From Streptomyces drozdowiczii (GTDB lineage Bacteria; Actinomycetota; Actinomycetes; Streptomycetales; Streptomycetaceae): a stretch of DNA of 64,000 bases. Of the stretch, positions 1 to 64,000 are shown piece by piece. The stretch is taken from contig NZ_CP098740.1 of NCBI RefSeq assembly GCF_026167665.1, positions 1 to 64,000 on the forward strand, in the 5' to 3' direction. The position numbers and the translations under genes are program-made. Each line of letters starts with the position of its first letter. The stretch's first letter is position 1. The notes below the pieces were generated by a model. It saw only the letters and a list, made by a program, of their open reading frames with translations. It ran no database searches and was not told where the DNA came from.

Positions 1-429
1 AGGCGGGCGGAACACGAACATGGCGAGCGCGAGCACCCCACATGCGGCATAGCAGCTCCAGGCGACCCGCCCGAAGAAGGGCCGGGCGGTCTCCTGGCGG
101 ACGCCGTTCAGCCACCGTCTGCTCTGGACGGGTGCCGAGCGGAGGGGTGTTCCTTGTTGTCCCTCGTCGAGGAATCCGAGCTCGCGCAAGGTCTCGACGA
201 AGGACGGCACGTCGACGGGCTGCCCGGCGTACTTTTCGGCCTCGGCAGCGGCCTCGGAGATCGTCGCGCCGCGCAGCAGGGTCTCGATGACCATACCGCC
301 GATCTTCGGAATGGTGACGAACTGTCCCGTTTCCGGGTCGCCCAGCAGGATCTCGTCCTCGCCCTCGGGCACCAGGCTCAGCGGGCGTAGCCGCACCGTC
401 GTCCGTGGGGATCCGTTCACCTCTGTCAT
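1..429 (-). CDS. PqqD-like N-terminal domain of a membrane protein (partial)
   Basis: The gene starts with ATG at 427-429 and runs off the left edge, so only the first 143 codons are seen. The first ~95 residues form a soluble domain containing a conserved-looking stretch around LLGDPETGQFVTIPKIGGM and a winged-helix-like tail ending in GFLDEG. This resembles the PqqD/leader-recognition domain found at the N-terminus of peptide zinc metalloprotease (M50-type) membrane proteins. A hydrophobic segment (VAWSCYAACGVLALAMFVF) begins near residue 122, at the window edge. Its ATG overlaps the stop of the upstream E1-like gene by four bases (ATGA), so the two are translationally coupled. The metalloprotease assignment is an inference, because the catalytic part lies outside the window. 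Confidence 0.6.
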   Translation of the reverse strand, partial: MTEVNGSPRTTVRLRPLSLVPEGEDEILLGDPETGQFVTIPKIGGMVIETLLRGATISEAAAEAEKYAGQPVDVPSFVETLRELGFLDEGQQGTPLRSAPVQSRRWLNGVRQETARPFFGRVAWSCYAACGVLALAMFVFRPP

Positions 430-1523
430 GCCGCGGGCACCCGTACTGGAGCCAGGGCGCAGACCGGGCAGTCCGGGTCCTTGTTGAACGGGATCCGGCT
501 GCCTGCCATGCCCTCGCGCAGATCGAGCCGGATCCGGGCGCCTGCGGCCAGCGGCTGCTGGAACCCGGTCAGGTAGCGGAGTCCCTCCAGCGCGATCAGT
601 GAGCCGATCTGCATGGCCACCGGACCGATGAGGGGGTTGGTCGTTCGCATGCCGTGCACGAGATCTTCGGCGGCGGCCGCACCGGTGCCCTCCTCGGGGC
701 GCTGCGAGAACTCGCACGCCAGGCAAGCGCTCATTCCCGGATCGACAGACATGTACGAGAGGAGCGTGCGGGTCGCGCCGCCGACGACCAGCGGCACTCC
801 GGCCCGGACGGCGGCCTCGTTCACCCACAGGCCGGCGTCCGGATGGCCGTCCAGCCCTCCAACCATCAGATCGACCCCGTCGGTGAGATCCGTGAGGTCC
901 TCGGGGCCCGCGACCCAGCGGTCGACGGTGCGTACCTCGATGTCCGGGTCGTATGCCCGCACCCACGCCGCGGCGCGCTCGACCTTGGAGCGGCCGACGT
1001 CCTCGTGCCGGTAGAGAAACTGGCGGGCGAAGTTGCGGGTCTCAACTCGGTCGTGGTCCAGCAGCGTCAATCGGCCGGCGCCGAGACCGGCCAGGCACTG
1101 CACGAGTGAGGAACCGCCGCCGCCCACACCGAGCACCAGGACGTGCGCGTCGCGGACCCGGCTCAGGAACTCCGTGCGATGCCGGTCGAGGTCCGAGAAG
1201 GTGCCGAAGAACGCCAGATTCGAGAAGTGCCGTTCGTCCACCGCCGGGTCACCCGTGAACCTGCCCTGTTCGCATTCGACCAGCCCCAGGCCCGCCAGGC
1301 CCGCCAGACCACTCTCGAGCTCCTCATCGGTCACCGTGACGCCGCGGGCGGCGAGTGCAGTGCGCAGCCCGGGCGTGCTCCGGGGCGACTCGTGGAGCAC
1401 GGAGAGAAGAGCCTCGACCTTCCCCTCGGGGTCGGCCAGCGTGATCGACTCACGGGGGTCGAAGACGACGACCAGGTCTTCCCCCACCGTTTGCCAGGAG
1501 CACTCCTTGAGCGCGACGCGCAT
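426..1523 (-). CDS. ThiF/MoeB/HesA-family E1-like adenylating enzyme with N-terminal leader-recognition-like domain
   Basis: The protein has 365 aa. I chose the ATG at 1521-1523 because the homologous region begins there; the frame stays open 90 codons further upstream but looks random. The first ~95 residues resemble the small winged-helix domain of Ocin-ThiF-like proteins. A Rossmann nucleotide-binding loop GVGGGG lies at about 132-137. The E1 acidic/arginine motif follows (LLDHDRVETRNFARQ, ~154-168). Two CxxC pairs (C267/C270 and C352/C355) are placed as in the structural zinc site of this family. Such proteins adenylate a C-terminus or present RiPP precursor peptides to a modifying enzyme. 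The coupled PqqD-type membrane gene downstream and the SARP gene upstream suggest a peptide natural-product locus extending beyond the left edge. The substrate is unknown. Confidence 0.8.
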   Translation of the reverse strand: MRVALKECSWQTVGEDLVVVFDPRESITLADPEGKVEALLSVLHESPRSTPGLRTALAARGVTVTDEELESGLAGLAGLGLVECEQGRFTGDPAVDERHFSNLAFFGTFSDLDRHRTEFLSRVRDAHVLVLGVGGGGSSLVQCLAGLGAGRLTLLDHDRVETRNFARQFLYRHEDVGRSKVERAAAWVRAYDPDIEVRTVDRWVAGPEDLTDLTDGVDLMVGGLDGHPDAGLWVNEAAVRAGVPLVVGGATRTLLSYMSVDPGMSACLACEFSQRPEEGTGAAAAEDLVHGMRTTNPLIGPVAMQIGSLIALEGLRYLTGFQQPLAAGARIRLDLREGMAGSRIPFNKDPDCPVCALAPVRVPAA

Positions 1524-1708
1524 CAATCCACTCGCTTTCGGCCTCAGCGGACCCCGGATCGCCCGGGGCGTGACCGCGACTGTGTCAACCGGCCCTGTAC
1601 TTCGGCTTTGACGGCACTTTGGGCTCGTGCCGGTGGATACGTGCGGTTCATTGGCCACGCACCGGTCCCGCCGGTACGGCACCCCGCCGCCTATGCGCGT
1701 CCGGTGGC

Positions 1709-4513
1709 TCAGTCCGCGGTTCGCAGCAGCTCGCGTACGGCGTCCGCGTCGGAGTGTTCGAGTTCGTCGAAGAGAGTGAGGGAGGCTTTCCACGCCTCGC
1801 GCGCCCCCGCAGGATCGCCGACTGCGTTCAGGGTCTCGCCGAGGCCGCGCAGGGCGGCTGCTTCCCCGTACCGGTTGCCTAGCCGGTGAAAACCTTCCCT
1901 GGACCTGCGGTAGCAGTCGAGGGCTTCGTCATATTGACCCAGGGCCCGGCGGATGACTCCGAGGGTCTCCCAGGTGAATGCCTCACCGAGCGGGCTGCCC
2001 TCCGCCCGGTGCAGTTCCAGCGCCTCGGTACAGCAAGCGAGTGCCTTCTCGTGGTCACCCAGATGGGTGTGGCACCAGCCCATGTTGTTCAGTGCGCCGC
2101 CCCACCCGGCCCGGTTGCCCGCCGCGCGCTCCAGTTCGAGCACCTGCTCGACACAGGTGAGAGTGGCGCGGTAGTCGCCCTGCTGCTCGTACGACCACCC
2201 GAGCGTCCGCAGTGTGTGGGCCTGGGCCGGCAGATCGTTCAGCTCGCGCTGCAGTTCAAGTGCCCGCGACAACTCGGCCCGGGCCTCTTCGTGCCGCCCC
2301 AACCGGATACCTGCACGGCCCGACTCGCAGAGGCACAGAGCCGTCGCCATCGGGTCCTTCTGCCGCCGTGCCGCGGCGATGGCAGTGCGCTGGGTGGCCA
2401 CCCAGTCGTGCCAACGGCCGCTGAGATGGAGGAAGTCCCCCATGGCCAGAGGAAGCTGCCAGGCGTGGTCGCTGAAACCTGCCGGCCCCGCCGCATCCGT
2501 AACCGCGAGCAGCACCGGGTGCTCCGCCTCGAACCATGCCATCGCCTCTTCATATCTCTGCGGGTGGTGGGGCACTGAGCCGGGCACGGCCGGTGACAGC
2601 GGCAGTTCGGCGCGGACGGGGGAGAGCCGCCTGCCTGCGGCGTGGGCGGTGTGCAGGAAGTGGTCGAACAGACGGTGCAGCGCCTCGGGCCGTTCTGGCC
2701 CGGCATCCTCGGTTGCCGCCAGCCCTGCGGCGTAGGTGCGCAGCAGGTCGTGAAAGGAGTACCGGCCTGGTTGGTGTTCGTCGATCAGATGGACGCGGGC
2801 CAATGAAGTCAGCGCCGCCGCGGCCTCTCGGACTGTCAGCTTTGCCAGTGCCGCCACCGCGGGCGCGGCGACGTCCCGGCCGGGGTGCAGCCCGAGCAGC
2901 CGGAACACCCGGGCCGTACCGGCATCCAGTCGGAGGTACGACCATGAAAGAACCGTGCGTACGCTGCTGACTCCCTCTCCTGCGTCCAGCGCGTCCAGCC
3001 GCACCCTGGTGTCTCGCAGTTCCGCCACGACGGCACTCAGCGGGAATCCGGGGCGGCCGGCGGCGCGGGCGGCGGTCACGGCGAGTGCCAGCGGCAGGCG
3101 GGCGCACAGGTCGATCAGCTCGGCTGCCGCCTCCGGCTCTGCGGAGATCCGGGCCGTGCCGAGCCGAGCGATTAGCATTTCGTGTGCCTCTTCGCGCGGC
3201 AGGACATCGAGAGAGACCAGCCGGGCCCCGTCGGTGACGGCGAGACCGGTCAGGCGGCCGCGGCCGGTGACGACCACGGCGCACCCGGCGCCGCCCGGCA
3301 GCAGCGGACGTACTTGGGCGGCGTCGGTGGCGTTGTCGAGGACGAAAAGCAGGCGGCGGCCGGCGGTCTCGGTCCGCAGCTGCGCCGCTCGCGCCTCCAG
3401 GGAATCCGGGATGCGCTCCGGTGGCACCGACAGTGCCTCCAGGAACCCGCGGATGGCCTCGCCGGGCGGCACCGGTCCGGCGGCCTGGTCGAAGCCCCGC
3501 AGGTTCACGTACAGCTGGCCGTCCGGGAAGTCCGGTGCCGCGCGGTGCGCCCAGTGCAGTGCCAGTGCCGTCTTGCCTGCACCCGCTGTTCCGGTGATCA
3601 CGCGTACGGCCGGTCCTGTTTCGGTCGCCGCGTCACCGGGCGGCCCGTCCAGCATCCGCAGCTCGGTGTGTCGTCCCACGAACCCCGCCACTGCTGCGGG
3701 CAGTTGACGGGGTGGCGCAGGCATCCGTCCGGGGCGGGCGGACTTCTTCGGTGTCTCGGGAGCTGCGAGCTCCGGATCGCCACGCAGGATGCGCTGTTGG
3801 AGCTCACGCAGCGGGGCGGATGGTTCGACGCTCAGTTCGGACGCCAGCAGCCGGTGCACTTCCCGGTAGGCGTCGAGCGCTTCGGCCTGCCGCCCGGACC
3901 TGTGCAGCGCGAGCATGAGCTGCTCCCACAACCGTTCCCGGAGCGGGTGCTCGCGTACCGACTGCCGAAGCTCCGGAACCAGTGCGGTGTGCAGTCCGCA
4001 GGCCAGGTCCGCCTCGATGCGGGCCTGGAGGACGTCGAGTCGCTGCTCGTCCAGCCGTGCTGCCTCCGCCTCTACGAGCGGTCCGGCCGGTACGTCGGCG
4101 AGTGCGGGGCCGCGCCACAGTGCGAGCGCCTGGGTGTAGAGAGCCGCCGCGCTTTCCGCGTCGCCGGCAGCCAGCGCGGCGCGACCGGAGTCGCCGAGTC
4201 TGGCGAAGACGGTGGCGTCCAGATCATCCTCGTCTTCGGGCACCATCTGGTAGCCAGGTGTTCGGGTGACGAGCAACCGGCCCTGCTGGTCGTCGAGCTC
4301 GCGGCGGAGCCGGAGCACGTACTGCTGGATGAGATTTGCGGCGGCTCTGGGTTCTCGCTCGCCCCACAGTTCCGTGCCCAGCAGGTTCGTCGGTACGGCG
4401 GTGTCGCGCCGTACCAGCAACGCGGCGAGCAGGGTACGTGGCTTGGCCGCAGAGATCGCACGCCAGCGGGTGCCGTCGAATATCTCGAGGGGGCCGAGGA
4501 TACGAAACCGCAT
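1709..4513 (-). CDS. AfsR/SARP-family transcriptional regulator with NB-ARC and TPR domains
   Basis: The protein has 934 aa. The ATG at 4511-4513 is used because the OmpR-like DNA-binding domain starts there (MRFRILGPLEIFDG). Domains in order are an OmpR-type winged helix (~1-95), a bacterial transcriptional activation domain (~100-245), an NB-ARC ATPase with P-loop GTAGAGKTALAL (~300), and a C-terminal TPR array with tandem repeats such as GWSYEQQGDY and GWCHTHLGDHEKAL. Large SARPs of this type activate secondary-metabolite clusters in Streptomyces. The gene lies 185 bp upstream of the E1-like gene on the same strand and probably controls that locus. Length and architecture match AfsR-like proteins, and no key motif is missing. 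Confidence 0.93.
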   Translation of the reverse strand: MRFRILGPLEIFDGTRWRAISAAKPRTLLAALLVRRDTAVPTNLLGTELWGEREPRAAANLIQQYVLRLRRELDDQQGRLLVTRTPGYQMVPEDEDDLDATVFARLGDSGRAALAAGDAESAAALYTQALALWRGPALADVPAGPLVEAEAARLDEQRLDVLQARIEADLACGLHTALVPELRQSVREHPLRERLWEQLMLALHRSGRQAEALDAYREVHRLLASELSVEPSAPLRELQQRILRGDPELAAPETPKKSARPGRMPAPPRQLPAAVAGFVGRHTELRMLDGPPGDAATETGPAVRVITGTAGAGKTALALHWAHRAAPDFPDGQLYVNLRGFDQAAGPVPPGEAIRGFLEALSVPPERIPDSLEARAAQLRTETAGRRLLFVLDNATDAAQVRPLLPGGAGCAVVVTGRGRLTGLAVTDGARLVSLDVLPREEAHEMLIARLGTARISAEPEAAAELIDLCARLPLALAVTAARAAGRPGFPLSAVVAELRDTRVRLDALDAGEGVSSVRTVLSWSYLRLDAGTARVFRLLGLHPGRDVAAPAVAALAKLTVREAAAALTSLARVHLIDEHQPGRYSFHDLLRTYAAGLAATEDAGPERPEALHRLFDHFLHTAHAAGRRLSPVRAELPLSPAVPGSVPHHPQRYEEAMAWFEAEHPVLLAVTDAAGPAGFSDHAWQLPLAMGDFLHLSGRWHDWVATQRTAIAAARRQKDPMATALCLCESGRAGIRLGRHEEARAELSRALELQRELNDLPAQAHTLRTLGWSYEQQGDYRATLTCVEQVLELERAAGNRAGWGGALNNMGWCHTHLGDHEKALACCTEALELHRAEGSPLGEAFTWETLGVIRRALGQYDEALDCYRRSREGFHRLGNRYGEAAALRGLGETLNAVGDPAGAREAWKASLTLFDELEHSDADAVRELLRTAD

Positions 4514-4722
4514 CCAACCTCCCGTTCTCGTACAGTGCGCGTGTGATCTTGCCACCGGCGGTCGCGATGCGCCACGTCGTTGTTGCGGTCACCGGCTGCG
4601 GTCCGGCCTGGGCTGTCGAGACCGTCGGTTCGCGGGTGTGGGCTGATGCCACGGGGTCCGGCCGGCCCGGGCCCCGTGGAACAGCGGGTGGGAGCCCGAG
4701 CGGTGGCCGGCCCCGGGCGCGG

Positions 4723-5100
4723 TCAGCAGGCCTTCGTGGAGCCGATTCCGTCCAGGTTGTTCTCGTAGATCCAACCGCTGATCTCGTCGCCGGTGAAGCG
4801 GTTGTATGCCCGGACGTGGTCCCAGATGTGCGCTGCGCTGTTGATGGTGTAGCAGTGCAGGTAGATGTAGTAGTTCCAGTCGGCCCGGCCAACGACACCG
4901 CAGCTGTCGTTCGGTCCGGTCCTGATCGGTGCGCCGTTGAGCAGTTCGTAGCGTACCGAGTCCACCCCGGAGTCCTTGTTGGACCACGACGGATGGGTGC
5001 AGGTGGCTTCTGCGGCAGCTGATGCGGAAGGCGCCACTCCGATGCTCATTCCTATGAGAAGTGCGGACAGTCCGGTCACAGCAAATCGGCGTATTTTCAC
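4723..5100 (-). CDS. Small secreted protein, SH3-like
   Basis: The protein has 125 aa from a GTG at 5098-5100. That start has an AAGGGG ribosome site ten bases upstream, which the alternative ATG at 5119-5121 lacks. A lysine/arginine start, a hydrophobic core (TGLSALLIGMSIGVAP) and an Ala-x-Ala site give a clear Sec signal peptide. The mature ~95 residues are rich in Trp, Tyr and Asn, hold four cysteines (CTHPSW, SCGVV, LHCYT and the C-terminal Cys), and end in a GWIYENNLDG stretch as in SH3-like secreted Streptomyces proteins. It is divergent from the secreted-protein cluster at 5449-6893 and shares a 350-bp promoter region with it. Function unknown. Confidence 0.75.
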   Translation of the reverse strand: MKIRRFAVTGLSALLIGMSIGVAPSASAAAEATCTHPSWSNKDSGVDSVRYELLNGAPIRTGPNDSCGVVGRADWNYYIYLHCYTINSAAHIWDHVRAYNRFTGDEISGWIYENNLDGIGSTKAC

Positions 5101-5448
5101 GCTCAACAAACCCCTTACCATTTTATGGTCGGTTTTTCTCAGCCGAGGACGAAACCGCCCATTGCTCGCAATGGGCGCCCCGACTCCTTGCCCGGGCACA
5201 CTTCCATGGTCCCGCCGGCAACAGCGAAGCCTTGAGGAAGATCTGAGCTTGCTCGAGGCACTCGGGAAGAATTTTGGCGGAGGGGGTTGACGGTGCTTCA
5301 GCGAATGGTGCTTCATATAGCGCACGACGGGTTACGAAGCGCCAACGCCTCATGCAGTGGCCCCAATTGATAGCCGCCACCGTCTGTTCCGCTTTGATCC
5401 ACGCCGTTTCATCTGACCGTGGGCAAAGATCTCTCAGGAGGCCCAACC
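5101..5448. promoter_or_regulatory. Divergent intergenic region between secreted-protein genes
   Basis: This is a 348-bp gap between the oppositely oriented starts at 5100 (minus) and 5449 (plus). It must hold the promoters of both transcription units. It is less GC-rich than the flanking coding DNA. The AGGAGG ribosome site of the rightward gene is at 5436-5441 and the AAGGGG site of the leftward gene at 5111-5116. I could not assign -10 and -35 boxes reliably. Confidence 0.4.
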
Positions 5449-5874
5449 GTGCGTTTTGCAGGAAAAGTTCTGCTCACTTCGGGGGCTGCGGCGTCACTGA
5501 TGATGCTGAGCCCTTCTATTGCTTCCGCAGCCTATTACGGCTCGGAAACGAACTACGCGACCACTGCGGTCCCCGGGGACGTCGACCAGCACTGGGAGGG
5601 ATCGGAGATCAGCGGAGCCTCGGTCTACTTCACGGCACTGGGCGACTGGTTCAAGGTGTACGACACCAAGAAGGACGGCTATTCGGCGGTCGTCGAATGG
5701 CGTGACCTCGATTCTTCGAGGACGGGGGCCTGCGTCAACAAGATGGGCGCGGACTCGAGGGGAGGGTGCAACAAGAATTTCACCGAGGGACACGAGATCC
5801 GGTTCAGGGCCGCGCTCTACAACAACGGAAACCTGGTGAGGGCAGCATCCGCATGGTCTCGCGGTTTTGCCTAG
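5449..5874 (+). CDS. Small secreted protein, paralogue 1 of a tandem trio
   Basis: The protein has 141 aa from GTG 5449, seven bases after AGGAGG. A Sec signal peptide is followed by a Tyr-rich mature protein. It shares a block with the next two genes: Gly-Asp-aromatic-x-Lys/Tyr-Val-x-Asp-x-Lys-x-Asp-Gly-x-Ser-Ala-Val (here GDWFKVYDTKKDGYSAVVEW), then a cysteine region ending in GGCNKNFTEGHEIRF. The two conserved cysteines (ACVNK and GGCNK) probably form a disulphide in the exported protein. No catalytic motif is evident. Genes 1 to 3 follow each other with gaps of 68 and 27 bp and may be cotranscribed. Confidence 0.75.
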   Translation: MRFAGKVLLTSGAAASLMMLSPSIASAAYYGSETNYATTAVPGDVDQHWEGSEISGASVYFTALGDWFKVYDTKKDGYSAVVEWRDLDSSRTGACVNKMGADSRGGCNKNFTEGHEIRFRAALYNNGNLVRAASAWSRGFA

Positions 5875-5942
5875 ACCAGTCGCTGCGCCCCGCGAAGCAG
5901 CCGTCAAGAAAAGAAAATCTCACGCACTCCGTCGGAGGTTCC

Positions 5943-6410
5943 GTGCGAAGAAGAAGGCTCACATCGTCCGCAGGTGTGCTGATCGCCGCGTTGGTGACCC
6001 TTTTAGGGATCGGTAACGCCCCCGCCTACGCCATTTCCTGGCCGATCAATGACCGCGTCGCCGTGGAGAAGGACCTGGGAAAACCCAGTTCGGCCCCGCC
6101 CAACGCCGCCGTCTGTTCAACTCTGACGTTCATCTATGCCCATGCGTGCTTTGTGGCGGACGGTGACTATCTCTACGTGCTGGACAAGAAAGCCGACGGG
6201 CACTCGGCCGTCGCCCTCTGGGAGGACTACACAGCGAACGACCAGCTGTGGCGTCAGGGTATCTGCCGCAACGCCGAAGGCCAGGGCCATTGGGTGCGCT
6301 GCAACAAGAACTTCTACGAGAGCCACACACTCGCCTTCTCCGAGGGCAAGGCCGAAGGCTGGCGCGTTCTTGACTTCTACGGCTCGTTCAGATGGGTTCC
6401 GGCCGCATGA
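5943..6410 (+). CDS. Small secreted protein, paralogue 2 of a tandem trio
   Basis: The protein has 155 aa from GTG 5943, with GGAGG at 5934-5938. An RRRR start and a long hydrophobic core form the signal peptide, ending near NAPAYA. The mature part repeats the family block (GDYLYVLDKKADGHSAVALW) and the cysteine region (GICRNAEGQGHWVRCNKNF). Compared with paralogue 1 it has two extra cysteines (VCSTL and HACFV), consistent with a second disulphide. Start choice rests on the ribosome site and signal peptide; the frame is open 59 codons further upstream, overlapping paralogue 1. Function unknown. Confidence 0.75.
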   Translation: MRRRRLTSSAGVLIAALVTLLGIGNAPAYAISWPINDRVAVEKDLGKPSSAPPNAAVCSTLTFIYAHACFVADGDYLYVLDKKADGHSAVALWEDYTANDQLWRQGICRNAEGQGHWVRCNKNFYESHTLAFSEGKAEGWRVLDFYGSFRWVPAA

Positions 6411-6437
6411 CGCGATCACGAATCAAAGGAGCCCCGC

Positions 6438-6893
6438 ATGCGTAAGGCACTCCGAATCCTGGCTCTCTCGGCCGGACTCCTCCCACCACTACTGCTGACG
6501 TCACCGGCGCAGGCCAACCACGAGTGGCCGTGGAACGACATCGTCACCGTCGAGCACAACAACGGCACGAAGGTCAGTAAGCCCAGCCTCGCCGGAATGA
6601 AATGCAAGTTCGGCGAGAGCGCGACAGTGTGCTTCAAGCCGGGTGGCGACGTCTGGTACGTCCGCGACGAGCAGAAGGACTACCGCTCGGGTATCGCCAT
6701 CTGGGAGGACTACAACGCCAACGGCACGATCTACCGCCAGGGCATCTGCCGCAACCCCCACGGCTACTACACCTGGGCCCGGTGCAACAAGAACTACCAC
6801 GAGGAACACCTGATCGGGTTCGTCAGTGGCGAGAGCGATGTATGGCACGTCCAGGAAATGAATGAGCCCTGGCTCTACACCTCCGCGGGCTGA
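6438..6893 (+). CDS. Small secreted protein, paralogue 3 of a tandem trio
   Basis: The protein has 151 aa from ATG 6438, behind AAAGGAG. The signal peptide is short and clear (RILALSAGLLPPLLLTSPAQA). The mature part aligns with paralogue 2 along its length: GDVWYVRDEQKDYRSGIAIW, then GICRNPHGYYTWARCNKNY and an acidic/aromatic C-terminus. The trio therefore arose by local duplication with substantial divergence. A more distant relative lies at 18401-18847. Extracellular role unknown. Confidence 0.77.
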   Translation: MRKALRILALSAGLLPPLLLTSPAQANHEWPWNDIVTVEHNNGTKVSKPSLAGMKCKFGESATVCFKPGGDVWYVRDEQKDYRSGIAIWEDYNANGTIYRQGICRNPHGYYTWARCNKNYHEEHLIGFVSGESDVWHVQEMNEPWLYTSAG

Positions 6894-7299
6894 TCACCGC
6901 CGGCAGCGGTACGAAGCTCCACAGGCAGGGAGCGGCGGGGTGTCAAGTCCGCCACTCCCTGTCAGACGCCACGCCGCAGCATGAATTCTCGCTTCCACCA
7001 AGGCCATCCGCGACGAACGCCCCGACCGACACAGGAGAGAGAGTCCGCTCCACCCTGGGGAACCACGAGGACTAATCGAAACAGACGCAGCTGCCGCTGA
7101 CCGGCTGGCGGCCAACTCAGCGGGGCCACACCGGCCTCACTGTCACCGAACGCGCATTCTGCATGAGCACCGTATTCGCCTGAGGTCGGCCATGGACGTC
7201 GAGGCATTGTCCACACAAGTGAGCACCAGGGCCAAGGTCCGGGTGACGTCCGTGTTGATGTATATCAATGCCGCACGGCAGGGCGCTCCTGCGCGGTGG
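6894..7299. other. Intergenic region, no gene recognised
   Basis: These 400 bp follow the secreted trio. Frames on both strands are short and show no recognisable family. A terminator for the trio is expected here, but no strong hairpin with a T-run was found. Confidence 0.5.
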
Positions 7300-7505
7300 G
7301 GGCAGTGCCTTGCTGTCTCAGAACACCCATGAGGAATCTGCGCCGCTTCCGGAACCGGCTGGACGACGTCCCGGTGTTCGACAATCTGTTCGTCCTGCAG
7401 CCGCCAGATGTCCACGACTGCGACGCCGCGCAAGTCGTCACCGCTGAGCACGTGGTACTGCCTCACCACACAGTCGTCGTCTGCGATGACCCGCTTGAGG
7501 TCAAG
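7300..7505 (-). pseudogene. Remnant of a SnoaL/NTF2-like protein (C-terminal part)
   Basis: Read on the minus strand, codons from about 7500 give LKRVIADDDCVV, then VVDIWRLQDEQIVEHRDVVQPVPEA in order. This is the signature C-terminal region of SnoaL-like NTF2-fold proteins. An in-frame stop lies just upstream, and no N-terminal half of the domain is found in any frame, so this is a truncated copy. Intact relatives of the same fold sit at 7766-8662 and 41233-41682. Confidence 0.6.
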
Positions 7506-7765
7506 TCGTGCACCGCTTCAATGCCCCCGGTCGCAAACCGGATTAAACTGCCCCTGAATAGCTTCCTGTTGCGCGCAATAGCTCGTCGAACCCGGTGAAA
7601 GTACCGGCACTCCGGCACATACCGCACCGTCCTCGACGACCTCGTCACCGACACGGACCACCAAAAGTGTCGCACGCGGTCCCCCGACATCGAACAGTTC
7701 ACAATGCCTGACGGCTCAACGATCTCCTTGACTACAGACCGTAGTGCGCGATGCGCATCCTGTTC

Positions 7766-8662
7766 TCAGCGGTAGCTGACGTCGGCCAAGCCATAGGTGA
7801 GAGCGGTCACGATCGGATCGAAGTACTCTCGGTACTCGCGGATCCGTCCCTCGGCGTCGAACGTGAAGACGCAGATATAGGTGTTCTGGTACCTCCCGGT
7901 GCCCCCCTTCATTACGTTGTCAGAGTCGAACCGGGCGACGACGGTGTTGCGTGGGCCGTCGGTCCACACTTCGCGAAGGGGGAAGCTCAGCGTGTCGAAC
8001 AGTTCGGGAACTCCCTTCCAGTTGTCATAGATGGCCTCCTTGCCCTTGAGATGTGCGGGGAACATCGCCGTACCGAAGGGGTAGTGGTGATCGGCGTCTT
8101 CGGCCCACAGGCGCATCCAGGACTCGATGTCTTTGTCCTCCAGCAGTCGCAGGAACGTGCGTACCGTCTCGACGTTGCGGTCCTCGGTGCGCCCGGTGCT
8201 CGCGGCATTCGCCAGCCCTTGATTGCCGTCGCTCCAGGTCACCGTCATCTTCACGGAAGTGATCAGCCATCGGGCGCCAACGCGGGTCAGTTCCCAGCGG
8301 TAGTCGCCTCCGAGGATCCACAGCGGCGTTCCCTGTGCGGTCGCCAGACGATGTGTGGCTTGGAAGGAGGCGGTACACGTCGCCTGGTCTGCCTCGAGTT
8401 CCACAAGCTTATTGGCGATCAGGTGCTGGGTCGCGTCGAAGCGATCGAACGTTGCTGCCCAGGCATCGGCGATCTCCTTCGGCGTGAGCCGGGTGGGCTT
8501 GCCCCCGTTGAGGCTGGTGTAGTCGAGCAGGACCTTGTCGGCGAAGAGAGAGCGCAGCTGGTCCCATTCGCGGCGGTCGGCGTGCACCGCCATCCGGGTG
8601 CAGGTCTCGGCAACGGCGTACTTGTCGACGAGGGACTCGGCGGTTTCGGGCATGGTGGTCAT
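7766..8662 (-). CDS. Tandem SnoaL/NTF2-fold protein
   Basis: The protein has 298 aa from ATG 8660-8662, preceded by GGAAAG; a second ATG three codons later is possible. Two successive NTF2-like domains are visible. Domain one (~10-145) contains the helix AETCTRMAVHADRREWDQL and a strand ending in WLITSVKMTV. Domain two (~170-295) contains TVRTFLRLLEDKDIESWMRL and DAEGRIREYREYFDPI. Single-domain relatives act as small hydroxylases, cyclases or isomerases (SnoaL, PhzA/B-like). The fused double form probably folds as an internal dimer. It lies 32 bp downstream of the alpha/beta hydrolase gene and is likely cotranscribed. Substrate unknown. Confidence 0.8.
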   Translation of the reverse strand: MTTMPETAESLVDKYAVAETCTRMAVHADRREWDQLRSLFADKVLLDYTSLNGGKPTRLTPKEIADAWAATFDRFDATQHLIANKLVELEADQATCTASFQATHRLATAQGTPLWILGGDYRWELTRVGARWLITSVKMTVTWSDGNQGLANAASTGRTEDRNVETVRTFLRLLEDKDIESWMRLWAEDADHHYPFGTAMFPAHLKGKEAIYDNWKGVPELFDTLSFPLREVWTDGPRNTVVARFDSDNVMKGGTGRYQNTYICVFTFDAEGRIREYREYFDPIVTALTYGLADVSYR

Positions 8663-8694
8663 CCTGTCTTTCCGGGTCGAGCGGGCGGAATTGT

Positions 8695-9585
8695 TCACAG
8701 CGTGCGGGCGAAATGTTCGGCGGCGGCATCGGCGGCCAGGCCGACCTGGGGTGACTGGTCGTAGAAGTCGAACTGGGTGCCGTCGGTCCACAGGAGTTCC
8801 GCCGGCACAGTGAGCGCGGTGTGGAAGCGGCGGGCGCCGTCCGGGATCGCGGCGTCCTCGCTGTGCATGAGCAGCGTGGGTACGGTCAAGCGCGGAGCGA
8901 GGGCGATGGCGTCGTGGTCGAGCCACTCGGCCCAGGCCATCACGGCGTACCGGTTGGGCCACTGCGGAATCCCGCCCCGCCCCGGATTCAGATAGAAGTC
9001 GATGTCGAAGGGCATGGCCGCGTCCGGGTCACTGCCGCTGACCACCGGCACGTAGGTGACCCGGCCGGTTTCTTCGTACAGGCGCCTGGCCTCGGCCGCC
9101 GCTGCCTTCTTCGCCGCAACGCCGGCCGGCCCGCCGTAGTTCTCTTCGCAGATACGGCGGTCATGCAGCCACGGCGCGATGAGCGCCAGTGACCGCACTC
9201 GTGCGTCCTGCGCGGCGAAGGCACTCGCGTACATCGCACCGGCGCAGACGCCGAGTACTCCAAGTGTCCCGTCAGCGACGGCCGGGTGGTCGGCGAGGAA
9301 GTCGGCCGCGGCGCCGAGATCCCTGGCCTTCAACGCAGGCGACTCGTAGTCACGCGGTTGACCTTCGGACTCGCCGTACCCGGTGAAGTCGAAGGACAGC
9401 GCCGCGTAGCCGCGCGCGGCCAGCTCCTGTGCGTAGCGGTCGGCCATCTGTTCCTTGACGGACGTCCAGGTACCGGCGACCAGTACGCCTGCTGTCGCGC
9501 CGGCCGCGTCGGTGTCGGGCAGATGGAGATTGCCCGCGAGTTTTCCCTTGGAGCCGACGAAGCTCACCTGTTCACATACGGGCAC
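8695..9585 (-). CDS. Alpha/beta hydrolase with cysteine at the nucleophile position
   Basis: The protein has 296 aa from GTG 9583-9585, six bases after AGGAG. The fold is clear: an oxyanion region GTWTSVKEQ, then SFDFTGYGESEG, a nucleophile elbow, and an acid strand LLMHSEDAAIPDG. The elbow reads GVCAGA, with Cys where most hydrolases have Ser, as in dienelactone-hydrolase-type members. The segment that normally carries the catalytic His reads DGTQFDFYDQ here and shows no His at the expected place, so a classical triad is not evident. It precedes the double SnoaL gene in an apparent two-gene operon. The substrate cannot be inferred. Confidence 0.82.
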   Translation of the reverse strand: MPVCEQVSFVGSKGKLAGNLHLPDTDAAGATAGVLVAGTWTSVKEQMADRYAQELAARGYAALSFDFTGYGESEGQPRDYESPALKARDLGAAADFLADHPAVADGTLGVLGVCAGAMYASAFAAQDARVRSLALIAPWLHDRRICEENYGGPAGVAAKKAAAAEARRLYEETGRVTYVPVVSGSDPDAAMPFDIDFYLNPGRGGIPQWPNRYAVMAWAEWLDHDAIALAPRLTVPTLLMHSEDAAIPDGARRFHTALTVPAELLWTDGTQFDFYDQSPQVGLAADAAAEHFARTL

Positions 9586-9850
9586 GTCTCACTCCTGGAG
9601 GAGAGGGTTGGGATGCGCACACGCTGTCATCTGGGCATCGCTTCAAACAACACCCGATATTTAAAGGGAGGTTGAGCCGGGCTAAACCTGTCAGAGCAGG
9701 GAGTTCATGCCGGAGTCCGCAGCCTGCGGGAAGGCCGTCACAGGGAGTCAGGGTCGAGCGACACGGATCGCCGTCCGGCCATGTGTACTGTCTGAGCGGC
9801 GGGTGTACCCATATGGACCCTTGCGTGTGCGTGGTGATCTACTGCGCGCC
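9586..9850. promoter_or_regulatory. Divergent promoter region between hydrolase operon and S41 peptidase gene
   Basis: This 265-bp gap separates the starts at 9585 (minus) and 9851 (plus). A patch rich in A and T around 9645-9672 (ACACCCGATATTTAAAGGGA) stands out from the GC-rich surroundings and may contain promoter elements. No clear operator repeat was found. Confidence 0.35.
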
Positions 9851-10792
9851 ATGACCACTGTGACGCAGTTTCAGCCCGGCCCTGTCATCGACGAGATCCG
9901 CCGGCTTCTGACTGAGCACTATGTCTTCCCAGGCGTAGCCGGGCAGCTCGCCGAACTGCTGCAGGAACGGCTAGCCGGAGGCGCCTACACAGGTGCCGAG
10001 GCTGAGGAGCTCGCGCGGCTGGTCACCGCGGACCTCCAGTCCGTCAACGGCGACCGACACCTGAGCCTGCAGTACCACGCAGACCAAGTGCCTCCGAAGA
10101 AGGGGGCGGCAGTCCTGGAATCCATTCGTAAGGACTTCGAGACCTCGCTGGGCGGTGTCCCCCGGGTGGAGTTGCTCGACGCAGGGGTTGCCGTACTGGA
10201 ACTGGCACCCATGCTGTTTCCGCTGAAGTGGGCCGCCGAACCTTTGAGCGCCGCGCTCACCCTGGCCTCCCGCGCCCAGGCACTGATCGTGGACCTGCGG
10301 GGCAACCGGGGCGGCGACCCCGATACCGTCGCCTTCATCTGCAGCCACCTCCTGGACGAACGCACCCACCTCAACTCCATGTACTGGCGTGACGGCGAAC
10401 GAACTGAGCAGTCCTGGAGCCAGCCGCACGTCTCCGGCGCCCGCTTCGGCGGAAGCAAACCGCTCTACATCCTGACCAGCAACCACACCTTCTCCGCAGC
10501 CGAGGAACTGGCCTACGACCTGCAACAACTCGGCCGCGCGGCGGTCGTCGGCGAGCACACCCGCGGCGGCGCACACCCAAGGGAAGGGTGGACCGTGCAC
10601 CCGCACCTGGAGACCTCTATCCCCATCGGCCGTGCCATCAACCCCATTTCCGGCACGAACTGGGAAGGCACCGGTGTACAGCCCGACGTCCCCTGCGCTG
10701 CCGCGGACGCACTCGAACGGGCTCATACCCTGGCCCGGGCGGATCTGGCCGTCCGATTTTCCGACAGCTCAGCGCGTAGTTCTTGCAGCTGA
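9851..10792 (+). CDS. S41-family peptidase-like protein (retinoid-binding-protein type)
   Basis: The protein has 313 aa from ATG 9851; the frame continues 48 codons upstream without homology. An N-terminal helical bundle (IRRLLTEHYVFPGVAGQLAELL) is followed by the tail-specific-protease core: ALIVDLRGNRGGDPD, then LTSNHTFSAAEELAY with the candidate nucleophile Ser in TFSAAEE, and VVGEHTRGGAHP. This combination is typical of S41 proteins related to interphotoreceptor retinoid-binding protein. There is no signal peptide or PDZ domain, so it is probably cytoplasmic. It stands alone. The role is unknown. Confidence 0.85.
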   Translation: MTTVTQFQPGPVIDEIRRLLTEHYVFPGVAGQLAELLQERLAGGAYTGAEAEELARLVTADLQSVNGDRHLSLQYHADQVPPKKGAAVLESIRKDFETSLGGVPRVELLDAGVAVLELAPMLFPLKWAAEPLSAALTLASRAQALIVDLRGNRGGDPDTVAFICSHLLDERTHLNSMYWRDGERTEQSWSQPHVSGARFGGSKPLYILTSNHTFSAAEELAYDLQQLGRAAVVGEHTRGGAHPREGWTVHPHLETSIPIGRAINPISGTNWEGTGVQPDVPCAAADALERAHTLARADLAVRFSDSSARSSCS

Positions 10793-10934
10793 CCGATAGC
10801 CGCTGCGCCAGCGGCGTACCCCGGGCCTACTGCGTTGTCGCCTCAGTGCCGGGTAGTCACATGTGCCGCCTTCAGTGTGTAGGCCGCAGGCGCAGGACTG
10901 TTATGACATGTCCGACAAATGACCTTGGGTAAGC

Positions 10935-11405
10935 TCGCAAGGCGAGCGGACGAGAGGGTCAAGATGGACTCCGGCCCGGTAGTGGGTTACGAGTTGGTCG
11001 AAGAAGCGGGCCTTGTAGAGGTCGCGGTCAAAGGCCGGTGGTTACCACCGGCCCGGCCGCGCCGTATCCGGTTGGTCTTCTGGTCGGCCCTTTCCGGGAT
11101 CACCGTCCGGATGCCCGGGCGCCGCAGGGGCCGGCGGATCGCCCGTGACGAATTTGCCTTGTCAGCGATGGCTGCGTCAGATCTACGACGCGGTCGCCCG
11201 GCACCGGCCCGGGGCACCCTCACCGCCTTCAGGACGGCGTCCCAGACGGCGGAGTCGTTGACGTTGCCTGGCATGAAGACGAGGGCCAGGGGCGGGCTCC
11301 GACCGTCGCAGGCGAGGTGGACCTTGGTGGTCAGTCCGCCGCAGGACCGGCCGAGCGCCTGGCCATCCGCTGTACGGGTGCCGCCGAGGTGAGCCCGAAA
11401 GTCGC
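10935..11405 (-). pseudogene. Degenerate IS5-family transposase fragment
   Basis: On the minus strand the frame reads GRSCGGLTTKVHLACDGRS, then LALVFMPGNVNDSAVWDAVL and IADKANSSRAIRRPLRR followed by IRTVIPE. This is the DDE core of an IS5-family transposase of the kind common in Streptomyces. The N-terminal half is missing. Past the core the frame hits a stop (TGG TAA CCA) before a recognisable PPAFDRDLYKAR tail, and the end is replaced by unrelated sequence. The 11.4-kb border abuts the Tn3 remnant. Confidence 0.75.
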
Positions 11406-11505
11406 CAATAGTTGATCTTGATGTTCCTGTCGGGTGGGCCGCCACCCGTTCGGCACAGTGTCGTTGGTGGTGATGCTGACCATCGTCTTGGCCCGGGGCG
11501 GGATT

Positions 11506-13050
11506 GTGACCTCGATCGAACGGACCGCGTATCCGCGATCCAAGCGGCTGATCGCCGCGCATGAGCTGCATCTGTTGCGCTGGTGGCGTGCCTGGTGCAC
11601 AAGGCGAGGATGCGGCTCCGGGATGACCTGGCGCCCCATGCTCTGCAAGCGCATGGGGCGAAGGTCAAGCGAGCGAAGGAGGAGCTGGAGGCGATCCGGC
11701 TCGCTGAGCGGGAGATCACCGAGGCGCTGGTCGGCAACTACCGCTGCGTCTCAAGGACATCGACGTTGACGGTCCTGCCCAGGTCGCGCTGGCGAAGGCC
11801 GTCGAGATGACTGCCGAGGCCGTAGCCGCCCTTGAGGGGATCGTCCGGCGCCTGGGCGGTGAGGTCTCTCCGGCCGTTCTCGCTCTGACTATGGTCCTGC
11901 TGGTGCAGTCTGGCGGGCTCGGCGCGGTTACGAAAACCGTGGAGGGCTTCGGCGGGTTCGCGGGGCAGTCCGAGCAGATCGCGAAGGTCCCCGCCCATCA
12001 CGGCAACTTCTGGGAGATGCTGCTGTACGAGCAGATCGGCCAGGATAGGGCGTGATGTTCGACCTGGCGGAGAAGCTGGAGTTCACTGTCACCTCGCAGT
12101 GCGGGTGCTGGAAGCGCTCGCGCAGCGCAACGAGTCCGCCCGCGGCAAGTACATCAGCGCGCTCGGTGAGGACGGGGCGCGGGTCGACAACTCGTTCGCC
12201 ACGCAGAACTGGCAGAAGGCCGTGGCCGACAGGAGCAGACCGGCCGGTTCGTCCGCCGGCACTTCGAGGCGATGGTCTTCGCCTACCTTGCCGAGGAACT
12301 GCGCACGGGCGGCGTCGCCGTGGTCGGCTCGGAGGAGTTTGCTGACTGGAGCGAGCAGCTGCTGCCGTGGGATGCGGTGGAGGAGGTGAAACTGCCCGCC
12401 TACCCCATGGAGGTCAGCCTGGCCGAGGACGAGGACCAGGCCGCCGCCTTCGACGCCAGGGCTTTCCGCCGCCAGCTGTAAGAACGTCCTCGACTGGGAC
12501 CTGATCGAGTCCCAGTTCCGGCACCTGATGCGGGTGGCCGTCTCCGTCCGCGAGGGCGTCATGTCCTCTGCGACGCTGCTCGAGCGGCTGCGCTACGGCT
12601 CGCACAGGAACGCCACCTACACCGCGTTCCGCGAGGTCGGCCGCGTGATCCGCACCGTACAACTGCTGCGGCATCTGACGGATGCCCCGCTTCGCCGGCG
12701 GGTGGCGGCGGCGACGAACAAGGTGGAGTCGTTCAACCGTTTCTCCCAGCGGATCGGCTTCGGCAACCAGGGTGCCATCGCCGACAACGACCCCGTCGAG
12801 CAGGAGAAGGCGACGAAATTCAATGATTTGCCGACGAACGCGGTGATCTTCCATAACGCCCTGGACATCGCCGAGATCGTCCGTCAGCTCCTGGAGGAGG
12901 GCTGGGAGATCGATCCGGAGGACCTGGCCCAGGTCTCTCCGTACCTGACCGAGAGCATCAAGCGGTTCGGGGGTACTCGACCCACGAACTCGGCATCCAG
13001 CCGGAGGCGTACGACCCGAATCGGCTCTGTCTTCGCCTTCTCAGCCCGCT
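11506..13050 (+). pseudogene. Truncated, multiply frameshifted Tn3-family transposase
   Basis: The remnant starts at GTG 11506 with TSIERTAYPRSKRLIAAHEL, the typical N-terminus of actinobacterial Tn3 transposases. It then jumps to a middle region in several frames (DLAPHALQAHGAKVKRAKEE, KVPAHHGNFWEMLLYEQIG, VFAYLAEELRTGGVAVVGSE). It ends with the catalytic C-terminal domain (VLDWDLIESQFRHLMRVAVS, ATNKVESFNRFSQRIGFGN, DPVEQEKATKFNDL, SPYLTESIKRFGG then YSTHELG in a shifted frame). About half of the ~1000-aa protein is missing. Several frame changes coincide with short G or C runs, for example the five Gs at 12969-12973. No terminal inverted repeats were recognised. Confidence 0.85.
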
Positions 13051-13072
13051 CCCGCCGTGGACCGTAGGCCCT

Positions 13073-13549
13073 TCATCGCGTTGCTGATTCAGCGCGTCGC
13101 TCATGGCGTGAGCGTGCGAGGTGATGGGCCGCACGCAGCAGCTCACATGTGGACGCTTCGGTGTGCTCACCCGGGTTCACCACTGCCAGCCAGCCGGCGG
13201 TGCCGTAGACGGGGTGCGCGATCACGGTGTCGGTGGCGCTGGGGTCGCCCTCGGCGGAGCCGGGTTCGCGTGGTGCGTAACCGGTCCACTGGGTGAACGC
13301 TTCCTTCCCGGCGGCGATATTCACGCGGAAAGTATCCGGGCGGTCCAGACGCGATGCCTCGTCGCCGGGGTAGTTCTTGGTCACGACAGTCGCGAACGGT
13401 TGGGCCGTCGTCGGAGTGGCGCCGTCGGGGGCGTAGTAGAAGAACGTGTCGCCCCAGCTGTTTTCCGGCATACCGTCTCCGGGGGCGGGCCTGATGGTCA
13501 GGACGCCGTCGAGGCCGCCCACGAAGCTGATGATCTCGTTGATGGTCAT
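13073..13549 (-). CDS. DUF6194-family protein
   Basis: The protein has 158 aa from ATG 13547-13549. The sequence (MTINEIISFVGGLDGV, a GDTFFYYAPDG segment, YPGDEASRLDRPDTFRVNI, DTVIAHPVYGTAGWLAVVNP) matches the DUF6194 pattern of small actinobacterial proteins with a MmcQ/YjbR-like flavour. Biochemical function is not known. It is transcribed divergently from the double-MerR gene across a 63-bp gap and may be its target. Confidence 0.72.
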   Translation of the reverse strand: MTINEIISFVGGLDGVLTIRPAPGDGMPENSWGDTFFYYAPDGATPTTAQPFATVVTKNYPGDEASRLDRPDTFRVNIAAGKEAFTQWTGYAPREPGSAEGDPSATDTVIAHPVYGTAGWLAVVNPGEHTEASTCELLRAAHHLARSRHERRAESATR

Positions 13550-13612
13550 GTGCTCTAGCGTTGCATTGAAGTGCTTGTGGAGACTTTGAGTCCGAGATAG
13601 AGGGGTGCTGGG

Positions 13613-14338
13613 ATGCCAAGTCTCAAATCAGGTGAAATGCGCACTGCTGATATCGCGCGGCACGTCGGGTACTCCGTTCAGCAGGTTCGCAATCTTGAGC
13701 GCGACGGTGTGCTTCCGCTCGTGGCACGCACGGTCACGGGCTACCGAATCTATGGAGAGGTACACCTGCAGTCCGCACTGGCTTACCGAGCCCTCGCTGC
13801 GGGCGTGGGGCCAGTCGAGGCCAAGAAGATCGTTCGGGCCTTCCACCAGTTCCCCACCTCGCCGGCGCTTGCCCTTCTCGACACGGCGCACGCCCGGCTC
13901 GATGCAGAGCGCGCCGAAATAAGGCAGGCCAAGGAAGCCGCCCACGCGATCTCCAGGGAGCCGATCGAAGACGTGCGCGCGTCGGACGCAATGAGCGTCT
14001 CCGAACTCGCTGCCGCCCTCGGCGTGCGCCCTTCGACGTTGCGGCACTGGCATGCCAAGGCTCTCGTCATTCCGGACCGCGACCCCGTGCGCGGCACGCG
14101 ACGATACACACCGACTCAAGTGAGGGATGCGCGGATCGTTCACCAACTACGCAAGGCTGGATACCGCATCACGCCCCTTCGGTCCCTCATGCCGGAGCTA
14201 CGGCGGACCCGCCGATCGGAGGATGTCGTCTCGGCGCTGGCTGCCAGGGACGCCAGCATCACGGCTCGTTCCAAAGCCCTCCTCGACGGTGCCTCCGCAC
14301 TCAGTGCTGTGCTCTCCATGCACAGGCAAGCGACCTGA
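13613..14338 (+). CDS. Regulator with two MerR-type DNA-binding domains
   Basis: The protein has 241 aa from ATG 13613, with AGAGGGG upstream. Two separate MerR helix-turn-helix units are visible. The first (~10-75) reads TADIARHVGYSVQQVRNLER, then GYRIYGEVHLQSALAYRALA. The second (~127-195) reads SVSELAAALGVRPSTLRHWH, then RRYTPTQVRDARIVHQL. Normal MerR proteins have one such unit plus a dimerisation helix, so this protein could bind a four-part site as a monomer or form an unusual dimer. No effector-binding domain or metal cysteines are seen. It is divergent from the DUF6194 gene. Confidence 0.8.
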   Translation: MPSLKSGEMRTADIARHVGYSVQQVRNLERDGVLPLVARTVTGYRIYGEVHLQSALAYRALAAGVGPVEAKKIVRAFHQFPTSPALALLDTAHARLDAERAEIRQAKEAAHAISREPIEDVRASDAMSVSELAAALGVRPSTLRHWHAKALVIPDRDPVRGTRRYTPTQVRDARIVHQLRKAGYRITPLRSLMPELRRTRRSEDVVSALAARDASITARSKALLDGASALSAVLSMHRQAT

Positions 14339-14409
14339 TCCGGGACTGCCATGAATGCCCTACACGGATCGCCGCGGCGTCTCGAAGTACAACCACCTCC
14401 CCGCCCTCG

Positions 14410-14757
14410 GTGCTGGGTGGTCAGCTTGCCTCCGTCGTCCCGCCCTCCACCTCCCGCGCTGTCGATGACACACTCGCCGGTCTCATAGCCGGTTTCGCCG
14501 CCCTACTGAAACCCGCCGAGGGCGACGACATCAAGCTCACCGAGCGGATCGCCACCACCCGCGCTGCCGCACTGCCCCATCTGCGCAGTTTCACCAACAG
14601 CTTCGAAATCGACCGGGCCGCTGTCAACGCCGGCCTCACCCTGCCTTGACATAACGGCCGCGCCGAGGGCGTCAACGCTCGCACCAAGAGGATCATGAGA
14701 CAGATGCACAAACGCGCCGGATTCGACCGCCTCCGCCACCGCATTCTGCTGCCCTGA
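14410..14757 (+). pseudogene. C-terminal fragment of an ISL3-family transposase
   Basis: The frame reads DDTLAGLIAGFAALLKPAEG, LPHLRSFTNSFEIDRAAVNA, then LTLP, a TGA, and HNGRAEGVNARTKRIMRQM and HRILLP before the natural stop. This is the end of an ISL3-type transposase. The in-frame TGA at 14647-14649 replaces the Tyr expected in LPYHNGR. The 5' two thirds are absent. Confidence 0.75.
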
Positions 14758-15042
14758 CGACTACCCGCCGTCACCACCGACTGCGGCCCAGAGCCGAACG
14801 CTTTGCAGTCCTCGTCCCGGGCGCTGCAGGGGTGGGCTGAGCCGGATGCGTCATAGGCCGGTTGTCTTGACGACCTCCGGCCCGAGATCCTCACGCTCCC
14901 CTGAAGAGCATGAAGCCTTGAGCTACGGGTGTGGCCGCTTCAGACATGCAATCTATACAAACGTATTGCACGCTCGCCCAAGTCCTGACTAGGATCGTTC
15001 CTGCCACCTCGGCCAACGTCGTTATCGTCTATAGGAGTTACC
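14758..15042. other. Intergenic region, no gene recognised
   Basis: This 285-bp stretch lies between the ISL3 fragment and the esterase-like gene. It probably carries the esterase promoter. A GGAG ribosome site for the GTG at 15043 lies at 15034-15037. No other feature was recognised. Confidence 0.4.
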
Positions 15043-16322
15043 GTGAGCCCGATCCAGAACCGCCGACCCATAGCCGCCGCCACGATGCCCGTGAGCACCT
15101 CGCTACCGCACCGAACCGCCTCTGCGCTCGCTACCGATCCTGTGGTAAGCGCGCTGCAACAGAACGCGGTCCCCTGAGCGACCTGGACGATGTCGTCCGC
15201 ATGGTCGGTGACGCACAGATTGTGGGCTTGGGCGAAGCGAGCCACAGCGGCCACGAGTTCTTCACGCTCAAGGCGCTCCTCTTCAAAGAACTCGTCGCCA
15301 CCCAGGGGTTCACCACCTTCGTTCTGGAGGCAAGCTGGAGCACCGGGCTGCGCCTGGATGCCTACGTGACAGACGGAACAGGCGACCCGGAACAGATCAT
15401 GCGTGAGGAGTTCCAGGGCCAGTACGTCTTCTGGAACACCGACGAGTACCTGGACCTCATCCACTGGATGCGGCACTACAACGTCAGCAACCCCGACCAG
15501 CCCGCGCTCCACTTCGCCGGCAACGACCTCGGCTACCCCGGGACCGACGCCTTCGACCGGGTCTCGGCCTACCTCAACGCTCACCGGCCCGACCTCACCG
15601 AGCAGATCAACGACCTATACAGAGGGATCCGGCCAGGCCGGGGAGCGCAGACCGGCGACTGGATGGGACAGCAGCTGACGAAAGACGCCGCCTCACGCCG
15701 GAAGGAAGCCGACCAAGCCGAACACGCTCTCGCCGTACTGCGCACGTCCGGGCGGCCGCTCGGTTCCGCCGGACATGCCTACGACTGTGCTGTTCAGAAC
15801 GCCACTGCCATCGCCCAGACCTTCACCGGATACGCCTTCCCTCACGACGAATTCCCCGCACGCATGCGCTTCCGCGACCGGGCCATGGCCGACAACACCG
15901 CATGGTGGCTCGCGCACACCAACGGGAAAGTCCTCCTCGCCTCAAACAACGGCCACGTCGCCTACACCAGCGACAACCCGCAGGAGTTCCCCGAACCCGT
16001 CGGAGCGTTCCTGCGCGACGAACTCGGCGCGAGGTACATGAACATCGGGCTCACGTTCAACGAAGGAAGCCTCAACGCCCTGCCCGACTACGCCTCGCAC
16101 AACCCGCAGGAGTACGCCGTGCCCGCCGCACCCTCAGGTCACAACGAACACATCCTCGGCCAACTCAGCTGCCTTGACTTCGCCCTGGACCTGCGCACCG
16201 CCCCACCCGCCGCCCGCACCTGGCTGGACACCGCGCGCCCCACACGCTCGTTCGGCCTGTACTGGTCCCCCAGGACCCCGAAACAGCCCTGGGCCGCTCG
16301 TACGACGTACTCATCCACCTGA
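15043..16322 (+). pseudogene. Erythromycin-esterase-like protein, frameshifted near its N-terminus
   Basis: The start is GTG 15043 behind GGAG, giving an N-terminus that runs to LQQNAVP. The frame then breaks at the four Cs at 15171-15174. With one extra C it continues directly into LSDLDDVVRMVGDAQIVGLG and the whole family core, giving 426 aa. The core has GLGEASHSGHEFFTLKALLF, FVLEASWSTG, FAGNDLGYPG, and KVLLASNNGHVAYTSDNP. This is the Ere/erythromycin-esterase fold, which hydrolyses macrolide lactones in characterised members. As printed, only a chimeric frame starting in unrelated upstream DNA is open. Whether the break is real or a homopolymer error cannot be told here. Confidence 0.8.
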
Positions 16323-16745
16323 ACCGACTCCAAGCTGCGCACCTGCGGTAAGCCACGCGGCACGTGCGCAGCTCAATTCTCGGCCTCGTCCAGGCCAGCG
16401 GCCGGACACTTCGGATGCAGCATGGCAAGGTCGCCTCGCCGTCGTACCAGTGCTCCTCGGCCCGGGTCGTTGCGCAGCCGATCGGGCGCGACGCGGCTCC
16501 ATCCGAGTCGTGGACACATCGCCAGGTGCGGTCGACCAGAACGGTGGGTGTGCAGGAGGGCGGACAGCCGCAGTGGGGGTCGGCGCAGCACGGCGAATGG
16601 GGGGTTCGGTATCTCAGGGCGCTGCAGGTGGCGTTCCCTGCTTGCTGCGTACGTGTGACTGAGCGTCGTAGGTGGCCCGTCCGGCCAGATACACGCTCAG
16701 TACTCGGTGGAGCCCGTTGACGGCGTCCCGTACGGTCGACCCGTG
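16323..16745. other. Intergenic region, no gene recognised
   Basis: About 420 bp between the esterase-like gene and the next gene. Frames on both strands lack recognisable families. I see no strong hairpin or operator. Confidence 0.4.
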
Positions 16746-17576
16746 ATGATCAAAACGGGCGAACCCCGCAGTCTCGGTATCCCGGCCTCCGAGGCGCGGC
16801 TGACCTTCGATACGGAACTGCAGGAGCTCGGCGGCGGACCGCGGCGCCGTTTGCTCATGGTCGACGACGAGCCTGCCTTCGAGCTCAGCTTCTATTGCGG
16901 CACGTGCCCGCTCCTGTTCCGCCGGCTGGAGACCTCGCGGGAGAAGCTGTCCCTGGAGAGCATGCAGGAACGGCTCACCGGAACGCTCGACGATCCGGAC
17001 GACGGCGGCGTGATCGACGCGTTCGGCACGCTGTTGCCGAAGGGCGAGTACCTTCCGCTGCTCCTGGAGGTGGAACCCCGGCTGGTCATCCCTGGCAGGG
17101 AGGGCGACTACTTCAGCGGCGAACAGGTCACGACCTGGGGGATCGACCAGTTCTGGGGCCTTCCGGAGTACCCCCACACCCCGTACTACCGGACCTTCGA
17201 AACCGCGGTCGACGCGGACACCCACCTCTACGAGTTCGTCGTGCCCATGGTTCCCCCGACGTGGAACGAGCGGGAGCGTGTCGAGGAGTACGCCGCACTC
17301 ATGGAGCAGGGAACGGTCCCCACGGCGGTGGCGATCTCCACCCTGGACGTGTGCCAGCCCGCCATCGACCGAGGAGACGACTACTTCGCGCACTGGGGCC
17401 TGACCCACTTCCTCATCGACGGACACCACAAACTGGAGGCCGCCGCCACCGCCGGTCGGCCGGTCCGGCTCCTCTCGCTGCTGACCTTGGGCGAAAGCCT
17501 GGCCGGAACGGAAGAGACCTCCCGGCTGCCTGCCTTGCGCACGCAATCCCGCACGGGCCGCCAGGTCGGGCGGTAG
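16746..17576 (+). CDS. Hypothetical protein with ParB/sulfiredoxin-like HFLIDGHHK motif
   Basis: The protein has 276 aa from ATG 16746 (a GTG one codon earlier and another at 16707 are alternatives). It is acidic and globular, without membrane segments. A YCGTCP cysteine pair occurs near residue 60. A C-terminal segment reads LTHFLIDGHHKLEAAATAGR followed by VRLLSLL. The DGHHK block resembles the phosphate-binding DGHHR motif of ParB/sulfiredoxin-fold proteins, with Lys replacing Arg. I do not recognise the family as a whole. It stands alone between two long non-coding stretches. Confidence 0.65.
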   Translation: MIKTGEPRSLGIPASEARLTFDTELQELGGGPRRRLLMVDDEPAFELSFYCGTCPLLFRRLETSREKLSLESMQERLTGTLDDPDDGGVIDAFGTLLPKGEYLPLLLEVEPRLVIPGREGDYFSGEQVTTWGIDQFWGLPEYPHTPYYRTFETAVDADTHLYEFVVPMVPPTWNERERVEEYAALMEQGTVPTAVAISTLDVCQPAIDRGDDYFAHWGLTHFLIDGHHKLEAAATAGRPVRLLSLLTLGESLAGTEETSRLPALRTQSRTGRQVGR

Positions 17577-18360
17577 ACGTCGGTAGTGACTCCGGCCAAC
17601 TACAACGCTCAGTGGCCGACCGGTTGCCCAGCCGCGAGTCAGTGGAAGCAGACGACGAGGCGCACGTCCTCGGCCCCGTGGAATTCGCTGAGAATGCACA
17701 TGACGCTTCAGACACAGCTTTAGTCGCTGTCGCCTCCTGCGGCTGAGGCGCGCGTTCGTGTGCCTGGGGAGTTGGTCTCCTGACAATCCGTGGTGTCCAG
17801 CTCGGCCCAGGTCAGCCGGGGTAGTCCCGTGCACCTCGTGGGGGCCGCCGTAGCCGGCGAACAACTCACCTCGCAGTCCGGGCACGGCGTTCACCCGCAC
17901 CGGCCGCCCGGCCCAACCTCCAGGCTCGCCATCGCGGCAGTCGGGCCACCCGAAGCGGGGGGGCTGCTGGGGGTGCCGTCCGTGATTTGGGGCTTCTACA
18001 GCCTCTACCCGTTAGGGCTCTGCCACCGCTCGCAGGGGGCCCACGTCTCGCCTTGCGTGAGAGGCCTTCAACGGCTCAGCTTCGGCGTGCACGCACCCTG
18101 TCACGCCCAGCCGCTGCACGTCGCCACGGAGGGGACTCCCCGTTGCTCGCCCGGCCGTACTTGGGTGCGATGTCGGTGAGACGCCGCAGGGAACACGCCT
18201 CCGTGCTGTCCACACGTTCATCCGTACGTGGCTCATCACAGACGCGACTACGTCGGCAGCACCAGGAACCACCTCGCAGAGAACCTGGCTGGGGCCAACC
18301 GCGGCTGCCCTTGTACAGCCTCACATTCCCAGCGACCGATGCGGGCTCGCGTATGGGGCC
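17577..18360. other. Long intergenic region without recognisable genes
   Basis: Nearly 800 bp with only short or low-complexity frames. I compared both strands with the transposase types found elsewhere in the window and saw no match. The right end leads into the terminator hairpin of the gene at 18401. Confidence 0.4.
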
Positions 18361-18363
18361 CTG

Positions 18364-18391
18364 CCTGCCGGCAGCACGCGCTGCCGGCAGG
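18364..18391 (-). terminator. Perfect 12-bp hairpin after secreted-protein gene
   Basis: CCTGCCGGCAGC (18364-18375), the loop ACGC, and GCTGCCGGCAGG (18380-18391) form a perfect GC-rich stem nine bases beyond the stop of the minus-strand gene at 18401. There is no T-run, as is common in Streptomyces. The same hairpin is conserved beside the broken copy at 27.7 kb. Confidence 0.7.
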
Positions 18392-18400
18392 CGGAGAGGC

Positions 18401-18847
18401 TCAGTGGTCGTTGATGAAGTTCACCGCGTAGGAGCCCTGACCGCCTTGGCCCTCGAAGGTGAGGCCTATGTTGCTGTACTCGTGCAGGTTGTACTTGCCG
18501 CCCTGGCTGGCCCGGTGCGTGACACACGTTCCCTTGCCAGTCGAGACGGTCGCCTTGTAATGACTGATGTTCAGGTCCCAGTCATCGACCGTGACGAACG
18601 CCGAATGGCCGTTCGCCGACGTGTCGCAGACGGAGATGATGTCCCCGTACTCCTCGACATAGACCCGGACACCCGTACCGTTCCAGACGTGGTCCCAGTT
18701 GATCCCCGTCGGCGCCCCGGCCGCGCTGGCCGGCGTCGCGGTGACCATTCCCAGTCCGGCCGCGGCCACCGCGGCGACGAGAGCAACAGTGCCGCGCCCC
18801 CGCAGGCGGGAACGCATGGCAGATGCTGTTGAGGTTGTGCGCTGCAT
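18401..18847 (-). CDS. Small secreted protein, distant relative of the 5.4-6.9 kb trio
   Basis: The protein has 148 aa from ATG 18845-18847 (GAGGG three bases upstream); an ATG ten codons later is possible. The signal peptide ends at TPASAAGAP. The mature part has GDIISVCDTSANGHSAFVTV, which aligns with the GDxxxVxDxxxxGxSAV block of the trio. It also has CVTH with a second Cys and a C-terminal GSYAVNFINDH. Its last ~105 codons and its terminator are duplicated at 27712-28005, where the copy is broken. Function unknown. Confidence 0.75.
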   Translation of the reverse strand: MQRTTSTASAMRSRLRGRGTVALVAAVAAAGLGMVTATPASAAGAPTGINWDHVWNGTGVRVYVEEYGDIISVCDTSANGHSAFVTVDDWDLNISHYKATVSTGKGTCVTHRASQGGKYNLHEYSNIGLTFEGQGGQGSYAVNFINDH

Positions 18848-19584
18848 GAACCCTCTTCTTGATCGTAATGCGGAACAAGCAGATCACCCGAGGACAAGCA
18901 CTTCCTCCCCGAGACTGATCCTGCAACGACTCAGACGCCCGCACGGCGTGCCATGGTTCTCCAATGAGTGACAATGCCATCCCCCGGCTCTCGGGCGACC
19001 GCGGGGCAGGGCGTCAGTCACTTCACTGAGTGGAGGGCTCCTCGGTGTAGGAGGCCCATGCCGCTACGGATGGATGGAGGGGGAGGCCGTGTCACACACG
19101 CAGGTCCTGGCCAAGGGAGCGGAGCAGATTCCCCGCCCTTCTGGGTCACCACCGTTGCTCTGACGTCATCGTCGGAGCGACATTTCTCATGTCAAGGGCG
19201 TGCAGGCGGTAGAGGGTCACCAGCGCCGGCGCGTGCCCGTGCACCGCGCCGTAGGGGATGGCCTCCCGCAGACGGGTCCCGGACGTACCCGGGCTGGCGA
19301 GCCCGCCTGAAGTCCTGGAGTCGACGGCGCACCGTAACCTTGGGACGAGGCCTCGCCCAACGGTGAGCGCAAGTCGATGGAGATGTACGACCCTCCGGTC
19401 CGGCTTCTGTCAGTGTGCGGGGGTGACGCCCTGGCCCGAACGCACCTCACCCGAGTTTTGCCGGACCGCCCCCAACTGGGGATTTGACGTGTGCGTTGTC
19501 CGCGCTGGGCCCGACCGCGCTCATGCTTTGTCGGATCCCCGCCGGCCAGCAGGCTTCGCTGGAAATCCTGCTGGTGTACTGGGC
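18848..19584. other. Intergenic region before an IS graveyard
   Basis: About 740 bp holding the promoter of the secreted-protein gene at its left end. The rest shows only short frames with no recognisable product. The right part probably consists of decayed mobile-element sequence, because the adjacent 19.6-20.3 kb does. Confidence 0.35.
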
Positions 19585-19775
19585 TCAGTGATCGTTATGC
19601 ATGATCGATCCCACGAGGTTGCCGCAGGTGTGGATCGCGGCCGCCAGGGCGTCGGTCACCAGGTCCGCTCGCATGTGTTCGGCAATCGGCCAACCGGCCA
19701 GACGCCGCGATGAGAGGTCGATGACGGTAGAACTTTTCGCCCTCGACGGGCAGGTAGACACCTCAGACGCGTAAC
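19585..19775 (-). pseudogene. IS3-family transposase (integrase core) fragment
   Basis: The minus frame reads STVIDLSSRRLAGWPIAEHM, RADLVTDALAAAIHTCGNL, VGSIMHNDH. This is the central rve/DDE region of IS3-group transposases (VIDLSSRRLxGW ... MHxDHG). The preceding TYLPVEGEKF motif is present only in a shifted, damaged form, and the rest of the element is missing. Confidence 0.68.
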
Positions 19776-19799
19776 TCGTCAAGCTGCGGAGGCGGGGCC

Positions 19800-20330
19800 T
19801 GCCAGGTAAGCGGTGTGTTCATCGAACAGACGGTTGCTTTGCAGGCTGTGGTTAAGCTCGCCGATCATGCGGTTGAAGCGGTTGCCCTGGGCGGCTGCGT
19901 GCCAGTCTCCGTAGTCGTCGCGGCGCCGGTGGTAGTGGGCTTTGGCGCCGGGGGCGCGGTGATGGCGGCGAAGGCCCGGATGTATCCGGCGTGGTCGAGG
20001 ACGATCGTTCTTGACCCATCGGCGGATGATGCTGGACTCTTCCCCGGGGCTCCGGTAAACGGGCGAGGCGCCGGAGTGTGCCTTCACGGCGCCGGAAAAC
20101 GCTTGCGGTCGTCTCCGATCTCGGCGAGCAGCCGCGCCGCATGGGATGCCGAGGCCGGGGAGGCTGAGGGTGATCTCAGTGTCCGGGTGCTGAGGGAAGG
20201 TCTCTTCTGCAGCCTCGGCCAGGTGGTCGGCTGCGGTGCATGCGGCTTCCAGTTGGACCAGGAGGACGCAAGTGTCGCCGCTGGAGTCATCAAGGCACCA
20301 GGCGTTGCCCAGGCAGTCAATCGATCCTCA
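19800..20330 (-). pseudogene. Degenerate C-terminal half of an IS110-family transposase
   Basis: Across several minus frames one reads ITLSLPGLGIPCGAARLLAE followed by IGDDRKRFP, then IIRRWVKNDRPRP, GAKAHYHRRRDDYGDWHAAA and NRFNRMIGELNHSLQSNRLF. This is the C-terminal transposase domain of a different IS110 subgroup from the intact copy at 22.4 kb. Frames change repeatedly and the RuvC-like N-terminal domain is gone. Confidence 0.68.
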
Positions 20331-20448
20331 TCCGCTCGGTCTTGAGCTCTGTGCTGTCGCAGGCGGGCCCGGGCAGAGCGTCGGCGGGATACTGTCTCAT
20401 TCGTCTGCGATGGGCATTCCGATGAGCGCCGGCAGAGAGGGATCTGGG

Positions 20449-21381
20449 GTGATGGGGCGCATGGGGATGTGTGAGATCGAGTTCGTCAGCAGCCAGGCGA
20501 GGCTGGCCGGCTCCCTGGCAGTGCCGCGGGGAGCGGGTGCCGGCTGCGCGGGTGTGGTGCTGGTGGGAGGATCCGGGCCGTCCGACCGGGACAACGACTC
20601 GTTCTTCCCGCCGCTGCGCCACCACCTGCTGGACGCCGGGTTCGCAGTGCTCTCCTACGACAAGCGGGGCGTCGGCGGGTCCTCCGGTGACTGGCGCGAT
20701 GGGACGCTGTCCGATCTGGCGACTGACGCGAAGAACGCGGTGCGCTTCCTTCAATCCCAGCCGGGAGTGCGGCCTGACGCGGTGGGGCTCTTGGGCCACA
20801 GCGAAGGCGGCTGGGTGGCGCTTCGTGCGGCGGCCGCTCTGGACGACATGGCCTGGGTCGTCACCACCAGTTGTCCGGGAGTCAGCCCGGCCGTGCAGGA
20901 ACGCTACGCTCTGGCCAACCACCTGCGAGTGATGCATCTGGACAGCCAGGCCGACGCTGATCACACTCTGGACCTCTACGACCGCCTCATCGAGGCAGGA
21001 CGAAGCGACGCGGACTTCGCGACGGCGATGCAGATCGTAGATGCGGCCGGCAGGCCGCCCGGACTGGCGTACTACTGGAGCGACCTCGATGAACGCATGT
21101 GGGGGTTCCTCAAACGCAAGCAGGACCACGATCCAACCGCCGACCTCCTCGGCCTGCGCTGCCCTCATCTGGTGTTCCTCGGCGGCGCCGATCCGCTCGT
21201 CCCGGTCGCCGAGACTCTCGACGTGCTCGGTGCGGTCGCTTGCCGTGCGGCGCGTTCGCCTGACGCGACGCTAACTGTGGAAGTGCTCCCAGGCGCAGAC
21301 CACCGGTTGCGGCTGCCCGACGCCACTGCGCCGGAACCCACGTACTTCGAATCACTCACCAGTTGGCTCCAGCGACACTGA
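20449..21381 (+). CDS. Alpha/beta hydrolase (serine type)
   Basis: The protein has 310 aa from GTG 20449, eight bases after AGAGAGG (the ATG one codon later is equally possible). A complete hydrolase triad is visible: oxyanion loop VGGSGPSDRDND, YDKRGVGGSSG, nucleophile in LLGHSEGGW, acid in FLGGADPLVP, and His in LPGADHRLRL. The lid region (~150-220) is helical. The pattern fits the broad family of cytoplasmic esterases and acyl-peptide-hydrolase-like proteins. The substrate is not predictable, and no neighbour suggests a pathway. Confidence 0.85.
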   Translation: MMGRMGMCEIEFVSSQARLAGSLAVPRGAGAGCAGVVLVGGSGPSDRDNDSFFPPLRHHLLDAGFAVLSYDKRGVGGSSGDWRDGTLSDLATDAKNAVRFLQSQPGVRPDAVGLLGHSEGGWVALRAAAALDDMAWVVTTSCPGVSPAVQERYALANHLRVMHLDSQADADHTLDLYDRLIEAGRSDADFATAMQIVDAAGRPPGLAYYWSDLDERMWGFLKRKQDHDPTADLLGLRCPHLVFLGGADPLVPVAETLDVLGAVACRAARSPDATLTVEVLPGADHRLRLPDATAPEPTYFESLTSWLQRH

Positions 21382-21739
21382 AACCTGCTCCTGCTTGGCA
21401 TAGCGTGCGCCCAGTCGGACGAGGTCAGCGTGAACGCCGCCGGTCTTGCCGAGGTAACAGGCCTCCCCGACTTCACTGTGCACGCGCGCCATCAGCGCCT
21501 GCGCCCCTGTTCGGAGCGATCAGGGTGGAACTCTGCGGCCGCCTCGACGGCGCCTTCGCCCACGGCGCCTTCTTCTTCGAACACAGCAACGTCCTGCTCG
21601 CCGGCCTCAAAGGCTTCGGTCCCAGAGGCTGCCAGCCAAGACGATCCCACAGGGTGAGGTCTTCCCGGTGAGAGCATCGGGGTTCGTAGGCACGCCCTCA
21701 ACTCTCCCGTTTCCTGGTGGAGGAACGATGCTCGCCGTT
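21382..21739. other. Intergenic region, no gene recognised
   Basis: Some 360 bp downstream of the hydrolase. A short plus-strand frame (LFGAIRVELCGRLDGAFAHG region near 21510-21600) has coding-like composition but no recognisable family, start or ribosome site. Confidence 0.35.
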
Positions 21740-22160
21740 AATGGGGTCGCCAGCTCTCTGGTCTTGTCACCGTGCGCATCACCGGAGTGCCGGTGGCCGG
21801 TGTAGCACGGTGGCACCTCGTGGCGCGGCGTGTCACCGGGCGGGAAGCCACCTCCAAGCCGTGCGCGGCAGGCCCCCTGGCTGGCTCCGCATCCAGCCGT
21901 GCGAACCCGCCTCCAGCTGGGCGAACTGCTTCTGGCTCAACCCGGCAGCGACGGCGGCCCCTGGGACCGCAGTACCTGCGGACCGCCCTCGTCCCAGATC
22001 CGCAACCATCTCCGCACGGGGCGGACGCCGGCCCGCAGGTCCTTGGCGATCGATGAGCTGCCCCGCCCCGGGCGAACCACTCGCCCGCCGTGAGTCGCAA
22101 CTTCGCGCGCAGATGATGCCGTTCGGCGGTCAGTCCGCCGCCTTGTGGATCCGCATGCCC
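21740..22160 (-). pseudogene. Degenerate helix-turn-helix transposase fragment (IS630-like)
   Basis: Switching among minus frames gives HHLRAKLRLTAGEWFARG, AGVRPVRRWLRIWDEGGPQ, VLRSQGPPSLPG and GLSQKQFAQLEAG. This is the layout of the N-terminal HTH of IS630-type transposases (RSVxRWRRxWxxGGxxALRSKG, then LSExQFxxLExxL). No catalytic domain follows. The assignment rests on motif resemblance in a frame-broken sequence. Confidence 0.45.
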
Positions 22161-22199
22161 CGGTGATACCCGGGCGAGCGACGAGCCGTCAGCCCCCCC

Positions 22200-22426
22200 C
22201 GTTACCCTTTTCGTGGCTCCGCAATGGGGCCTCCGGCCTTCGGGTTCGGCCCCCCTTGTTGTTCATGATCCGGGGGTGGTGTCACCGGGCCCGGAGGCAT
22301 CGACGGACCGCTGATGAGGGGCTTGAGCACCGGCTTCACCCAGGCCGGAAGAGCTCTCCGTAACGTGGATGTGGCAGCTCGGTGCCCTGGCAAGGCCGGA
22401 CGAAAGCGTGATGGAGGGGCCTGCAC
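22200..22426 (+). ncRNA. Candidate IS110 bridge RNA region
   Basis: The non-coding segment upstream of the recombinase start contains three potential hairpins. GGGGCC (22226-22231) pairs with GGCCCC (22248-22253). CCGGG (22270-22274) pairs with CCCGG (22290-22294). CCGGC (22330-22334) pairs with GCCGG (22344-22348), enclosed by GAGC (22325-22328) with GCTC (22353-22356). In characterised IS110-group elements this end encodes a structured bridge RNA whose internal loops base-pair with donor and target DNA. The presence of a bridge RNA here is inferred from position and structure only. Confidence 0.4.
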
Positions 22427-23632
22427 GTGATCGACATCAGCACTATCGACGTCTTCCTCGGCCTGGACGTCGGCAAGGGCGAACACCACGCCACCGCCGT
22501 CACCCCGGCCGGCAAGAAAGCGTTCGACAAGCGCCTGCCCAACACCGAGCCCAAGCTCCGCGAACTGTTCGCGAAACTTCAGGCCAAGCACGGAACGGTG
22601 CTGGTCGTGGTCGACCAGCCGGCCTCGATCGGGGCCCTGCCGCTGGCGGTCGCCCGGGACATGGGCTGCCCGGTCGCCTATCTGCCGGGCCTGACGATGC
22701 GGCGGATCGCCGACCTCTACCCCGGCGAGGCGAAGACCGACGCGCGGGACGCGTTCATCATCGCCGACGCTGCCCGGGCGATGCCGCACACGCTGCGGGC
22801 GATCGACGGCCAGGACGAGACGATCGCCGAGCTGGAGATGATCGTCGGCTTCGACGACGATCTGGCCGGCGAGGCCACCCGGGTCGCCAACCGGCTCCAC
22901 GGCCTGCTGACCCAGATCCATCCGTCGCTGGAACGAGTCCTGGGACCGCGGTTGCAGCACCCGGCCGTCCTCACGCTGCTGGAACGGTTCGGGTCACCGG
23001 CCCAGATCCGCAAGGCCGGACGGCGCCGCCTGGTCACGCTGCTACGGCCGAAGGCCCCGAGGATGGCCGAGCGTCTGGTCGAGGACATCTTCACCGCTCT
23101 AGACGAGCAGACGGTGGTGGTGCCCGGCACCGAGGCGGCCGCACTGATCGTCCCAAGCCTGGCCGGCTCCCTGACCGGCGTCCTTGACCAGAGGAAACTG
23201 CTGGGAGGGCAGATCGAGGAACTCCTGGAGGCCCACCCTCTTTCCAAGGTCCTGAGGTCGATGCCGGGAGTCGGCGTCAGGACCGGAGCCCGCATCCTGA
23301 TCGAGGTCGGCGACGGCAGCACCTTCCCGACCGCCGGCCACCTCGCCGCCTACGCCGGACTCGCCCCGGCGACCCACAGCTCGGGCTCCTCGATCCGCGG
23401 CGAACAGCCTTCCAGGAGAGGAAACAAGCAGCTCAAACGGGCCTTCTTCCTCTCCGCGTTCGCCGCCCTGAGCGACCCGCCATCCCGGATCTACTACGAC
23501 AAGAAGATCGCTCAGGGAAAACATCACACCCAGGCCCTGCTCTGCCTCGCCAGACGCCGGGCCGACGTGCTGTTCGCGATGCTCCGCGACGGCACCTTCT
23601 ACGAACCGCAGCCGTCGGCCGCAGTCACCTGA
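22427..23632 (+). CDS. IS110-family transposase (DEDD recombinase)
   Basis: The protein has 401 aa from GTG 22427, normal length for the family. The N-terminal RuvC-like DEDD domain shows VFLGLDVGKGEHHATAV, VVVDQPASIG and KTDARDAFIIADAARAMP. A coiled-coil region follows. The C-terminal Tnp domain has LRSMPGVGVRTGARILIEV, FPTAGHLAAYAGLAPATHSS, then GSSIRGEQPSRRGNKQLKRA, with the family serine in the latter region. No frameshift is present. It catalyses RNA-guided, seamless recombination in the characterised relatives. Confidence 0.95.
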   Translation: MIDISTIDVFLGLDVGKGEHHATAVTPAGKKAFDKRLPNTEPKLRELFAKLQAKHGTVLVVVDQPASIGALPLAVARDMGCPVAYLPGLTMRRIADLYPGEAKTDARDAFIIADAARAMPHTLRAIDGQDETIAELEMIVGFDDDLAGEATRVANRLHGLLTQIHPSLERVLGPRLQHPAVLTLLERFGSPAQIRKAGRRRLVTLLRPKAPRMAERLVEDIFTALDEQTVVVPGTEAAALIVPSLAGSLTGVLDQRKLLGGQIEELLEAHPLSKVLRSMPGVGVRTGARILIEVGDGSTFPTAGHLAAYAGLAPATHSSGSSIRGEQPSRRGNKQLKRAFFLSAFAALSDPPSRIYYDKKIAQGKHHTQALLCLARRRADVLFAMLRDGTFYEPQPSAAVT

Positions 23633-24110
23633 CCTGCGGGTCTGCGAGAAGAACGACTCGATCGGCCTCAACATCGAAGCCGAGCACCGGATGGCCCTCG
23701 TCGCCTTCCGGGTCCATCAGCACCGGCTTGCCCAGCCGCCGCCCGATCTCACGGAGGAAGCTGCAGAACGCGTCAAGTCGATCCTGGCCCTGCAACTCCC
23801 GCAGGTCGACGTCGAAGTCGACTTCATCGTCGGCATGAAAACGGAAGATCGCCAACACCTCGGCAGAGGGCCAGACCCGCAGGTCGGGGCACTCTGCATC
23901 CGCCGGGCGGGACAGCACGGCCTCCGCCCGAGGCACCGGAAGCACCGTCTCCCCGTCGGAGTACTGGCACTTCCATCCATTCTCCGCGACAAGATCGAGG
24001 ACCGCCTGCCAGTCCTCCACCGAGGCATCCGGGACACGCACGTCCGGCAACGACCCCATCAAGTCCGGGTCGAAGAAGGAACTCACGTCATCCCACAGCA
24101 GATCAGCCAC
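23625..24110 (-). CDS. Hypothetical acidic protein
   Basis: The protein has 161 aa from GTG 24108-24110; an upstream GTG at 24188 would add 26 residues, and no ribosome site decides between them. It is strongly acidic (FHADDEVDFDVDLRELQ, DPEGDEGHPVLGFDVEADR) without membrane segments, cysteine motifs or a known fold. The WDDVSSFFDPDLMGSLPDV start resembles small acidic hypothetical or immunity-like proteins in Streptomyces, but I cannot name the family. The last three codons overlap the end of the IS110 gene, so the original C-terminus may have been altered by insertion. Confidence 0.55.
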   Translation of the reverse strand: MADLLWDDVSSFFDPDLMGSLPDVRVPDASVEDWQAVLDLVAENGWKCQYSDGETVLPVPRAEAVLSRPADAECPDLRVWPSAEVLAIFRFHADDEVDFDVDLRELQGQDRLDAFCSFLREIGRRLGKPVLMDPEGDEGHPVLGFDVEADRVVLLADPQVR

Positions 24111-24198
24111 CCGACCATGCTGCCCGGCTCGCCAACCCGACGCACCCCCGTTTCCCTTGACCAAAGAGATAGGGGCCCCCGACACCACGAGTACAACC

Positions 24199-25038
24199 TC
24201 AGCAACCGACCGGAACCATGGCGTCGGTAAGGATGATTCCCAGCGTGCGCTCCATGCCGTGGGCGCCCGTGTCGGTCAGGTCCACCGCTCGGGGGCTGCG
24301 CCCCCACCGCACCCAGTCCAGCGCGAACAGGCGGGCTGTCAGCACGGCTCCGAGGCCGCCCGCGAGGTGGTGCTGGTGCTCGCTCCAGTCCACGCAGTAG
24401 CGGATCGCGGGCCGGCGTGGCGGCAGCCGCTCCGTGTGGATGCCGAGTTCGGCCAGTGCCGTGCGCCCGGTGCGGGTAAGGCGGTACTGGGCGTCGTGGC
24501 CGTAGGAGGCGGGCCGGTCGCGCACGGACTCGTCGGGCCGGTGGATGCCGTCGTGTCCGGTGAGGATGCCGCGTTCCAGCAGACCGCGCATGAGCGCCAC
24601 GCCGAGACGGCCTGCGAGGTGGTCGTAGCAGCTGCGGCCACGACGGAGGGCAATGGCGCGGTTGCTCTGCTTGAGCGAGGTAATGGCCAGTGGCGGGGCG
24701 ATCAGCGCAAGGCATTCCAGGGCCGCGCTCACGTCCGGGCCGGCGAGCCGGTAGAAGCGGTGCCTGCCCCGTTGCTCCACGGTGAGCAGTGCGCCCTCGA
24801 CGAGCTTGGCCAGGTGTGCGCTGGCGGTGGCGGCACCGATGCCGGCCTCGGCGGCCAGGGCGTTCGCCGGAAGGGCGCGGCCGTCGGCCAGACACTTGAG
24901 AATTCGGGCGCGCGAGGGGTCGGCGATGAGGGCGGCGGCCCGTGCGATGTCGGTTTGGTGCTTGAGCGGCTCTCCCGAGGACTCAAGCCCCGCGGTACCG
25001 GTCGTCGAGTGTGCGCGGTCGCGGTCGGTGTTCGGCAT
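24199..25038 (-). CDS. ArsR-family winged-helix regulator
   Basis: The protein has 279 aa from ATG 25036-25038. The open frame extends far upstream through the antisense of the pump gene and is not used. The N-terminal winged helix is clear: DIARAAALIADPSRARILKC, LPANALAAEAGIGAATASAH, and GRHRFYRLAGPDV. A ~170-aa C-terminal part with CYDHLAGRLGVALMRGLLER and WSEHQHHLAGGLGAVL is typical of long ArsR/HTH_20 proteins. It is divergent from a DHA2 efflux pump gene with an inverted repeat between them, the classical arrangement of a repressor and its pump. Confidence 0.85.
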   Translation of the reverse strand: MPNTDRDRAHSTTGTAGLESSGEPLKHQTDIARAAALIADPSRARILKCLADGRALPANALAAEAGIGAATASAHLAKLVEGALLTVEQRGRHRFYRLAGPDVSAALECLALIAPPLAITSLKQSNRAIALRRGRSCYDHLAGRLGVALMRGLLERGILTGHDGIHRPDESVRDRPASYGHDAQYRLTRTGRTALAELGIHTERLPPRRPAIRYCVDWSEHQHHLAGGLGAVLTARLFALDWVRWGRSPRAVDLTDTGAHGMERTLGIILTDAMVPVGC

Positions 25039-25060
25039 GGGAAGACCGTAGAACGACGAC

Positions 25061-25080
25061 ACTTCGTCGGGCAACGAAGT
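25061..25080. promoter_or_regulatory. Candidate operator between ArsR regulator and pump
   Basis: ACTTCGT (25061-25067) and ACGAAGT (25074-25080) form a perfect 7-bp inverted repeat with a 6-bp spacer in the 64-bp divergent gap. Size and location suit a winged-helix dimer site that would control both genes. Confidence 0.55.
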
Positions 25081-25102
25081 ATTCGGAGCCGATGCTCTTG
25101 CC

Positions 25103-26598
25103 ATGACTACCGCGGCGATGAACAACACAACCGTCGAAAGCCCTCCCGCCCGCCCCCCTGTCACGTCCGGCCTGGGCCGGCGGGGCGGGCTCGACACGGC
25201 ACACGACCACGCGCCTCTCGCTCTGGCGCCTCTCGTCGCTCTCAGTCTCGGATACTTTCTGGTGATGCTGGACGTCACGGTCGTGAACGTCGCGCTCCCC
25301 GACATCCGGGCCTCACTGGGCGCGGGGCCTTCCGCGCTCCAGTGGATCGTCGACGGGTACAGCACCGTTTTCGCGGCACTGCTGCTGTTCGGCGGAGGGG
25401 CCGCCGACCGGTTCGGACACCGTCGTGTGTTCCTCACCGGCCTCATCCTGTTCAGCGGGGCTTCGGTCTTCTGCGGACTCGCCGGATCGGCGGTCCTGCT
25501 GATCGTGGGAAGGCTCGGCCAGGGAGCCGGAGCGGCGCTGCTCGTTCCCGCTTCGCTCGCGCTGCTGCAGGCCACCTTCCCCGACCGTGCGACCAGGGCC
25601 CGAGCGATCGCTGTCTGGGGGCTGTCGCGTCGGTCGCCTTCGGTGCCGGTCCCGCTGTCGGAGGCATCCTGGTCGCCGGCTCGGACTGGCGCGCCGTGTT
25701 CTGGCTGAACCTGCCACTTGGCGGCCTCGCCGTGCTGCTGACGCTGCGCCATCTGCCGTCTTCCGCGGTGCGTCCCAGAACACGGAAGGCGGATCCGGTG
25801 AGCCAGGTTCTCGCCGTCGTCGGTCTCGTCGCGGTGACTGGAGCCCTCAACGAGGCGGGCACACGGGGCTGGACGTCGCCGCTGGTCCTCTCCGCCTTGG
25901 CGGTCGGGGCGGTGGCCCTGGTGTCCTTCGTCCTGACGGCACGGGCTCTGGAAGCACGTATGGGGGGTAGGCGCGCCCCGCTGCTACGGCCGTCCATGTT
26001 CCGGTCCCGCTCCTTCACCTCGGCCACCGTGATCGGGATGCTGATCAGCCTCGGCTACTACGGCATGCTCTTCCTCGCCACGCTCTACTTCCAGCAGGAA
26101 CGCCACCTCAACGTCCTGGAGACCGGCCTGGCCCTGCTGCCGTCCGTGTGCATGGGACTGATCGCCGCCCCCCTGTTCCACCGCGTCGCGCCCCGAACCG
26201 GCCCGTACGTCCCGATGGCCGCCGGCCTCGTTCTCGGCGCCGCGGGATTCGCCGGCTGGATGTTCACCGGGCCCGCGACTCCCTACCCGGTTCTGCTCTT
26301 CGCGCTCATCGCGACCGGGATGGGCCAGACCATGACCGCCCTCGCCGCCACCGCCGCCGTCGTCGAGACCGCGGCCGCCTCCGACGCCGGCGTCGCCACC
26401 GCCGTCTTCAACGTCGCCCGGCAGGTCGGCAGCACCATGGGCGTAGCACTCTTCGGAACGTTCACCGCCACGGCGCACCACTTCAACTCCGGTCTGCGCC
26501 TGTCGGCCGGTATTGCCGCAGCCGCGTTCACGCTCGGCGCGCTGCTTGCCCTGCGGGTCAGGTCGGCCGCTCCCGCACTTACGGGCCCGACCTCCTGA
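25103..26598 (+). pseudogene. MFS drug-efflux transporter (DHA2, 14-TM type), frameshifted
   Basis: From ATG 25103 the frame encodes a cytoplasmic tail and the first five or so helices with SLGYFLVMLDVTVVNVALPD (motif D1) and GGGAADRFGHRRVFLTG (motif A). It breaks at the five Gs at 25617-25621 after RARAIAVWG. One added G restores AVASVAFGAGPAVGGILV (antiporter motif C region) and the remaining helices to 26598, for a total of 498 aa. The restored protein is complete and would export hydrophobic drugs by proton antiport. It is divergent from an ArsR regulator. The single-base lesion may be a sequencing artefact. Confidence 0.8.
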
Positions 26599-26736
26599 CC
26601 ACACATCCCTGACCCATGGGCCGCGCCGCCGTCCGTGAAGCCGCGCACCCCACCCCGGTCGCGGTCCATGGTCGCCGGCCCGTCATCACCCAAAGAGCCC
26701 GCCCGCTATCGGCTTCGGCCGTGAGGAGACACCATC

Positions 26737-27660
26737 ATGACGACATCGAACCGACGCCCCGAGATCCTCCGCTACACCGCCTTCTCCGCCGACCCCGCAG
26801 GCGGAAACCCCGCCGGCGTCGTCCTGGACGCCACCGGCCTGACCGATGCCGAGCAGCTCGCGATCGCCGCGGAGCTGGGATACAGCGAGACGGCCTTCTT
26901 GACGGCCCCGCCGGCCGAACTCGCAGGCCGGGAAGGGGCCTACACCATCCGCTACTTCTCCCCGCGCGCCGAGGTCTCCTTCTGCGGGCACGCCACCATA
27001 GCCGCCGCCATCGCACACGCGGAACGTCACGGACCCGGCGACCTGCTGCTCGCCACTCCGGCCGGCACCGTCCCGGTGACGGTGACCGGCGCTCCGGACG
27101 GCACTGTGCACGCGACCCTGACCAGCGTCGAACCGGCGGTCCACGCGGTGGCGGAGGGCAATGTCGACGAAGCGCTCCAGGCGCTCGGCTGGTCCCGGAC
27201 CGACCTGGATCCGGAGTTTCCGCCCCGGATCGGGTACGCGGGGGCTCGCCATCTGATCCTGGCCGTGCGCACCCGTACCCGGCTGGCCGACCTGGCCTAC
27301 GACTTCGAGCGCCTCAAGGACTTCATGACCGGTCTGGACCTCACCACCGTGCAGCTCGTGTGGCGTGAGTCCGCAACGGTCTTCCACGTCCGCGACCCCT
27401 TCCCCGTGGGCGGGGTGGTCGAGGACCCGGCAACCGGCGCCGCAGCCGCCGCATTCGGTGCCTACGCCCGCGAGCTGGGGCTCGTACCCGAGGAGACGGT
27501 TCTCCACCTCCACCAGGGCACGGACATGGGCCGTCCCGGCGAGCTCCGAGTGGAGCTGTACGCCGGGGACCCGCGGGTACGCGTCAGCGGCACGGGAGCC
27601 CGTATTCCTGAGCCCGGCACGATGCGTGAGACGGCTCCACACGCCGGCAGTGCAGTGTGA
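26737..27660 (+). CDS. PhzF-family isomerase/epimerase
   Basis: The protein has 307 aa from ATG 26737 with GAGGAG upstream. Both halves of the diaminopimelate-epimerase-like fold are present: TAFSADPAGGNPAGVVLDA, the SETAF segment with the family catalytic Glu, IRYFSPRAEVSFCGHATIAA, and in the second half GGVVEDPATGAAAAAFGAY. Characterised PhzF isomerises an intermediate of phenazine synthesis, but most homologues have unknown substrates and no phenazine genes are nearby. It follows the pump gene after 138 bp and may be a separate unit. Confidence 0.9.
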   Translation: MTTSNRRPEILRYTAFSADPAGGNPAGVVLDATGLTDAEQLAIAAELGYSETAFLTAPPAELAGREGAYTIRYFSPRAEVSFCGHATIAAAIAHAERHGPGDLLLATPAGTVPVTVTGAPDGTVHATLTSVEPAVHAVAEGNVDEALQALGWSRTDLDPEFPPRIGYAGARHLILAVRTRTRLADLAYDFERLKDFMTGLDLTTVQLVWRESATVFHVRDPFPVGGVVEDPATGAAAAAFGAYARELGLVPEETVLHLHQGTDMGRPGELRVELYAGDPRVRVSGTGARIPEPGTMRETAPHAGSAV

Positions 27661-27711
27661 CACAGGGCGCTGCCCGGTACGTCTCCGGGGAGCTGTGAGG
27701 ACTCAAACCGT

Positions 27712-27737
27712 CTGCCGGCAGCACGCGCTGCCGGCAG
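27712..27737 (-). terminator. Hairpin duplicated from the 18.4 kb locus
   Basis: CTGCCGGCAGC, the loop ACGC, and GCTGCCGGCAG form an 11-bp perfect stem, identical to the hairpin at 18364-18391. It also lies between the convergent PhzF gene and the broken secreted-protein copy. Confidence 0.65.
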
Positions 27738-27747
27738 GCGGAGAGGC

Positions 27748-28090
27748 TCAGTGGTCGTTGATGAAGTTCACCGCGTAGGAGCCCCGGCCGCCCGCACCCT
27801 CGAAGGTGAGGCCTATGTTGCTGTACTCGTGCAGGTTGTACTTCCCGCCCTGGCTGGACCGGTGCGTGACACACGTTCCCTTATCGGTCGGAGACGGTGG
27901 CCTTGTAGTGACTGGTGTTCAGGTCCCAGTCGTCGACCTTGACGAAAGCCGCGTGGCCGTTCGCCGACGTGTCGCAGACGGAGATGATGTCCCCGTACGC
28001 CAGGCCGATCTCCACGGGCAGCTCGGTGGCCAGCACCAGCTGAGACGGGGCCGTGTCGGCCACGGCGGCCGGAGTCAGGACAGCCCCGTG
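27748..28090 (-). pseudogene. Chimeric, frameshifted copy of the 18.4 kb secreted-protein gene
   Basis: The 3' part is nearly identical to 18401-18680: it encodes GDIISVCDTSANGHAAFVKV, then DDWDLNTSHYKATVS. The frame then breaks at an extra G (GGTCGGAGAC against GTCGAGAC in the intact gene) before the CVTH ... GSYAVNFINDH end. Upstream of about 28005 the sequence changes and instead matches the secreted-protein gene at 39815-40999 (VADTAPSQLVLATELPVEIG here, LADTAPPELAVATQAPAEIG there). It is therefore a fusion of two gene types with no usable start. Confidence 0.75.
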
Positions 28091-28471
28091 ACTTTTTGGG
28101 TGCCGCGTGTGCGGCGGATACGGTGCGCGGCATCTGCGCGAGCGGTTGCCGCATCTGCGGAATTGTCCGCCGCCACCCCCTAGATGCTGCGCACCCGTGT
28201 CACGGCCGGTGACCTGAGGACCCAGCTGCGGTGAGGTAGGCAACTGCACTGGTTCGGAAGGCGTCGGCGCGCGGCGCGGCCCGCTCACCCAGTTGAGCTG
28301 CCTCGATCCACCGTGCTGGAGGAAGTGGAAGCCGCCTGCGATCCGCGATGACCACCAGCTGCTGGAATAGATCATTACCGCGCCCGGGACCTTGTCCCGG
28401 CGCTGAAACTACGATGGAGCGGTGGTGCGGCTTGCGCGTCGCTCAAGTGTGCCGGACTGGTCGGGGGCCTT
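28091..28471. other. Intergenic region upstream of the LysR gene
   Basis: These 380 bp between the chimeric pseudogene and the LysR gene hold no recognisable gene. The right end must carry the LysR promoter. A clear TN11A-type LysR box was not identified. Confidence 0.35.
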
Positions 28472-29437
28472 GTGGAGCGGTACGAGATCGAGACCTTCCT
28501 GGCTCTGGCGGAGGAACTGCACTTCGCTCGGACCGCCGAACGGCTGCGTGTCTCGCCGGGGCGGGTCAGTCAGACGGTGAAGGCGCTGGAGCGACGGGTG
28601 GGTGGGCCTCTGTTCGAGCGCACCAGCCGTCGCGTCGCCCTGACCCCCGTCGGCCGGCAGCTACGGGATGATCTGTTGCCGGCCTACGAGCGGATGTTGC
28701 GGGCGGTCGCGGATGCGGCGGCGGCCTACACAGACATCAGTGACACCGTATGGGTGGGGTTTACCGCGCCGTGGAGCGGTGAACTCCTCATCCGGGCCGG
28801 TGACACCCTCTCTACCCGCTACCCCCACTGCACGGTCGAGTTGTTGGACGTCACGTACAACGCCGCGATCGCCGCGCTGCGGGAGAAGCGAGTCGATCTG
28901 CTGGTCGCCGAGCCGCCGGTCGAGGAGTCCGATGTCGTCGTGGGCCCGGTGCTGTTCTCCGAGCGCCGCGCGCTGGTGGTCCCCGCCGGACACCCGCTGG
29001 CACGGCGCCGGACGGTGTCGCTGGAGGACCTCACTGTGCTGCCCCTGGTGACGGCCTCCGGGGTGTCGAAGACGTTCCACGAAGCCCTCTTCCCCTCCCG
29101 TACGCCGGACGGGAAACCGATCGAGCGCGGGCCGACAGCGGGCGGCTGGCAGGGGGTGCTGTCCCTGGTCGGAGCCGGCAAAGGGGCCACTGTGGCCACC
29201 GTCGCCGCCGGTAGGTACTACGTGCGGCCGGACATCGCGTACGTACCGATCGACGGTGCCGCGCCCATCGAGTACGCGCTGATGTGGCGGGACGGAGACC
29301 TCGCACCAGGACTGCGGGTGCTCATAGAGATCGCTGCAGGGCTCGCGCCGAGAGCCGCTCGAACTTCATGTGATTGCCGAGGCGCCGGCGCGAACCGTTC
29401 GCGGCAGTGTCAGCGTTGCAGCGGCCCTGACCAGTAG
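28472..29437 (+). CDS. LysR-family transcriptional regulator
   Basis: The protein has 321 aa from GTG 28472 behind GGGGG. The N-terminal winged helix is typical: ETFLALAEELHFARTAERLR, SPGRVSQTVKALERRVGGPL, FERTSRRVALTPVG. The periplasmic-binding-like effector domain follows (VELLDVTYNAAIAALREKRV, DLLVAEPPVEE, RRALVVPAGHPLARR). The last ~35 residues (RAARTSCDCRGAGANRS onward) look non-homologous and may reflect loss of the native stop. No divergent target gene is adjacent, so the regulon is unclear. Confidence 0.88.
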   Translation: MERYEIETFLALAEELHFARTAERLRVSPGRVSQTVKALERRVGGPLFERTSRRVALTPVGRQLRDDLLPAYERMLRAVADAAAAYTDISDTVWVGFTAPWSGELLIRAGDTLSTRYPHCTVELLDVTYNAAIAALREKRVDLLVAEPPVEESDVVVGPVLFSERRALVVPAGHPLARRRTVSLEDLTVLPLVTASGVSKTFHEALFPSRTPDGKPIERGPTAGGWQGVLSLVGAGKGATVATVAAGRYYVRPDIAYVPIDGAAPIEYALMWRDGDLAPGLRVLIEIAAGLAPRAARTSCDCRGAGANRSRQCQRCSGPDQ

Positions 29438-29689
29438 GCCGGCCACCGCGGTCAGCATGCTCCATGCGTATCCCGTGAGACACGAGTGCGCCCCGCGCTT
29501 CGGCAGCCGAAGCAACGAACAGGGGCAGGGGTGCATACGGACCGCCCAACCACCCGACAGAACCACGACACACAAAAACTGAGACATAGAACCAGAAACG
29601 CAGGCCAGTGCTGCCGAGTGCCTGGCGGATGGGCGCCGCGAAGGCCGGCTGGTGGAGGGGCGGACCATCTCCTCCGAGCACTCTCTCAC

Positions 29690-29890
29690 GGAGGCGACCC
29701 TTGCCAGTCTCCTCGCCTCCCGTTCAGGCAGGCGAGGGTGACGGTGGTGCCGGCCGGAAAGGGCACGGCGAAGGCGAGACGGCCGGTGAGGGAGCGGGCA
29801 CCGGAGGAAGTTGTGGAGGGTATGGGGAGCACGGTCTCGGTGGCGGCCTTGCCGGGAGTGGTCAGCAACCACAGGACAACCGGTGTCCCT
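29690..29890 (-). pseudogene. Truncated duplicate of the beta-propeller gene at 32.6-34.1 kb
   Basis: The minus frame reads LLTTPGKAATETVLPIPSTT, SSGARSLTGRLAFAVPFPAG, TTVTLACLNG, matching the region of the 32.6-34.1 kb gene around its frameshift. Only ~65 codons are present, with no start or stop. Because this copy has no frameshift where the longer gene does, it shows what the unbroken frame of that gene should look like. Confidence 0.65.
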
Positions 29891-29944
29891 TGCCCGAGTC
29901 GGACCGTTGGGCACGACGTTCGCCGCCACGCAGGACAGGTGTGC

Positions 29945-30583
29945 TCACGCCACAACAGCCGCCGAAGCGCTGTGCAGGAGAAAGAGCGCAAGAAGGGCGA
30001 AGGTGGTCGCGGTGACCAGGTTGACAGCTGTCGCCGTCCGTCGTCCCTGCGCGAGCCCCCGACCCAGTCGGCCGGCGCACAGGCCGAGCAGGCTGTCCCA
30101 GACGAGCCCCGCGATGAGGAAGACCAGTCCCAGGACGAGGAGCTGAACCCACAATGGGCCGTTCGCAGCGGTCGTGAAGCGAGGCAGGAAGGCTGCGAAG
30201 AACAGCACGGTCTTCGGATTGAGCACATTGGTGAGCGCGGCTCGGCGCAGGACCCGGCCTGCGGAGAGTGTGCCACCGGCCGCGGCCGGTGGCGTCCGGG
30301 CCGACCGCACCGTGGTCAGCGCCAGCCAGCCGAGGTAGAGACCGCCGGCCAGTTCCACCCCGTGCTGAGCGGCGGGGATCGAGCGGAGGAGGACGGCGAG
30401 TCCGAGTGCGGCTGCCGTCACATGCGCGACCATGCCCAGGGCCATCCCCAGGGCCGAAAGCAGTCCGGCTCGCGGGCCGCGTTCCAGTGCCACGGCCACG
30501 ATGTACGCGGAGTCGGGCCCAGGAGCGATGGTGATGATCGCGACCGCGGCGAGATAGGCCGGCAGAAGCGTGAGGTCGGGCAT
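29945..30583 (-). CDS. LysE-family amino-acid/metabolite exporter
   Basis: The protein has 212 aa with six hydrophobic segments, normal for the family. It starts with TIAPGPDSAYIVAVALERGP (the conserved PGPD/N motif after helix 1) and includes ALTNVLNPKTVLFFAAFLPRF, the family signature after helix 3. Characterised members export lysine, threonine or homoserine lactones. It is divergent from the CGNR zinc-finger regulator gene, which probably controls it. The start at 30583 agrees with the first helix. Confidence 0.9.
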   Translation of the reverse strand: MPDLTLLPAYLAAVAIITIAPGPDSAYIVAVALERGPRAGLLSALGMALGMVAHVTAAALGLAVLLRSIPAAQHGVELAGGLYLGWLALTTVRSARTPPAAAGGTLSAGRVLRRAALTNVLNPKTVLFFAAFLPRFTTAANGPLWVQLLVLGLVFLIAGLVWDSLLGLCAGRLGRGLAQGRRTATAVNLVTATTFALLALFLLHSASAAVVA

Positions 30584-30616
30584 TTTTGCCTCCCTGCTCG
30601 GACACCCTGAACGCTC

Positions 30617-30693
30617 GTAACGTCCTTTACGCGCCTAGCACGTTACTGAAGGCTTGAGACCTTCGCAACGCCCAATGTCGTTTTAACGCGTTA
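30617..30693. promoter_or_regulatory. TAACG/CGTTA operator-like repeats in the LysE-CGNR gap
   Basis: The 120-bp divergent gap holds a perfect palindrome TAACGCGTTA at 30684-30693, eleven bases before the CGNR start, and a spaced pair GTAACG (30617-30622) and CGTTAC (30641-30646). The repeated TAACG half-sites look like binding sites for the adjacent regulator, covering both promoters. Confidence 0.55.
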
Positions 30694-30703
30694 CACTTGG
30701 GGC

Positions 30704-31252
30704 ATGGCAGTCACCTTCACCGAGCTTCCCGTGGAAGAGTTGACCAAGTTCGTCAACGCGTGGGGCACGCTGCCATGTGAAGCGGCGGGCCGGTGCGATC
30801 CTCCGCCGCGGTCCGAAGGTCTCGCCGCATACCTAGACCTGCTTCCGAACGCCGACGCGCAGCTGACGCCAGGGGCGCTCACCAGGGTTGCGAACCGCCT
30901 GCACGCCATTTTTTCTGCGGAGAGCAGCGAGGCGGCCGCGCAGCAGTTGACGGATCTGCTCCTCGGCACCGGAGTCTGCCCCGCCCTGGAAGTCGCGGCC
31001 GATGGCTCGCCGAAGGCCGTGTGGCGCGTCAACGACCCCGACGAGGTGCTCGTCGCGGCCTCGGGTCTCGCCCTGCGCGAGTACGCGGCCGCCCACGGCT
31101 TTCATCGCATCGGTATCTGCACGGGTGATCATTGCGTTGACGTCTACGTCGACCGGTCCCCCGGTGGCCGGCGCAGGTTCTGCTCAGTGACCTGCCAAAA
31201 CCGCACACGTGTCGCAGCGTTCCGCAGACGCAGAGCAGCTGCCGCCGACTGA
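30704..31252 (+). CDS. CGNR zinc-finger transcriptional regulator
   Basis: The protein has 182 aa from ATG 30704. An N-terminal helical ABATE-type region (ELTKFVNAWGTLPC, GLAAYLDLLPNADAQLTPGA) is followed by the C-terminal CGNR finger: HRIGICTGDHCVDVYVDRSP, GGRRRFCSVTCQNRTRVAAF, with four zinc-binding cysteines and the final CQNR in place of CGNR. Such proteins are putative DNA-binding regulators. The gene is divergent from the LysE exporter and a palindrome overlaps its promoter, suggesting autoregulation. Confidence 0.87.
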   Translation: MAVTFTELPVEELTKFVNAWGTLPCEAAGRCDPPPRSEGLAAYLDLLPNADAQLTPGALTRVANRLHAIFSAESSEAAAQQLTDLLLGTGVCPALEVAADGSPKAVWRVNDPDEVLVAASGLALREYAAAHGFHRIGICTGDHCVDVYVDRSPGGRRRFCSVTCQNRTRVAAFRRRRAAAAD

Positions 31253-31426
31253 AAGCCGGGCCGGCGCCACGGGCCGAACACGAACGGGGCGCGCCACGCA
31301 CGTTGTCGGTGTGTCGTGCGAACTGAACCCGCCGTCTTATCCAGACATCTCACGGCGGCAGGACGTCGAGTCAGGACAACGGGTGCGAGCTCACTGTTCG
31401 ATTTCATGAGGGCCTACCGGTGGCCA

Positions 31427-31777
31427 TCAGAGAGTGTCCTTGGTGCGGCCTCGGGCGAAGTCCCATGGGGCGGGTGCACTGGCGGCCGCGTATTCTCCTG
31501 CGATGCCGAAGACGCTCCCGCGTCCCGGGCATTCCGCCTGGTCGAACAGGTGCTTTAGCCCCCAGGCGAGCCGTTGCTGGCCATCCCGTACGGCCGTCTC
31601 GTGCAACATTTCGCAGATCGAGGAGTAGCAGCCGTAGTCGCCGATTGCGGTCGTCACCGGTGCGTCGCAGTGCGGACAAGCGACAGTGACGAAGAAATCG
31701 GTGAAGTCGTCCCGGGCCTCGAACCACAAAGGCTGGCCGCCAAACGCGAGTATGGTCCGCAACCGGCTCAGATACAT
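31427..31777 (-). CDS. Hypothetical protein with a CPHC cysteine pair
   Basis: The protein has 116 aa. It reads MYLSRLRTILAFGGQPLWFE, then DFFVTVACPHCDAPVTTAIG, DYGCYSSICEML and a C-terminal APWDFARGRTKDTL. The CPHC pair plus later cysteines could bind zinc. The frame stays open upstream into sequence antisense to the next fragment, so this may be the C-terminal part of a longer protein cut by rearrangement. I do not recognise the family. Confidence 0.45.
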   Translation of the reverse strand: MYLSRLRTILAFGGQPLWFEARDDFTDFFVTVACPHCDAPVTTAIGDYGCYSSICEMLHETAVRDGQQRLAWGLKHLFDQAECPGRGSVFGIAGEYAAASAPAPWDFARGRTKDTL

Positions 31778-31839
31778 GTCGCCGGTCAGGCCCGACTGCA
31801 GCCGGGCGGCGGCCAGGGCGCGAAGCTCGGCCAGGCCGC

Positions 31840-32309
31840 CGCACGGCGCGCGACTTCTCCCGCTACTCCTTCTCCACCACCTGGGGGCCTGCGACGGAGG
31901 CGGCTCTGACGGACAACGGCTCGGGTGCCGGCTTCTCCGTCTTCTTCACCCCGGCCCGTGTGCTCGTCCGCGGCTTCGACCACGAGTCGGAGATGAGCCC
32001 GTGCGGCACGGACGACGAACAGGTCCGGCCCGGTGACATCGACGAGGTGCCCGCCGCGCTGCGCCCACTCCTGGACGACCCGGCCTTCGTCGACGAGGGC
32101 CTCGGCGCCCCTCGGGTCACCGCCTGCCTGTGGTGGGAGACCGGCGGCAGCGCCTGGCGCACCGGCTCGGACATCGAGTTCCCCCGGGCAGCCCGGAACC
32201 GGACGGCTCCGGGCACCTCTTCCGCCTCCTCACCGACCGCTCCCCCGAGGCCGTCCATGCGCACTTCGAGGAGGACTACGGGCGGCCGCGCCTGCCCCTT
32301 CGCTCGTAG
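31840..32309 (+). pseudogene. N-terminally truncated, frameshifted hypothetical gene
   Basis: From about 31840 the frame reads ARDFSRYSFSTTWGPATEAA, VLVRGFDHESEMSPCGTDDE, VTACLWWETGGSAWRTGSDI. It breaks at the five Cs at 32181-32185; adding one C gives PGSPEPDGSGHLFRLLTDRS, PEAVHAHFEEDYGRP and a natural stop at 32307. The product resembles abundant but uncharacterised Streptomyces proteins. The 5' end is lost at the junction near 31.8 kb, where the opposite-strand gene also seems interrupted. Confidence 0.6.
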
Positions 32310-32598
32310 AGGCACCGGGGCGCGCGGCAGGGACAAGGGCATCTTCGCAAGGCAGAGACTGGGCCGCCGACGACAACGACCATCGCGGCGGCCATGGCGT
32401 AGCCGGCGGCCGCCCCTTCGAATACATGCCCGCGTGCCAGAATCATGCGTTCTCCTCGGTCGATCCGTCAGCCAACGCGCTGACAGCAATCGCTTGCAGT
32501 TCTACGGCGGACCGGCGGGCGATCCCCTGGCCCGAACTGACTGCGCAGCGATCCAGGCGCCCCGGCTCTGAGCAGCCCAAGGCGCCCGGGCCGGGTGG
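32310..32598. other. Intergenic region, no gene recognised
   Basis: About 290 bp between the truncated gene and the stop of the beta-propeller gene. No hairpin or coding signal stands out. Confidence 0.35.
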
Positions 32599-34061
32599 TC
32601 AGCGGATGTAGACCTCGATGCTGGTGCTGGACGGCAGGTGGAGGGCGTCACCGGCGAATGACGCGGTGTAGGTGATGTAGCCGTGGGCGGTGGCGCGGTC
32701 GGTGAGGGCGAAGGTCTCGTCCGCGGCAAGGGTGGTGGGCGGGAGCGTCACCGGCTTCGTGGCACCCGGGTCCAGGCGGGTGAGGGTGACGGTAGTACCG
32801 GCCGAGAAGGGCAGGTCGGAGGCGAGACGGCCGGTGAGGGAGCGAGTGCCGGAGGGGTCGTGGAGGGTATGTGCAGTACGGTCTCGGTGGCGGCCTTGCC
32901 GGGAGTGGTCAGCACCCGCAGGACGACCGGTGCGCCCTGGCGTGTTTCCCGGGTGACGGCGAAGAGGCGGCGGTTGTCCGGCGCCCAGGCGAGACCGGCG
33001 GGCAGCAGCAGCGGAGAGGAGTCACCGGAGGCGAACTCGAAGACGCCGTGCGAGGCGCGGGCGCCCGGCTTGAACATGAAGACGTCCGAGCCGTGACTGC
33101 TGTCCACCCCTGCCGCGACCGTCCCGTCGGCGGCGACGGCTACGGCGTTGGGGTAGGCGGCGGCCGGGTAGCGGCCCGCGTCGGTGAGGTCGGAGGTGCG
33201 GAGCAGTTGGTGGTAGTAGGGGCTGCCGCTGGCCACGATGATGCTCTTGCCGTCGGCGGTGAAGGCCAGGTCCCGGGTGGCACCGGAGTCGGGCAGCCGT
33301 CGTTCGGCCGTGCGGCGGGCAGTGGCTGTGTGTACGTCGTAGACGGCGAAGGTGGCGGGGCTGACATCCCGCTCACCGGCGACCAGGACGCCGGGGGCGG
33401 CCGCGGAGGTGGCCAGTGCGGGTGCGGAGTACCAGGAGTCGCCGGTGGCCTGGCCCAGGGTGACGACGGGGTGTGCGGTGGTGAGGTCGACCGAGCCGAT
33501 GTCGCCGGCGCCCTCGGCACCGTAGCCGAACCACAGGTGCTTACCGCTGACCGCGAGGGTGCGGGGGGCGGTGCCGGCCCCCGTGGCATACCTCGCGAGG
33601 ACCTTGTGGGTGGTGGTGCTGACGGCCGCGACGGTGTCCGCGCCGGGCAGGGCCGCGTAGAGGGTGGCGGCGTCCTGTGACAGGGCCAGCTGTGCCGCCC
33701 CGGACAGGCCGGTCACCTGCTTCAGCACCGTGCCGTCGAAATCGGTGACGACGACCGCGCCGCGGGTGGGGTCGCTGAAGAAGAGGCGGCTGTGGACGCC
33801 GTCGACGACCATGTCCGAGTAGTCGTCGAACGGCAGGACGCTGGAGGCGGCGTGGGGCTGAGCGGCAGTGGCTCGGTGGGCGGTCGCGGTGTGGGCACCG
33901 GATGGGGTGGCAGTGGCGGCAGCCACCGGCGTCAGCAAGGCGAGGGTGAGGCCGGCGGTGCCCCAGAGACGCGCGGCGGCGCGGGCACGCACCCGGGTGA
34001 CCGTAGAGGTTTCAACCTTGGCGTCGTTGCTGGGGCCGAGTCTGTGCCGACGTGAGAGCAC
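32599..34061 (-). pseudogene. Secreted beta-propeller (YncE/WD40-like) protein, frameshifted near its C-terminus
   Basis: The start is GTG 34059-34061 behind GGAGGAG. A signal peptide (GTAGLTLALLTPVAAATATP) is followed by propeller blades with repeated hydrophobic/Asp patterns (DMVVDGVHSRLFFSDPTRGA, VVVTDFDGTVLKQVTGLSGA, DLAFTADGKSIIVASGSPYY). The frame breaks at the four-base run at 32854-32857. Adding one base continues into SGTRSLTGRLASDLPFSAGT and an Ig-like end (TAHGYITYTASFAGDALHLP ... IEVYIR) with the stop at 32599, 487 aa in all. The partial copy at 29.7 kb is unbroken here. Probably an extracellular binding protein; ligand unknown. Confidence 0.75.
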
Positions 34062-34352
34062 TGGTTCTCCTCCGATGAGTGCGCGGTGTCCGGCCCGTCG
34101 CGTACGGGCCGGGGGGAACGCCGTCCGCGGCACCTTGGCCCGCGGTGGCGACGCGCCGTCCTCCTACCCCCGTCGACTCCGTTGATGACAGCCACTTCAG
34201 AGCATCTATTACTCAAGTAGCAGTGTGCTCGCGGCAGTTCGCGACGCGGCTTCAGCCGGTCACTGAGTTCGCAGGCGTGGAGCCTTCGGGGCGGGCAGTC
34301 CTGTTCCGGCGCTGAGGTGCCGGTCGGCTGTGCCGGGGCCGCCGTGGTTCGT
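34062..34352. promoter_or_regulatory. Upstream region of the beta-propeller gene
   Basis: About 290 bp upstream of the GTG at 34061. It contains a less GC-rich patch near 34185-34225 (CAGAGCATCTATTACTCAAG region) that may hold the promoter. No coding signal was seen. Confidence 0.35.
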
Positions 34353-34385
34353 GAAGCGTCCCGCCCGAACGGGGCGGGACGCTTC
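34353..34385 (-). terminator. Strong hairpin terminator after the FG-GAP gene
   Basis: GAAGCGTCCCGCCC (34353-34366) pairs perfectly with GGGCGGGACGCTTC (34372-34385) across a five-base loop. It lies 30 bases beyond the stop of the minus-strand FG-GAP gene, and with no T-run it matches the usual Streptomyces terminator style. Confidence 0.8.
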
Positions 34386-34414
34386 GTGCGTACCCGGCCG
34401 GGTACGCGGATGAC

Positions 34415-36106
34415 TCAGGAGATCGCCCTGTAGATGTTCCAGTTGTCGCCGATCTGCACCCGCGGGCTGATCGAGCCCGTGCCGGTGGAGGTGTAGCGGT
34501 ACAGGTCACCGTAGCCGTTGACGCCGATCAGGTCTGCCTTGCCGTCACCGTTGAGGTCGCCCGGCGCGGCGAACTTGTTGTAGATGTCGAACCCCGTGCC
34601 GATCACCTTGCGGGCCTTGAGCGGTACGGAGCCGTTGCCCGTGCCCTCGTACAGGTAGAGGGTGCCGTTTTTGGCGACGGCCACAACGTCGGCGATCCCG
34701 TCACCGCTGAGGTCTCCGCCGCCGACGATCTTGGTGTACGTGTCGTACCCGTACCCGACCTTGGCCTTGGGCGCGAACGCAGTGCCGAGACCGTTGCCCT
34801 CGTACAGATACAGGTCGCCCTTGGCGTCGCGTGCGAGCAGGTCGGCCTTGCCGTCTCCGCTCAGGTCGCCCGGAGCGGTCAGGTTGTCGTAGGCGTCCCA
34901 GCCGCGGCCGATGAAGTTGCCGCCGACCCACAACTGGCCCTGGTAGACATGGACCTGGGCGGGCTCGCCATCGTTGCTGAACGACCCGGCGTACAGGGTC
35001 GTTCCTATGTCCGCGCCGCTGGGCTCGCCGTCCGGTGAGTGGGTGGAGCGCTTGGCCAGCTCGCCGTTGTTCTTGAACTGGTACCACCAGAACAGGCCGG
35101 CATTGGTGATGGCCAGCAGTTCGTGCTTGCCGTAGTCCGGATTGCCGCCCGCGCCGGCGAACAGGACCGCCTCCTCCCACCCTGTCTTGTCGAAGACGCG
35201 TGGTGCGAACGTCCCGGCCCCCGTCGACCGGTAGGAGTACGTGTCGCCGTTCTCCTTGCGGGCCATGAAGTCGGCGTGACCGTCGCCGTCCGTGTCACCG
35301 ACGGCGACGAGCTGGTTGTAGACGTCGTATCCGTAACCCACTTGTTCGCGGGCCTTGAACGGCTTCGCAAGGTCACCGGTGCCCGCGTAGAAGTACAGGT
35401 CGCCTCGGGGGGTGCGGGCGACGACGTCGCCGAACCCGTCGCCGTTGGCGTCGTCCAGTCCCACGATCTGGTCGTAGACGTCCCAGCCGTAGCCGATCTT
35501 GACCCCGGGCTCGTACGGCGCGTCGACCGTACCCGTGGCCGTGTACGCGTAGACGTCACCGGAGGGCGTACGGGCGATCAGGTCGCCGCGGCGGCCGTCA
35601 CCGTTCAGGTCGCCGGGTGCGGAGACTTTGTTGTACTTCTGCCAGCCGTTGCCGGACCACAGGACCTCCCCCGTGGTGTCGGTTCTCTCGCCCGCGCTCT
35701 CGTAGAGCGCCAGCGTGCCCGAAGCGGAGAGGGTCAGGATCTCGTCCTCGCCGTTCCCGTCGAGGTCCCCCGGTGTGAGCAGCTCCTTGGGCCTCTCGGA
35801 CCGGTCCTGGCTGCGGATCGCGTACCCGCCCGAGGAGTTCCAACGGCTGTGGGTGGCGCGCAGCTCACCCTTGACGTCCCGGTACAGGAGGTCGCCGATG
35901 CCGTCGCCGTCGACATCCAGACGCGGCCTCATTCCGGTGGCCGCGTCTGAGGACTCGGCCGTGCCCCGGCCTCCGGACGGGCCGTCGGCCGAGGCCGGGC
36001 TCGCCATCAGCATGCCGGCGGAGAGAACGAGCGCTGTGCAGGCCGCGATCCGTGCCGCACGCTTCGAGCGCGCGGCTCTCAACTGGACAGGCCTTGATGA
36101 AATCAA
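34415..36106 (-). CDS. Secreted FG-GAP/VCBS repeat protein
   Basis: The protein has up to 563 aa. The frame begins at a TTG at 36104-36106 near a GGGGGAG; the exact start is uncertain because no ATG or GTG precedes the signal peptide (IAACTALVLSAGMLMASPAS). The mature part is a seven-bladed-propeller-like array of FG-GAP repeats with calcium-loop motifs (DVDGDGIGDLLYRD, GDLDGNGEDEI, GDLNGDGRRGDLIAR, DANGDGFGDVV, DTDGDGHADFMAR, GDLSGDGKADLLAR, GDLNGDGKADLIG). Such proteins are exported and bind calcium; a carbohydrate- or protein-binding role is common. No catalytic domain is attached. Confidence 0.88.
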   Translation of the reverse strand: MISSRPVQLRAARSKRAARIAACTALVLSAGMLMASPASADGPSGGRGTAESSDAATGMRPRLDVDGDGIGDLLYRDVKGELRATHSRWNSSGGYAIRSQDRSERPKELLTPGDLDGNGEDEILTLSASGTLALYESAGERTDTTGEVLWSGNGWQKYNKVSAPGDLNGDGRRGDLIARTPSGDVYAYTATGTVDAPYEPGVKIGYGWDVYDQIVGLDDANGDGFGDVVARTPRGDLYFYAGTGDLAKPFKAREQVGYGYDVYNQLVAVGDTDGDGHADFMARKENGDTYSYRSTGAGTFAPRVFDKTGWEEAVLFAGAGGNPDYGKHELLAITNAGLFWWYQFKNNGELAKRSTHSPDGEPSGADIGTTLYAGSFSNDGEPAQVHVYQGQLWVGGNFIGRGWDAYDNLTAPGDLSGDGKADLLARDAKGDLYLYEGNGLGTAFAPKAKVGYGYDTYTKIVGGGDLSGDGIADVVAVAKNGTLYLYEGTGNGSVPLKARKVIGTGFDIYNKFAAPGDLNGDGKADLIGVNGYGDLYRYTSTGTGSISPRVQIGDNWNIYRAIS

Positions 36107-36334
36107 AACTCCCCCACGGGTTTGTCATGTGTTTGCTCTGCATCCGTGAGACCTACGCCAAAGCTCCCCGGATGGGGTCGGTTCCAGCCGATCAAAGGAA
36201 ACGTTTCAGCCATCACGCGATGCGAGCCCGCCTGGGCGTCCGGTCCGGCAACAACGGCTCGATCTGCCCCCATGCACGCCGCTTCAGGGCGCACTCAGAA
36301 CCACCCGGCTCGGTGGGCCCGGCTTCGCCCAGCG

Positions 36335-36641
36335 GCCATCAACCGCACGCACGCGCCCGTCAACCACACGCTGCTGCGCGACGGGATGCACCAGACGACC
36401 GTGCAACGGGGCGTGGCCCCGTACCGGCCCAACTCGCTCGACGGCGGTAGCCCGTTCACCGCAGGTGCGGATACCGGTGCCTACATCGAGGTGCCCGTCG
36501 AGGTCCCGGCGGCCCGGAAGGTGCGGGACGCGGCGGCCTCGTTCGACGACCACCTCCGCCAGGCCCGGCTCTTCTGGCTGAGCATGACGCCCATCGAGCG
36601 GGAGCACATCACCGCCGCGTACGCCTTCGAGCTCCGGCCAG
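36335..36641 (+). pseudogene. C-terminal fragment of a catalase gene
   Basis: The plus frame reads INRTHAPVNHTLLRDGMHQT, GVAPYRPNSLDGGSPFTAGA, DTGAYIEVPVEVPAARKVRD, ASFDDHLRQARLFWLSMTPI, EREHITAAYAFEL. This is the well-known C-terminal part of haem catalases (YxPNSLGGG ... SFxDHxxQAxLFWxSMxPxExxHIxxAYxFEL). The haem-binding N-terminal two thirds is missing, and the 3' end runs into an IS5 fragment. Confidence 0.78.
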
Positions 36642-36644
36642 CGA

Positions 36645-36790
36645 GCCGGACAACCATGCCACCGGCAGATTCCGCGGTGGGCTGACCACGAAGATCCACC
36701 TCGCGGCCGACGGCACTGCCGGTCCTGGCCTTCCACCTCACCGCCGGATGGGCAGTGACGCGCCTTCGCCGACACAGGGCCGTACCCGTC
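36645..36790 (+). pseudogene. IS5-family transposase fragment inserted in the catalase remnant
   Basis: Directly after the catalase FEL, in the same frame, comes a short GRFRGGLTTKIHLAADGT, the start of an IS5-family transposase core. LAFHLTAG follows in a second frame. Only ~45 codons are present. Confidence 0.6.
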
Positions 36791-36848
36791 CTTCACCACG
36801 CCTCAACATGAGGTTGGAAAAGGTTGGAGAAGCTCGGCGCCCGTCCAC

Positions 36849-36870
36849 TTGCCCTCAACCGCGGTTGAAG
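36849..36870 (+). promoter_or_regulatory. SoxR box in the efflux-pump promoter
   Basis: CCTCAACCGCGGTTGAAG (36853-36870) matches the SoxR operator layout CCTCAA-N6-TTGAGG with one mismatch and has a perfect 14-bp palindrome TCAACCGCGGTTGA at its centre. TTGCCC at 36849-36854 overlaps its left edge as the -35 box does in known SoxR promoters. It lies 48 bp upstream of the pump start, and a SoxR gene follows the pump. Confidence 0.72.
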
Positions 36871-36917
36871 TGATGGGGTGCTCGCGACCTTTCGACCGAG
36901 GGAAGCGAGTAGCCGAT

Positions 36918-38399
36918 ATGGATGCCGTCACAGAGGCGATGACCTCTTCTCCTTCGCCGCAGCGTCCATCGCCCTTGACGCTCCCGGCGGTACTGACAGG
37001 TGTCGTCCTGGTCGCCATGTCCATCTCCGGGACTGCGGTGGCGCTGCCCAGCATGGGCCGGGAACTGGATGCCTCCGGCTCGGCCCTGAACTGGGTCGTG
37101 GCCGGATACAACCTGGCCTTCGCGGCGATGACTCTCGTGGCTGGTTCGACTGCGGACCAGGTGGGGCGACGCCGAACATTCGTCGCCTCGGCGGTCGTCT
37201 TCTCCTGCGGGTTCCTGATTACCGCGGTGAGTCCCTCGGTCCTCTTCACCGACGTGTCGCGCATCGTCTCCGGGGCGGGCGGCGCCGGCATCATGGCCGC
37301 CGGAGGCGCGGTCCTCGCCGCCTCATACGAAGGAACCTCACGCAATCGCGCCTTCGCGCTCATGGGCACCATGGCGGGAGTCGGCATCGCAGTCGGCCCC
37401 ACCCTGTCCGGCCTGCTGGTCTCCGCGACGGGCTGGCGTGGGAGTTTCGTGGTATTCGCTGCCCTGGGCATGCTGATCACAGTGGGTGCGACCCGGATGC
37501 ACGAGTCCCGGGCCGCCACCGCACGAGCCGACTGGGCCGGCAGTTTCCTTTTCGTCGCCGCTCTCTGTCTCCTCATGTTCGCCCTGCTGGAGGCACCGTC
37601 CCTGGGCTGGACCGATGGCGCCGTTGTCGCTACGGCCATTGCAGGGGTCGCAGTGCTCGCCGTCTTCGGAGTTGTGCAGCGGCGCAGCAGCCACCCCGTC
37701 CTTGAGCCGGCGCTGCTCACCAACCGCGGCTTCATCGGATGGAGCCTGGCCACCTTGACGACTTCGGTCGGGTTTCTCGGCCTTCTGGTCTTCCTGCCGA
37801 CTTATCTCCAGGTGGCCGCGCGTCTCACCCCGGCGGTGACAGGCGCCGCGATGCTGCTGCTTACTGCCCCCGTCCTGGTCACGCCATTGGCCGCGGTGGC
37901 ACTGGTCAACAAGGGAGTCCCAGCACGTCGGCTGATCGTGCTCGCACTCGTGATGGTCACCCTCGGAAATCTCTGTCTCGTCACACTCAGCCCGGACAAC
38001 ACGATGCTGGGCGCTACCGGCCCGCTCCTGGCCATAGGGACCGGTATGGGCATTTCCTTCGGGATCGCCGACGGACAGGCGATGCGGCTCGTACCGGCCG
38101 AGTCCGTCGGTCTGGCTGCCGGCTTCCTCAATACGCTGCGCGGAACTGCTGAGACCATGGTCATCGCCGCGTTCGGGGCCGCGCTAGTCGGGTTCGTCGG
38201 CAACCGCCTGGGCAGCGACCAGCGAGCGGCATCGGTGAGCGCCGGGCAACTCTCCGACACCCACCGACACGTCGAACTCACCGCCCTCACCTGGTCGTGG
38301 TGCATGACGCAACTAGGCATCGGGCTGCTCTGCCTGCTCCTGACCGTGACGGTTGTGGTACTCATCCGCCACCATGGCCAGCGTCGCCAGGACGTCTGA
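36918..38399 (+). CDS. MFS efflux transporter (DHA2-like), SoxR-controlled
   Basis: The protein has 493 aa from ATG 36918; the frame is open 23 codons upstream but those lie across the operator. About fourteen hydrophobic segments are seen, with LVAMSISGTAVALPSMGREL (helix 1), GSTADQVGRRRTFVASAV (motif A) and GTMAGVGIAVGPTLSGLLVS (motif C). The C-terminus is cytoplasmic and basic. It probably exports redox-active or toxic small molecules. A SoxR box precedes it and soxR follows 29 bp downstream in the same orientation, giving a self-contained sensor-pump operon. Confidence 0.88.
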   Translation: MDAVTEAMTSSPSPQRPSPLTLPAVLTGVVLVAMSISGTAVALPSMGRELDASGSALNWVVAGYNLAFAAMTLVAGSTADQVGRRRTFVASAVVFSCGFLITAVSPSVLFTDVSRIVSGAGGAGIMAAGGAVLAASYEGTSRNRAFALMGTMAGVGIAVGPTLSGLLVSATGWRGSFVVFAALGMLITVGATRMHESRAATARADWAGSFLFVAALCLLMFALLEAPSLGWTDGAVVATAIAGVAVLAVFGVVQRRSSHPVLEPALLTNRGFIGWSLATLTTSVGFLGLLVFLPTYLQVAARLTPAVTGAAMLLLTAPVLVTPLAAVALVNKGVPARRLIVLALVMVTLGNLCLVTLSPDNTMLGATGPLLAIGTGMGISFGIADGQAMRLVPAESVGLAAGFLNTLRGTAETMVIAAFGAALVGFVGNRLGSDQRAASVSAGQLSDTHRHVELTALTWSWCMTQLGIGLLCLLLTVTVVVLIRHHGQRRQDV

Positions 38400-38428
38400 A
38401 TCCGGCACGCGAACGTCAGGAGACCGAT

Positions 38429-39619
38429 GTGCTCGTCGACCCGAACGACCTTCTCACCATCGGTGACGTGGCCCGGCGCACCGGCGTATCCGCGTCCGCC
38501 CTGCACTTCTACGAACGCAAAGGGCTGATCTTCTCCGACCGGGACAGCACCAACCAACGTCGCTATCCCCGCCATATGCTCCGCCGCATCTCGCTGATCG
38601 TCGTGGCCAAGCGCCTCGGCATTCGGCTCAGCGACGTAGCAGCGGTCTTCAGCACACTCCCCAGCCACCACGCGCCCACGCGCAAGGACTGGCAACGCCT
38701 CTCCTTGGCGTGGAAGCAACAACTGGAAGAGAGACGTCGGGCGATCGAATCTCTCGAGGCCGAACTGACCGGATGCATCGGGTGCGGCTGTCTGTCCATG
38801 AAGGCGTGCCTCCTCCTCAACCCCGACGACGCACTCAGCCCGCAAGGACCTGGGCCCGTACGCCTCCACATCGCATTGCACCGGACTGATGAAAGCGACC
38901 AATTGCCGATCGTCGTCGTCAAGTGCAACCGGAGTAACGTGCGGCTGGGAAAGCAGCGGTCAGGGACGCGTGCCGGGGTGCTCCTCAACGCCAAAAGCGG
39001 CTCGGAAGTCCGTCGGACGGTCCCTGGACGAGCTGGACGCGATTCGGGTCGAGTGACATCGGCTGGGCAGGTCGGGTGCCGTTTCACTCCGTGGAGAACC
39101 GTGACAGACCACCGCGGCTTCTGGCACCACCGCTCGACGTACGCGAAACAGCAGGCGACCCGACCGCAGACCATCGGCTACTCGCTCGTCGACTCACCGG
39201 TCGGACTCCTCGCCTGGATCCTCGACAAGTTCGCCGAATGGACGGACACCGGCGACAGCCCGTTCGAAACGGTCTCCATCGACCGAATCCTTGACGACGT
39301 CACCCTGTACTGGCTGACGCGGACCGGCGCGTCGGCAGCCCGCATCTACTACGAGAGCCACGGCGGCGTCAACGCCCTCGACCCCGACCTCCGCGTCGAC
39401 GTCCCGTCAGCCATCACCATCTACCCCAGCGACATCGAGAAGTGCCCACGGCCCTGGGCACAGCAGCGGTACCAGCAGATCGTCCGATGGACGACTCCCG
39501 AAGCCGGCGGCCATTTCCCGTCGCTGGAAGTGCCCGAATACTTCGTCAAAGACCTGCGAGCAGGCATGAGGGGCGGTACTGACCGCCAACGGCCGATGAG
39601 CATGCAAACGAACCCCTGA
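38429..39619 (+). CDS. soxR: SoxR redox-sensing MerR-family activator, reading through into a hydrolase remnant
   Basis: The start is GTG 38429, six bases after AGGAG. The first ~146 residues are a complete SoxR: MerR helix-turn-helix (TIGDVARRTGVSASALHFYE, RKGLIFSDR, NQRRYPRHMLRRISLI), a dimer helix, and the [2Fe-2S] motif CIGCGCLSMKAC. SoxR is activated by oxidation of this cluster by redox-cycling compounds. Normally the protein ends soon afterwards. Here no stop follows and the frame continues another ~250 codons, first through non-homologous sequence and then into the C-terminus of an epoxide hydrolase. One extra base near 38850 would give a stop after about a dozen codons, so the fusion may be an artefact. 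Confidence 0.85.
   Translation: MLVDPNDLLTIGDVARRTGVSASALHFYERKGLIFSDRDSTNQRRYPRHMLRRISLIVVAKRLGIRLSDVAAVFSTLPSHHAPTRKDWQRLSLAWKQQLEERRRAIESLEAELTGCIGCGCLSMKACLLLNPDDALSPQGPGPVRLHIALHRTDESDQLPIVVVKCNRSNVRLGKQRSGTRAGVLLNAKSGSEVRRTVPGRAGRDSGRVTSAGQVGCRFTPWRTVTDHRGFWHHRSTYAKQQATRPQTIGYSLVDSPVGLLAWILDKFAEWTDTGDSPFETVSIDRILDDVTLYWLTRTGASAARIYYESHGGVNALDPDLRVDVPSAITIYPSDIEKCPRPWAQQRYQQIVRWTTPEAGGHFPSLEVPEYFVKDLRAGMRGGTDRQRPMSMQTNP
39110..39619 (+). pseudogene. C-terminal half of an epoxide-hydrolase-type alpha/beta hydrolase
   Basis: In the same frame as soxR the sequence reads KQQATRPQTIGYSLVDSPVG, LLAWILDKFAEWTD, ILDDVTLYWLTRTGASAARI, YYESHGG, then PEAGGHFPSLEVPEYFVKDL with the His of the catalytic triad. 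This is the cap and C-terminal part of EphA/EHN-type epoxide hydrolases. The half carrying the catalytic Asp is absent and no ribosome site or start precedes it, so it is a remnant fused to soxR. Confidence 0.72.
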
Positions 39620-39814
39620 ACGGGTCCACGGGCTTAGGACGCTGTTCGGATCACTGCCCGCCGTAGATTGGGTCGAGCACGCCCGGGCGGGGCCGAGGTC
39701 ATCCCTGCACAGGAGCCGGGCCTCGCTGCATCCACCGATCTGGCGGAGCGGACCGCGTCTCGCCGTACCGGCAGCGGGACGGTACGGCGGGACACAATCC
39801 GTAGTGGTGCGGGA

Positions 39815-40999
39815 TCAGGCGTGGTTGCGTCGGCGGCGCATGGCGGTGAAGCCCACGGGGCCGGCCCCCGCGGCGACGAGGCCGGCAGCAAGCGTCGCTG
39901 GTGCCGAGAGGTCGCTGCTTCCCGTCTCGGCGCGCTGTGCGGTCATGCCGGAGGCCGGCGAAGTGGTGGTGCCAGTACTCGTCGAGGTGGTGCCGGCGCC
40001 CGTCGAGGCGGAGGTGGACGGGGATACGTTGGTGGAGGTGGTTGCCGCCTTCTGCACGGTGACGGTGGTCTTAGGGCCGCAGGTGGTGGTGCCCCTGAAC
40101 GGGATCGAGCCCACGTTGACGATCGCGCAGGGGGACAGCTCGGTCTTCCCGGCCGGGGCGTCCTTGCGGTAGGTGACGCGGACGTCGACGGTCGCGGTGC
40201 CGTGCGCGGCGAGGGAGGCGTCCTTGCCGATGACGTCGTAGCCGTAGATGTCGGGTTCGGCGGCGGCGGTGACCGGCTTCAGTGTCGTCCACGCGCCGGA
40301 GCGCCGTACCTGGACGGTGGTGGAGCGGTTGGTGAACAGGACGTCGGTGACGTCTTCGTACGCGGAGGAGGTCGGGGTGTCGACGGTGGCCTTGAAGGTG
40401 ATCGGCGCCCCGCCCGCGGTGGCGGGCACGTTGATCAGGCGGGTGGTCAGCCCGTTCACCCCCACGAAGTCGAAGTCCGTGGCGTTGGCGGCGCCGGAGG
40501 CCCCGTAGGAGATCATCGTCGTCAGCTTCAGGTGGTCGGTGCCGCCATTGCTCGCCCCGTTGTGCGGGGTACCCATGGGAAGGCCGAGGCGCATCTGCAC
40601 GGTCTGCGACTTTCCGGCGGCCAGGGCGAGCTGTTCGGGCAGTTCGCCGCCGTAGACAGTGCCGTCGATGATGCTCAACGGCACCTTCTTCCACGTCGAT
40701 CCGTCCAGCTGGTACTCCAGGCTCAGCGCGTTGTCCGGCAGGACGGTGCCGCCGTCGATGCGGTAGATCAGGCGGGCCGAGGAGGCGTCGGACGTACCGG
40801 TGTTGGAGGCGGTGGTGGTGAAAGCGACCGGCAGACCGCCCAGCCCGATCTCTGCCGGAGCCTGGGTCGCCACGGCCAGCTCGGGCGGGGCCGTGTCGGC
40901 CAGGGCGGCGGGGGCCAGGGCGGCCCCGGTGACGGTCAGCAGCAGCCCGGCCGCCGAAGCGACCAGGGACGAACGCACAGTACGCACAACAGTGTTCAA
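39815..40999 (-). CDS. Secreted protein with Ser/Thr-rich stalk and C-terminal membrane anchor
   Basis: The protein has 394 aa from a probable TTG at 40997-40999, seven bases after AGGGG. The signal peptide is SAAGLLLTVTGAALAPAALA. The body consists of beta-rich domains (LIYRIDGGTVLPDNALSLEY, QVRRSGAWTTLKPVTAAAEP). A Ser/Thr/Gly stalk (TTSTNVSPSTSASTGAGTT) leads to a hydrophobic helix and an MRRRRNHA tail. This looks like a wall- or membrane-anchored surface protein without a canonical LPXTG motif. The region encoding the signal-peptide junction is partly duplicated in the chimeric pseudogene at 28.0 kb. Confidence 0.75.
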   Translation of the reverse strand: MNTVVRTVRSSLVASAAGLLLTVTGAALAPAALADTAPPELAVATQAPAEIGLGGLPVAFTTTASNTGTSDASSARLIYRIDGGTVLPDNALSLEYQLDGSTWKKVPLSIIDGTVYGGELPEQLALAAGKSQTVQMRLGLPMGTPHNGASNGGTDHLKLTTMISYGASGAANATDFDFVGVNGLTTRLINVPATAGGAPITFKATVDTPTSSAYEDVTDVLFTNRSTTVQVRRSGAWTTLKPVTAAAEPDIYGYDVIGKDASLAAHGTATVDVRVTYRKDAPAGKTELSPCAIVNVGSIPFRGTTTCGPKTTVTVQKAATTSTNVSPSTSASTGAGTTSTSTGTTTSPASGMTAQRAETGSSDLSAPATLAAGLVAAGAGPVGFTAMRRRRNHA

Positions 41000-41232
41000 G
41001 ACATTTCCCCTGTGATGTGTGGGCGACGCGGCCGAGTACCGCGTAACGCCGGCGGCGGGTGGATCAGCCCGCCGTCTCACACAGTGAGAAAGCCCGCCCC
41101 GGCACCGGGTTGTGACCTCGCATGTCCTGGTTCTGTGACAGCGTTCAGGGCGTCGCGGAAATACCGACCTCGCAGCACAACGATGTCTGATCGCCGCCAG
41201 CAAGGTCCTGCTGCGGTACGCATGCTTGCGGC

Positions 41233-41682
41233 ATGACGATGTCATCCACTACGGATTCAGTAGCAGTTCTCACCGGCATGTACGCGGCTGAGGCGGAGTA
41301 CCTGGCGGCGGGAGGTCCTGGCGAAGCTTCGTTCGACCTGCTCGCCCCCTTCTTCGCGCCGGATATCGAGCTGCATCAAGCAGACGCTCTGCCCTACGGA
41401 GGCACTTGGCGCGGGCACAAGGGCATGACGCGGTTCTTCCTCAGGATGGGAGAGGTGTGGGAGTCGTTCGACATGGTGGAGCAGGAGTTCCTTGCCACCG
41501 GCGAGACTGTGGTCGTGCTCACACAGATCCGTGCCCGCGCTCGCGCGACCGGCCAGGAACTCAGCTTTCCGCTTCTGCAGGCCATCACGGTCAAGGACGG
41601 GCAGATTACTGAGGTCCGTCCGTTCTACTGGGACACCCGGGCTATCGCCGATGCCTGCGCCATGCCGACATCGACAGACTGA
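41233..41682 (+). CDS. SnoaL/NTF2-like protein
   Basis: The protein has 149 aa from ATG 41233. It is a single NTF2-fold domain: LTGMYAAEAEYLAAGG, FFAPDIELHQADALPYGGTW, RGHKGMTRFFLRMGEVWESF, then strands ending in ITVKDGQITEVRPFYWDT. This is the SnoaL-like (PF12680) pattern. The active-site substrate cannot be predicted. It is divergent from the surface-protein gene and stands alone before an IS remnant. Confidence 0.83.
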   Translation: MTMSSTTDSVAVLTGMYAAEAEYLAAGGPGEASFDLLAPFFAPDIELHQADALPYGGTWRGHKGMTRFFLRMGEVWESFDMVEQEFLATGETVVVLTQIRARARATGQELSFPLLQAITVKDGQITEVRPFYWDTRAIADACAMPTSTD

Positions 41683-41689
41683 GGTCCAT

Positions 41690-41900
41690 GGCGAGAGCCA
41701 CTGCGCACGCCAGCAGGAGGCCGAGGGTGTCGACGCCGACATGGCGTTTGCGGGCCGCGATCTTCTTGCCCGCGTCGATGCCCTGGCTGACCGCGGGTAC
41801 GTCGCGGACGTTTTGATGCTCTGCGCGTCCAGCACGCACGCGCTCGGCTCGCCGTCGCGGCCCTCCGCCTCCCTGACCGGGCGGTGAAGGAGCGGCCGCC
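41690..41900 (-). pseudogene. IS5-family transposase fragment (DAQSIKTS type)
   Basis: Two minus frames together give GEPSACVLDAQSIKTSA, then DVPAVSQGIDAGKKIAARKR, HVGVDTLGLLLACAVALAM. This is the first catalytic Asp region of an IS5-group transposase of a different subgroup from the 11-kb and 36.7-kb fragments. Only ~70 codons remain. Confidence 0.7.
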
Positions 41901-41989
41901 CGAGCACGACCTGCGGCGACGGTGGCGTCCTCGCCGCTCTCGCCGCGGCCTTCCCGCGCTGCTACGACGGAGGCGTTCAGGGCCGCCAT

Positions 41990-42240
41990 CAGGTCAATGA
42001 CCTTGCCGGACTCCCGCCCCGCCGCCCTCGGCCCGCTCCTTACCCTCGGACTTCGCCTCGATCAGCTCCTCCAGGGCGTCGCGGTAGCGGTCCCGGAACT
42101 GGGCGATGTCGTCGGTGGTCATGGACTCGACAAGCTGGACGGCCTGCTCGATCTGCGACTCGTCCACCTCCACCGGCTTCGGCGCGAGGGACTCGGAGCC
42201 GCGGACCTCCTCGGGCCAATGCACGCGTGCAGCACAATGG
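41990..42240 (-). pseudogene. C-terminal fragment of a Ku-type DNA end-binding protein
   Basis: The minus frame reads HWPEEVRGSESLAPKPVEVD, ESQIEQAVQLVESMTTDDIA, QFRDRYRDALEELIEAKSEG. Bacterial Ku proteins end in this manner (LRWPEEVRxxxxL ... LxLVxxM ... YxDxYRxALxxLIEAKxxG). A IVLHA remnant just upstream in a shifted frame supports the match. The central DNA-encircling part is missing. Confidence 0.58.
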
Positions 42241-42790
42241 CGCCTTACTTCACCTGCAGCAGTCCCAGCCGCTCACGTCCGAGCCACGCGAATTTCGCGA
42301 TGGCGTTGTTCTGTGATGCCGCTGGTCGGGGTGGTCAGATGTGCCAGGTGCGGATGCGTGCGGCTACCTGGTAGACGTCGCATTTACCGTCGCGGATGTC
42401 GCGGACGGAGCGCAGCTGACCTGAGCGAGCGCGAGGAGCAGCTTGTCCGACAGTGACAGAAGCTCGGGACCGGTGGGTCGACGCGGCGGCCTTGGAGACC
42501 CAGTTCGCGGACATCGTCGGCAGCCATAGCCCCTCGCCCCAAAAGGAGTCCCTCGCGGACCTCATGCCGCCTCACCGGGTACTGAGTGCGGGTGGGGAGG
42601 GCAGCTAGCTAGGCGCGGTGTCGAAGCCCACGAGCCTCGCATGATTCGAACGAGAGGCCCTAACTGCCGCCGAGACGATTCACATTCACATGCGGAAGAA
42701 AGCGTTCATACATGTGAAGGCACCCGTCGGGCAGACGTCTGCAATAGGGACCGGCCAGTACCGGTCCATCGTGCAGTGCGCCCAGGGGGG
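42241..42790. other. Intergenic region upstream of the DUF4238 gene
   Basis: About 550 bp. A minus-strand stretch ending in VRDIRDGKCDVYQVAARIRT near 42340-42420 looks like the end of a decayed protein, but I cannot name it. The DUF4238 promoter must lie near the right end. A GGGGGG ribosome site precedes the start. Confidence 0.35.
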
Positions 42791-43909
42791 ATGATGACCG
42801 AAGACCTGCGAAGTGCGGTGGACGGAAGGCCGGATGAGCCGGTCGACTGGGAGTCCGAGCGCCGCTGGAACGACCGTTCAAGAGGGAAGAAGGCCGCTGC
42901 GGGAGGGGCGGTCCCGGGGCAGACCAGGGACCACACGGTGCCTCAGATGTATCTCCGTGGCTTCGCCCAGCACCAGGGCCGCAGGCAGTACATGCTGGCT
43001 GTGCGACGTCTCACCGACCTCATGAACCCGTTTCCCGCAACGCCCCCGAACGTCCTGGCCATCAAAGGTTTCTACTGGGGGACGACGCGCGACGGCGAGC
43101 CGCACCATGCTTTGGAAGAAGTCTTCATCCAAATTGAGGGCGATGCGGCTCCCGGATTTCGTATGATCCTTGAAGCACCAGAAGGCGCGCTACCAGCTCA
43201 ATGGCCACTGCCAGAAAAAGCACGGATCCGCCTCGCATGGTGGGTAGCGGCACAGATTCTGCGTACAACACGGCAGCGCAAGCGTCTTACCCACACTATT
43301 CCAGCTTCGGAGAAGCTTGACGCTCCAGTGGATGTCGCGCGGCTCGCGGCTAACAACCACCACCTGCAGTACATAGTCGAGCAGCTCGCTGGCCTTGCCT
43401 TCGTCATCTACTCCCGCCCTTGGGGGGTCGGGTTCAGCGATGTGTGCCTCATGACGAGCGACGTGCCGGTCATGCTCTTCAACGGGCAGGACGCCAACGA
43501 TCAGCTCGGTGCCAGCACTGTCTGCGACATTTTTTTGCCCCTCGATTCGCATCGCTTTCTACTTCTGCCTAGCCCCGCCAAGCAGAGTGAAGACCGCAGG
43601 AAACGATCGGATCATCGTCTAAAGATGTCTGGGGGGCTGGGGTTGGCCTTCAACCAGATCATCTACGACGCCGCTGACGCATACCTCGTGCATCATCCTC
43701 AGCACGATCCCTTCAAGCTCTGGCAGCCGCACGACGGCCCGAGGCTGCCACGGCCGTGGGACGCCATAGACCACCCAGCTCCAAGCTACGCCTTCTCATA
43801 CGGAACTCTGCCTGAACTAGCCACCGTCGAGCGACGGTGGCTTACCGAGCATCCGCATCTTCAAAGGGCATTGGCACGGCAGGCCACTACTAAATCTGAT
43901 GCTCGGTGA
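42791..43909 (+). CDS. DUF4238-family protein
   Basis: The protein has 372 aa from ATG 42791 behind GGGGGG. It contains TRDHTVPQMYLRGFAQHQGR, the family hallmark (HxVPxxYLxxFa), then MLAVRRLTDLMNPFPATPPN, a YxG-type KGFYWGTTRDGEPHHALEEV, and a C-terminal LPLDSHRFLLLPSPAKQSED followed by NQIIYDAADAYLVH. DUF4238 proteins are widespread in accessory DNA and have no established activity. From about 43100 the gene uses more A and T at third positions than its neighbours, suggesting separate acquisition. Confidence 0.8.
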   Translation: MMTEDLRSAVDGRPDEPVDWESERRWNDRSRGKKAAAGGAVPGQTRDHTVPQMYLRGFAQHQGRRQYMLAVRRLTDLMNPFPATPPNVLAIKGFYWGTTRDGEPHHALEEVFIQIEGDAAPGFRMILEAPEGALPAQWPLPEKARIRLAWWVAAQILRTTRQRKRLTHTIPASEKLDAPVDVARLAANNHHLQYIVEQLAGLAFVIYSRPWGVGFSDVCLMTSDVPVMLFNGQDANDQLGASTVCDIFLPLDSHRFLLLPSPAKQSEDRRKRSDHRLKMSGGLGLAFNQIIYDAADAYLVHHPQHDPFKLWQPHDGPRLPRPWDAIDHPAPSYAFSYGTLPELATVERRWLTEHPHLQRALARQATTKSDAR

Positions 43910-44324
43910 CCCACTCCAGCCGGTAGAACATGACGCGTACGGGCGCGCGGCACCGTCGAGAAGCCGGGGCGGAACGTGGCGGCGAAGGGAAGCCTCGATG
44001 GTGCCGACGCCTCTTCCCCTCGCCCAGCGCCGTACGACGCGGCCGCCGATCCGACCCGGGCCAACCGGCTCGCGACCAGCAACCCGCGTTGCGGACGGGT
44101 CGCGGTCCACCAGGGCACGGTCATCGTCATGCCGAATCAGCGACGGGCCGGGGCACCGCACGGCGTAGGGGCCTGGAGGGGCCATGCCGGACCAAGAGGG
44201 GGGCGCAGGCGCGGCTCTGTCCGGTCCGCCGGGCTGAGCCAGGTCGGCGGACCGGAAGGCGAGCAAGAACCGGACAGTTCAGCTACCTGCTTCTACTGAC
44301 GACCGCTTGTTCAGGGCTCGACCG
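43910..44324. other. Intergenic region, no gene recognised
   Basis: A 415-bp gap between convergent genes. Frames on both strands are arginine-rich antisense-like sequences without family resemblance. No hairpin with terminator character was noticed. Confidence 0.35.
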
Positions 44325-44822
44325 TTACAAATGTCGGTTCTGGTCGGGCCAGCCATGCGCCAGACGCTGAGCTTCGGCCGTGACCTCGGCATCGAGCTGG
44401 GCCAACGTCCTGTTCCCGTACTCGACGATGTCGTACTCGTCATCAAGCTCAGCAAGACACTCGGCCAGGGGTAGCTGGTGGCCGAACCGCTGGTGGATGC
44501 GCAGAGCAAGCTCACGCGGCGTCAGCCGGCCCGCCAGCATCTGGTGCGCGAGCGCCCGCACGGCAGCGTCCTGCCCAGCCTCGCTGTCGCGCGGGTAAAA
44601 CACCAGGTCCAGCTCATCGAGTACGACGGGAAGCAGGTCGGGGACGTCGTACTCCGCCTCGGCACATGTGTATCCGGCCAGAATGCGCAGTGCCGGGCTG
44701 TCCAGTCCGGCAACGAGTGCCGCGCAGGCAGCCCCGACGACATCGTGAGCATGGGCCTCGCCGATACTCCAGAGAACAGCGAGGTCTTGCAGGTCATCGG
44801 TTGCGGCTTCGATCTGCGACAC
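44325..44822 (-). CDS. Hypothetical acidic protein
   Basis: The protein has 165 aa from GTG 44820-44822, with AGGGG eleven bases upstream. It is all-helical and acidic: AATDDLQDLAVLWSIGEAHA, ALRILAGYTCAEAEYDVPDL, LPLAECLAELDDEYDIVEYG, DAEVTAEAQRLAHGWPD. Similar uncharacterised proteins are common in Streptomyces. There is no catalytic motif. Codon usage supports a real gene. Confidence 0.65.
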   Translation of the reverse strand: MSQIEAATDDLQDLAVLWSIGEAHAHDVVGAACAALVAGLDSPALRILAGYTCAEAEYDVPDLLPVVLDELDLVFYPRDSEAGQDAAVRALAHQMLAGRLTPRELALRIHQRFGHQLPLAECLAELDDEYDIVEYGNRTLAQLDAEVTAEAQRLAHGWPDQNRHL

Positions 44823-44974
44823 CTACGCATGATCCCCTGCACGAGATGATCCCGTCGACTGCCTTTCGACTCAGGCGCCGACCGGGCTGACGAACGATCT
44901 ACTACTCAAACAGTCACCCGTGACCAGCACGAGCGTCCCGAGAACCGGTCACACCAGCCCTTTGACCTGCGACT

Positions 44975-45385
44975 TCAAGTTGGCGGAAGCTCACTCGATG
45001 TCTTGCATCGCCACTGGATGCTGAACATCGTCGGCTCCACCCGGTGGACGGTGCCGGGCATGGTCATCGCAGCCAGGCACCGGAGTGCCGTACCCGGGAC
45101 AGGGCGCGGGCATCGCGGCGCGCGGCTGCGCTGCCGATCCGGCTCTGCCGGGAGCGGGGCCGGCGCGGCGGCGAGGCGGCGCTTCCCTGCGTCCTGCAGC
45201 CGCTCTCGCTGGTCGCTCAGCTCCTTCTTCTTGGCCGCCTTCGGCTTCGGTGTCCGGGGCCGCTTCCAGATCGGCTGCCACCCCGATGCCTCATCGAGCG
45301 CGGCGGCTATCTCTCCGCTGGCTGCGCGGGCTCGGGCGAGTACCTCCTCCAGCCCTGGGAGCTGTGGGTTCTCCGGTGCGGTCAT
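44975..45385 (-). CDS. Small hypothetical protein downstream of the relaxase remnant
   Basis: The protein has 136 aa from ATG 45383-45385, overlapping the stop of the preceding small gene by four bases (ATGA). The first ~65 residues look coding (GLEEVLARARAASGEIAAAL, a lysine-rich RTPKPKAAKKKELSDQRERL). The second half is arginine/proline-rich and may be out of frame. Position and coupling suggest a former conjugation-associated operon. Confidence 0.45.
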   Translation of the reverse strand: MTAPENPQLPGLEEVLARARAASGEIAAALDEASGWQPIWKRPRTPKPKAAKKKELSDQRERLQDAGKRRLAAAPAPLPAEPDRQRSRAPRCPRPVPGTALRCLAAMTMPGTVHRVEPTMFSIQWRCKTSSELPPT

Positions 45386-45573
45386 GCGAGTCCTCCAGAG
45401 GGTGTCCGCCCCGGCGCCGGCTGCACGCCGGGCGGTGGAGTGTGTGACGGCGCGGGCGGCGCCGGGGCGGGCCGCGGCTGGAGGCGGTGGGCGACGTCGC
45501 GCTCCTGGACGCCGTCCTGGAGGCTGACGGCCATCAGGGCGACGTCCTCGATCGTGGAGCGGGTCTGCTCCAC
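45382..45573 (-). CDS. Small hypothetical protein (63 aa) in the relaxase operon
   Basis: It reads EQTRSTIEDVALMAVSLQDG, VQERDVAHRLQP, then a proline-rich tail. It starts 22 bp after the presumed end of the relaxase remnant and is coupled to the next gene by an ATGA overlap. No family recognised. Confidence 0.4.
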   Translation of the reverse strand: MEQTRSTIEDVALMAVSLQDGVQERDVAHRLQPRPAPAPPAPSHTPPPGVQPAPGRTPSGGLA

Positions 45574-45594
45574 GGCGGCAACATCGGTCTCCTT

Positions 45595-46389
45595 CTACTC
45601 CTGGACGCGGCCAGTCTTCCGGTCCGTACGCGAGAGCCGCGGGCCGGATCTCGAGGCACCGGGCATAGCGACGGTGTGCGGGTGGGGGTGCGGGAGGTCA
45701 GGCGCTCCGAGCGGCGCGCCGCGTGGACCCGGGCCAGGAGTGCTCGGGCGGTCAGGCGGGCCCGCGCGTAGAGGGGGAGTGTCCGGTTGCGGGTCAGCGG
45801 GCGCAGCAAGGCCTGGTCGTCGGTGTCGCGCGGGTACAGGGCGTGCAGGTCGGCGGTCATCATCCGGCCCCGGCCGACAGGGCGGGTGTAGTCGTCCACG
45901 ACAGCCTGGACGATTCGTTCGTCCAGGCCCGGCTGATGGGATCGGCCGCGCAGGGCGTGGGAGAGGTAACGGCGCGCTTCGGCGAGCAGGTGGTGGCGTT
46001 TGAACGCCCCGCGCATCACGTACACCACGGCGACGATGTCGACGGCCGCCAGGGCGACGTCGACCACCGGCCGCGCCCGCGCCCACACCGCGGCGGCCGC
46101 CGCTCGCGCCCGCTGCGCGAGCAGGTCGATGACGTCGGCGCCGAACGCGGCGATGGCCGACTTCCGCCACCGCGTCCGCAGCTCGGACAGCGGCCGCATC
46201 TCCTTGTGCTTGGGCGGGCGTGTGCGGTCGGCGGCCCGGCAGGCCAGCCCGTAGGCGGCCCGCTCCCCCCGGCTCATGCCTGTGCTCTTCCACGTACTCG
46301 GCGGTGAGAACGAACAGCGCCTCCTCGATCTGCTGACGGCGTGTGGACTGCCAGCCGAGGAGCCGCTGGTCAATGCCAGCAATCTCCAT
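45595..46389 (-). pseudogene. C-terminal remnant of a MobF-type relaxase
   Basis: Read on the minus strand the remnant gives IAGIDQRLLGWQSTRRQQIE, EALFVLTAEYVEEHRHEPG, then after a one-base frame change GERAAYGLACRAADRTRPPK, LRTRWRKSAIAAFGADVIDL, RRYLSHALRGRSHQPGLDER. This is the region after the helicase part of Streptomyces TraA/MobF relaxases (LxGWQSTRRxQIExAL ... ERAxYxLACxAADxTRP). The frame change falls in a run of six G where five are expected. The catalytic relaxase and helicase domains are absent. It marks former plasmid or integrative-element DNA. Confidence 0.68.
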
Positions 46390-46455
46390 AACGGGACGGC
46401 GCCTTGCCCCGGCAGCCAAATTCGCAGTGCACTCGCACACCGCGCCTCTACCGTG

Positions 46456-47361
46456 ATGCGCATGTCGCACGAATCGATCCACGAGCACCTGCTGATATCG
46501 GCCCGGAAGTGGGCGCGTACGGCTGTCGACGCGTACCTGGAGGAGCCCATCGACCAGGACTTCGCCGTGCACCACATGGCGGTAGCGGTGGAACACGCGT
46601 CCAAGGCGTACCTGGCGTCCATCGCTCCCGTGCTCCTTGCGTCGGAGAAGCAGCCGAGCGTGGACGACCTCCTGGTCCTGAGCGGGAACGAAGACAAGTC
46701 GAAGAAGGGCCGCGCCGGGCTCAAGACCATCGGCGGTGAGGGGGCCGTCCTCAGGGCAGTCCAGCTTCTGGGCCCCGAGCACAAGGCACCTGCCAAGCTC
46801 AAGGAACTGCGGGAATCCCGCAACGGCGTCACCCACATGGGGTGGGGCCAGCCCGTCACCGAATGCCGCGCACTCCTGGCCGCGGGCATCGAGCACATCA
46901 ACGCCCTGCTGAAGGCCCTGTCGGCAGAGCCCGATGGCTTCTGGGGCACGCATCTCGAAGCCTGCACCGCGCTGGTGGCCCAGGCTTTGACCGAGATGGA
47001 GATCCGGTACCACGCGAAACTCCGGCAGGCCCGCGAGCGCTTCGCCGAGACCACCCGGCGCCTGTCCGAAGCCGAGATCGCCGAACTCGTCAACAATCTC
47101 TCCGGGTTGCCGACGGCCGCCCCGTGGCCGATCGCCGTACCCGCAGAATGCCCCGCGTGCGGACACACCGGCTTCGCAAACGGCCGGGACAAGACGGGGG
47201 AATACGGTGCGATCTGGTTCCTCCCCCGGCACTTCGGGTGCCGCCTGTGCGGTCTCTCACTCACGATGTGGGAACTCGACCTCGCGGGAATCAAGGGCCG
47301 GATACTCAACGACGACGAAGAGCCCGACTCGGACTGGGAACCCGACTTCGAGACGTACTGA
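46456..47361 (+). CDS. Hypothetical protein with C-terminal zinc ribbon
   Basis: The protein has 301 aa from ATG 46456 (or 46462). A helical N-terminal region (IHEHLLISARKWARTAVDAY, HHMAVAVEHASKAYLASIAP) contains a RESRNGVTHMGWG segment that resembles an RNxxTH HEPN-like motif. The C-terminus carries two cysteine pairs (ECPACGHTG and CRLCGLS) of a zinc ribbon and an acidic tail. The layout resembles HEPN-domain proteins of defence or stress loci, but I do not recognise the family. The upstream extension overlaps the relaxase remnant and is not used. Confidence 0.7.
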   Translation: MRMSHESIHEHLLISARKWARTAVDAYLEEPIDQDFAVHHMAVAVEHASKAYLASIAPVLLASEKQPSVDDLLVLSGNEDKSKKGRAGLKTIGGEGAVLRAVQLLGPEHKAPAKLKELRESRNGVTHMGWGQPVTECRALLAAGIEHINALLKALSAEPDGFWGTHLEACTALVAQALTEMEIRYHAKLRQARERFAETTRRLSEAEIAELVNNLSGLPTAAPWPIAVPAECPACGHTGFANGRDKTGEYGAIWFLPRHFGCRLCGLSLTMWELDLAGIKGRILNDDEEPDSDWEPDFETY

Positions 47362-47365
47362 GGGC

Positions 47366-47660
47366 TCATACGGACGTCCCTCCGCCGCCCGTGCCCCATC
47401 GACCGAGGAACTCGGAAGCGGCGGGCGAAGGCCGGCCACCCTCCGGGTCGCCGCGCTTGCCCTCGGTCGCCGGGAGCTCGTACGCGCGCATCTGCTCGTA
47501 GGTGAGCAGCAGCCGGTGCGCTCCACCCGGTCCCGCTCGATGTCCTCGCACGAACAGTCGAAGTCGCGGACGACGTCGGCGTAGGACTGGGAGCCGAAAC
47601 CCACAACACACCAGGCCAGCCGGCACCCCACGCACCAACAAGCCCCCTCCGAGCGTCAGC
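47366..47660 (-). pseudogene. Degenerate gene fragment
   Basis: Two minus frames join as CRLAWCVVGFGSQSYADVVR, DFDCSCEDIERDRVER and then HRLLLTYEQMRAYELPATEG, KRGDP followed by GWPAFARRF in a third frame. The LTxEQxxxYxLPATEGKxGDPRWPAF pattern recalls plasmid-borne TOPRIM-like hypothetical proteins of Streptomyces. With at least two frame breaks and no proper start it is not functional as printed. Confidence 0.4.
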
Positions 47661-47685
47661 ATTTGACCGTCCCTGCGGCGGGTCC

Positions 47686-48380
47686 TCAGGGGCAGCGGTG
47701 GCCCGGGGCGGGGTGGGCCATCCATACGGCGACATCGGCGACCCGTAGCGCGCTGACCGTCTCGGGCAGGCCAGCACTCTGCCGCAGGCCAAGGAGCCGG
47801 TGGTGCAGGGCCGCGTCGTCCTCGCGCAGGGCGGTGCGCAGATCGGTCCAGAACGACGGCGGGTGGCCGAGCGCACAGCGCACGACCCGGTCGTAGACCG
47901 GCAGCAGCCGCGGCCGCTTACGGGCTAAGAGCTTCCCGGCGATCACCCACCCAATCTTGTACTGGTCCTTCAACAAGCACCAGGCCCGGTACGCTGGCGA
48001 GCCGTCCGCGACGGCCGAGGCATCGGCGTCGGACAGATCGGTGTCGGAAGGGATGCCTCGCAGCAGCTCGGACAGTTGGGTGCCCAGCGGGCCTTCGAGC
48101 AGGTCGAGGGCGACGGGCGCGGGGACGGTCACCGACAGGGTCTGCACCGCCACCAGGTCCTCTGCAGTGAACCGGTCCGCGACCTGCCGACGGTCACCCC
48201 CGCCCGCCAGGTGCTCGAACCGACCCCCCGTGAACGCGCCAGCACCCGGGGCAGGCCGATCCCGAAGTAGCGGCGCAAGTCGTCCACCACCCGCTCCGCA
48301 TCCAGAACGACGTGCAGGCGCTGCCCCACCACGGACGGCTCCCCACCGGAGGAACCAGGCCCCGCGACGAGTTCATTCAT
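47686..48380 (-). pseudogene. DUF6308-family protein, frameshifted
   Basis: From ATG 48378-48380 the frame reads VGQRLHVVLDAERVVDDLRR, YFGIGLPRVLARSRG and breaks at six Cs (plus strand 48224-48229). One added base gives RFEHLAGGGDRRQVADRFTA, EDLVAVQTLSVTVPAPVALD and the conserved end LLKDQYKIGWVIAGKLLARK, RPRLLPVYDRVVRCALGHP to the stop at 47686. The restored length is 231 aa. The family occurs in actinobacterial accessory regions; function unknown. It follows the 769-aa gene on the same strand, starting 1 bp after that gene's stop. Confidence 0.68.
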
Positions 48381-48381
48381 C

Positions 48382-50691
48382 TCAGATACCTGTGCCCTCA
48401 TCTGTGTCAGTTGTGGCCCGTGGCGTCGGCTGGGCCGCCCATACCTCGCCGATCAAGGTGAAGGACGTAGTGAGCATTCCGGCCCCCCAGCGTGGGGGCA
48501 TGACGGAATGAGCCCTCTGGCCGTGGGCGATGCGGTTGCGGAGCTTGCGCCCCTCGTGGAGAAACTCCGTCTGCCGCTCGGTCAGGAGGCCACTTTCCTT
48601 GCCCTGCTTGATGAGGGCGCGGAGCGGCTTCGTGCCGGAGTCAGGGATCTTGGCCCGGAGGACGATCTCCATCGCAATCAGGGCGTGCAGGAGGGCCACG
48701 GTGGAGAACTCGTAGCAGAAGTAGGAGTGGCGCAGGAGCTCGCGGGAGGTGTGCAGCACCGTTGCCGCGGGCTGCGGGATACCGGAAGGCACCGCCAAGC
48801 CGGCGACGACGTCGTGCATGTCGGCGTACTGGGTGACGAAGTGATGGGCCCTGGTGTCGGGCACGGGGAACGGCAGGCGCTGATCGGCGGCGGCGTTCCA
48901 CGGCAACGGCATCCGCGTGCCGCTGTCGGCAGACGCCGTCCGGGCAGGTGGCTCCTCCCCGAGGAAGAGCACAGCCAGGGCGATCTGGAGCACGAGCGCT
49001 GCCCGATGCCGGGAAGGCGTGTCGACCAGGTCGTGCAGGACGTTGTTGCGGAGGTTCATCTGCCCCTCGGCGTTGCCCAGCACCGTCCGGAGGACGAGGG
49101 GCCACGGCTCGGGGAAGCCGAGTTCATCCAGTTTGTCGAGGAGGGAGCCAAGCTGCTGGACCTGTCCGATGGTCTCCCCTTTCGCGTGCGTGATCATCGC
49201 GATGTCGGCGGCCTGGAGTCGGCGGCGCAGCGTGCCTTCGAGGCGCGGCAGCGCCAGGGCAAGGGCCGTGTCAGCATCGCCCTCCCAGAACGCTTCGAAA
49301 GCGCGGGCGAGACCGCGAATCCGAGTCTCCGGAGCATGCTCCGGGCTGGCGAAGAACGGCACGAGGTCCTCCGCCGTCGGGCGGAACCTGTCGCGGACTC
49401 GGTCCAGCTGGGTTTCGACGACCAGGCCGTGCACGTCGAGGGTGAAGACGTGCTGCCGAAAGAAGAAGCCCTCTCCTCCGGTGCTGTCGCTCCCGACGGT
49501 GCGCGTCACGACGGGGCCGTTGGGATTGATGTACACCATCGGCAGGGACAGCAGCCCGGACGGCGGGGTCGCGGAGTCACTCATCGTGGGAGGAGTGGTG
49601 GCGATGAAGTGAAGTGCGTGCTCCATGCGGTCGGCGGCGTCGATGGCCGCGCTCGCTGCCTCCAGGTAGCCCGCCGGCAGGGGGACCGGGGTGCCGATGG
49701 TATCCATGGGAAGTTCGTCCCGACCGATCTTCTGCTGCGTTCGGCGCACCTCGTCGAGGGCGTTGGTCAGCCCGCTGTCGCGGGCATGTCGAGCAGCGTC
49801 TTCCAGGGCGAGGAGTTTCCGGAATCCCGTGCTGCTGTCGGCCAGTTCCATACGGGCGTGGTGGATCTGTTCGTCCACGTCGCGGTGTTCGTCGGCGCCC
49901 ACCACGCAGCGGAGCTCTTCGAGGAACTCCACCCGGTAGTGGAGCTGGCCCCCTCCGCAGTACTCGTCGACGGCACGTTCGAGCAGGGGGCGCACGGCTG
50001 GCTTGTCGTGCGTGCTGACTACGAGCGGGGCGGTCATGAGGCCGAGCACGCCCGGCGACGGGGGCTTCCAGGCGAGCGCGGCCTGGCCGAGGGCGATCAT
50101 CTCGCCGACGATGTCGGTACGCTCCGGCTGCCGCGTAGCGGCCGCCAGGCCGTAGGCGAGCACCAAGGCGTCCGCTGCAGCAAGTCGGGCCACCTCGACT
50201 TCGAAGGATGCCGCCCCGCCCAGCTCCGGAGGGGGGACGAGCGCCTCCAGGTGTTCCTCGACCTTCGTCAGCAGCGCGCTGGCAGCGTCCCGGTAGCTGC
50301 GCACCGCGGAGCGGAGGTGCTCGATGGGCCGTGTCCCGTGCCGGGCCACCCAGAGCAGGTGGTTAAGCCGGGCCCGGACCAGGGGGTGGGTCGTCTCCGG
50401 GGCGTAGGCGGCCCAGGCATCAAGGACCGCGGGCGCCATGTCTTTCACGGCCCTCGGAACCAGGTCACCGTTGTCGTCGGTGCTGCGGAACGGTCCGAGG
50501 ACAACGTCCCAGGTGCCGTCCTGCACCCGGAACTCCATGGCCGCCCACAGGGCCGCGAAGTGCTCGTGCTCCTCCTCGCCCGGGTTCGTGTGCGACCAAC
50601 CAGCGCGCAGTTCCCGCCCGACCTTGTGCAGTGGTTCGCAGGAGTCGACTCCGCTGTTCACCGCGCGGAGAACTGCTGGCTGAGCATCCAT
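48382..50691 (-). CDS. Large DUF4209-like protein with two RNxxxH motifs
   Basis: The protein has 769 aa from ATG 50689-50691, five bases after AGGAG; the frame is open 54 codons further. It is cytoplasmic and mostly helical. The middle part (LEGTLRRRLQAADIAMITHA, then MNLRNNVLHDLVD near residue 548, followed by an alanine/leucine helix) resembles DUF4209, whose hallmark is RNxxxHG. A second copy, RKLRNRIAHGQ, lies near residue 717. RNxxxH motifs are typical of HEPN ribonucleases, so a nuclease or toxin-like role is plausible but unproven. It sits 158 bp downstream of a two-gene operon and next to other defence-like genes. Confidence 0.75.
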   Translation of the reverse strand: MDAQPAVLRAVNSGVDSCEPLHKVGRELRAGWSHTNPGEEEHEHFAALWAAMEFRVQDGTWDVVLGPFRSTDDNGDLVPRAVKDMAPAVLDAWAAYAPETTHPLVRARLNHLLWVARHGTRPIEHLRSAVRSYRDAASALLTKVEEHLEALVPPPELGGAASFEVEVARLAAADALVLAYGLAAATRQPERTDIVGEMIALGQAALAWKPPSPGVLGLMTAPLVVSTHDKPAVRPLLERAVDEYCGGGQLHYRVEFLEELRCVVGADEHRDVDEQIHHARMELADSSTGFRKLLALEDAARHARDSGLTNALDEVRRTQQKIGRDELPMDTIGTPVPLPAGYLEAASAAIDAADRMEHALHFIATTPPTMSDSATPPSGLLSLPMVYINPNGPVVTRTVGSDSTGGEGFFFRQHVFTLDVHGLVVETQLDRVRDRFRPTAEDLVPFFASPEHAPETRIRGLARAFEAFWEGDADTALALALPRLEGTLRRRLQAADIAMITHAKGETIGQVQQLGSLLDKLDELGFPEPWPLVLRTVLGNAEGQMNLRNNVLHDLVDTPSRHRAALVLQIALAVLFLGEEPPARTASADSGTRMPLPWNAAADQRLPFPVPDTRAHHFVTQYADMHDVVAGLAVPSGIPQPAATVLHTSRELLRHSYFCYEFSTVALLHALIAMEIVLRAKIPDSGTKPLRALIKQGKESGLLTERQTEFLHEGRKLRNRIAHGQRAHSVMPPRWGAGMLTTSFTLIGEVWAAQPTPRATTDTDEGTGI

Positions 50692-50849
50692 CTCGACTCC
50701 TGACTCCAGGTGTAGCGATCGAACTCCGTACGGATTGGGCCGCCGACGGTCGCCAAGCCGTATGCCCTCCAGAGCGCCGACGTTCATCCGAGACCCTAGG
50801 CCCAGAGGACCGGGCACTTTGGCAATGCGGGAAGCCGTCAGTCTGGTCG

Positions 50850-51155
50850 TCACGAGCCGCGCGGTCGGCGTGCCGTGTCCGGGATCGGCGTGCGGCTGCC
50901 CGTGAGCAGCGCCTTGAGGTAGGCGGTGTGCGCGGTGAGCAGGGCGATGGCGCGGTCGGTTCCGCCCGGCAGGAACGGCAGCACGATCAGCGCCGGGACC
51001 GCGGCGGCCAGGGCCAGCAGGACAGCCGGGGTGAGGAGGGCGACCAGCAAGACGCGCTGGATCGCGCCGAGCGCGGAGGGCGGGGGCAGGAACGGGATCG
51101 TCATATCCCCCATGAAAAGCGGTGCTCTCTCGCTTTTAGTAATGGTCGATGTCAC
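50850..51155 (-). CDS. Small membrane protein
   Basis: The protein has 101 aa. The ATG at 51153-51155 overlaps the stop of the 552-aa gene (ATGA), which favours this start over ATGs 14 and 17 codons later. Two hydrophobic segments (VLLVALLTPAVLLALAAAVP and ALIVLPFLP) indicate one or two membrane passes; the rest is short and basic. Translational coupling implies a common function with the upstream gene. No family recognised. Confidence 0.6.
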   Translation of the reverse strand: MTSTITKSERAPLFMGDMTIPFLPPPSALGAIQRVLLVALLTPAVLLALAAAVPALIVLPFLPGGTDRAIALLTAHTAYLKALLTGSRTPIPDTARRPRGS

Positions 51156-52810
51156 ATGTCAGTCCAGAAGCTCGGCGGGCGGTGGTCGAAGGCCGCATTC
51201 CATGCCTCGCCCATCGAGTGCTGGAGCAGCATGGCCGTCGTCCGGTGGGCGTGGGTTGCCAGCCACTGCACGATCTCCGGCCGGGTGCTGGCGACGACTT
51301 CGTCGGCGACCGGGCCGCCCGGCCACGGCCATGTCGCGGGGCTTGGGCTGAAGTGCACGCGGGCCGAGCGTGCGAGCCGGCGGAAGTCCGTGACGCTTCC
51401 GCTGTCCCTGGCCGCCTCGAGGCGGCCGCGGTAGAAGTCGTCATGCAGGCGGTTCAGGACGTCGTCCATGTCTTTCAGGGTCGCCGCGCGGGCCTCTGCC
51501 ATGAGTCGGCGGCGCTGTGCGGCGTCGATGTAGCCGAATTCGTAGGCCTGCGAGGCGGGCAGCCGCAGGACGGCTGGGACCGGCATGAGATCGGATTCAC
51601 CGTCGTCGCTCCAGTCGAGGAGCATCGCCTCGATGAAGGTGCCGGTCTGGTCCGGGGCGAGTCCTGCGGCGGCCGCGACTATCGGCTCGATGCCCTTCAC
51701 CGGCCGCATCCGCCCGTCGTTTCCACGAGTCAATGGCCACACCGCCGGGGCCCCGCCGGAGGTGAAGACGAGTAGCCGGCCCGCCGCCACCCACCTGGCG
51801 TACGGCTCCCGCAGTGCGGCGCCGTGCCCGCCGGCCGCGCGGGCACGCCAGTTCGGCGGGGTGCGCAGCAGCCACCCTGGCGGGAGGTTCGTGCGCGCGG
51901 CCGCACGGCCGCGCGCGACGAGCCAGACCTCGAAGTCCTCGACCTCGACTGCGCGGTCGGCACGCCACACCGCGCCGCCGCCGCGGCCGGAGTCGTCCCA
52001 GTCTCCGATCCCCCGGCGCAGTTCCTCGCGGGTGGCGGCGTTCGCGTACCGGTAGTCCAGTCGCAGCTCCCGCCACTGTTCCCCCTGCTCGAAAAGCATC
52101 CGCTCCGCGGCGTCCCTCCCGGAGCCGGTCAGCAGCAGGCGGGCGATGTTGGCCGCCACCCAGAAGCGGACCGCGGAATGCCAGCCCGTCTCCCCCTCCA
52201 GCGCCGCGGCCACCCGCAGCAGACGGGAACTGGCTCCCGGCCCACCGGCAGATGCGCCGGATGCGCTTCCGTCCTCGTCGGGGAACTCCGCACGGGACAC
52301 CGCCTCGTGGACCGCAAGTTCGGGTGCAGTGCTCGTCGCCGCCACCGCTAGACCCCACAGGCCCCGGGCCGCCCGGTGCCGCAGAACAGGCCGTAGGCCG
52401 TCGAGGTATGTGTCGGTGAACGGCTCGTGGACGGCGATGGCGGTCATCACCGCATCGGTCAGCTGACGGCTCTGATAGTCGCGGTGCGCCCGCTGGAACT
52501 GGCCGGGCAGCCGCAACGACACCGCCCGTGCCCGGTCGGCCACCCCCGGACGCAGACGCAACCGCAGCGGCCCCCCGAACTCCGGGACCCACCGGTGCTT
52601 CCGTCTGCCAAGCGCCGGCGGGTAGCGCAGCACAGTGGAAATGTGCGTGAGGCGCAGGTCCGGTTCGCGGTGCTCCTGCGCCTCTAGGTGTTCGTCGAGC
52701 AGCTGACGAACAGTCTCGTCCCTCGACAGGCCCCGGCGGACGGCGATGGCCTTCACTGCGGCAAGCGCACAGGCCGGAAGCCAGACATTCGTCTCCACAT
52801 GAGTCGGCAC
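51152..52810 (-). CDS. Hypothetical protein with N-terminal ribbon-helix-helix-like segment
   Basis: The protein has 552 aa from ATG 52808-52810. The first ~45 residues (THVETNVWLPACALAAVKAI, AVRRGLSRDETVRQLLDEHL) look like a ribbon-helix-helix unit. The remaining 500 residues are helical, with RLRPGVADRARAVSLRLPGQ, WHSAVRFWVAANIARLLLTG and a C-terminal HRTTAMLLQHSMGEAWNAAF. I do not recognise the large domain. It begins a coupled operon with a membrane protein and is divergent from the pPIWI-RE-like remnant. An MID-type or regulator-effector fusion is possible; nothing in the sequence fixes its activity. Confidence 0.65.
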   Translation of the reverse strand: MPTHVETNVWLPACALAAVKAIAVRRGLSRDETVRQLLDEHLEAQEHREPDLRLTHISTVLRYPPALGRRKHRWVPEFGGPLRLRLRPGVADRARAVSLRLPGQFQRAHRDYQSRQLTDAVMTAIAVHEPFTDTYLDGLRPVLRHRAARGLWGLAVAATSTAPELAVHEAVSRAEFPDEDGSASGASAGGPGASSRLLRVAAALEGETGWHSAVRFWVAANIARLLLTGSGRDAAERMLFEQGEQWRELRLDYRYANAATREELRRGIGDWDDSGRGGGAVWRADRAVEVEDFEVWLVARGRAAARTNLPPGWLLRTPPNWRARAAGGHGAALREPYARWVAAGRLLVFTSGGAPAVWPLTRGNDGRMRPVKGIEPIVAAAAGLAPDQTGTFIEAMLLDWSDDGESDLMPVPAVLRLPASQAYEFGYIDAAQRRRLMAEARAATLKDMDDVLNRLHDDFYRGRLEAARDSGSVTDFRRLARSARVHFSPSPATWPWPGGPVADEVVASTRPEIVQWLATHAHRTTAMLLQHSMGEAWNAAFDHRPPSFWTDM

Positions 52811-52839
52811 GCAGTAAGTATCCCGACGCCCATCGCCCC

Positions 52840-53886
52840 ATGCCCACCCCCCTTCGCTCGGCGGCCGGGGAATGCCATTCGGACCTCGGCCCGCTCAAGA
52901 ACTGGTGGCACATCGGCATCCACGTCCGCCGCCACGCCCCGCGCCGCACACCCGGCAAGCGCCGCACCGCCGATCCGGCCCCGATTACCGTGACCCTCAC
53001 CGCGATGCGCCCCACCGGCGGAAAAAAGAACCCTGGCAGGTCTGGGCCTACAGCCCCCAGGCCGGGCAGTGGCATCTCACAGCCCGGCCACCACCGCGCT
53101 GCACGCCGCCGACCTCGCCTGGGACGTCAGCGGATACAACGCCGCCGCGGAGGAAACACTTCAGGCACGCGCCGCCGCGGACATCGTCGAGCAGGCCCTC
53201 ATCCTCGCCCGCACCCAGCTCCCCGCAACAGCACCCACTGTCCTCTACGTCGACGGCAACGCCGCCGAACACATCTGGGCAGGCCTCACCGACCAAGCCC
53301 TGTGCCAGAACCCGCCCCCGACATGTCCCGGCCGTCGTCCTGGCTGCCCGGCCACAGCCTCCCCCGCGCCCAACGCCCCCTGGCCACCGTCCGCGTCATC
53401 AGCGACCTGGAACGCGTCGGCCGCCCCACCGGAGCCCACATGCGCACCAGCGACGGCACCTGGCGCGCCACCGACACCACTAACAGCCTCTTCCAACTCG
53501 CCACCGACGACGGCACCGCCACCTACCCCGACCTCCTCCTCGTCAACGTCCCCCGCACCTGGGCAGCCGGCCCCGCCGACCGCTTCGGCGAGGACGAGAC
53601 ACGCTTCGACAGCAACAGCCAGAACAAGAACGGCTATGCCCACACCGCCACGCGGTTCACCGTCATCCCCCAGAACCTTGACGCCGACTGCGACCTCATC
53701 GGAGCCGTCGCCGCCGTCCTGACCAACCAAGGCACCACCTCCGACGTCCGCCAAAGCACCCCCACCCCCTCCACCACGCCCGCAGGATGGACACCACCCA
53801 CCCCTACTACCGCCGCACCGCAGAAATCACCGAAGACGCCTCCGACGGCGCGGATGCAGACGAGAACGGCCCGCAGGACGAAATGA
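52840..53886 (+). pseudogene. Multiply frameshifted fragment resembling the C-terminal RNase H part of pPIWI-RE
   Basis: Four frame segments join in order: ECHSDLGPLKNWWHIGIHVR with PAPITVTLTAMRPTGGKK; EPWQVWAYSPQAGQWHLTA; ATTALHAADLAWDVSGYNAA, then PTVLYVDGNAAEHIWAGLTD; and LPGHSLPRAQRPLATVRVIS, TYPDLLLVNVPRTWAAGPAD. The breaks fall at A6 (53022-53027), CCC (53083-53085) and C5 (53315-53319). The order resembles the catalytic C-terminal half of pPIWI-RE proteins, which form a three-gene prokaryotic Argonaute-related system. No DinG helicase or RE nuclease gene is adjacent. The N-terminal half is missing and the 3' end is probably lost too. Confidence 0.42.
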
Positions 53887-54199
53887 CGGCCAGCCTGTAA
53901 CCAAGCCTGGCGCCCGGGATCGCCTCTCGTGACGTCACAGCACAACATCCTGCAGATCGCTGCGAACAGCACGCCCATGCGAGCACCGCCCTACATTGGC
54001 GGCCGCGAGTCAAACCATGACCGACCGGTCGGGCCGCCCTCCGCCGAACCTGGTGAACGGAGGAACGGGAGGCCTGACGCACCCGGATCGGCGGCGGGCT
54101 GAATGCTTCAGCCAGCCACGGTGCGAGCCGAGCGGCGGCAGGATGTCAGTGCTGAGTGGGACCCTTGCTTAAGGCATCGGGGCGGGCAGGGGGCCGGTT
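53887..54199. other. Intergenic region, no gene recognised
   Basis: About 310 bp upstream of the nuclease gene. It should carry that gene's promoter. No repeat or coding signal was noticed. Confidence 0.35.
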
Positions 54200-55882
54200 G
54201 TGGCGGTGAAGTGGAAGCGGATCGGTCAGCGAAAGTTCGACCGGATCGTCGAAGCGCTGGTGCATCGCACGTACGACGGGACAGCGCGCGTGGAGGCGGT
54301 GAACGGGCGCGGTGTCGATGGCGGTATCGACATCAAGGTCACCCACGGCTCGAAGGTGCGCATCTTCCAGCTGAAGTACTACCCGGACGGCTTTCCGACC
54401 TCGGCGCACAAGGGGCGGCGCAAGTCGATCGAGCAGTCGTTCGCGCGGGCCATGGAGCACCAGCTCTGGGAGTGGATCTTGGTGGTGCCCTGCACCCTCA
54501 CCCCATCCGAGCGGGAGTTCGTCACCTCGCTGGCGGCCGCGCACAAGGTCCGGATCGGGGTGTGGGACCGGCCGAAGCTGGACGGGCTGCTCGCCACGCA
54601 CGCCGACCTGGAGGCGGCCTTCACCCGGAAGCAGCTGTTCGAGGCGGCGAAGGTCTACGGGCAGGAGCGTGCGCTGCTGATGGACGGGGCGCGGGATGTG
54701 AGTGCGCGGGTCGCGGCGCTGGGGCGGCAGGTCGACGGGCTGGATGCTCACTGGGCGTTGGACTTCGCCCGTCAGGGCGCCATGGTGGTGCAGACGCTGC
54801 GGGCCAAGCACCCGCGGGCGCATGAGGTCTCCCCCATCGAGATCACCCTGACCGGCAACGGCCCGCTCGCCCCCGACCTGGCCGAGACCGTGCGGCGCAG
54901 TCTGGGGTTCGGGTTGCCGGACGAAGTGGTGCTTCCTCGTGAGGCGGTGGAGAGCCTGGCGGTCAGCGGGCCGGAGTGGCTGTCCGGGGAACATCGGGAC
55001 GTCGAGGTGCGGTGGCAGCCGGCGGGCCAGGTGCCGCTGGCCGAGACGGCCGTGGAGATGGTCTTCCTCGACGCCGGACAGGTCGTCGCCTCGTACCCGG
55101 GAACGTTGGCGTACGCGGGGCGCGGCAGTGTCGGGCGATCGCTCACACTGGACATGACCGGCGGCAGTATGGAGCTGATGATCCCCGAGGCGTCCGGCGT
55201 CTTGGCGTCGCTGCGGTTCACATTCGCCCTGGACAAGCTGGAGCCTTCGGCCGCGCTGCGTCTGCTCGGGATTCGCCAGCGCATCATGAACGGCGGCACC
55301 TTCGAAGTACGGACGGAAGCTGGGATCATCGGAGGAGGCAGGCTGTCGCCGAACACCGAAGCCGCCCGCCAAGAGGTTGCGCAACTGCGCAGCTACGTCG
55401 AGGACCTGGAAGTGGTCCAGCGCCACTGCGAGCAGCACTTTCCCGTGCCCGGTGAGGTCACGCCGGCCGAACGGGTCGCCCTGCGCATGGCACGCCTGCT
55501 CATCCAGGAACACTGTGCGGTCTCCCCGTTCCTGCCCCAGATCCGCTTCCACCTCAGCGGGGAGGACTCCCCCATCCTGCGGGCCATGCTCAGCGGTAGG
55601 CCCCATGCGTTCCAGGGCTGGAACCCCGTGTGCCCGATCAAGATCGCCGGGCGGCAACTGGATCTGGGACCCGTACGCTTTCACCACCCCCGCGTCGTCG
55701 TCGACGAGGAAGAGGGCCGGCAGGCGCTGGCCGCGCTGGAGGCCGGGCGCGCCGAGGGGCACGTCGTCACCGTACGGCCTGAAGGCGGGGAGTGCTTCCG
55801 GCTCCTGCGGCACGACGCCACACCCCGCGACGGCTGGACTCCCACACCGCTGGAACTGGCTGGTTTCGCCGAACCTCGCTGA
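54200..55882 (+). CDS. Mrr-like PD-(D/E)XK nuclease fused to a large C-terminal domain
   Basis: The protein has 560 aa from GTG 54200, six bases after AGGGGG. The N-terminal ~130 residues form a restriction-endonuclease-like fold: FDRIVEALVHRTYDG with Glu18, GRGVDGGIDIKVTHG with Asp40, and RIFQLKYYPDG with the QxK variant (Gln57, Lys59) of the catalytic motif typical of Mrr. A second part (~135-560) has no recognisable family. It contains beta-rich segments (VEVRWQPAGQVPLAETAVEM, SLTLDMTGGSMELMIPEASG) and may recognise a target or partner. No methylase gene is adjacent, so a type IV or stand-alone defence role is more likely than classical restriction-modification. Confidence 0.8.
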   Translation: MAVKWKRIGQRKFDRIVEALVHRTYDGTARVEAVNGRGVDGGIDIKVTHGSKVRIFQLKYYPDGFPTSAHKGRRKSIEQSFARAMEHQLWEWILVVPCTLTPSEREFVTSLAAAHKVRIGVWDRPKLDGLLATHADLEAAFTRKQLFEAAKVYGQERALLMDGARDVSARVAALGRQVDGLDAHWALDFARQGAMVVQTLRAKHPRAHEVSPIEITLTGNGPLAPDLAETVRRSLGFGLPDEVVLPREAVESLAVSGPEWLSGEHRDVEVRWQPAGQVPLAETAVEMVFLDAGQVVASYPGTLAYAGRGSVGRSLTLDMTGGSMELMIPEASGVLASLRFTFALDKLEPSAALRLLGIRQRIMNGGTFEVRTEAGIIGGGRLSPNTEAARQEVAQLRSYVEDLEVVQRHCEQHFPVPGEVTPAERVALRMARLLIQEHCAVSPFLPQIRFHLSGEDSPILRAMLSGRPHAFQGWNPVCPIKIAGRQLDLGPVRFHHPRVVVDEEEGRQALAALEAGRAEGHVVTVRPEGGECFRLLRHDATPRDGWTPTPLELAGFAEPR

Positions 55883-56103
55883 GGTCGGTTGGCCAGGGTA
55901 AGTGTCGCTCACCGGCACCTCGTCGCGTCGTCCCGGTCGCCGGCACGGACGTCTGGGGCGGACCGGGCAAGGGAGTGGGCGTAGCTGCGGTCAGCGTGTG
56001 CCAGCGAGACGCGGGGAAGGGCCAGCCGCACGCCAAGGCTGGCCGATACCATTGATCACCACTTCGGCGTGTGCGTGCCGTTGATCGCCAGGGGGAAGTA
56101 TCT

Positions 56104-57726
56104 GTGTCCAGCCGTGTTCAGTCGATGCGACAAGGTGATCCGCAGCGTGTCGGCCCGTACCGGGTGGTGGGCCGGCTCGGATCAGGCGGCATGGGCATTG
56201 TGTATGCCGCGCTCAGCGCCGCCGGGGAGCGGATGGCCGTCAAGGTCGTGCATCCGGCGCAGGCCTCAGACGACGAGTTCCGTGCTCGGTTCCGGCGGGA
56301 GGTGCAACTGTCCCGGCGGGTTACGGGCCCTTGTCTGGTTCCAGTGGTCGATGCCGATCCCGATGCACCCGCTCCGTGGCTTGCCACTGCTTTCATACCC
56401 GGTCCCACCCTCGACCAACATGTGGCCGCCGACGGGGCTCTGGCCGGGGCCCGCCTGTATGCCTTGGCCGCTGGTACCGCAGCAGCACTCGCCGCGGTCC
56501 ACCAAGCGGGCGTCACGCATCGTGATGTGAAGCCCCAGAATGTCGTCCTGGCGGCTTCGGGCCCGATGGTGCTGGACTTCGGAATCGCTCATGCCTTCGA
56601 CGGGACTTCCGTCACCCGCACTGGGGTGATGACGGGAACGCCGGGCTGGATCAGCCCTGAGCATTACCGCACCGGCGCGGTCGGGCCGGAGGGTGATGTG
56701 TTCGCGTGGGGCGCCCTGGTCGCGTACGCGGCCACAGGACGTCTGCCCTTCGGGAGCGGCGCTGCCGACGCTGTTGCCTTTCGTGTCCTGTCTGCCGAGC
56801 CCGATCTCGGCGGGATGGGCGATGATCTGCGCCAGCTGGTGGAGAGGGCTCTGTCGAAGGAGCCATCCGTCCGACCAGCGGCTCCTGAACTCGCGCAATT
56901 GTGTGGTGGTTTGCTTGCCAAGCAGACTACGGCCGTCGCCGGTCCCGCTGGACTGCCTCAGCCGACACTGATAGCCGACCTGGTCGGTCGCAGCTGGGAT
57001 CTGCCGTCCGACGAACCGATCTGGCCGGGCCCACCGAAGCGCACCAGCCGCACTGGCCTGTACCTTGCGGTCGTCGCCGCTGCTGCCCTCGTAGGCAGCC
57101 TCGGCGGTATCCTCGCTGCCACGCTGTCATCCACCACGGCGCGGGAACCAGCCATATCGGCCGACGGTCAGAAAGGCCCATCTGTCGACCTCACATCGGC
57201 CGCTCAGCACTCCGCAAGCTCTGCACCCGGCCCCGCACGCACCGCCTCCCCCGTGCCGTCACCCTCTACTCCGAGCCCGCGTACTTCCGCTGTCCCCTCC
57301 CCCGCGTACACCCGCGGTGACAGCACGCAGCCCACTGTTGATGAGTGGGCGGCCGCCCGGGTGGCGGCCACACAGGCGGAAAAGGCCGCCGCACAGCGTC
57401 TGCGCGAAGGCGCGGCTTCCATTCTCCAAGGGCAGCAGTACATGGGCGGCCAGGTGACCGTCACGTTCAACCCATCGGCGCAGACGATGTTCATCACCTT
57501 TGGCCCTGGTATCTACCCCGACGGGGAGAGCTACCTGGACGATGCCGCCTGGACGGACGTCGTCCGTAGTCTGATGTTCGGCAGCTGCTCAGAGGCCCAG
57601 CAGGACTTTCTCGACGACATTACCTGGCCCTACGGTCGAGCCGCAGTCGTCTACCGCGAGTCGATGGCCAACCCCATCATCGCCAACTTCCGAGAGGTCA
57701 CCCACACCGACAGCTGCCGCGTATAG
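56104..57726 (+). CDS. Receptor-type Ser/Thr protein kinase (PknB-like)
   Basis: The protein has 540 aa from GTG 56104, five bases after GGGGGAAG. The kinase domain (~15-270) is complete: GRLGSGGMGIVY loop, the VAIK-equivalent Lys in MAVKVV (Lys47), VTHRDVKPQNVVL with the catalytic Asp (141), MVLDFGIAH (DFG), TGTPGWISPEHY, and DVFAWGALVAYAATG. One membrane helix (LYLAVVAAAALVGSLGGILA) separates it from a ~190-aa extracellular part: a Ser/Pro-rich stalk and a small globular domain with two cysteines (FGSCSEAQQDF and the terminal DSCRV). There are no PASTA repeats, so the ligand is not peptidoglycan by that route. Confidence 0.9.
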   Translation: MSSRVQSMRQGDPQRVGPYRVVGRLGSGGMGIVYAALSAAGERMAVKVVHPAQASDDEFRARFRREVQLSRRVTGPCLVPVVDADPDAPAPWLATAFIPGPTLDQHVAADGALAGARLYALAAGTAAALAAVHQAGVTHRDVKPQNVVLAASGPMVLDFGIAHAFDGTSVTRTGVMTGTPGWISPEHYRTGAVGPEGDVFAWGALVAYAATGRLPFGSGAADAVAFRVLSAEPDLGGMGDDLRQLVERALSKEPSVRPAAPELAQLCGGLLAKQTTAVAGPAGLPQPTLIADLVGRSWDLPSDEPIWPGPPKRTSRTGLYLAVVAAAALVGSLGGILAATLSSTTAREPAISADGQKGPSVDLTSAAQHSASSAPGPARTASPVPSPSTPSPRTSAVPSPAYTRGDSTQPTVDEWAAARVAATQAEKAAAQRLREGAASILQGQQYMGGQVTVTFNPSAQTMFITFGPGIYPDGESYLDDAAWTDVVRSLMFGSCSEAQQDFLDDITWPYGRAAVVYRESMANPIIANFREVTHTDSCRV

Positions 57727-57888
57727 CCGCACGCGACACCGTGAGCTTCCCGTGCAGGGCAGACCTAGCTCAGCTTGAAGACATGAGCCACTGAATGCTG
57801 GGACTGTGGCCACCGACGCTGTGGTGGATGAGCTACCGAACAAACCTGGTTCGGACTGAGAGTGCCTGGCCCTCTACAAAGGGACGGA

Positions 57889-59775
57889 TCAGCAGCGGTC
57901 TTCCTGCAGTTTCAGCATCTCAAAGAAGTCTCCGGCCTGGTCGATCAGCTCGTCGTACGTGCCCGTCTCCGAGATCCGGCCATGGTCGAGGACGATGATC
58001 CGGTCGGCGAGGCGGGTGTTGGCCAGCCGGTGCGTGATGAACACCGTGGCCCGGCCCGCGGCGAGGGCCTTGAGCCGGGTGTAGATCCGGTGTTCGGCGC
58101 GGGCGTCGAGTGCGGCGGTCGGCTCGTCCATCACGAGGACGGGGGCGTCGCGGTGGAAGGCTCGGGCGACCGCGACGCGTTGCCACTGCCCGCCTGACAG
58201 GTCGTGTCCGCCCCACCAGGAGCGAGCCAGCGACGTGTCCAGCCCGTGTGGGAGGGCGGCGATGACGCTGTCGGCGCCGGCTGCCTCGGCGGCGGCGTGT
58301 ACGGCGGTGTCGCCTTCAGGGCGGCGCTGGCCGAGGGTGATGTTCTCGCGGGCGGCCAGCGGCCAGCGGGTGTAGTCCTGCGGGACGAGCGCGACCTGGG
58401 CAAGCACTTTGGCCGGGTCGGCGTCCGCCAGGTCCACACCGTCCCACCGCACAGACCCGCTGGTTGGGAGGAACAGGCCGGTCAGGAGGCGAGCGAGAGT
58501 GCTCTTGCCGGCGCCGTTCTCGCCCACGAGGGCGATGACCTCGCCGCGCTTGAGGTCCAGATCGATGCCGTCGAGCGCGGGCGCGTTGGCACCGGGATAC
58601 GTGAAGGAGACGCCCTCGGCGGTGATGACCTGCGGCCCGTCCTCGGCGACGGTCGCGGTGCCGCGCCGGGTCGTCCACGGCTTGGCCACGGCCAGGAAAC
58701 GGGCCCAGTCGTCCAGGGACAGCGAGGTACGGAACAGCCGAGCCCCCGCCCGCACCGTCGTGGCGAGCGCCGCTCCCGAGGTCCGCACCGCCAAAGCGGC
58801 GGTCCCCGCGACCGCGAGCTCCATGCGGCCACTCGCCACCAGGAGCACGAGCACGGCCCACGTGACGACGGTGCCCACCGCGGTGAGCGCGTCACCGACG
58901 CCTTGGACCACCAGGGCCTGCCGGGTCGCCTTGAGCTGTTCGGCCTCCAGGCGGCCAGAGACGATCCGGTACTGCCGGATCAGGAACCCGGCCATGGTGC
59001 CCGCCCGGACCTCGTCGGCCGTGTTCCGCTCGGTGGTGTAGGAGCGGAACACGTTGCGCAGCCGGCAGTCGGCGAGGTTGCGGTGGTGGGCGGCGTGCTC
59101 GATCCGCGCCCCGCGCACGGCGCCCCACGCACACGGCACGACGGAGAGGACCAGCAGAGGCAGCATCACCGGGTGCAGCACGGTGACGACGGTCGCCGCG
59201 GCGGCCATCTGGGCTGCGGCGGAGGTCAGCAGTTGGGCGTCGAGGATGAGGTCGCCGGTCTTCTCCGCGCCGTCGGAGCCGGCGGCGTGGGCGTCCTCGA
59301 AGTCCGGGTCCTCGTACGCGACGAGTTCGGCGGCGGTGGCGGCGGTGATGACCTGGAGGTCGGCTTCGCGTACGGCTTTGGGCGCGAGCCGGGCCGCGGC
59401 CGCGCGGGCGACAGCGTCGAGCAGGTAGCGCCCGGAGGTGGCGACGGCGATGACCACCACGGCGGTCAGGTTGTCGCGCAGAGAGGAGAGGATGTCGCCG
59501 CCGGTGAACACGGCGGCCAGCACGCGGGTGGTGGCTGCGAGCGCGGTCGCGGTGAGCGCGGCGGAGCCGATCTGGCAGGCGAGCAGGGCCAGGACGGCGC
59601 GGTGGTCGGTGTGCCAGCCGAGCCGGGCCGCCTCGGCGAGGGTGCGGGGCAGCCGGCGCGCTATCGCCCATGTGGACAGGTTGGCGCTCGCTTCGAAGTG
59701 CCGGTCGGAGGCCAGGCGCATCATGGGCGGCTGGCCCGCGCCGGATACGGACGGCGAAGATACAGAAGAACTCAC
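57889..59775 (-). CDS. Lasso-peptide ABC exporter
   Basis: The protein has about 628 aa. The start is uncertain: GTG 59773-59775 lies next to GGGGG, and ATGs at 59724 and 59721 are alternatives. It is a half-transporter: an N-terminal six-helix domain (LTATALAATTRVLAAVFTGG, TWAVLVLLVASGRMELAVAG) fused to a nucleotide-binding domain with Walker A GENGAGKST, signature LSGGQWQRVAVARAF and Walker B PVLVMDEPTAALDARAE. It is the last gene of the lasso operon. Such D proteins export the mature lasso peptide and give self-immunity. Confidence 0.88.
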   Translation of the reverse strand: MSSSVSSPSVSGAGQPPMMRLASDRHFEASANLSTWAIARRLPRTLAEAARLGWHTDHRAVLALLACQIGSAALTATALAATTRVLAAVFTGGDILSSLRDNLTAVVVIAVATSGRYLLDAVARAAAARLAPKAVREADLQVITAATAAELVAYEDPDFEDAHAAGSDGAEKTGDLILDAQLLTSAAAQMAAAATVVTVLHPVMLPLLVLSVVPCAWGAVRGARIEHAAHHRNLADCRLRNVFRSYTTERNTADEVRAGTMAGFLIRQYRIVSGRLEAEQLKATRQALVVQGVGDALTAVGTVVTWAVLVLLVASGRMELAVAGTAALAVRTSGAALATTVRAGARLFRTSLSLDDWARFLAVAKPWTTRRGTATVAEDGPQVITAEGVSFTYPGANAPALDGIDLDLKRGEVIALVGENGAGKSTLARLLTGLFLPTSGSVRWDGVDLADADPAKVLAQVALVPQDYTRWPLAARENITLGQRRPEGDTAVHAAAEAAGADSVIAALPHGLDTSLARSWWGGHDLSGGQWQRVAVARAFHRDAPVLVMDEPTAALDARAEHRIYTRLKALAAGRATVFITHRLANTRLADRIIVLDHGRISETGTYDELIDQAGDFFEMLKLQEDRC

Positions 59776-59958
59776 GCCCCCATGAGGGAACCGGACCGGG
59801 AGGGCGGGCAACGGGATTGTTCCGCACGCTGCCCATCGGCCCTGGTCGCCCCGACCTGCCGTCAGCTTCACTGCTCGACATTCGCTCGTTCGAGTGATGC
59901 CGTGGTCCGGGGCGGGGAGGCATGGGCCAGCCCCGGACCAGGCAGCTCTGGCGGCCGT

Positions 59959-60375
59959 CTACGGCACGGCGAGGACCGGCATCCACGGCCGGTCGATGGC
60001 GTCGCCTATGTCCCGGCCGACCGCGCCGCCTGGGACCTCGGCCCAGGCGTGCGCTGCGTCAGGGAGGAACCGCGCGCCGAGCACCCAGCGGGCCCGGCGG
60101 CCGGTCAGCGCGGTCGCCAGGACGGTGGCGAGGCTGATCTCCATGCAGGCGATGCGGCCCGGCCACCAGGAGGGGATCACCGCAAGCACCGCCGTGTAGA
60201 GGGCTTCGATCCGGGCGTGGCGCGCGTACGGCAGGCCGCGCAGGAGCCGTACGGCGGCGATCTGCCAGCGCAGCGGCCACCGGCTCATCGCCAGGGACAG
60301 GGCGAGCGCTACGGCCGCGACGAGGCGGTCGAGCCTCGGCGCGGTGGGCCGGGCGGTGGGGACCATGACTGTCAC
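59959..60375 (-). CDS. Lasso-peptide leader peptidase (B2, transglutaminase-like)
   Basis: The protein has 138 aa from GTG 60373-60375, which overlaps the restored stop of the B1 gene (GTGA) and lies eight bases after AGAGGGG; a GTG three codons upstream is also open. The transglutaminase-like fold of lasso B2 proteins is evident: WPLRWQIAAVRLLRGLPYAR, GRIACMEISLATVLA with the catalytic Cys, DAAHAWAEVPGG with the catalytic His, and an Asp shortly after. It removes the precursor leader after B1 delivers it. Confidence 0.9.
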   Translation of the reverse strand: MTVMVPTARPTAPRLDRLVAAVALALSLAMSRWPLRWQIAAVRLLRGLPYARHARIEALYTAVLAVIPSWWPGRIACMEISLATVLATALTGRRARWVLGARFLPDAAHAWAEVPGGAVGRDIGDAIDRPWMPVLAVP

Positions 60376-60664
60376 CGCCACCACCCCTCTTTCGCCGGGC
60401 CGGGCGGGCGGTGTCGACGAGCACGCCGGTAACCAGGAGCTCGTTGATGAAAGCGGCGATCCGCTCGCCGACCACTGTCGGGTTCTGGCCGGTGGGGACG
60501 GCGATCTCGTCGGCGAGCCCGGCGGTGCCGCCGCGGACGGTGATGGCGTGCCAGATCTTCGCGGCGTCCGGATCGAGCATGAGCCAACTCCCGCGCTTGA
60601 TGTCGAGCACCGCCGTGCCGTACGGGCCTGTGGCGTGATGGACTTGAGGGGCGCAGGTCAGCAC
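60372..60664 (-). CDS. Lasso-peptide RRE protein (B1, PqqD-like), probable single-base frameshift at the end
   Basis: From GTG 60662-60664, overlapping the cyclase stop, the frame encodes a PqqD-like RRE: GPYGTAVLDIKRGSWLMLDP, DAAKIWHAITVRGG, VVGERIAAFINELLVTGVLV. As printed the frame runs on through B2 in a non-coding register. One extra base in the G/C triplet runs at 60397-60408 would end it at KEGWWR and the TGA at 60372-60374, giving 97 aa and the normal coupling with B2. The domain binds the leader of the precursor and presents it to B2 and the cyclase. Confidence 0.87.
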
Positions 60665-62406
60665 GCTGTCACCTCCTTGGCGGCCGTCTGGCTGGTGAGC
60701 CACCAGCAGGTCACGATCAGCTGGTGCAGGTCGGCGATCACTGTGGCGCTCTGTCCTCGGGCCGCCTGCGCGAGCGCCACGCGTACCGCGGCGTGGTCGA
60801 TGAGCCCTCCGGCCGCGAGCGGGCTCGACATGATCAGTTTGTCGAGCAGGCCCTGGTGCCGGGCGAGTCCGGCGATGCGCTGGGCTGTGAACGATCCTTT
60901 CGAGCGGCGCGAGGTCAGCCAGTCTGGGAGCTGTGGTAGCGCGGCCTGCAGCAGGGGCTTGTAGGAGACCAGCCCGCGCCGGGCAAGCGCCGGCACAGCG
61001 AACGCGGCCCGGACGACCTCGTTGTCCAGGTACGGGTACACCGGCCTCACAACAAGCTTCTCGGCGTACGGGGTCCAGCCGCGGGCGGAGGCGCCGCTCG
61101 ATCGCAGGGCGGCCCACTGGTCGAACTCGTCCGCCAATTCCGGCTGCCGCCGGTGCCGGGCGGCCTGCCGCAGCAGCACGGCGACCTGGTGACGCCCGGC
61201 CGCCGTGAGCCACGATGCCCCGGCCCCGAGACGGCACCACGACCAGCCCGCCACCGTGGCCTGCGTGGTGACGGGCCCGCGCTCCAGGGCCTCGGCCGCG
61301 CGTACCAGGGAACCGCTGTGGCCCAGGGCAGCCGCATTTTTTAGGGCCTTCCAGTACGGGCCAGGGGCGGTATTGCGCAGCCGGGCGAACGCGACGACCT
61401 GCCGGTGGGCTTCGCGGCGCCGGCCGTCTTGGAGGAGGCGGACCCAGCAGGAGCTGGAGGCGTCGAGCACGATGTCCCCGCCGTGCCCGGTCAGGTGCAG
61501 CGGCAGCCCTCGTACGGGGTGCAGGTAGGCGGTGTCCATGGCGTACATCGCGGCCTCCAGCACCGGCTCCGCCCCGGTCGGCTGCCCGGGCGGGAAGCCG
61601 AAGGGCAGCTGCTCGGCGCTGCCGGTGGCGAGCGTATGCCGGGCGGCGGTGTGTTCGGCGACGCGGGCGGCGAACGCCATGTCCTCGCCGCTGGTGTAGC
61701 CGTCGGTGTACGTCACCGCGTGCACGGTCCCGACACCGGCGGCGAGGACGACGGCCGCCGAAGAGTCAAGCCCGCCGGACAGGTCCGCGCCCACCACCGC
61801 GCCGGCGGCGCGGACGCGGTGCTGGACGGCGTCGGTGAACGCTCGGCCGAACCGCTCGGCGCCCTCGCGCAGCTCGTAGGCGGGTTCAACACCCGCGATG
61901 TCGACGAGCTGCGGCGGCGCCCCGGGTGCGAGCAGCAGCCCGGACCCGCCGGGCACCTGCGGGATCTGCTCGTACGTGCTGTGGTGCGGCCAGTGGTGTT
62001 CCCCCGCCGCGAGCCGGGCCGCCAGCAACGGCAGGTCCGGCACGAGCGGGCGCCCCAGCAGACCCGGTTCGCTGGCCCACGCCGTCCCCTCCTGATGCGG
62101 CGTGTAGTAGACGGCTCGGATCCCGGCAAGGTCTCCGGACACGAAGTGCTGCCGCCCGTCGCTCGCGACCACCCAGTACGAGCCCGGCCAGCGGGTCAGC
62201 TCCGCCCACCGGCCCGCCCGCACAGCCGGAAGCAGGCCACGCAGATCCTGCTCGGTGACCGGGCTGTCGCCCACGACCGCGAGCGCCACCAGCCCCTCGC
62301 AGGCCGCACGTACTCGCGCGGCCGGAGCCCGGCGCACACCCCCGAGCCCTACGATCTCGATCCCGCCTCCGGCGGCAGTACCGCCGGCCATCCACTCCCG
62401 TTCCAT
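60658..62406 (-). CDS. Lasso-peptide cyclase (asparagine-synthetase-like C protein)
   Basis: The protein has 582 aa from ATG 62404-62406, seven bases after GGGGAGG. An N-terminal degenerate glutaminase-like domain lacks a catalytic Cys2. The C-terminal ATP-pyrophosphatase has VVGADLSGGLDSSAAVVLAA (SGGLDSS at ~210-216), HAVTYTDGYTSGEDMAFAAR and LPLHLTGHGGDIVLDASSS. It adenylates the side-chain carboxylate of the ring Asp or Glu in the core and joins it to the N-terminal Gly. It overlaps B1 by seven bases and lies 82 bp after the precursor stop. Confidence 0.92.
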   Translation of the reverse strand: MEREWMAGGTAAGGGIEIVGLGGVRRAPAARVRAACEGLVALAVVGDSPVTEQDLRGLLPAVRAGRWAELTRWPGSYWVVASDGRQHFVSGDLAGIRAVYYTPHQEGTAWASEPGLLGRPLVPDLPLLAARLAAGEHHWPHHSTYEQIPQVPGGSGLLLAPGAPPQLVDIAGVEPAYELREGAERFGRAFTDAVQHRVRAAGAVVGADLSGGLDSSAAVVLAAGVGTVHAVTYTDGYTSGEDMAFAARVAEHTAARHTLATGSAEQLPFGFPPGQPTGAEPVLEAAMYAMDTAYLHPVRGLPLHLTGHGGDIVLDASSSCWVRLLQDGRRREAHRQVVAFARLRNTAPGPYWKALKNAAALGHSGSLVRAAEALERGPVTTQATVAGWSWCRLGAGASWLTAAGRHQVAVLLRQAARHRRQPELADEFDQWAALRSSGASARGWTPYAEKLVVRPVYPYLDNEVVRAAFAVPALARRGLVSYKPLLQAALPQLPDWLTSRRSKGSFTAQRIAGLARHQGLLDKLIMSSPLAAGGLIDHAAVRVALAQAARGQSATVIADLHQLIVTCWWLTSQTAAKEVTAC

Positions 62407-62434
62407 CTGTTCGCCTCCCCTTCAGACGCGCCCA

Positions 62435-62461
62435 GGGGCCGGCCGTCGTACGGCCGGCCCC
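62435..62461 (-). terminator. Strong hairpin between lasso precursor and cyclase genes
   Basis: GGGGCCGGCCGT (62435-62446), the loop CGT, and ACGGCCGGCCCC (62450-62461) form a perfect 12-bp stem in the 82-bp gap between precursor stop and cyclase start. Such a hairpin probably acts as a partial terminator or RNA-stabilising structure that keeps precursor mRNA in excess over the processing genes. Confidence 0.68.
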
Positions 62462-62488
62462 CGGAGTGCTCGGTGGTGTCCGGGCTGG

Positions 62489-62659
62489 TCAGCCCTCGAA
62501 GTAGTTGGACTTGTCCGAGTCGTTGAACACCTGGCGGCCCAGGGTGAGGATCGCCACCGGGTGGGCGCTGAGCTGTGGCGCGAAGCTGCCGGTGCGCGGC
62601 GCTGCGGCGGGGGCGTCCTCGATTGCGGGGTTCGTGGCGTGGATGGTCTGCTCGGTCAT
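62489..62659 (-). CDS. Lasso-peptide precursor (A)
   Basis: A 56-aa gene from ATG 62657-62659, seven bases after AGGAGG. The 40-residue leader ends in AHPVAILTL, with Thr at -2, the position recognised by B2 proteins. The predicted core is GRQVFNDSDKSNYFEG (codons 41-56). It starts with Gly, as lasso cores usually do, and has Asp at positions 7 and 9, so a Gly1-Asp9 (nine-membered) or Gly1-Asp7 macrolactam ring with a 7- or 9-residue tail is possible. There are no cysteines, so it would be a class II lasso peptide. It is followed by cyclase, B1, B2 and exporter genes. I do not recognise this core among the lasso peptides I know. Confidence 0.85.
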   Translation of the reverse strand: MTEQTIHATNPAIEDAPAAAPRTGSFAPQLSAHPVAILTLGRQVFNDSDKSNYFEG

Positions 62660-62797
62660 GACGCGGCCTCCTGTGTCGCGGTGGATGCTTCGGTGGTGCT
62701 GCCTCTATGTCACCGCGATAGAAGAGGTGTTCCCAGAGACGGAGATGGGGACTTACTGGGAGCGGATCTGGGAGGAAGATGGGACGCGCTTGGGACG
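62660..62797 (-). promoter_or_regulatory. Presumed promoter region of the lasso operon
   Basis: These 138 bp lie between the M20 peptidase stop and the precursor start, both on the minus strand. The AGGAGG ribosome site is at 62667-62672. A promoter is expected here because the precursor is normally transcribed strongly, but I could not pick out convincing -10 and -35 boxes. Confidence 0.4.
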
Positions 62798-63987
62798 TCA
62801 GCCTCCGAGAAGGTCGAGGACAGCCCTGTGGTAGACGGCGTACGCCGTGGGGAGTTCGGCGAGGTGAGCGCGTTCGTCGATGCCGTGCAGGCCCTCGTAC
62901 GGCACCCCGAAACCGGCGGTGGCCGCGATGCCCTCCCCGGCGAGCAGGTTGCCGATGTTCGACGGGCCCGCCGTCTTCGCCCGCACCATCAGCCCGGCCG
63001 CCGTGGCGGCGTCGAGGAGGGCGGCGGCGGGCTGTTCGTCCTCGGTGAGACGGAACGGCGGCCAGGCAGCGACCGGGGTGACCTCGGTGGGTGCCGGTGC
63101 GGGCAGCTCCGCGTCGAGTTCGGCGACGGCCTTGCGCACGAGTGTCTCGGCGTCGTGTGCGTCGAAGCCGGGGGTGGTGCGGACGTCCACGTTGATATCG
63201 ACCCGGTCGGGGGTGACGGAGAAGCCCTGGCCGCCGTGGAAGGCGGTGACCGACAGCTTCGGCGCCAGCGGAAACCCCGATCCGTCGTCCACGCCGGGCA
63301 GTTCGGCGGTGTCCAGGAGCCGTACGAGGTGGGCGCCGCGGGTGATCGCGCCGATGACGGTCTTGCTGGAGCCGGAGTGCCCGGAGGGGCGTGCACGGTG
63401 ATCGTTGCCCGCCACAGGCCGCGGCCACCAACCACGACCTCGTCCATGCCGGGGTAGCCGATCATCACCCCGGCAGGGCGGGCCGCAGCGGGGTCGGTGA
63501 GGTAGGCGCGGGCGCCGCCGAAGCCGCCGGTGTGCTCATCCACGTCCAGGAGCACCGCGAGCCCGCCGGCCAGCTCGGCGGCGCGGGGGGCGAGGTCGGC
63601 GGCGATGTGGCAGAACATCGCGGCGGCGAGCTTGGAGTCCGCTGCGCCCCGGCCGCGCAGCCAGCCGTCCACGACGTCGCCGCAGGCCGGCGGGAACGAC
63701 CAGGCGGACTCGTCGCCGTACGGGGCGGTGTCCACGCACGCGTCCAGCGTCCACCACGGCCCCGGACGGCTGCCGGGAACCTCCACCAAAAGCCCCACCA
63801 GGGCGCCTGCCGCTTCGTGAAGGCGCCGGTGCGGCAGCGCGCGGGCGGCGAGCCAGTCCTCCAGCACCGTCAGGACGGGCCCGTAGTCGTCGATCCCCGC
63901 CCGGCTCGGACGGCGGATCAGTTCGCTCGCCAGCTCGACCACGGACGCCGTTCGAACCTGGGCCGCCTGCTGAAGATCCTCGATCAC
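62798..63987 (-). pseudogene. M20-family metallopeptidase/deacylase, frameshifted
   Basis: From GTG 63985-63987 (GGGAG upstream) the frame encodes the N-terminal catalytic part: WWTLDACVDTAPYGDE, GRGAADSKLAAAMFCHIAAD, VLLDVDEHTGGFGGARAYLT. It breaks at four Gs (63386-63389) after ATITVHA. One extra base restores PSGHSGSSKTVIGAITRGAH, the dimerisation domain (VDINVDVRTTPGFDAHDAET) and the end of the catalytic domain to 62798, 396 aa in all. The HxD/D/EE metal-site pattern of ArgE/DapE/CPG2 relatives is recognisable, although the first His is not obvious (TLDACVD). It precedes the lasso genes but need not belong to them. Confidence 0.78.
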
Positions 63988-64000
63988 GCTTCTCCCTCGC

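Follow-up and report, generated by a model that had tools for sequence, protein, structure and literature searches.

The window analysed here, the first 64,000 nucleotides of contig NZ_CP098740.1 from Streptomyces drozdowiczii, contains a well-supported lasso peptide locus with a 56-codon precursor gene which, judged from gene order and sequence, forms part of an M20-A-C-B1-B2-D operon behind an XRE-type regulator gene, with phased boxes just upstream of the precursor. The overall reading that we favour, with moderate confidence, is that the operon has a Gly1-Asp9 product and is switched by a ligand-sensing XRE regulator via the box array, the XRE-M20-array set also fronting other RiPP operons.

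The locus comprises five consecutive genes on the minus strand, encoding the precursor, an asparagine-synthetase-like cyclase, the RRE protein B1, the leader peptidase B2 and an ABC exporter, in the order, strand and coordinates given by an earlier sequence-only reading. That reading called the locus complete at 57889..62659; A, C, B2 and D are indeed open, but the end of B1 is off frame and the M20 gene is split over two frames. Likewise, the extent holds for the lasso genes but omits the conserved operon start (boxes, M20 and regulator), which lies further upstream, at the XRE-type regulator gene followed by the M20 homologue. The cyclase C (60658..62406; 582 aa) matches PF00733 with 83.5 bits, and its best NCBIfam model is NF033561, where it scores 221 bits, under the cut-off of 300, a value not exceeded anywhere in the genome. 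B1, a PqqD-like RRE protein (60388..60663), is 72% identical to the B1 of locus L031, which passes the PqqD model (24.9 bits, cut-off 23.4), whereas the piece in the window itself has no Pfam match; compared with nine relatives, whose genes were called by a codon-score script, it slips out of the common frame within its final few codons and continues to 60059. B2 (59959..60384; 141 aa) is a transglutaminase-like peptidase above the cut-offs of both PF13471 and NF033537 (39.2 bits, cut-off 33), and the exporter D (57889..59871; PF00005) is kept in relatives.

The precursor gene A (62489..62659, minus strand) is preceded by AGGAGG seven bases before its ATG and encodes a 40-residue leader ending in Thr-Leu (...AILTL), followed by the core GRQVFNDSDKSNYFEG, with Thr at position -2, a small residue 1 and an acidic residue within core positions 7-9. 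Among 22 candidates scored, 18 other database proteins match 79-100% of the precursor length, and across 23 distinct DNA sequences the core displays a pN of 0.115 and a pS of 0.284, compared to 0.373 and 0.389 for the last 15 leader residues; since database proteins match and protein change in the core is far below that of the leader, the gene stands beyond chance. Neither a better precursor near the cyclase nor a second one in the lasso locus was seen. The claim that the core lacks a bulky aromatic before Tyr13 is mistaken, residue 5 being Phe. When precursors were located from the cyclase side, at cyclase identities of at least 40%, all 13 loci disclosed the NDSDKxxYFE core behind divergent leaders, and one locus whose cyclase is 48% identical keeps all 16 core residues; the core is not wholly invariant, because L043 reads NDADK. 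Lys at core position 10 and the leader residues F-A-P are each preserved in 19/19 precursors, with FAPQL in place of the YxxP motif of actinobacterial lasso leaders. The core had been described as unfamiliar, and five stretches of it occur in no main text of the literature searched (supplements and most subscription papers lay outside); it is nevertheless no singleton, belonging to a strongly conserved family. The genes should yield a previously unstudied lasso peptide with a sequence almost unchanged in distant relatives, and this near-invariance suggests that the mature peptide has one conserved partner, for example in signalling or as a single target, and is less likely a diversifying toxin.

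Between A and C, a GC-rich hairpin of 15 base pairs (62432..62464) folds with -39.2 kcal/mol over a stretch of 46 nt (z -4.8), and the 70 nt 3' of the precursor stop reach -32 kcal/mol or lower in 20/23 loci, as computed without shuffles, the exceptions being L034, L044 and L147. The hairpin is a possible attenuator favouring the precursor mRNA; no Rfam family matches within 56000-64000.

Although the sequence-only reading left Asp7 and Asp9 as possible ring acceptors, the evidence leans clearly to the latter. Core position 9 is acidic in all 42 distinct cores and, outside the GRQ-type cores, in 23/23, whereas position 7 is acidic there in 3/23, so that the ring is most likely Gly1-Asp9 and a Gly1-Asp7 ring is not favoured. 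In the proposed pathway, B1 and B2 would cut the leader off after Thr-Leu, the cyclase would couple Gly1 to Asp9 into a 9-residue ring, a short loop would run from Lys10, and Tyr13/Phe14 would serve as the plug; the resulting lasso of 16 residues, with an expected mass of 1843.81, would be carried out by exporter D.

The gap between the M20 and precursor genes (62660..62797, minus strand) comprises a phased operator-like array (62757..62795) of four TNCYA boxes at 11, 11 and 12 bp, then GTCCCCA, TCTCTGGGAAC and GTGACATAGAGG, and finally the ribosome-binding site. The array pattern has its sole match in the window here and appears in 0/100 shuffles; it is conserved across loci, the TNCYA pattern having been derived from the same alignment on which it was then counted. 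Consensus searches of 62300-62900 found neither a sigma-70-like promoter nor an intrinsic terminator, which says little in a Streptomyces. The row for L147 is void in the array test, as that locus begins too near the precursor; its precursor also occurs in L127, there with the array. In L126, where XRE is absent, a decayed array is visible by eye.

The regulator gene lies just outside the window, upstream of M20. In a predicted model its product combines an HTH with a PLD-fold domain, the architecture of a TrmB-like PLD sensor, and 0/58 aligned family members contain the HxK(x)4D motif of PLD proteins. An alternative regulator of about 460 aa, considered as a peptide-pheromone receptor, has no convincing solved relative, and TPR matches, weak and below cut-off, appeared in one of the four scanned. 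The XRE-type regulator would sit on the boxes side by side along one DNA face and would switch the operon on a small ligand held in its PLD-fold domain, which the M20 homologue would make, break or bind. The M20 gene is divided into a first part (62989..63987, minus strand; PF01546), matching relatives to about residue 203 of the L031 protein, and a second part in another frame (62798..63415, minus strand; PF07687), and is open in 14 aligned relatives. Its product lacks the canonical M20 di-metal ligands: the positions aligned to DapE His67, Glu135 and Glu163, numbers and metal-site roles that we assume for DapE, are Cys, His and Tyr, an altered site that is identical in 52/52 members.

The combination of XRE, M20 and boxes is found ahead of graspetide, YcaO/TfuA and lanthipeptide genes as well, and is not tied to lasso chemistry; conversely, eight lasso loci of GRQ type that have a different regulator show neither XRE nor M20, so the lasso peptide does not need them, and the array is absent in all seven of these tested. 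RiPP-enzyme probes, partly drawn from XRE loci and including some self-matches, matched 18/22 XRE loci against 0/22 loci without XRE, where nine neighbour genes were scanned with Pfam. RiPP genes stand directly behind the XRE-M20 pair in 15/22 loci, a count reflecting the different arrangements of (i) L123, with YcaO/TfuA about 4 kb away on the opposite strand, (ii) L127, with an intact lasso operon upstream of the pair, and (iii) L128, where the radical SAM protein is MoaA-like. We read XRE, M20 and array as a putative movable regulatory cassette for RiPP operons, a unit of which no description was found in the literature searched, including the available parts of PMC6511847, PMC12224297, PMC13097080, PMC13352647 and PMC8498205.

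Cassette and array may partly be co-carried through common descent, and in the extreme an ordinary lasso operon of albusnodin kind would have XRE and M20 as hitchhikers, the array reflecting common ancestry of one DNA segment, which we consider unlikely. The array adjoins the M20 stop in 17/18 exact matches and may travel with it as one segment, L125 keeps letters resembling a lasso precursor start between array and graspetide genes, and a second genome sample gave firm RiPP genes beside 1/8 newly fetched XRE loci, all of which fit this account. However, L138, with an M20 68% identical, keeps boxes and spacing while the surrounding letters have diverged, the array of L127 remained with the precursor and not with M20, and phased boxes occur at 0/20 M20 loci without XRE (drawn from 22, with L112 and L142 excluded). 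Rather less probable still is a locus decaying in this strain, with the frames of M20 and of the B1 end truly broken and no peptide made; a pair of breaks in 4 kb of a single assembly would also fit base-calling errors, and the reading frames of A, C, B2, D and the main part of B1 remain open and conserved. That M20 is a lasso tailoring or immunity enzyme, perhaps with deacylase or carboxypeptidase activity on Lys10 or the tail, and with XRE as its local regulator, is improbable: although its closest PDB relatives by sequence are of DapE/ArgE types, which deacylate, and the acetylated residue of albusnodin is Lys10 according to the accessible part of PMC9266682, M20 is not seen at the eight GRQ-core loci with another regulator, stands beside graspetide, YcaO and lanthipeptide genes, occupies without XRE a single conserved chromosomal place in 16/44 genomes having M20, and carries the altered metal site.

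Beyond the favoured reading of a ligand-switched operon, a more tentative proposal is that Streptomyces use one portable unit (XRE-PLD sensor, ligand-handling reshaped M20 and phased operators) common to lasso, graspetide, YcaO/TfuA and lanthipeptide operons answering one common kind of signal, the GRQxFNDSDKxNYFE peptide being perhaps a conserved signal and not an antibiotic. The mining of lasso peptides treats them as diversifying antibiotics; a core that barely changes while cyclase identity falls to 40% suggests another role and makes this family a test case for how lasso peptides serve their producers. A true cassette could be used to awaken silent clusters from several RiPP classes and, as a marker, to find new ones.

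Compared to known systems, the M20 homologue shares its fold family with DapE and ArgE and retains an Asp ligand, the Glu base and the last His. The regulator resembles TrmB and TrmBL2 in joining a DNA-binding domain to a PLD-fold domain, a fold likeness seen in a predicted model, and this domain in TrmB is sugar-binding according to the title of 2f5t; in contrast, this HTH belongs to the Cro/CI (XRE) type and identity is 6-10%. Distant relatives with FDTADD cores carry a PCMT-type methyltransferase (L096 by Pfam, L098 and L101 by eye), presumably marking aspartimide lasso systems, whereas none is seen in the operon of the window. The core of albusnodin, from Streptomyces albus, has Asp9. NF033561, the model for albusnodin/ikarugamycin-type cyclases, also fits the window's cyclase best, yet its cut-off is not reached, and the locus has no GNAT (PF00583) gene: the genome has 77 PF00583 matches (E<=0.01), the nearest at 142 kb and none closer than about 80 kb to the locus, so acetylation by a neighbouring PF00583 enzyme is rejected. 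Albusnodin is given as the only actinobacterial lasso peptide without YxxP in the available part of PMC6784204, and the peptide of the window shares with it this lack and Lys10, while differing in its core and in the XRE, M20 and array upstream.

The window, bases 1-64000 of a single 7.39 Mb contig, comprises on its minus strand a genuine lasso operon, and the precursor, cyclase, RRE, peptidase and ABC exporter genes proposed by the sequence-only reading were all found present. A Ser/Thr protein kinase gene (56071-57726, plus strand) adjoins the exporter end; a second such gene, at L038:11688-13415, is 48% identical to it over 280 residues. The 56-residue precursor (62489-62659) has 18 further relatives among the 22 protein-database candidates scored, the named ones being Streptomyces and Actinacidiphila records and the annotation, where given, reading 'hypothetical protein' or 'uncharacterized protein'; as far as the searches reached, the lasso peptide appears to be new.

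The alignment of these 19 precursors points to an unusual, near-frozen core: Thr39, Gly41, Arg42, Gln43, Asn46, Asp47, Ser48, Asp49, Lys50, Tyr53, Phe54 and Glu55 never change, and most leader positions vary. Core identity to the window barely drops with cyclase identity, as displayed by (i) L034 (cyclase 48% identical; core 16/16; last 15 leader residues 8/15), (ii) L045 (46%; 15/16; 6/15), (iii) L046 (40%; 15/16; 5/15), and (iv) L037 (40%; 13/16; 5/15). The lowest core identity, 11/16, belongs to L089 (cyclase 52%), and in L043, a locus found via its precursor, NDADK replaces NDSDK. Precursor matches at E 1.9e-7 or better occur in 9 of 394 family genomes, the tenth-best genome match lying at E 0.0045 and the remainder of the 283 matches listed at E≤1 at chance level. 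Among these nine genomes, only G110 (L044:9803-10177 and L102:1232-3236) lacks a cyclase in the region examined around its two family precursors; it carries an XRE-type regulator/M20 peptidase homologue pair (XRE-M20) about 25 kb from them and a partial second copy at L155.

A cyclase-only search (E≤1e-20) matched 72 of 392 genus genomes, and the upstream DNA of 30 fetched loci disclosed a convincing precursor in 27, the exceptions being L060, L077 and L067, the last with a broken cyclase. Where the cyclase is unbroken and at least 40% identical (14 loci), a precursor is present in 13; every one of these, including that of the window, contains NDSDKxxYFE, a motif found in none of the 14 precursor-bearing loci with cyclases below 40%. 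The distant cores keep Gly1, Asp9 and Tyr13, as in GKYAEDSADKGRYFE and GSAGNNNADDTQYWQ. Broken remnants of a close cyclase relative lie at L093:8876-9710, and L096, L098 and L101, possibly aspartimide-forming relatives, display FDTADD lasso cores beside PCMT-type methyltransferases.

Nine loci (L034, L037, L044, L045, L046, L086, L090, L091 and L092) contain a second precursor with a freely varying core, located for instance at L034:8180-8356, L045:10115-10267, L086:11093-11221, L090:2598-2732, L091:8584-8730 and L046:9740-9862, the L046 copy with Glu at core position 9. Because frozen and free peptides stand side by side, the comparison argues that the freezing would not be a limit imposed by the enzymes. 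Regarding ring closure, 42 distinct cores pooled from precursor relatives and fetched loci all begin with Gly and carry an acidic residue 9 (Asp in 39, Glu in three). Residue 7 is acidic in 22, of which 19 are of the window's GRQ type, and in only 3 of 23 cores outside that type, so that residue 9 is most likely the acceptor.

In closer relatives, the XRE-type regulator and M20 homologue open the lasso operon; the corresponding regulator gene of the window's contig sits just past the window edge, at about 64004-64801. The window's M20 gene falls into two parts lying in different frames, and the RRE gene runs out of frame at its end; these two breaks within 4 kb may be real or base-calling errors, with intact copies in relatives. 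The predicted regulator model (58 sequences, pLDDT 87, pTM 0.66) comprises a Cro/CI-type HTH and a PLD-fold domain, the catalytic PLD motif occurring in none of the 58 aligned sequences. A divergent regulator of about 460 aa replaces XRE-M20 in the GRQ-type loci L035, L037, L045, L046, L088, L089, L091 and L092; of four such regulators scanned, one gave weak TPR matches.

M20 (E≤1e-50) occurs in 44 of 392 genus genomes, and its surroundings were examined in all of them (G679 through L031, the source of the query M20, which matches G679 at 100%): XRE stands beside it in 22 and is absent in 22, 16 of the latter at one conserved place adjoining an OYE-type reductase. RiPP genes directly follow XRE-M20 in 15 of the 22, comprising (i) 12 lasso operons of the window's kind, of which L083 has lost the RRE and peptidase genes; (ii) a graspetide set in L125 (TIGR04187, 397 bits, cut-off 350; TIGR04188, 430, cut-off 380); (iii) a radical SAM/SPASM gene with PCMT in L122; and (iv) YcaO and TfuA in L138. 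L125 is possibly a cluster swap. At L125:4567-9222 the graspetide genes come directly after XRE-M20 and the box array described below, and letters resembling a lasso precursor start remain between. In L127 the pair lies between another lasso operon, which we take to be citrulassin-like, and an orphan GRQ precursor. In L123, YcaO/TfuA sit on the opposite strand at a distance of about 4 kb, L128 has a MoaA-like radical SAM nearby, and L139, L140, L141 and L143 show no recognised RiPP enzyme around the pair. RiPP probes, partly drawn from XRE loci and hence biased, matched none of the 22 M20 loci without XRE. In a second sample, XRE was found in 15 of 394 family genomes; among eight newly fetched loci, L149 has it in front of class I lanthipeptide genes (Lant_dehydr, LANC, PCMT), L153 has only a PCMT gene near it, and L150, L151, L152, L154, L155 and L156 show no recognised RiPP enzyme. 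On this gene-neighbourhood evidence, the association is strong among loci close to the window's and, because the second sample is weaker, loose further off; the upstream cassette looks regulatory and is shared with other RiPP classes.

The aligned M20-to-precursor gaps display TCCCA-like boxes one DNA turn apart. TNCYA boxes spaced by 11, 11 and 12 bp occur once in the window (62757-62795) and in none of 100 shuffles, and across 77 loci (1,317,680 bases) give 18 matches, 17 within -5 to +11 bp of an M20 stop and one 135 bp before the L127 orphan precursor, 6.7 kb from M20. By a looser count, at least two phased boxes come after M20 in 25 of 35 XRE-bearing loci versus none of 20 without XRE, and two phased boxes precede the precursor in none of eight loci lacking an adjacent XRE, a ninth row being void. 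Among the ten XRE loci that fall short of two such boxes after M20, six (L086, L090, L139, L140, L143, L156) have regulators sharing under 70% identity with the L032 regulator, a pattern that joint drift of regulator and operator would produce, but L102, L122, L127 and L151 (76-93%) do not fit. The array is a candidate operator with a putative regulatory role. In L126, where M20 stands without XRE or a lasso operon, what looks like a decayed version of the array comes after it.

After the precursor stop, the window displays a 15-pair stem (z -4.8), and 20 of 23 loci reach a folding energy of -32 kcal/mol or below over the 70 nt downstream of the stop. The exceptions are L034, where a second precursor comes after the first precursor's stop, and the orphan precursor loci L044 and L147. 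Such a hairpin may raise the amount of precursor message over that of enzyme message.

Compared with known systems, the M20 homologue matches the DapE and ArgE types, but displays Cys, His and Tyr at the metal-site positions aligned with His, Glu and Glu of DapE; this altered site is preserved in all 52 homologues, of which 33 adjoin XRE or lasso genes and 19 do not. The window cyclase is related to the curated albusnodin cyclase model, but its score does not reach that model's cut-off.
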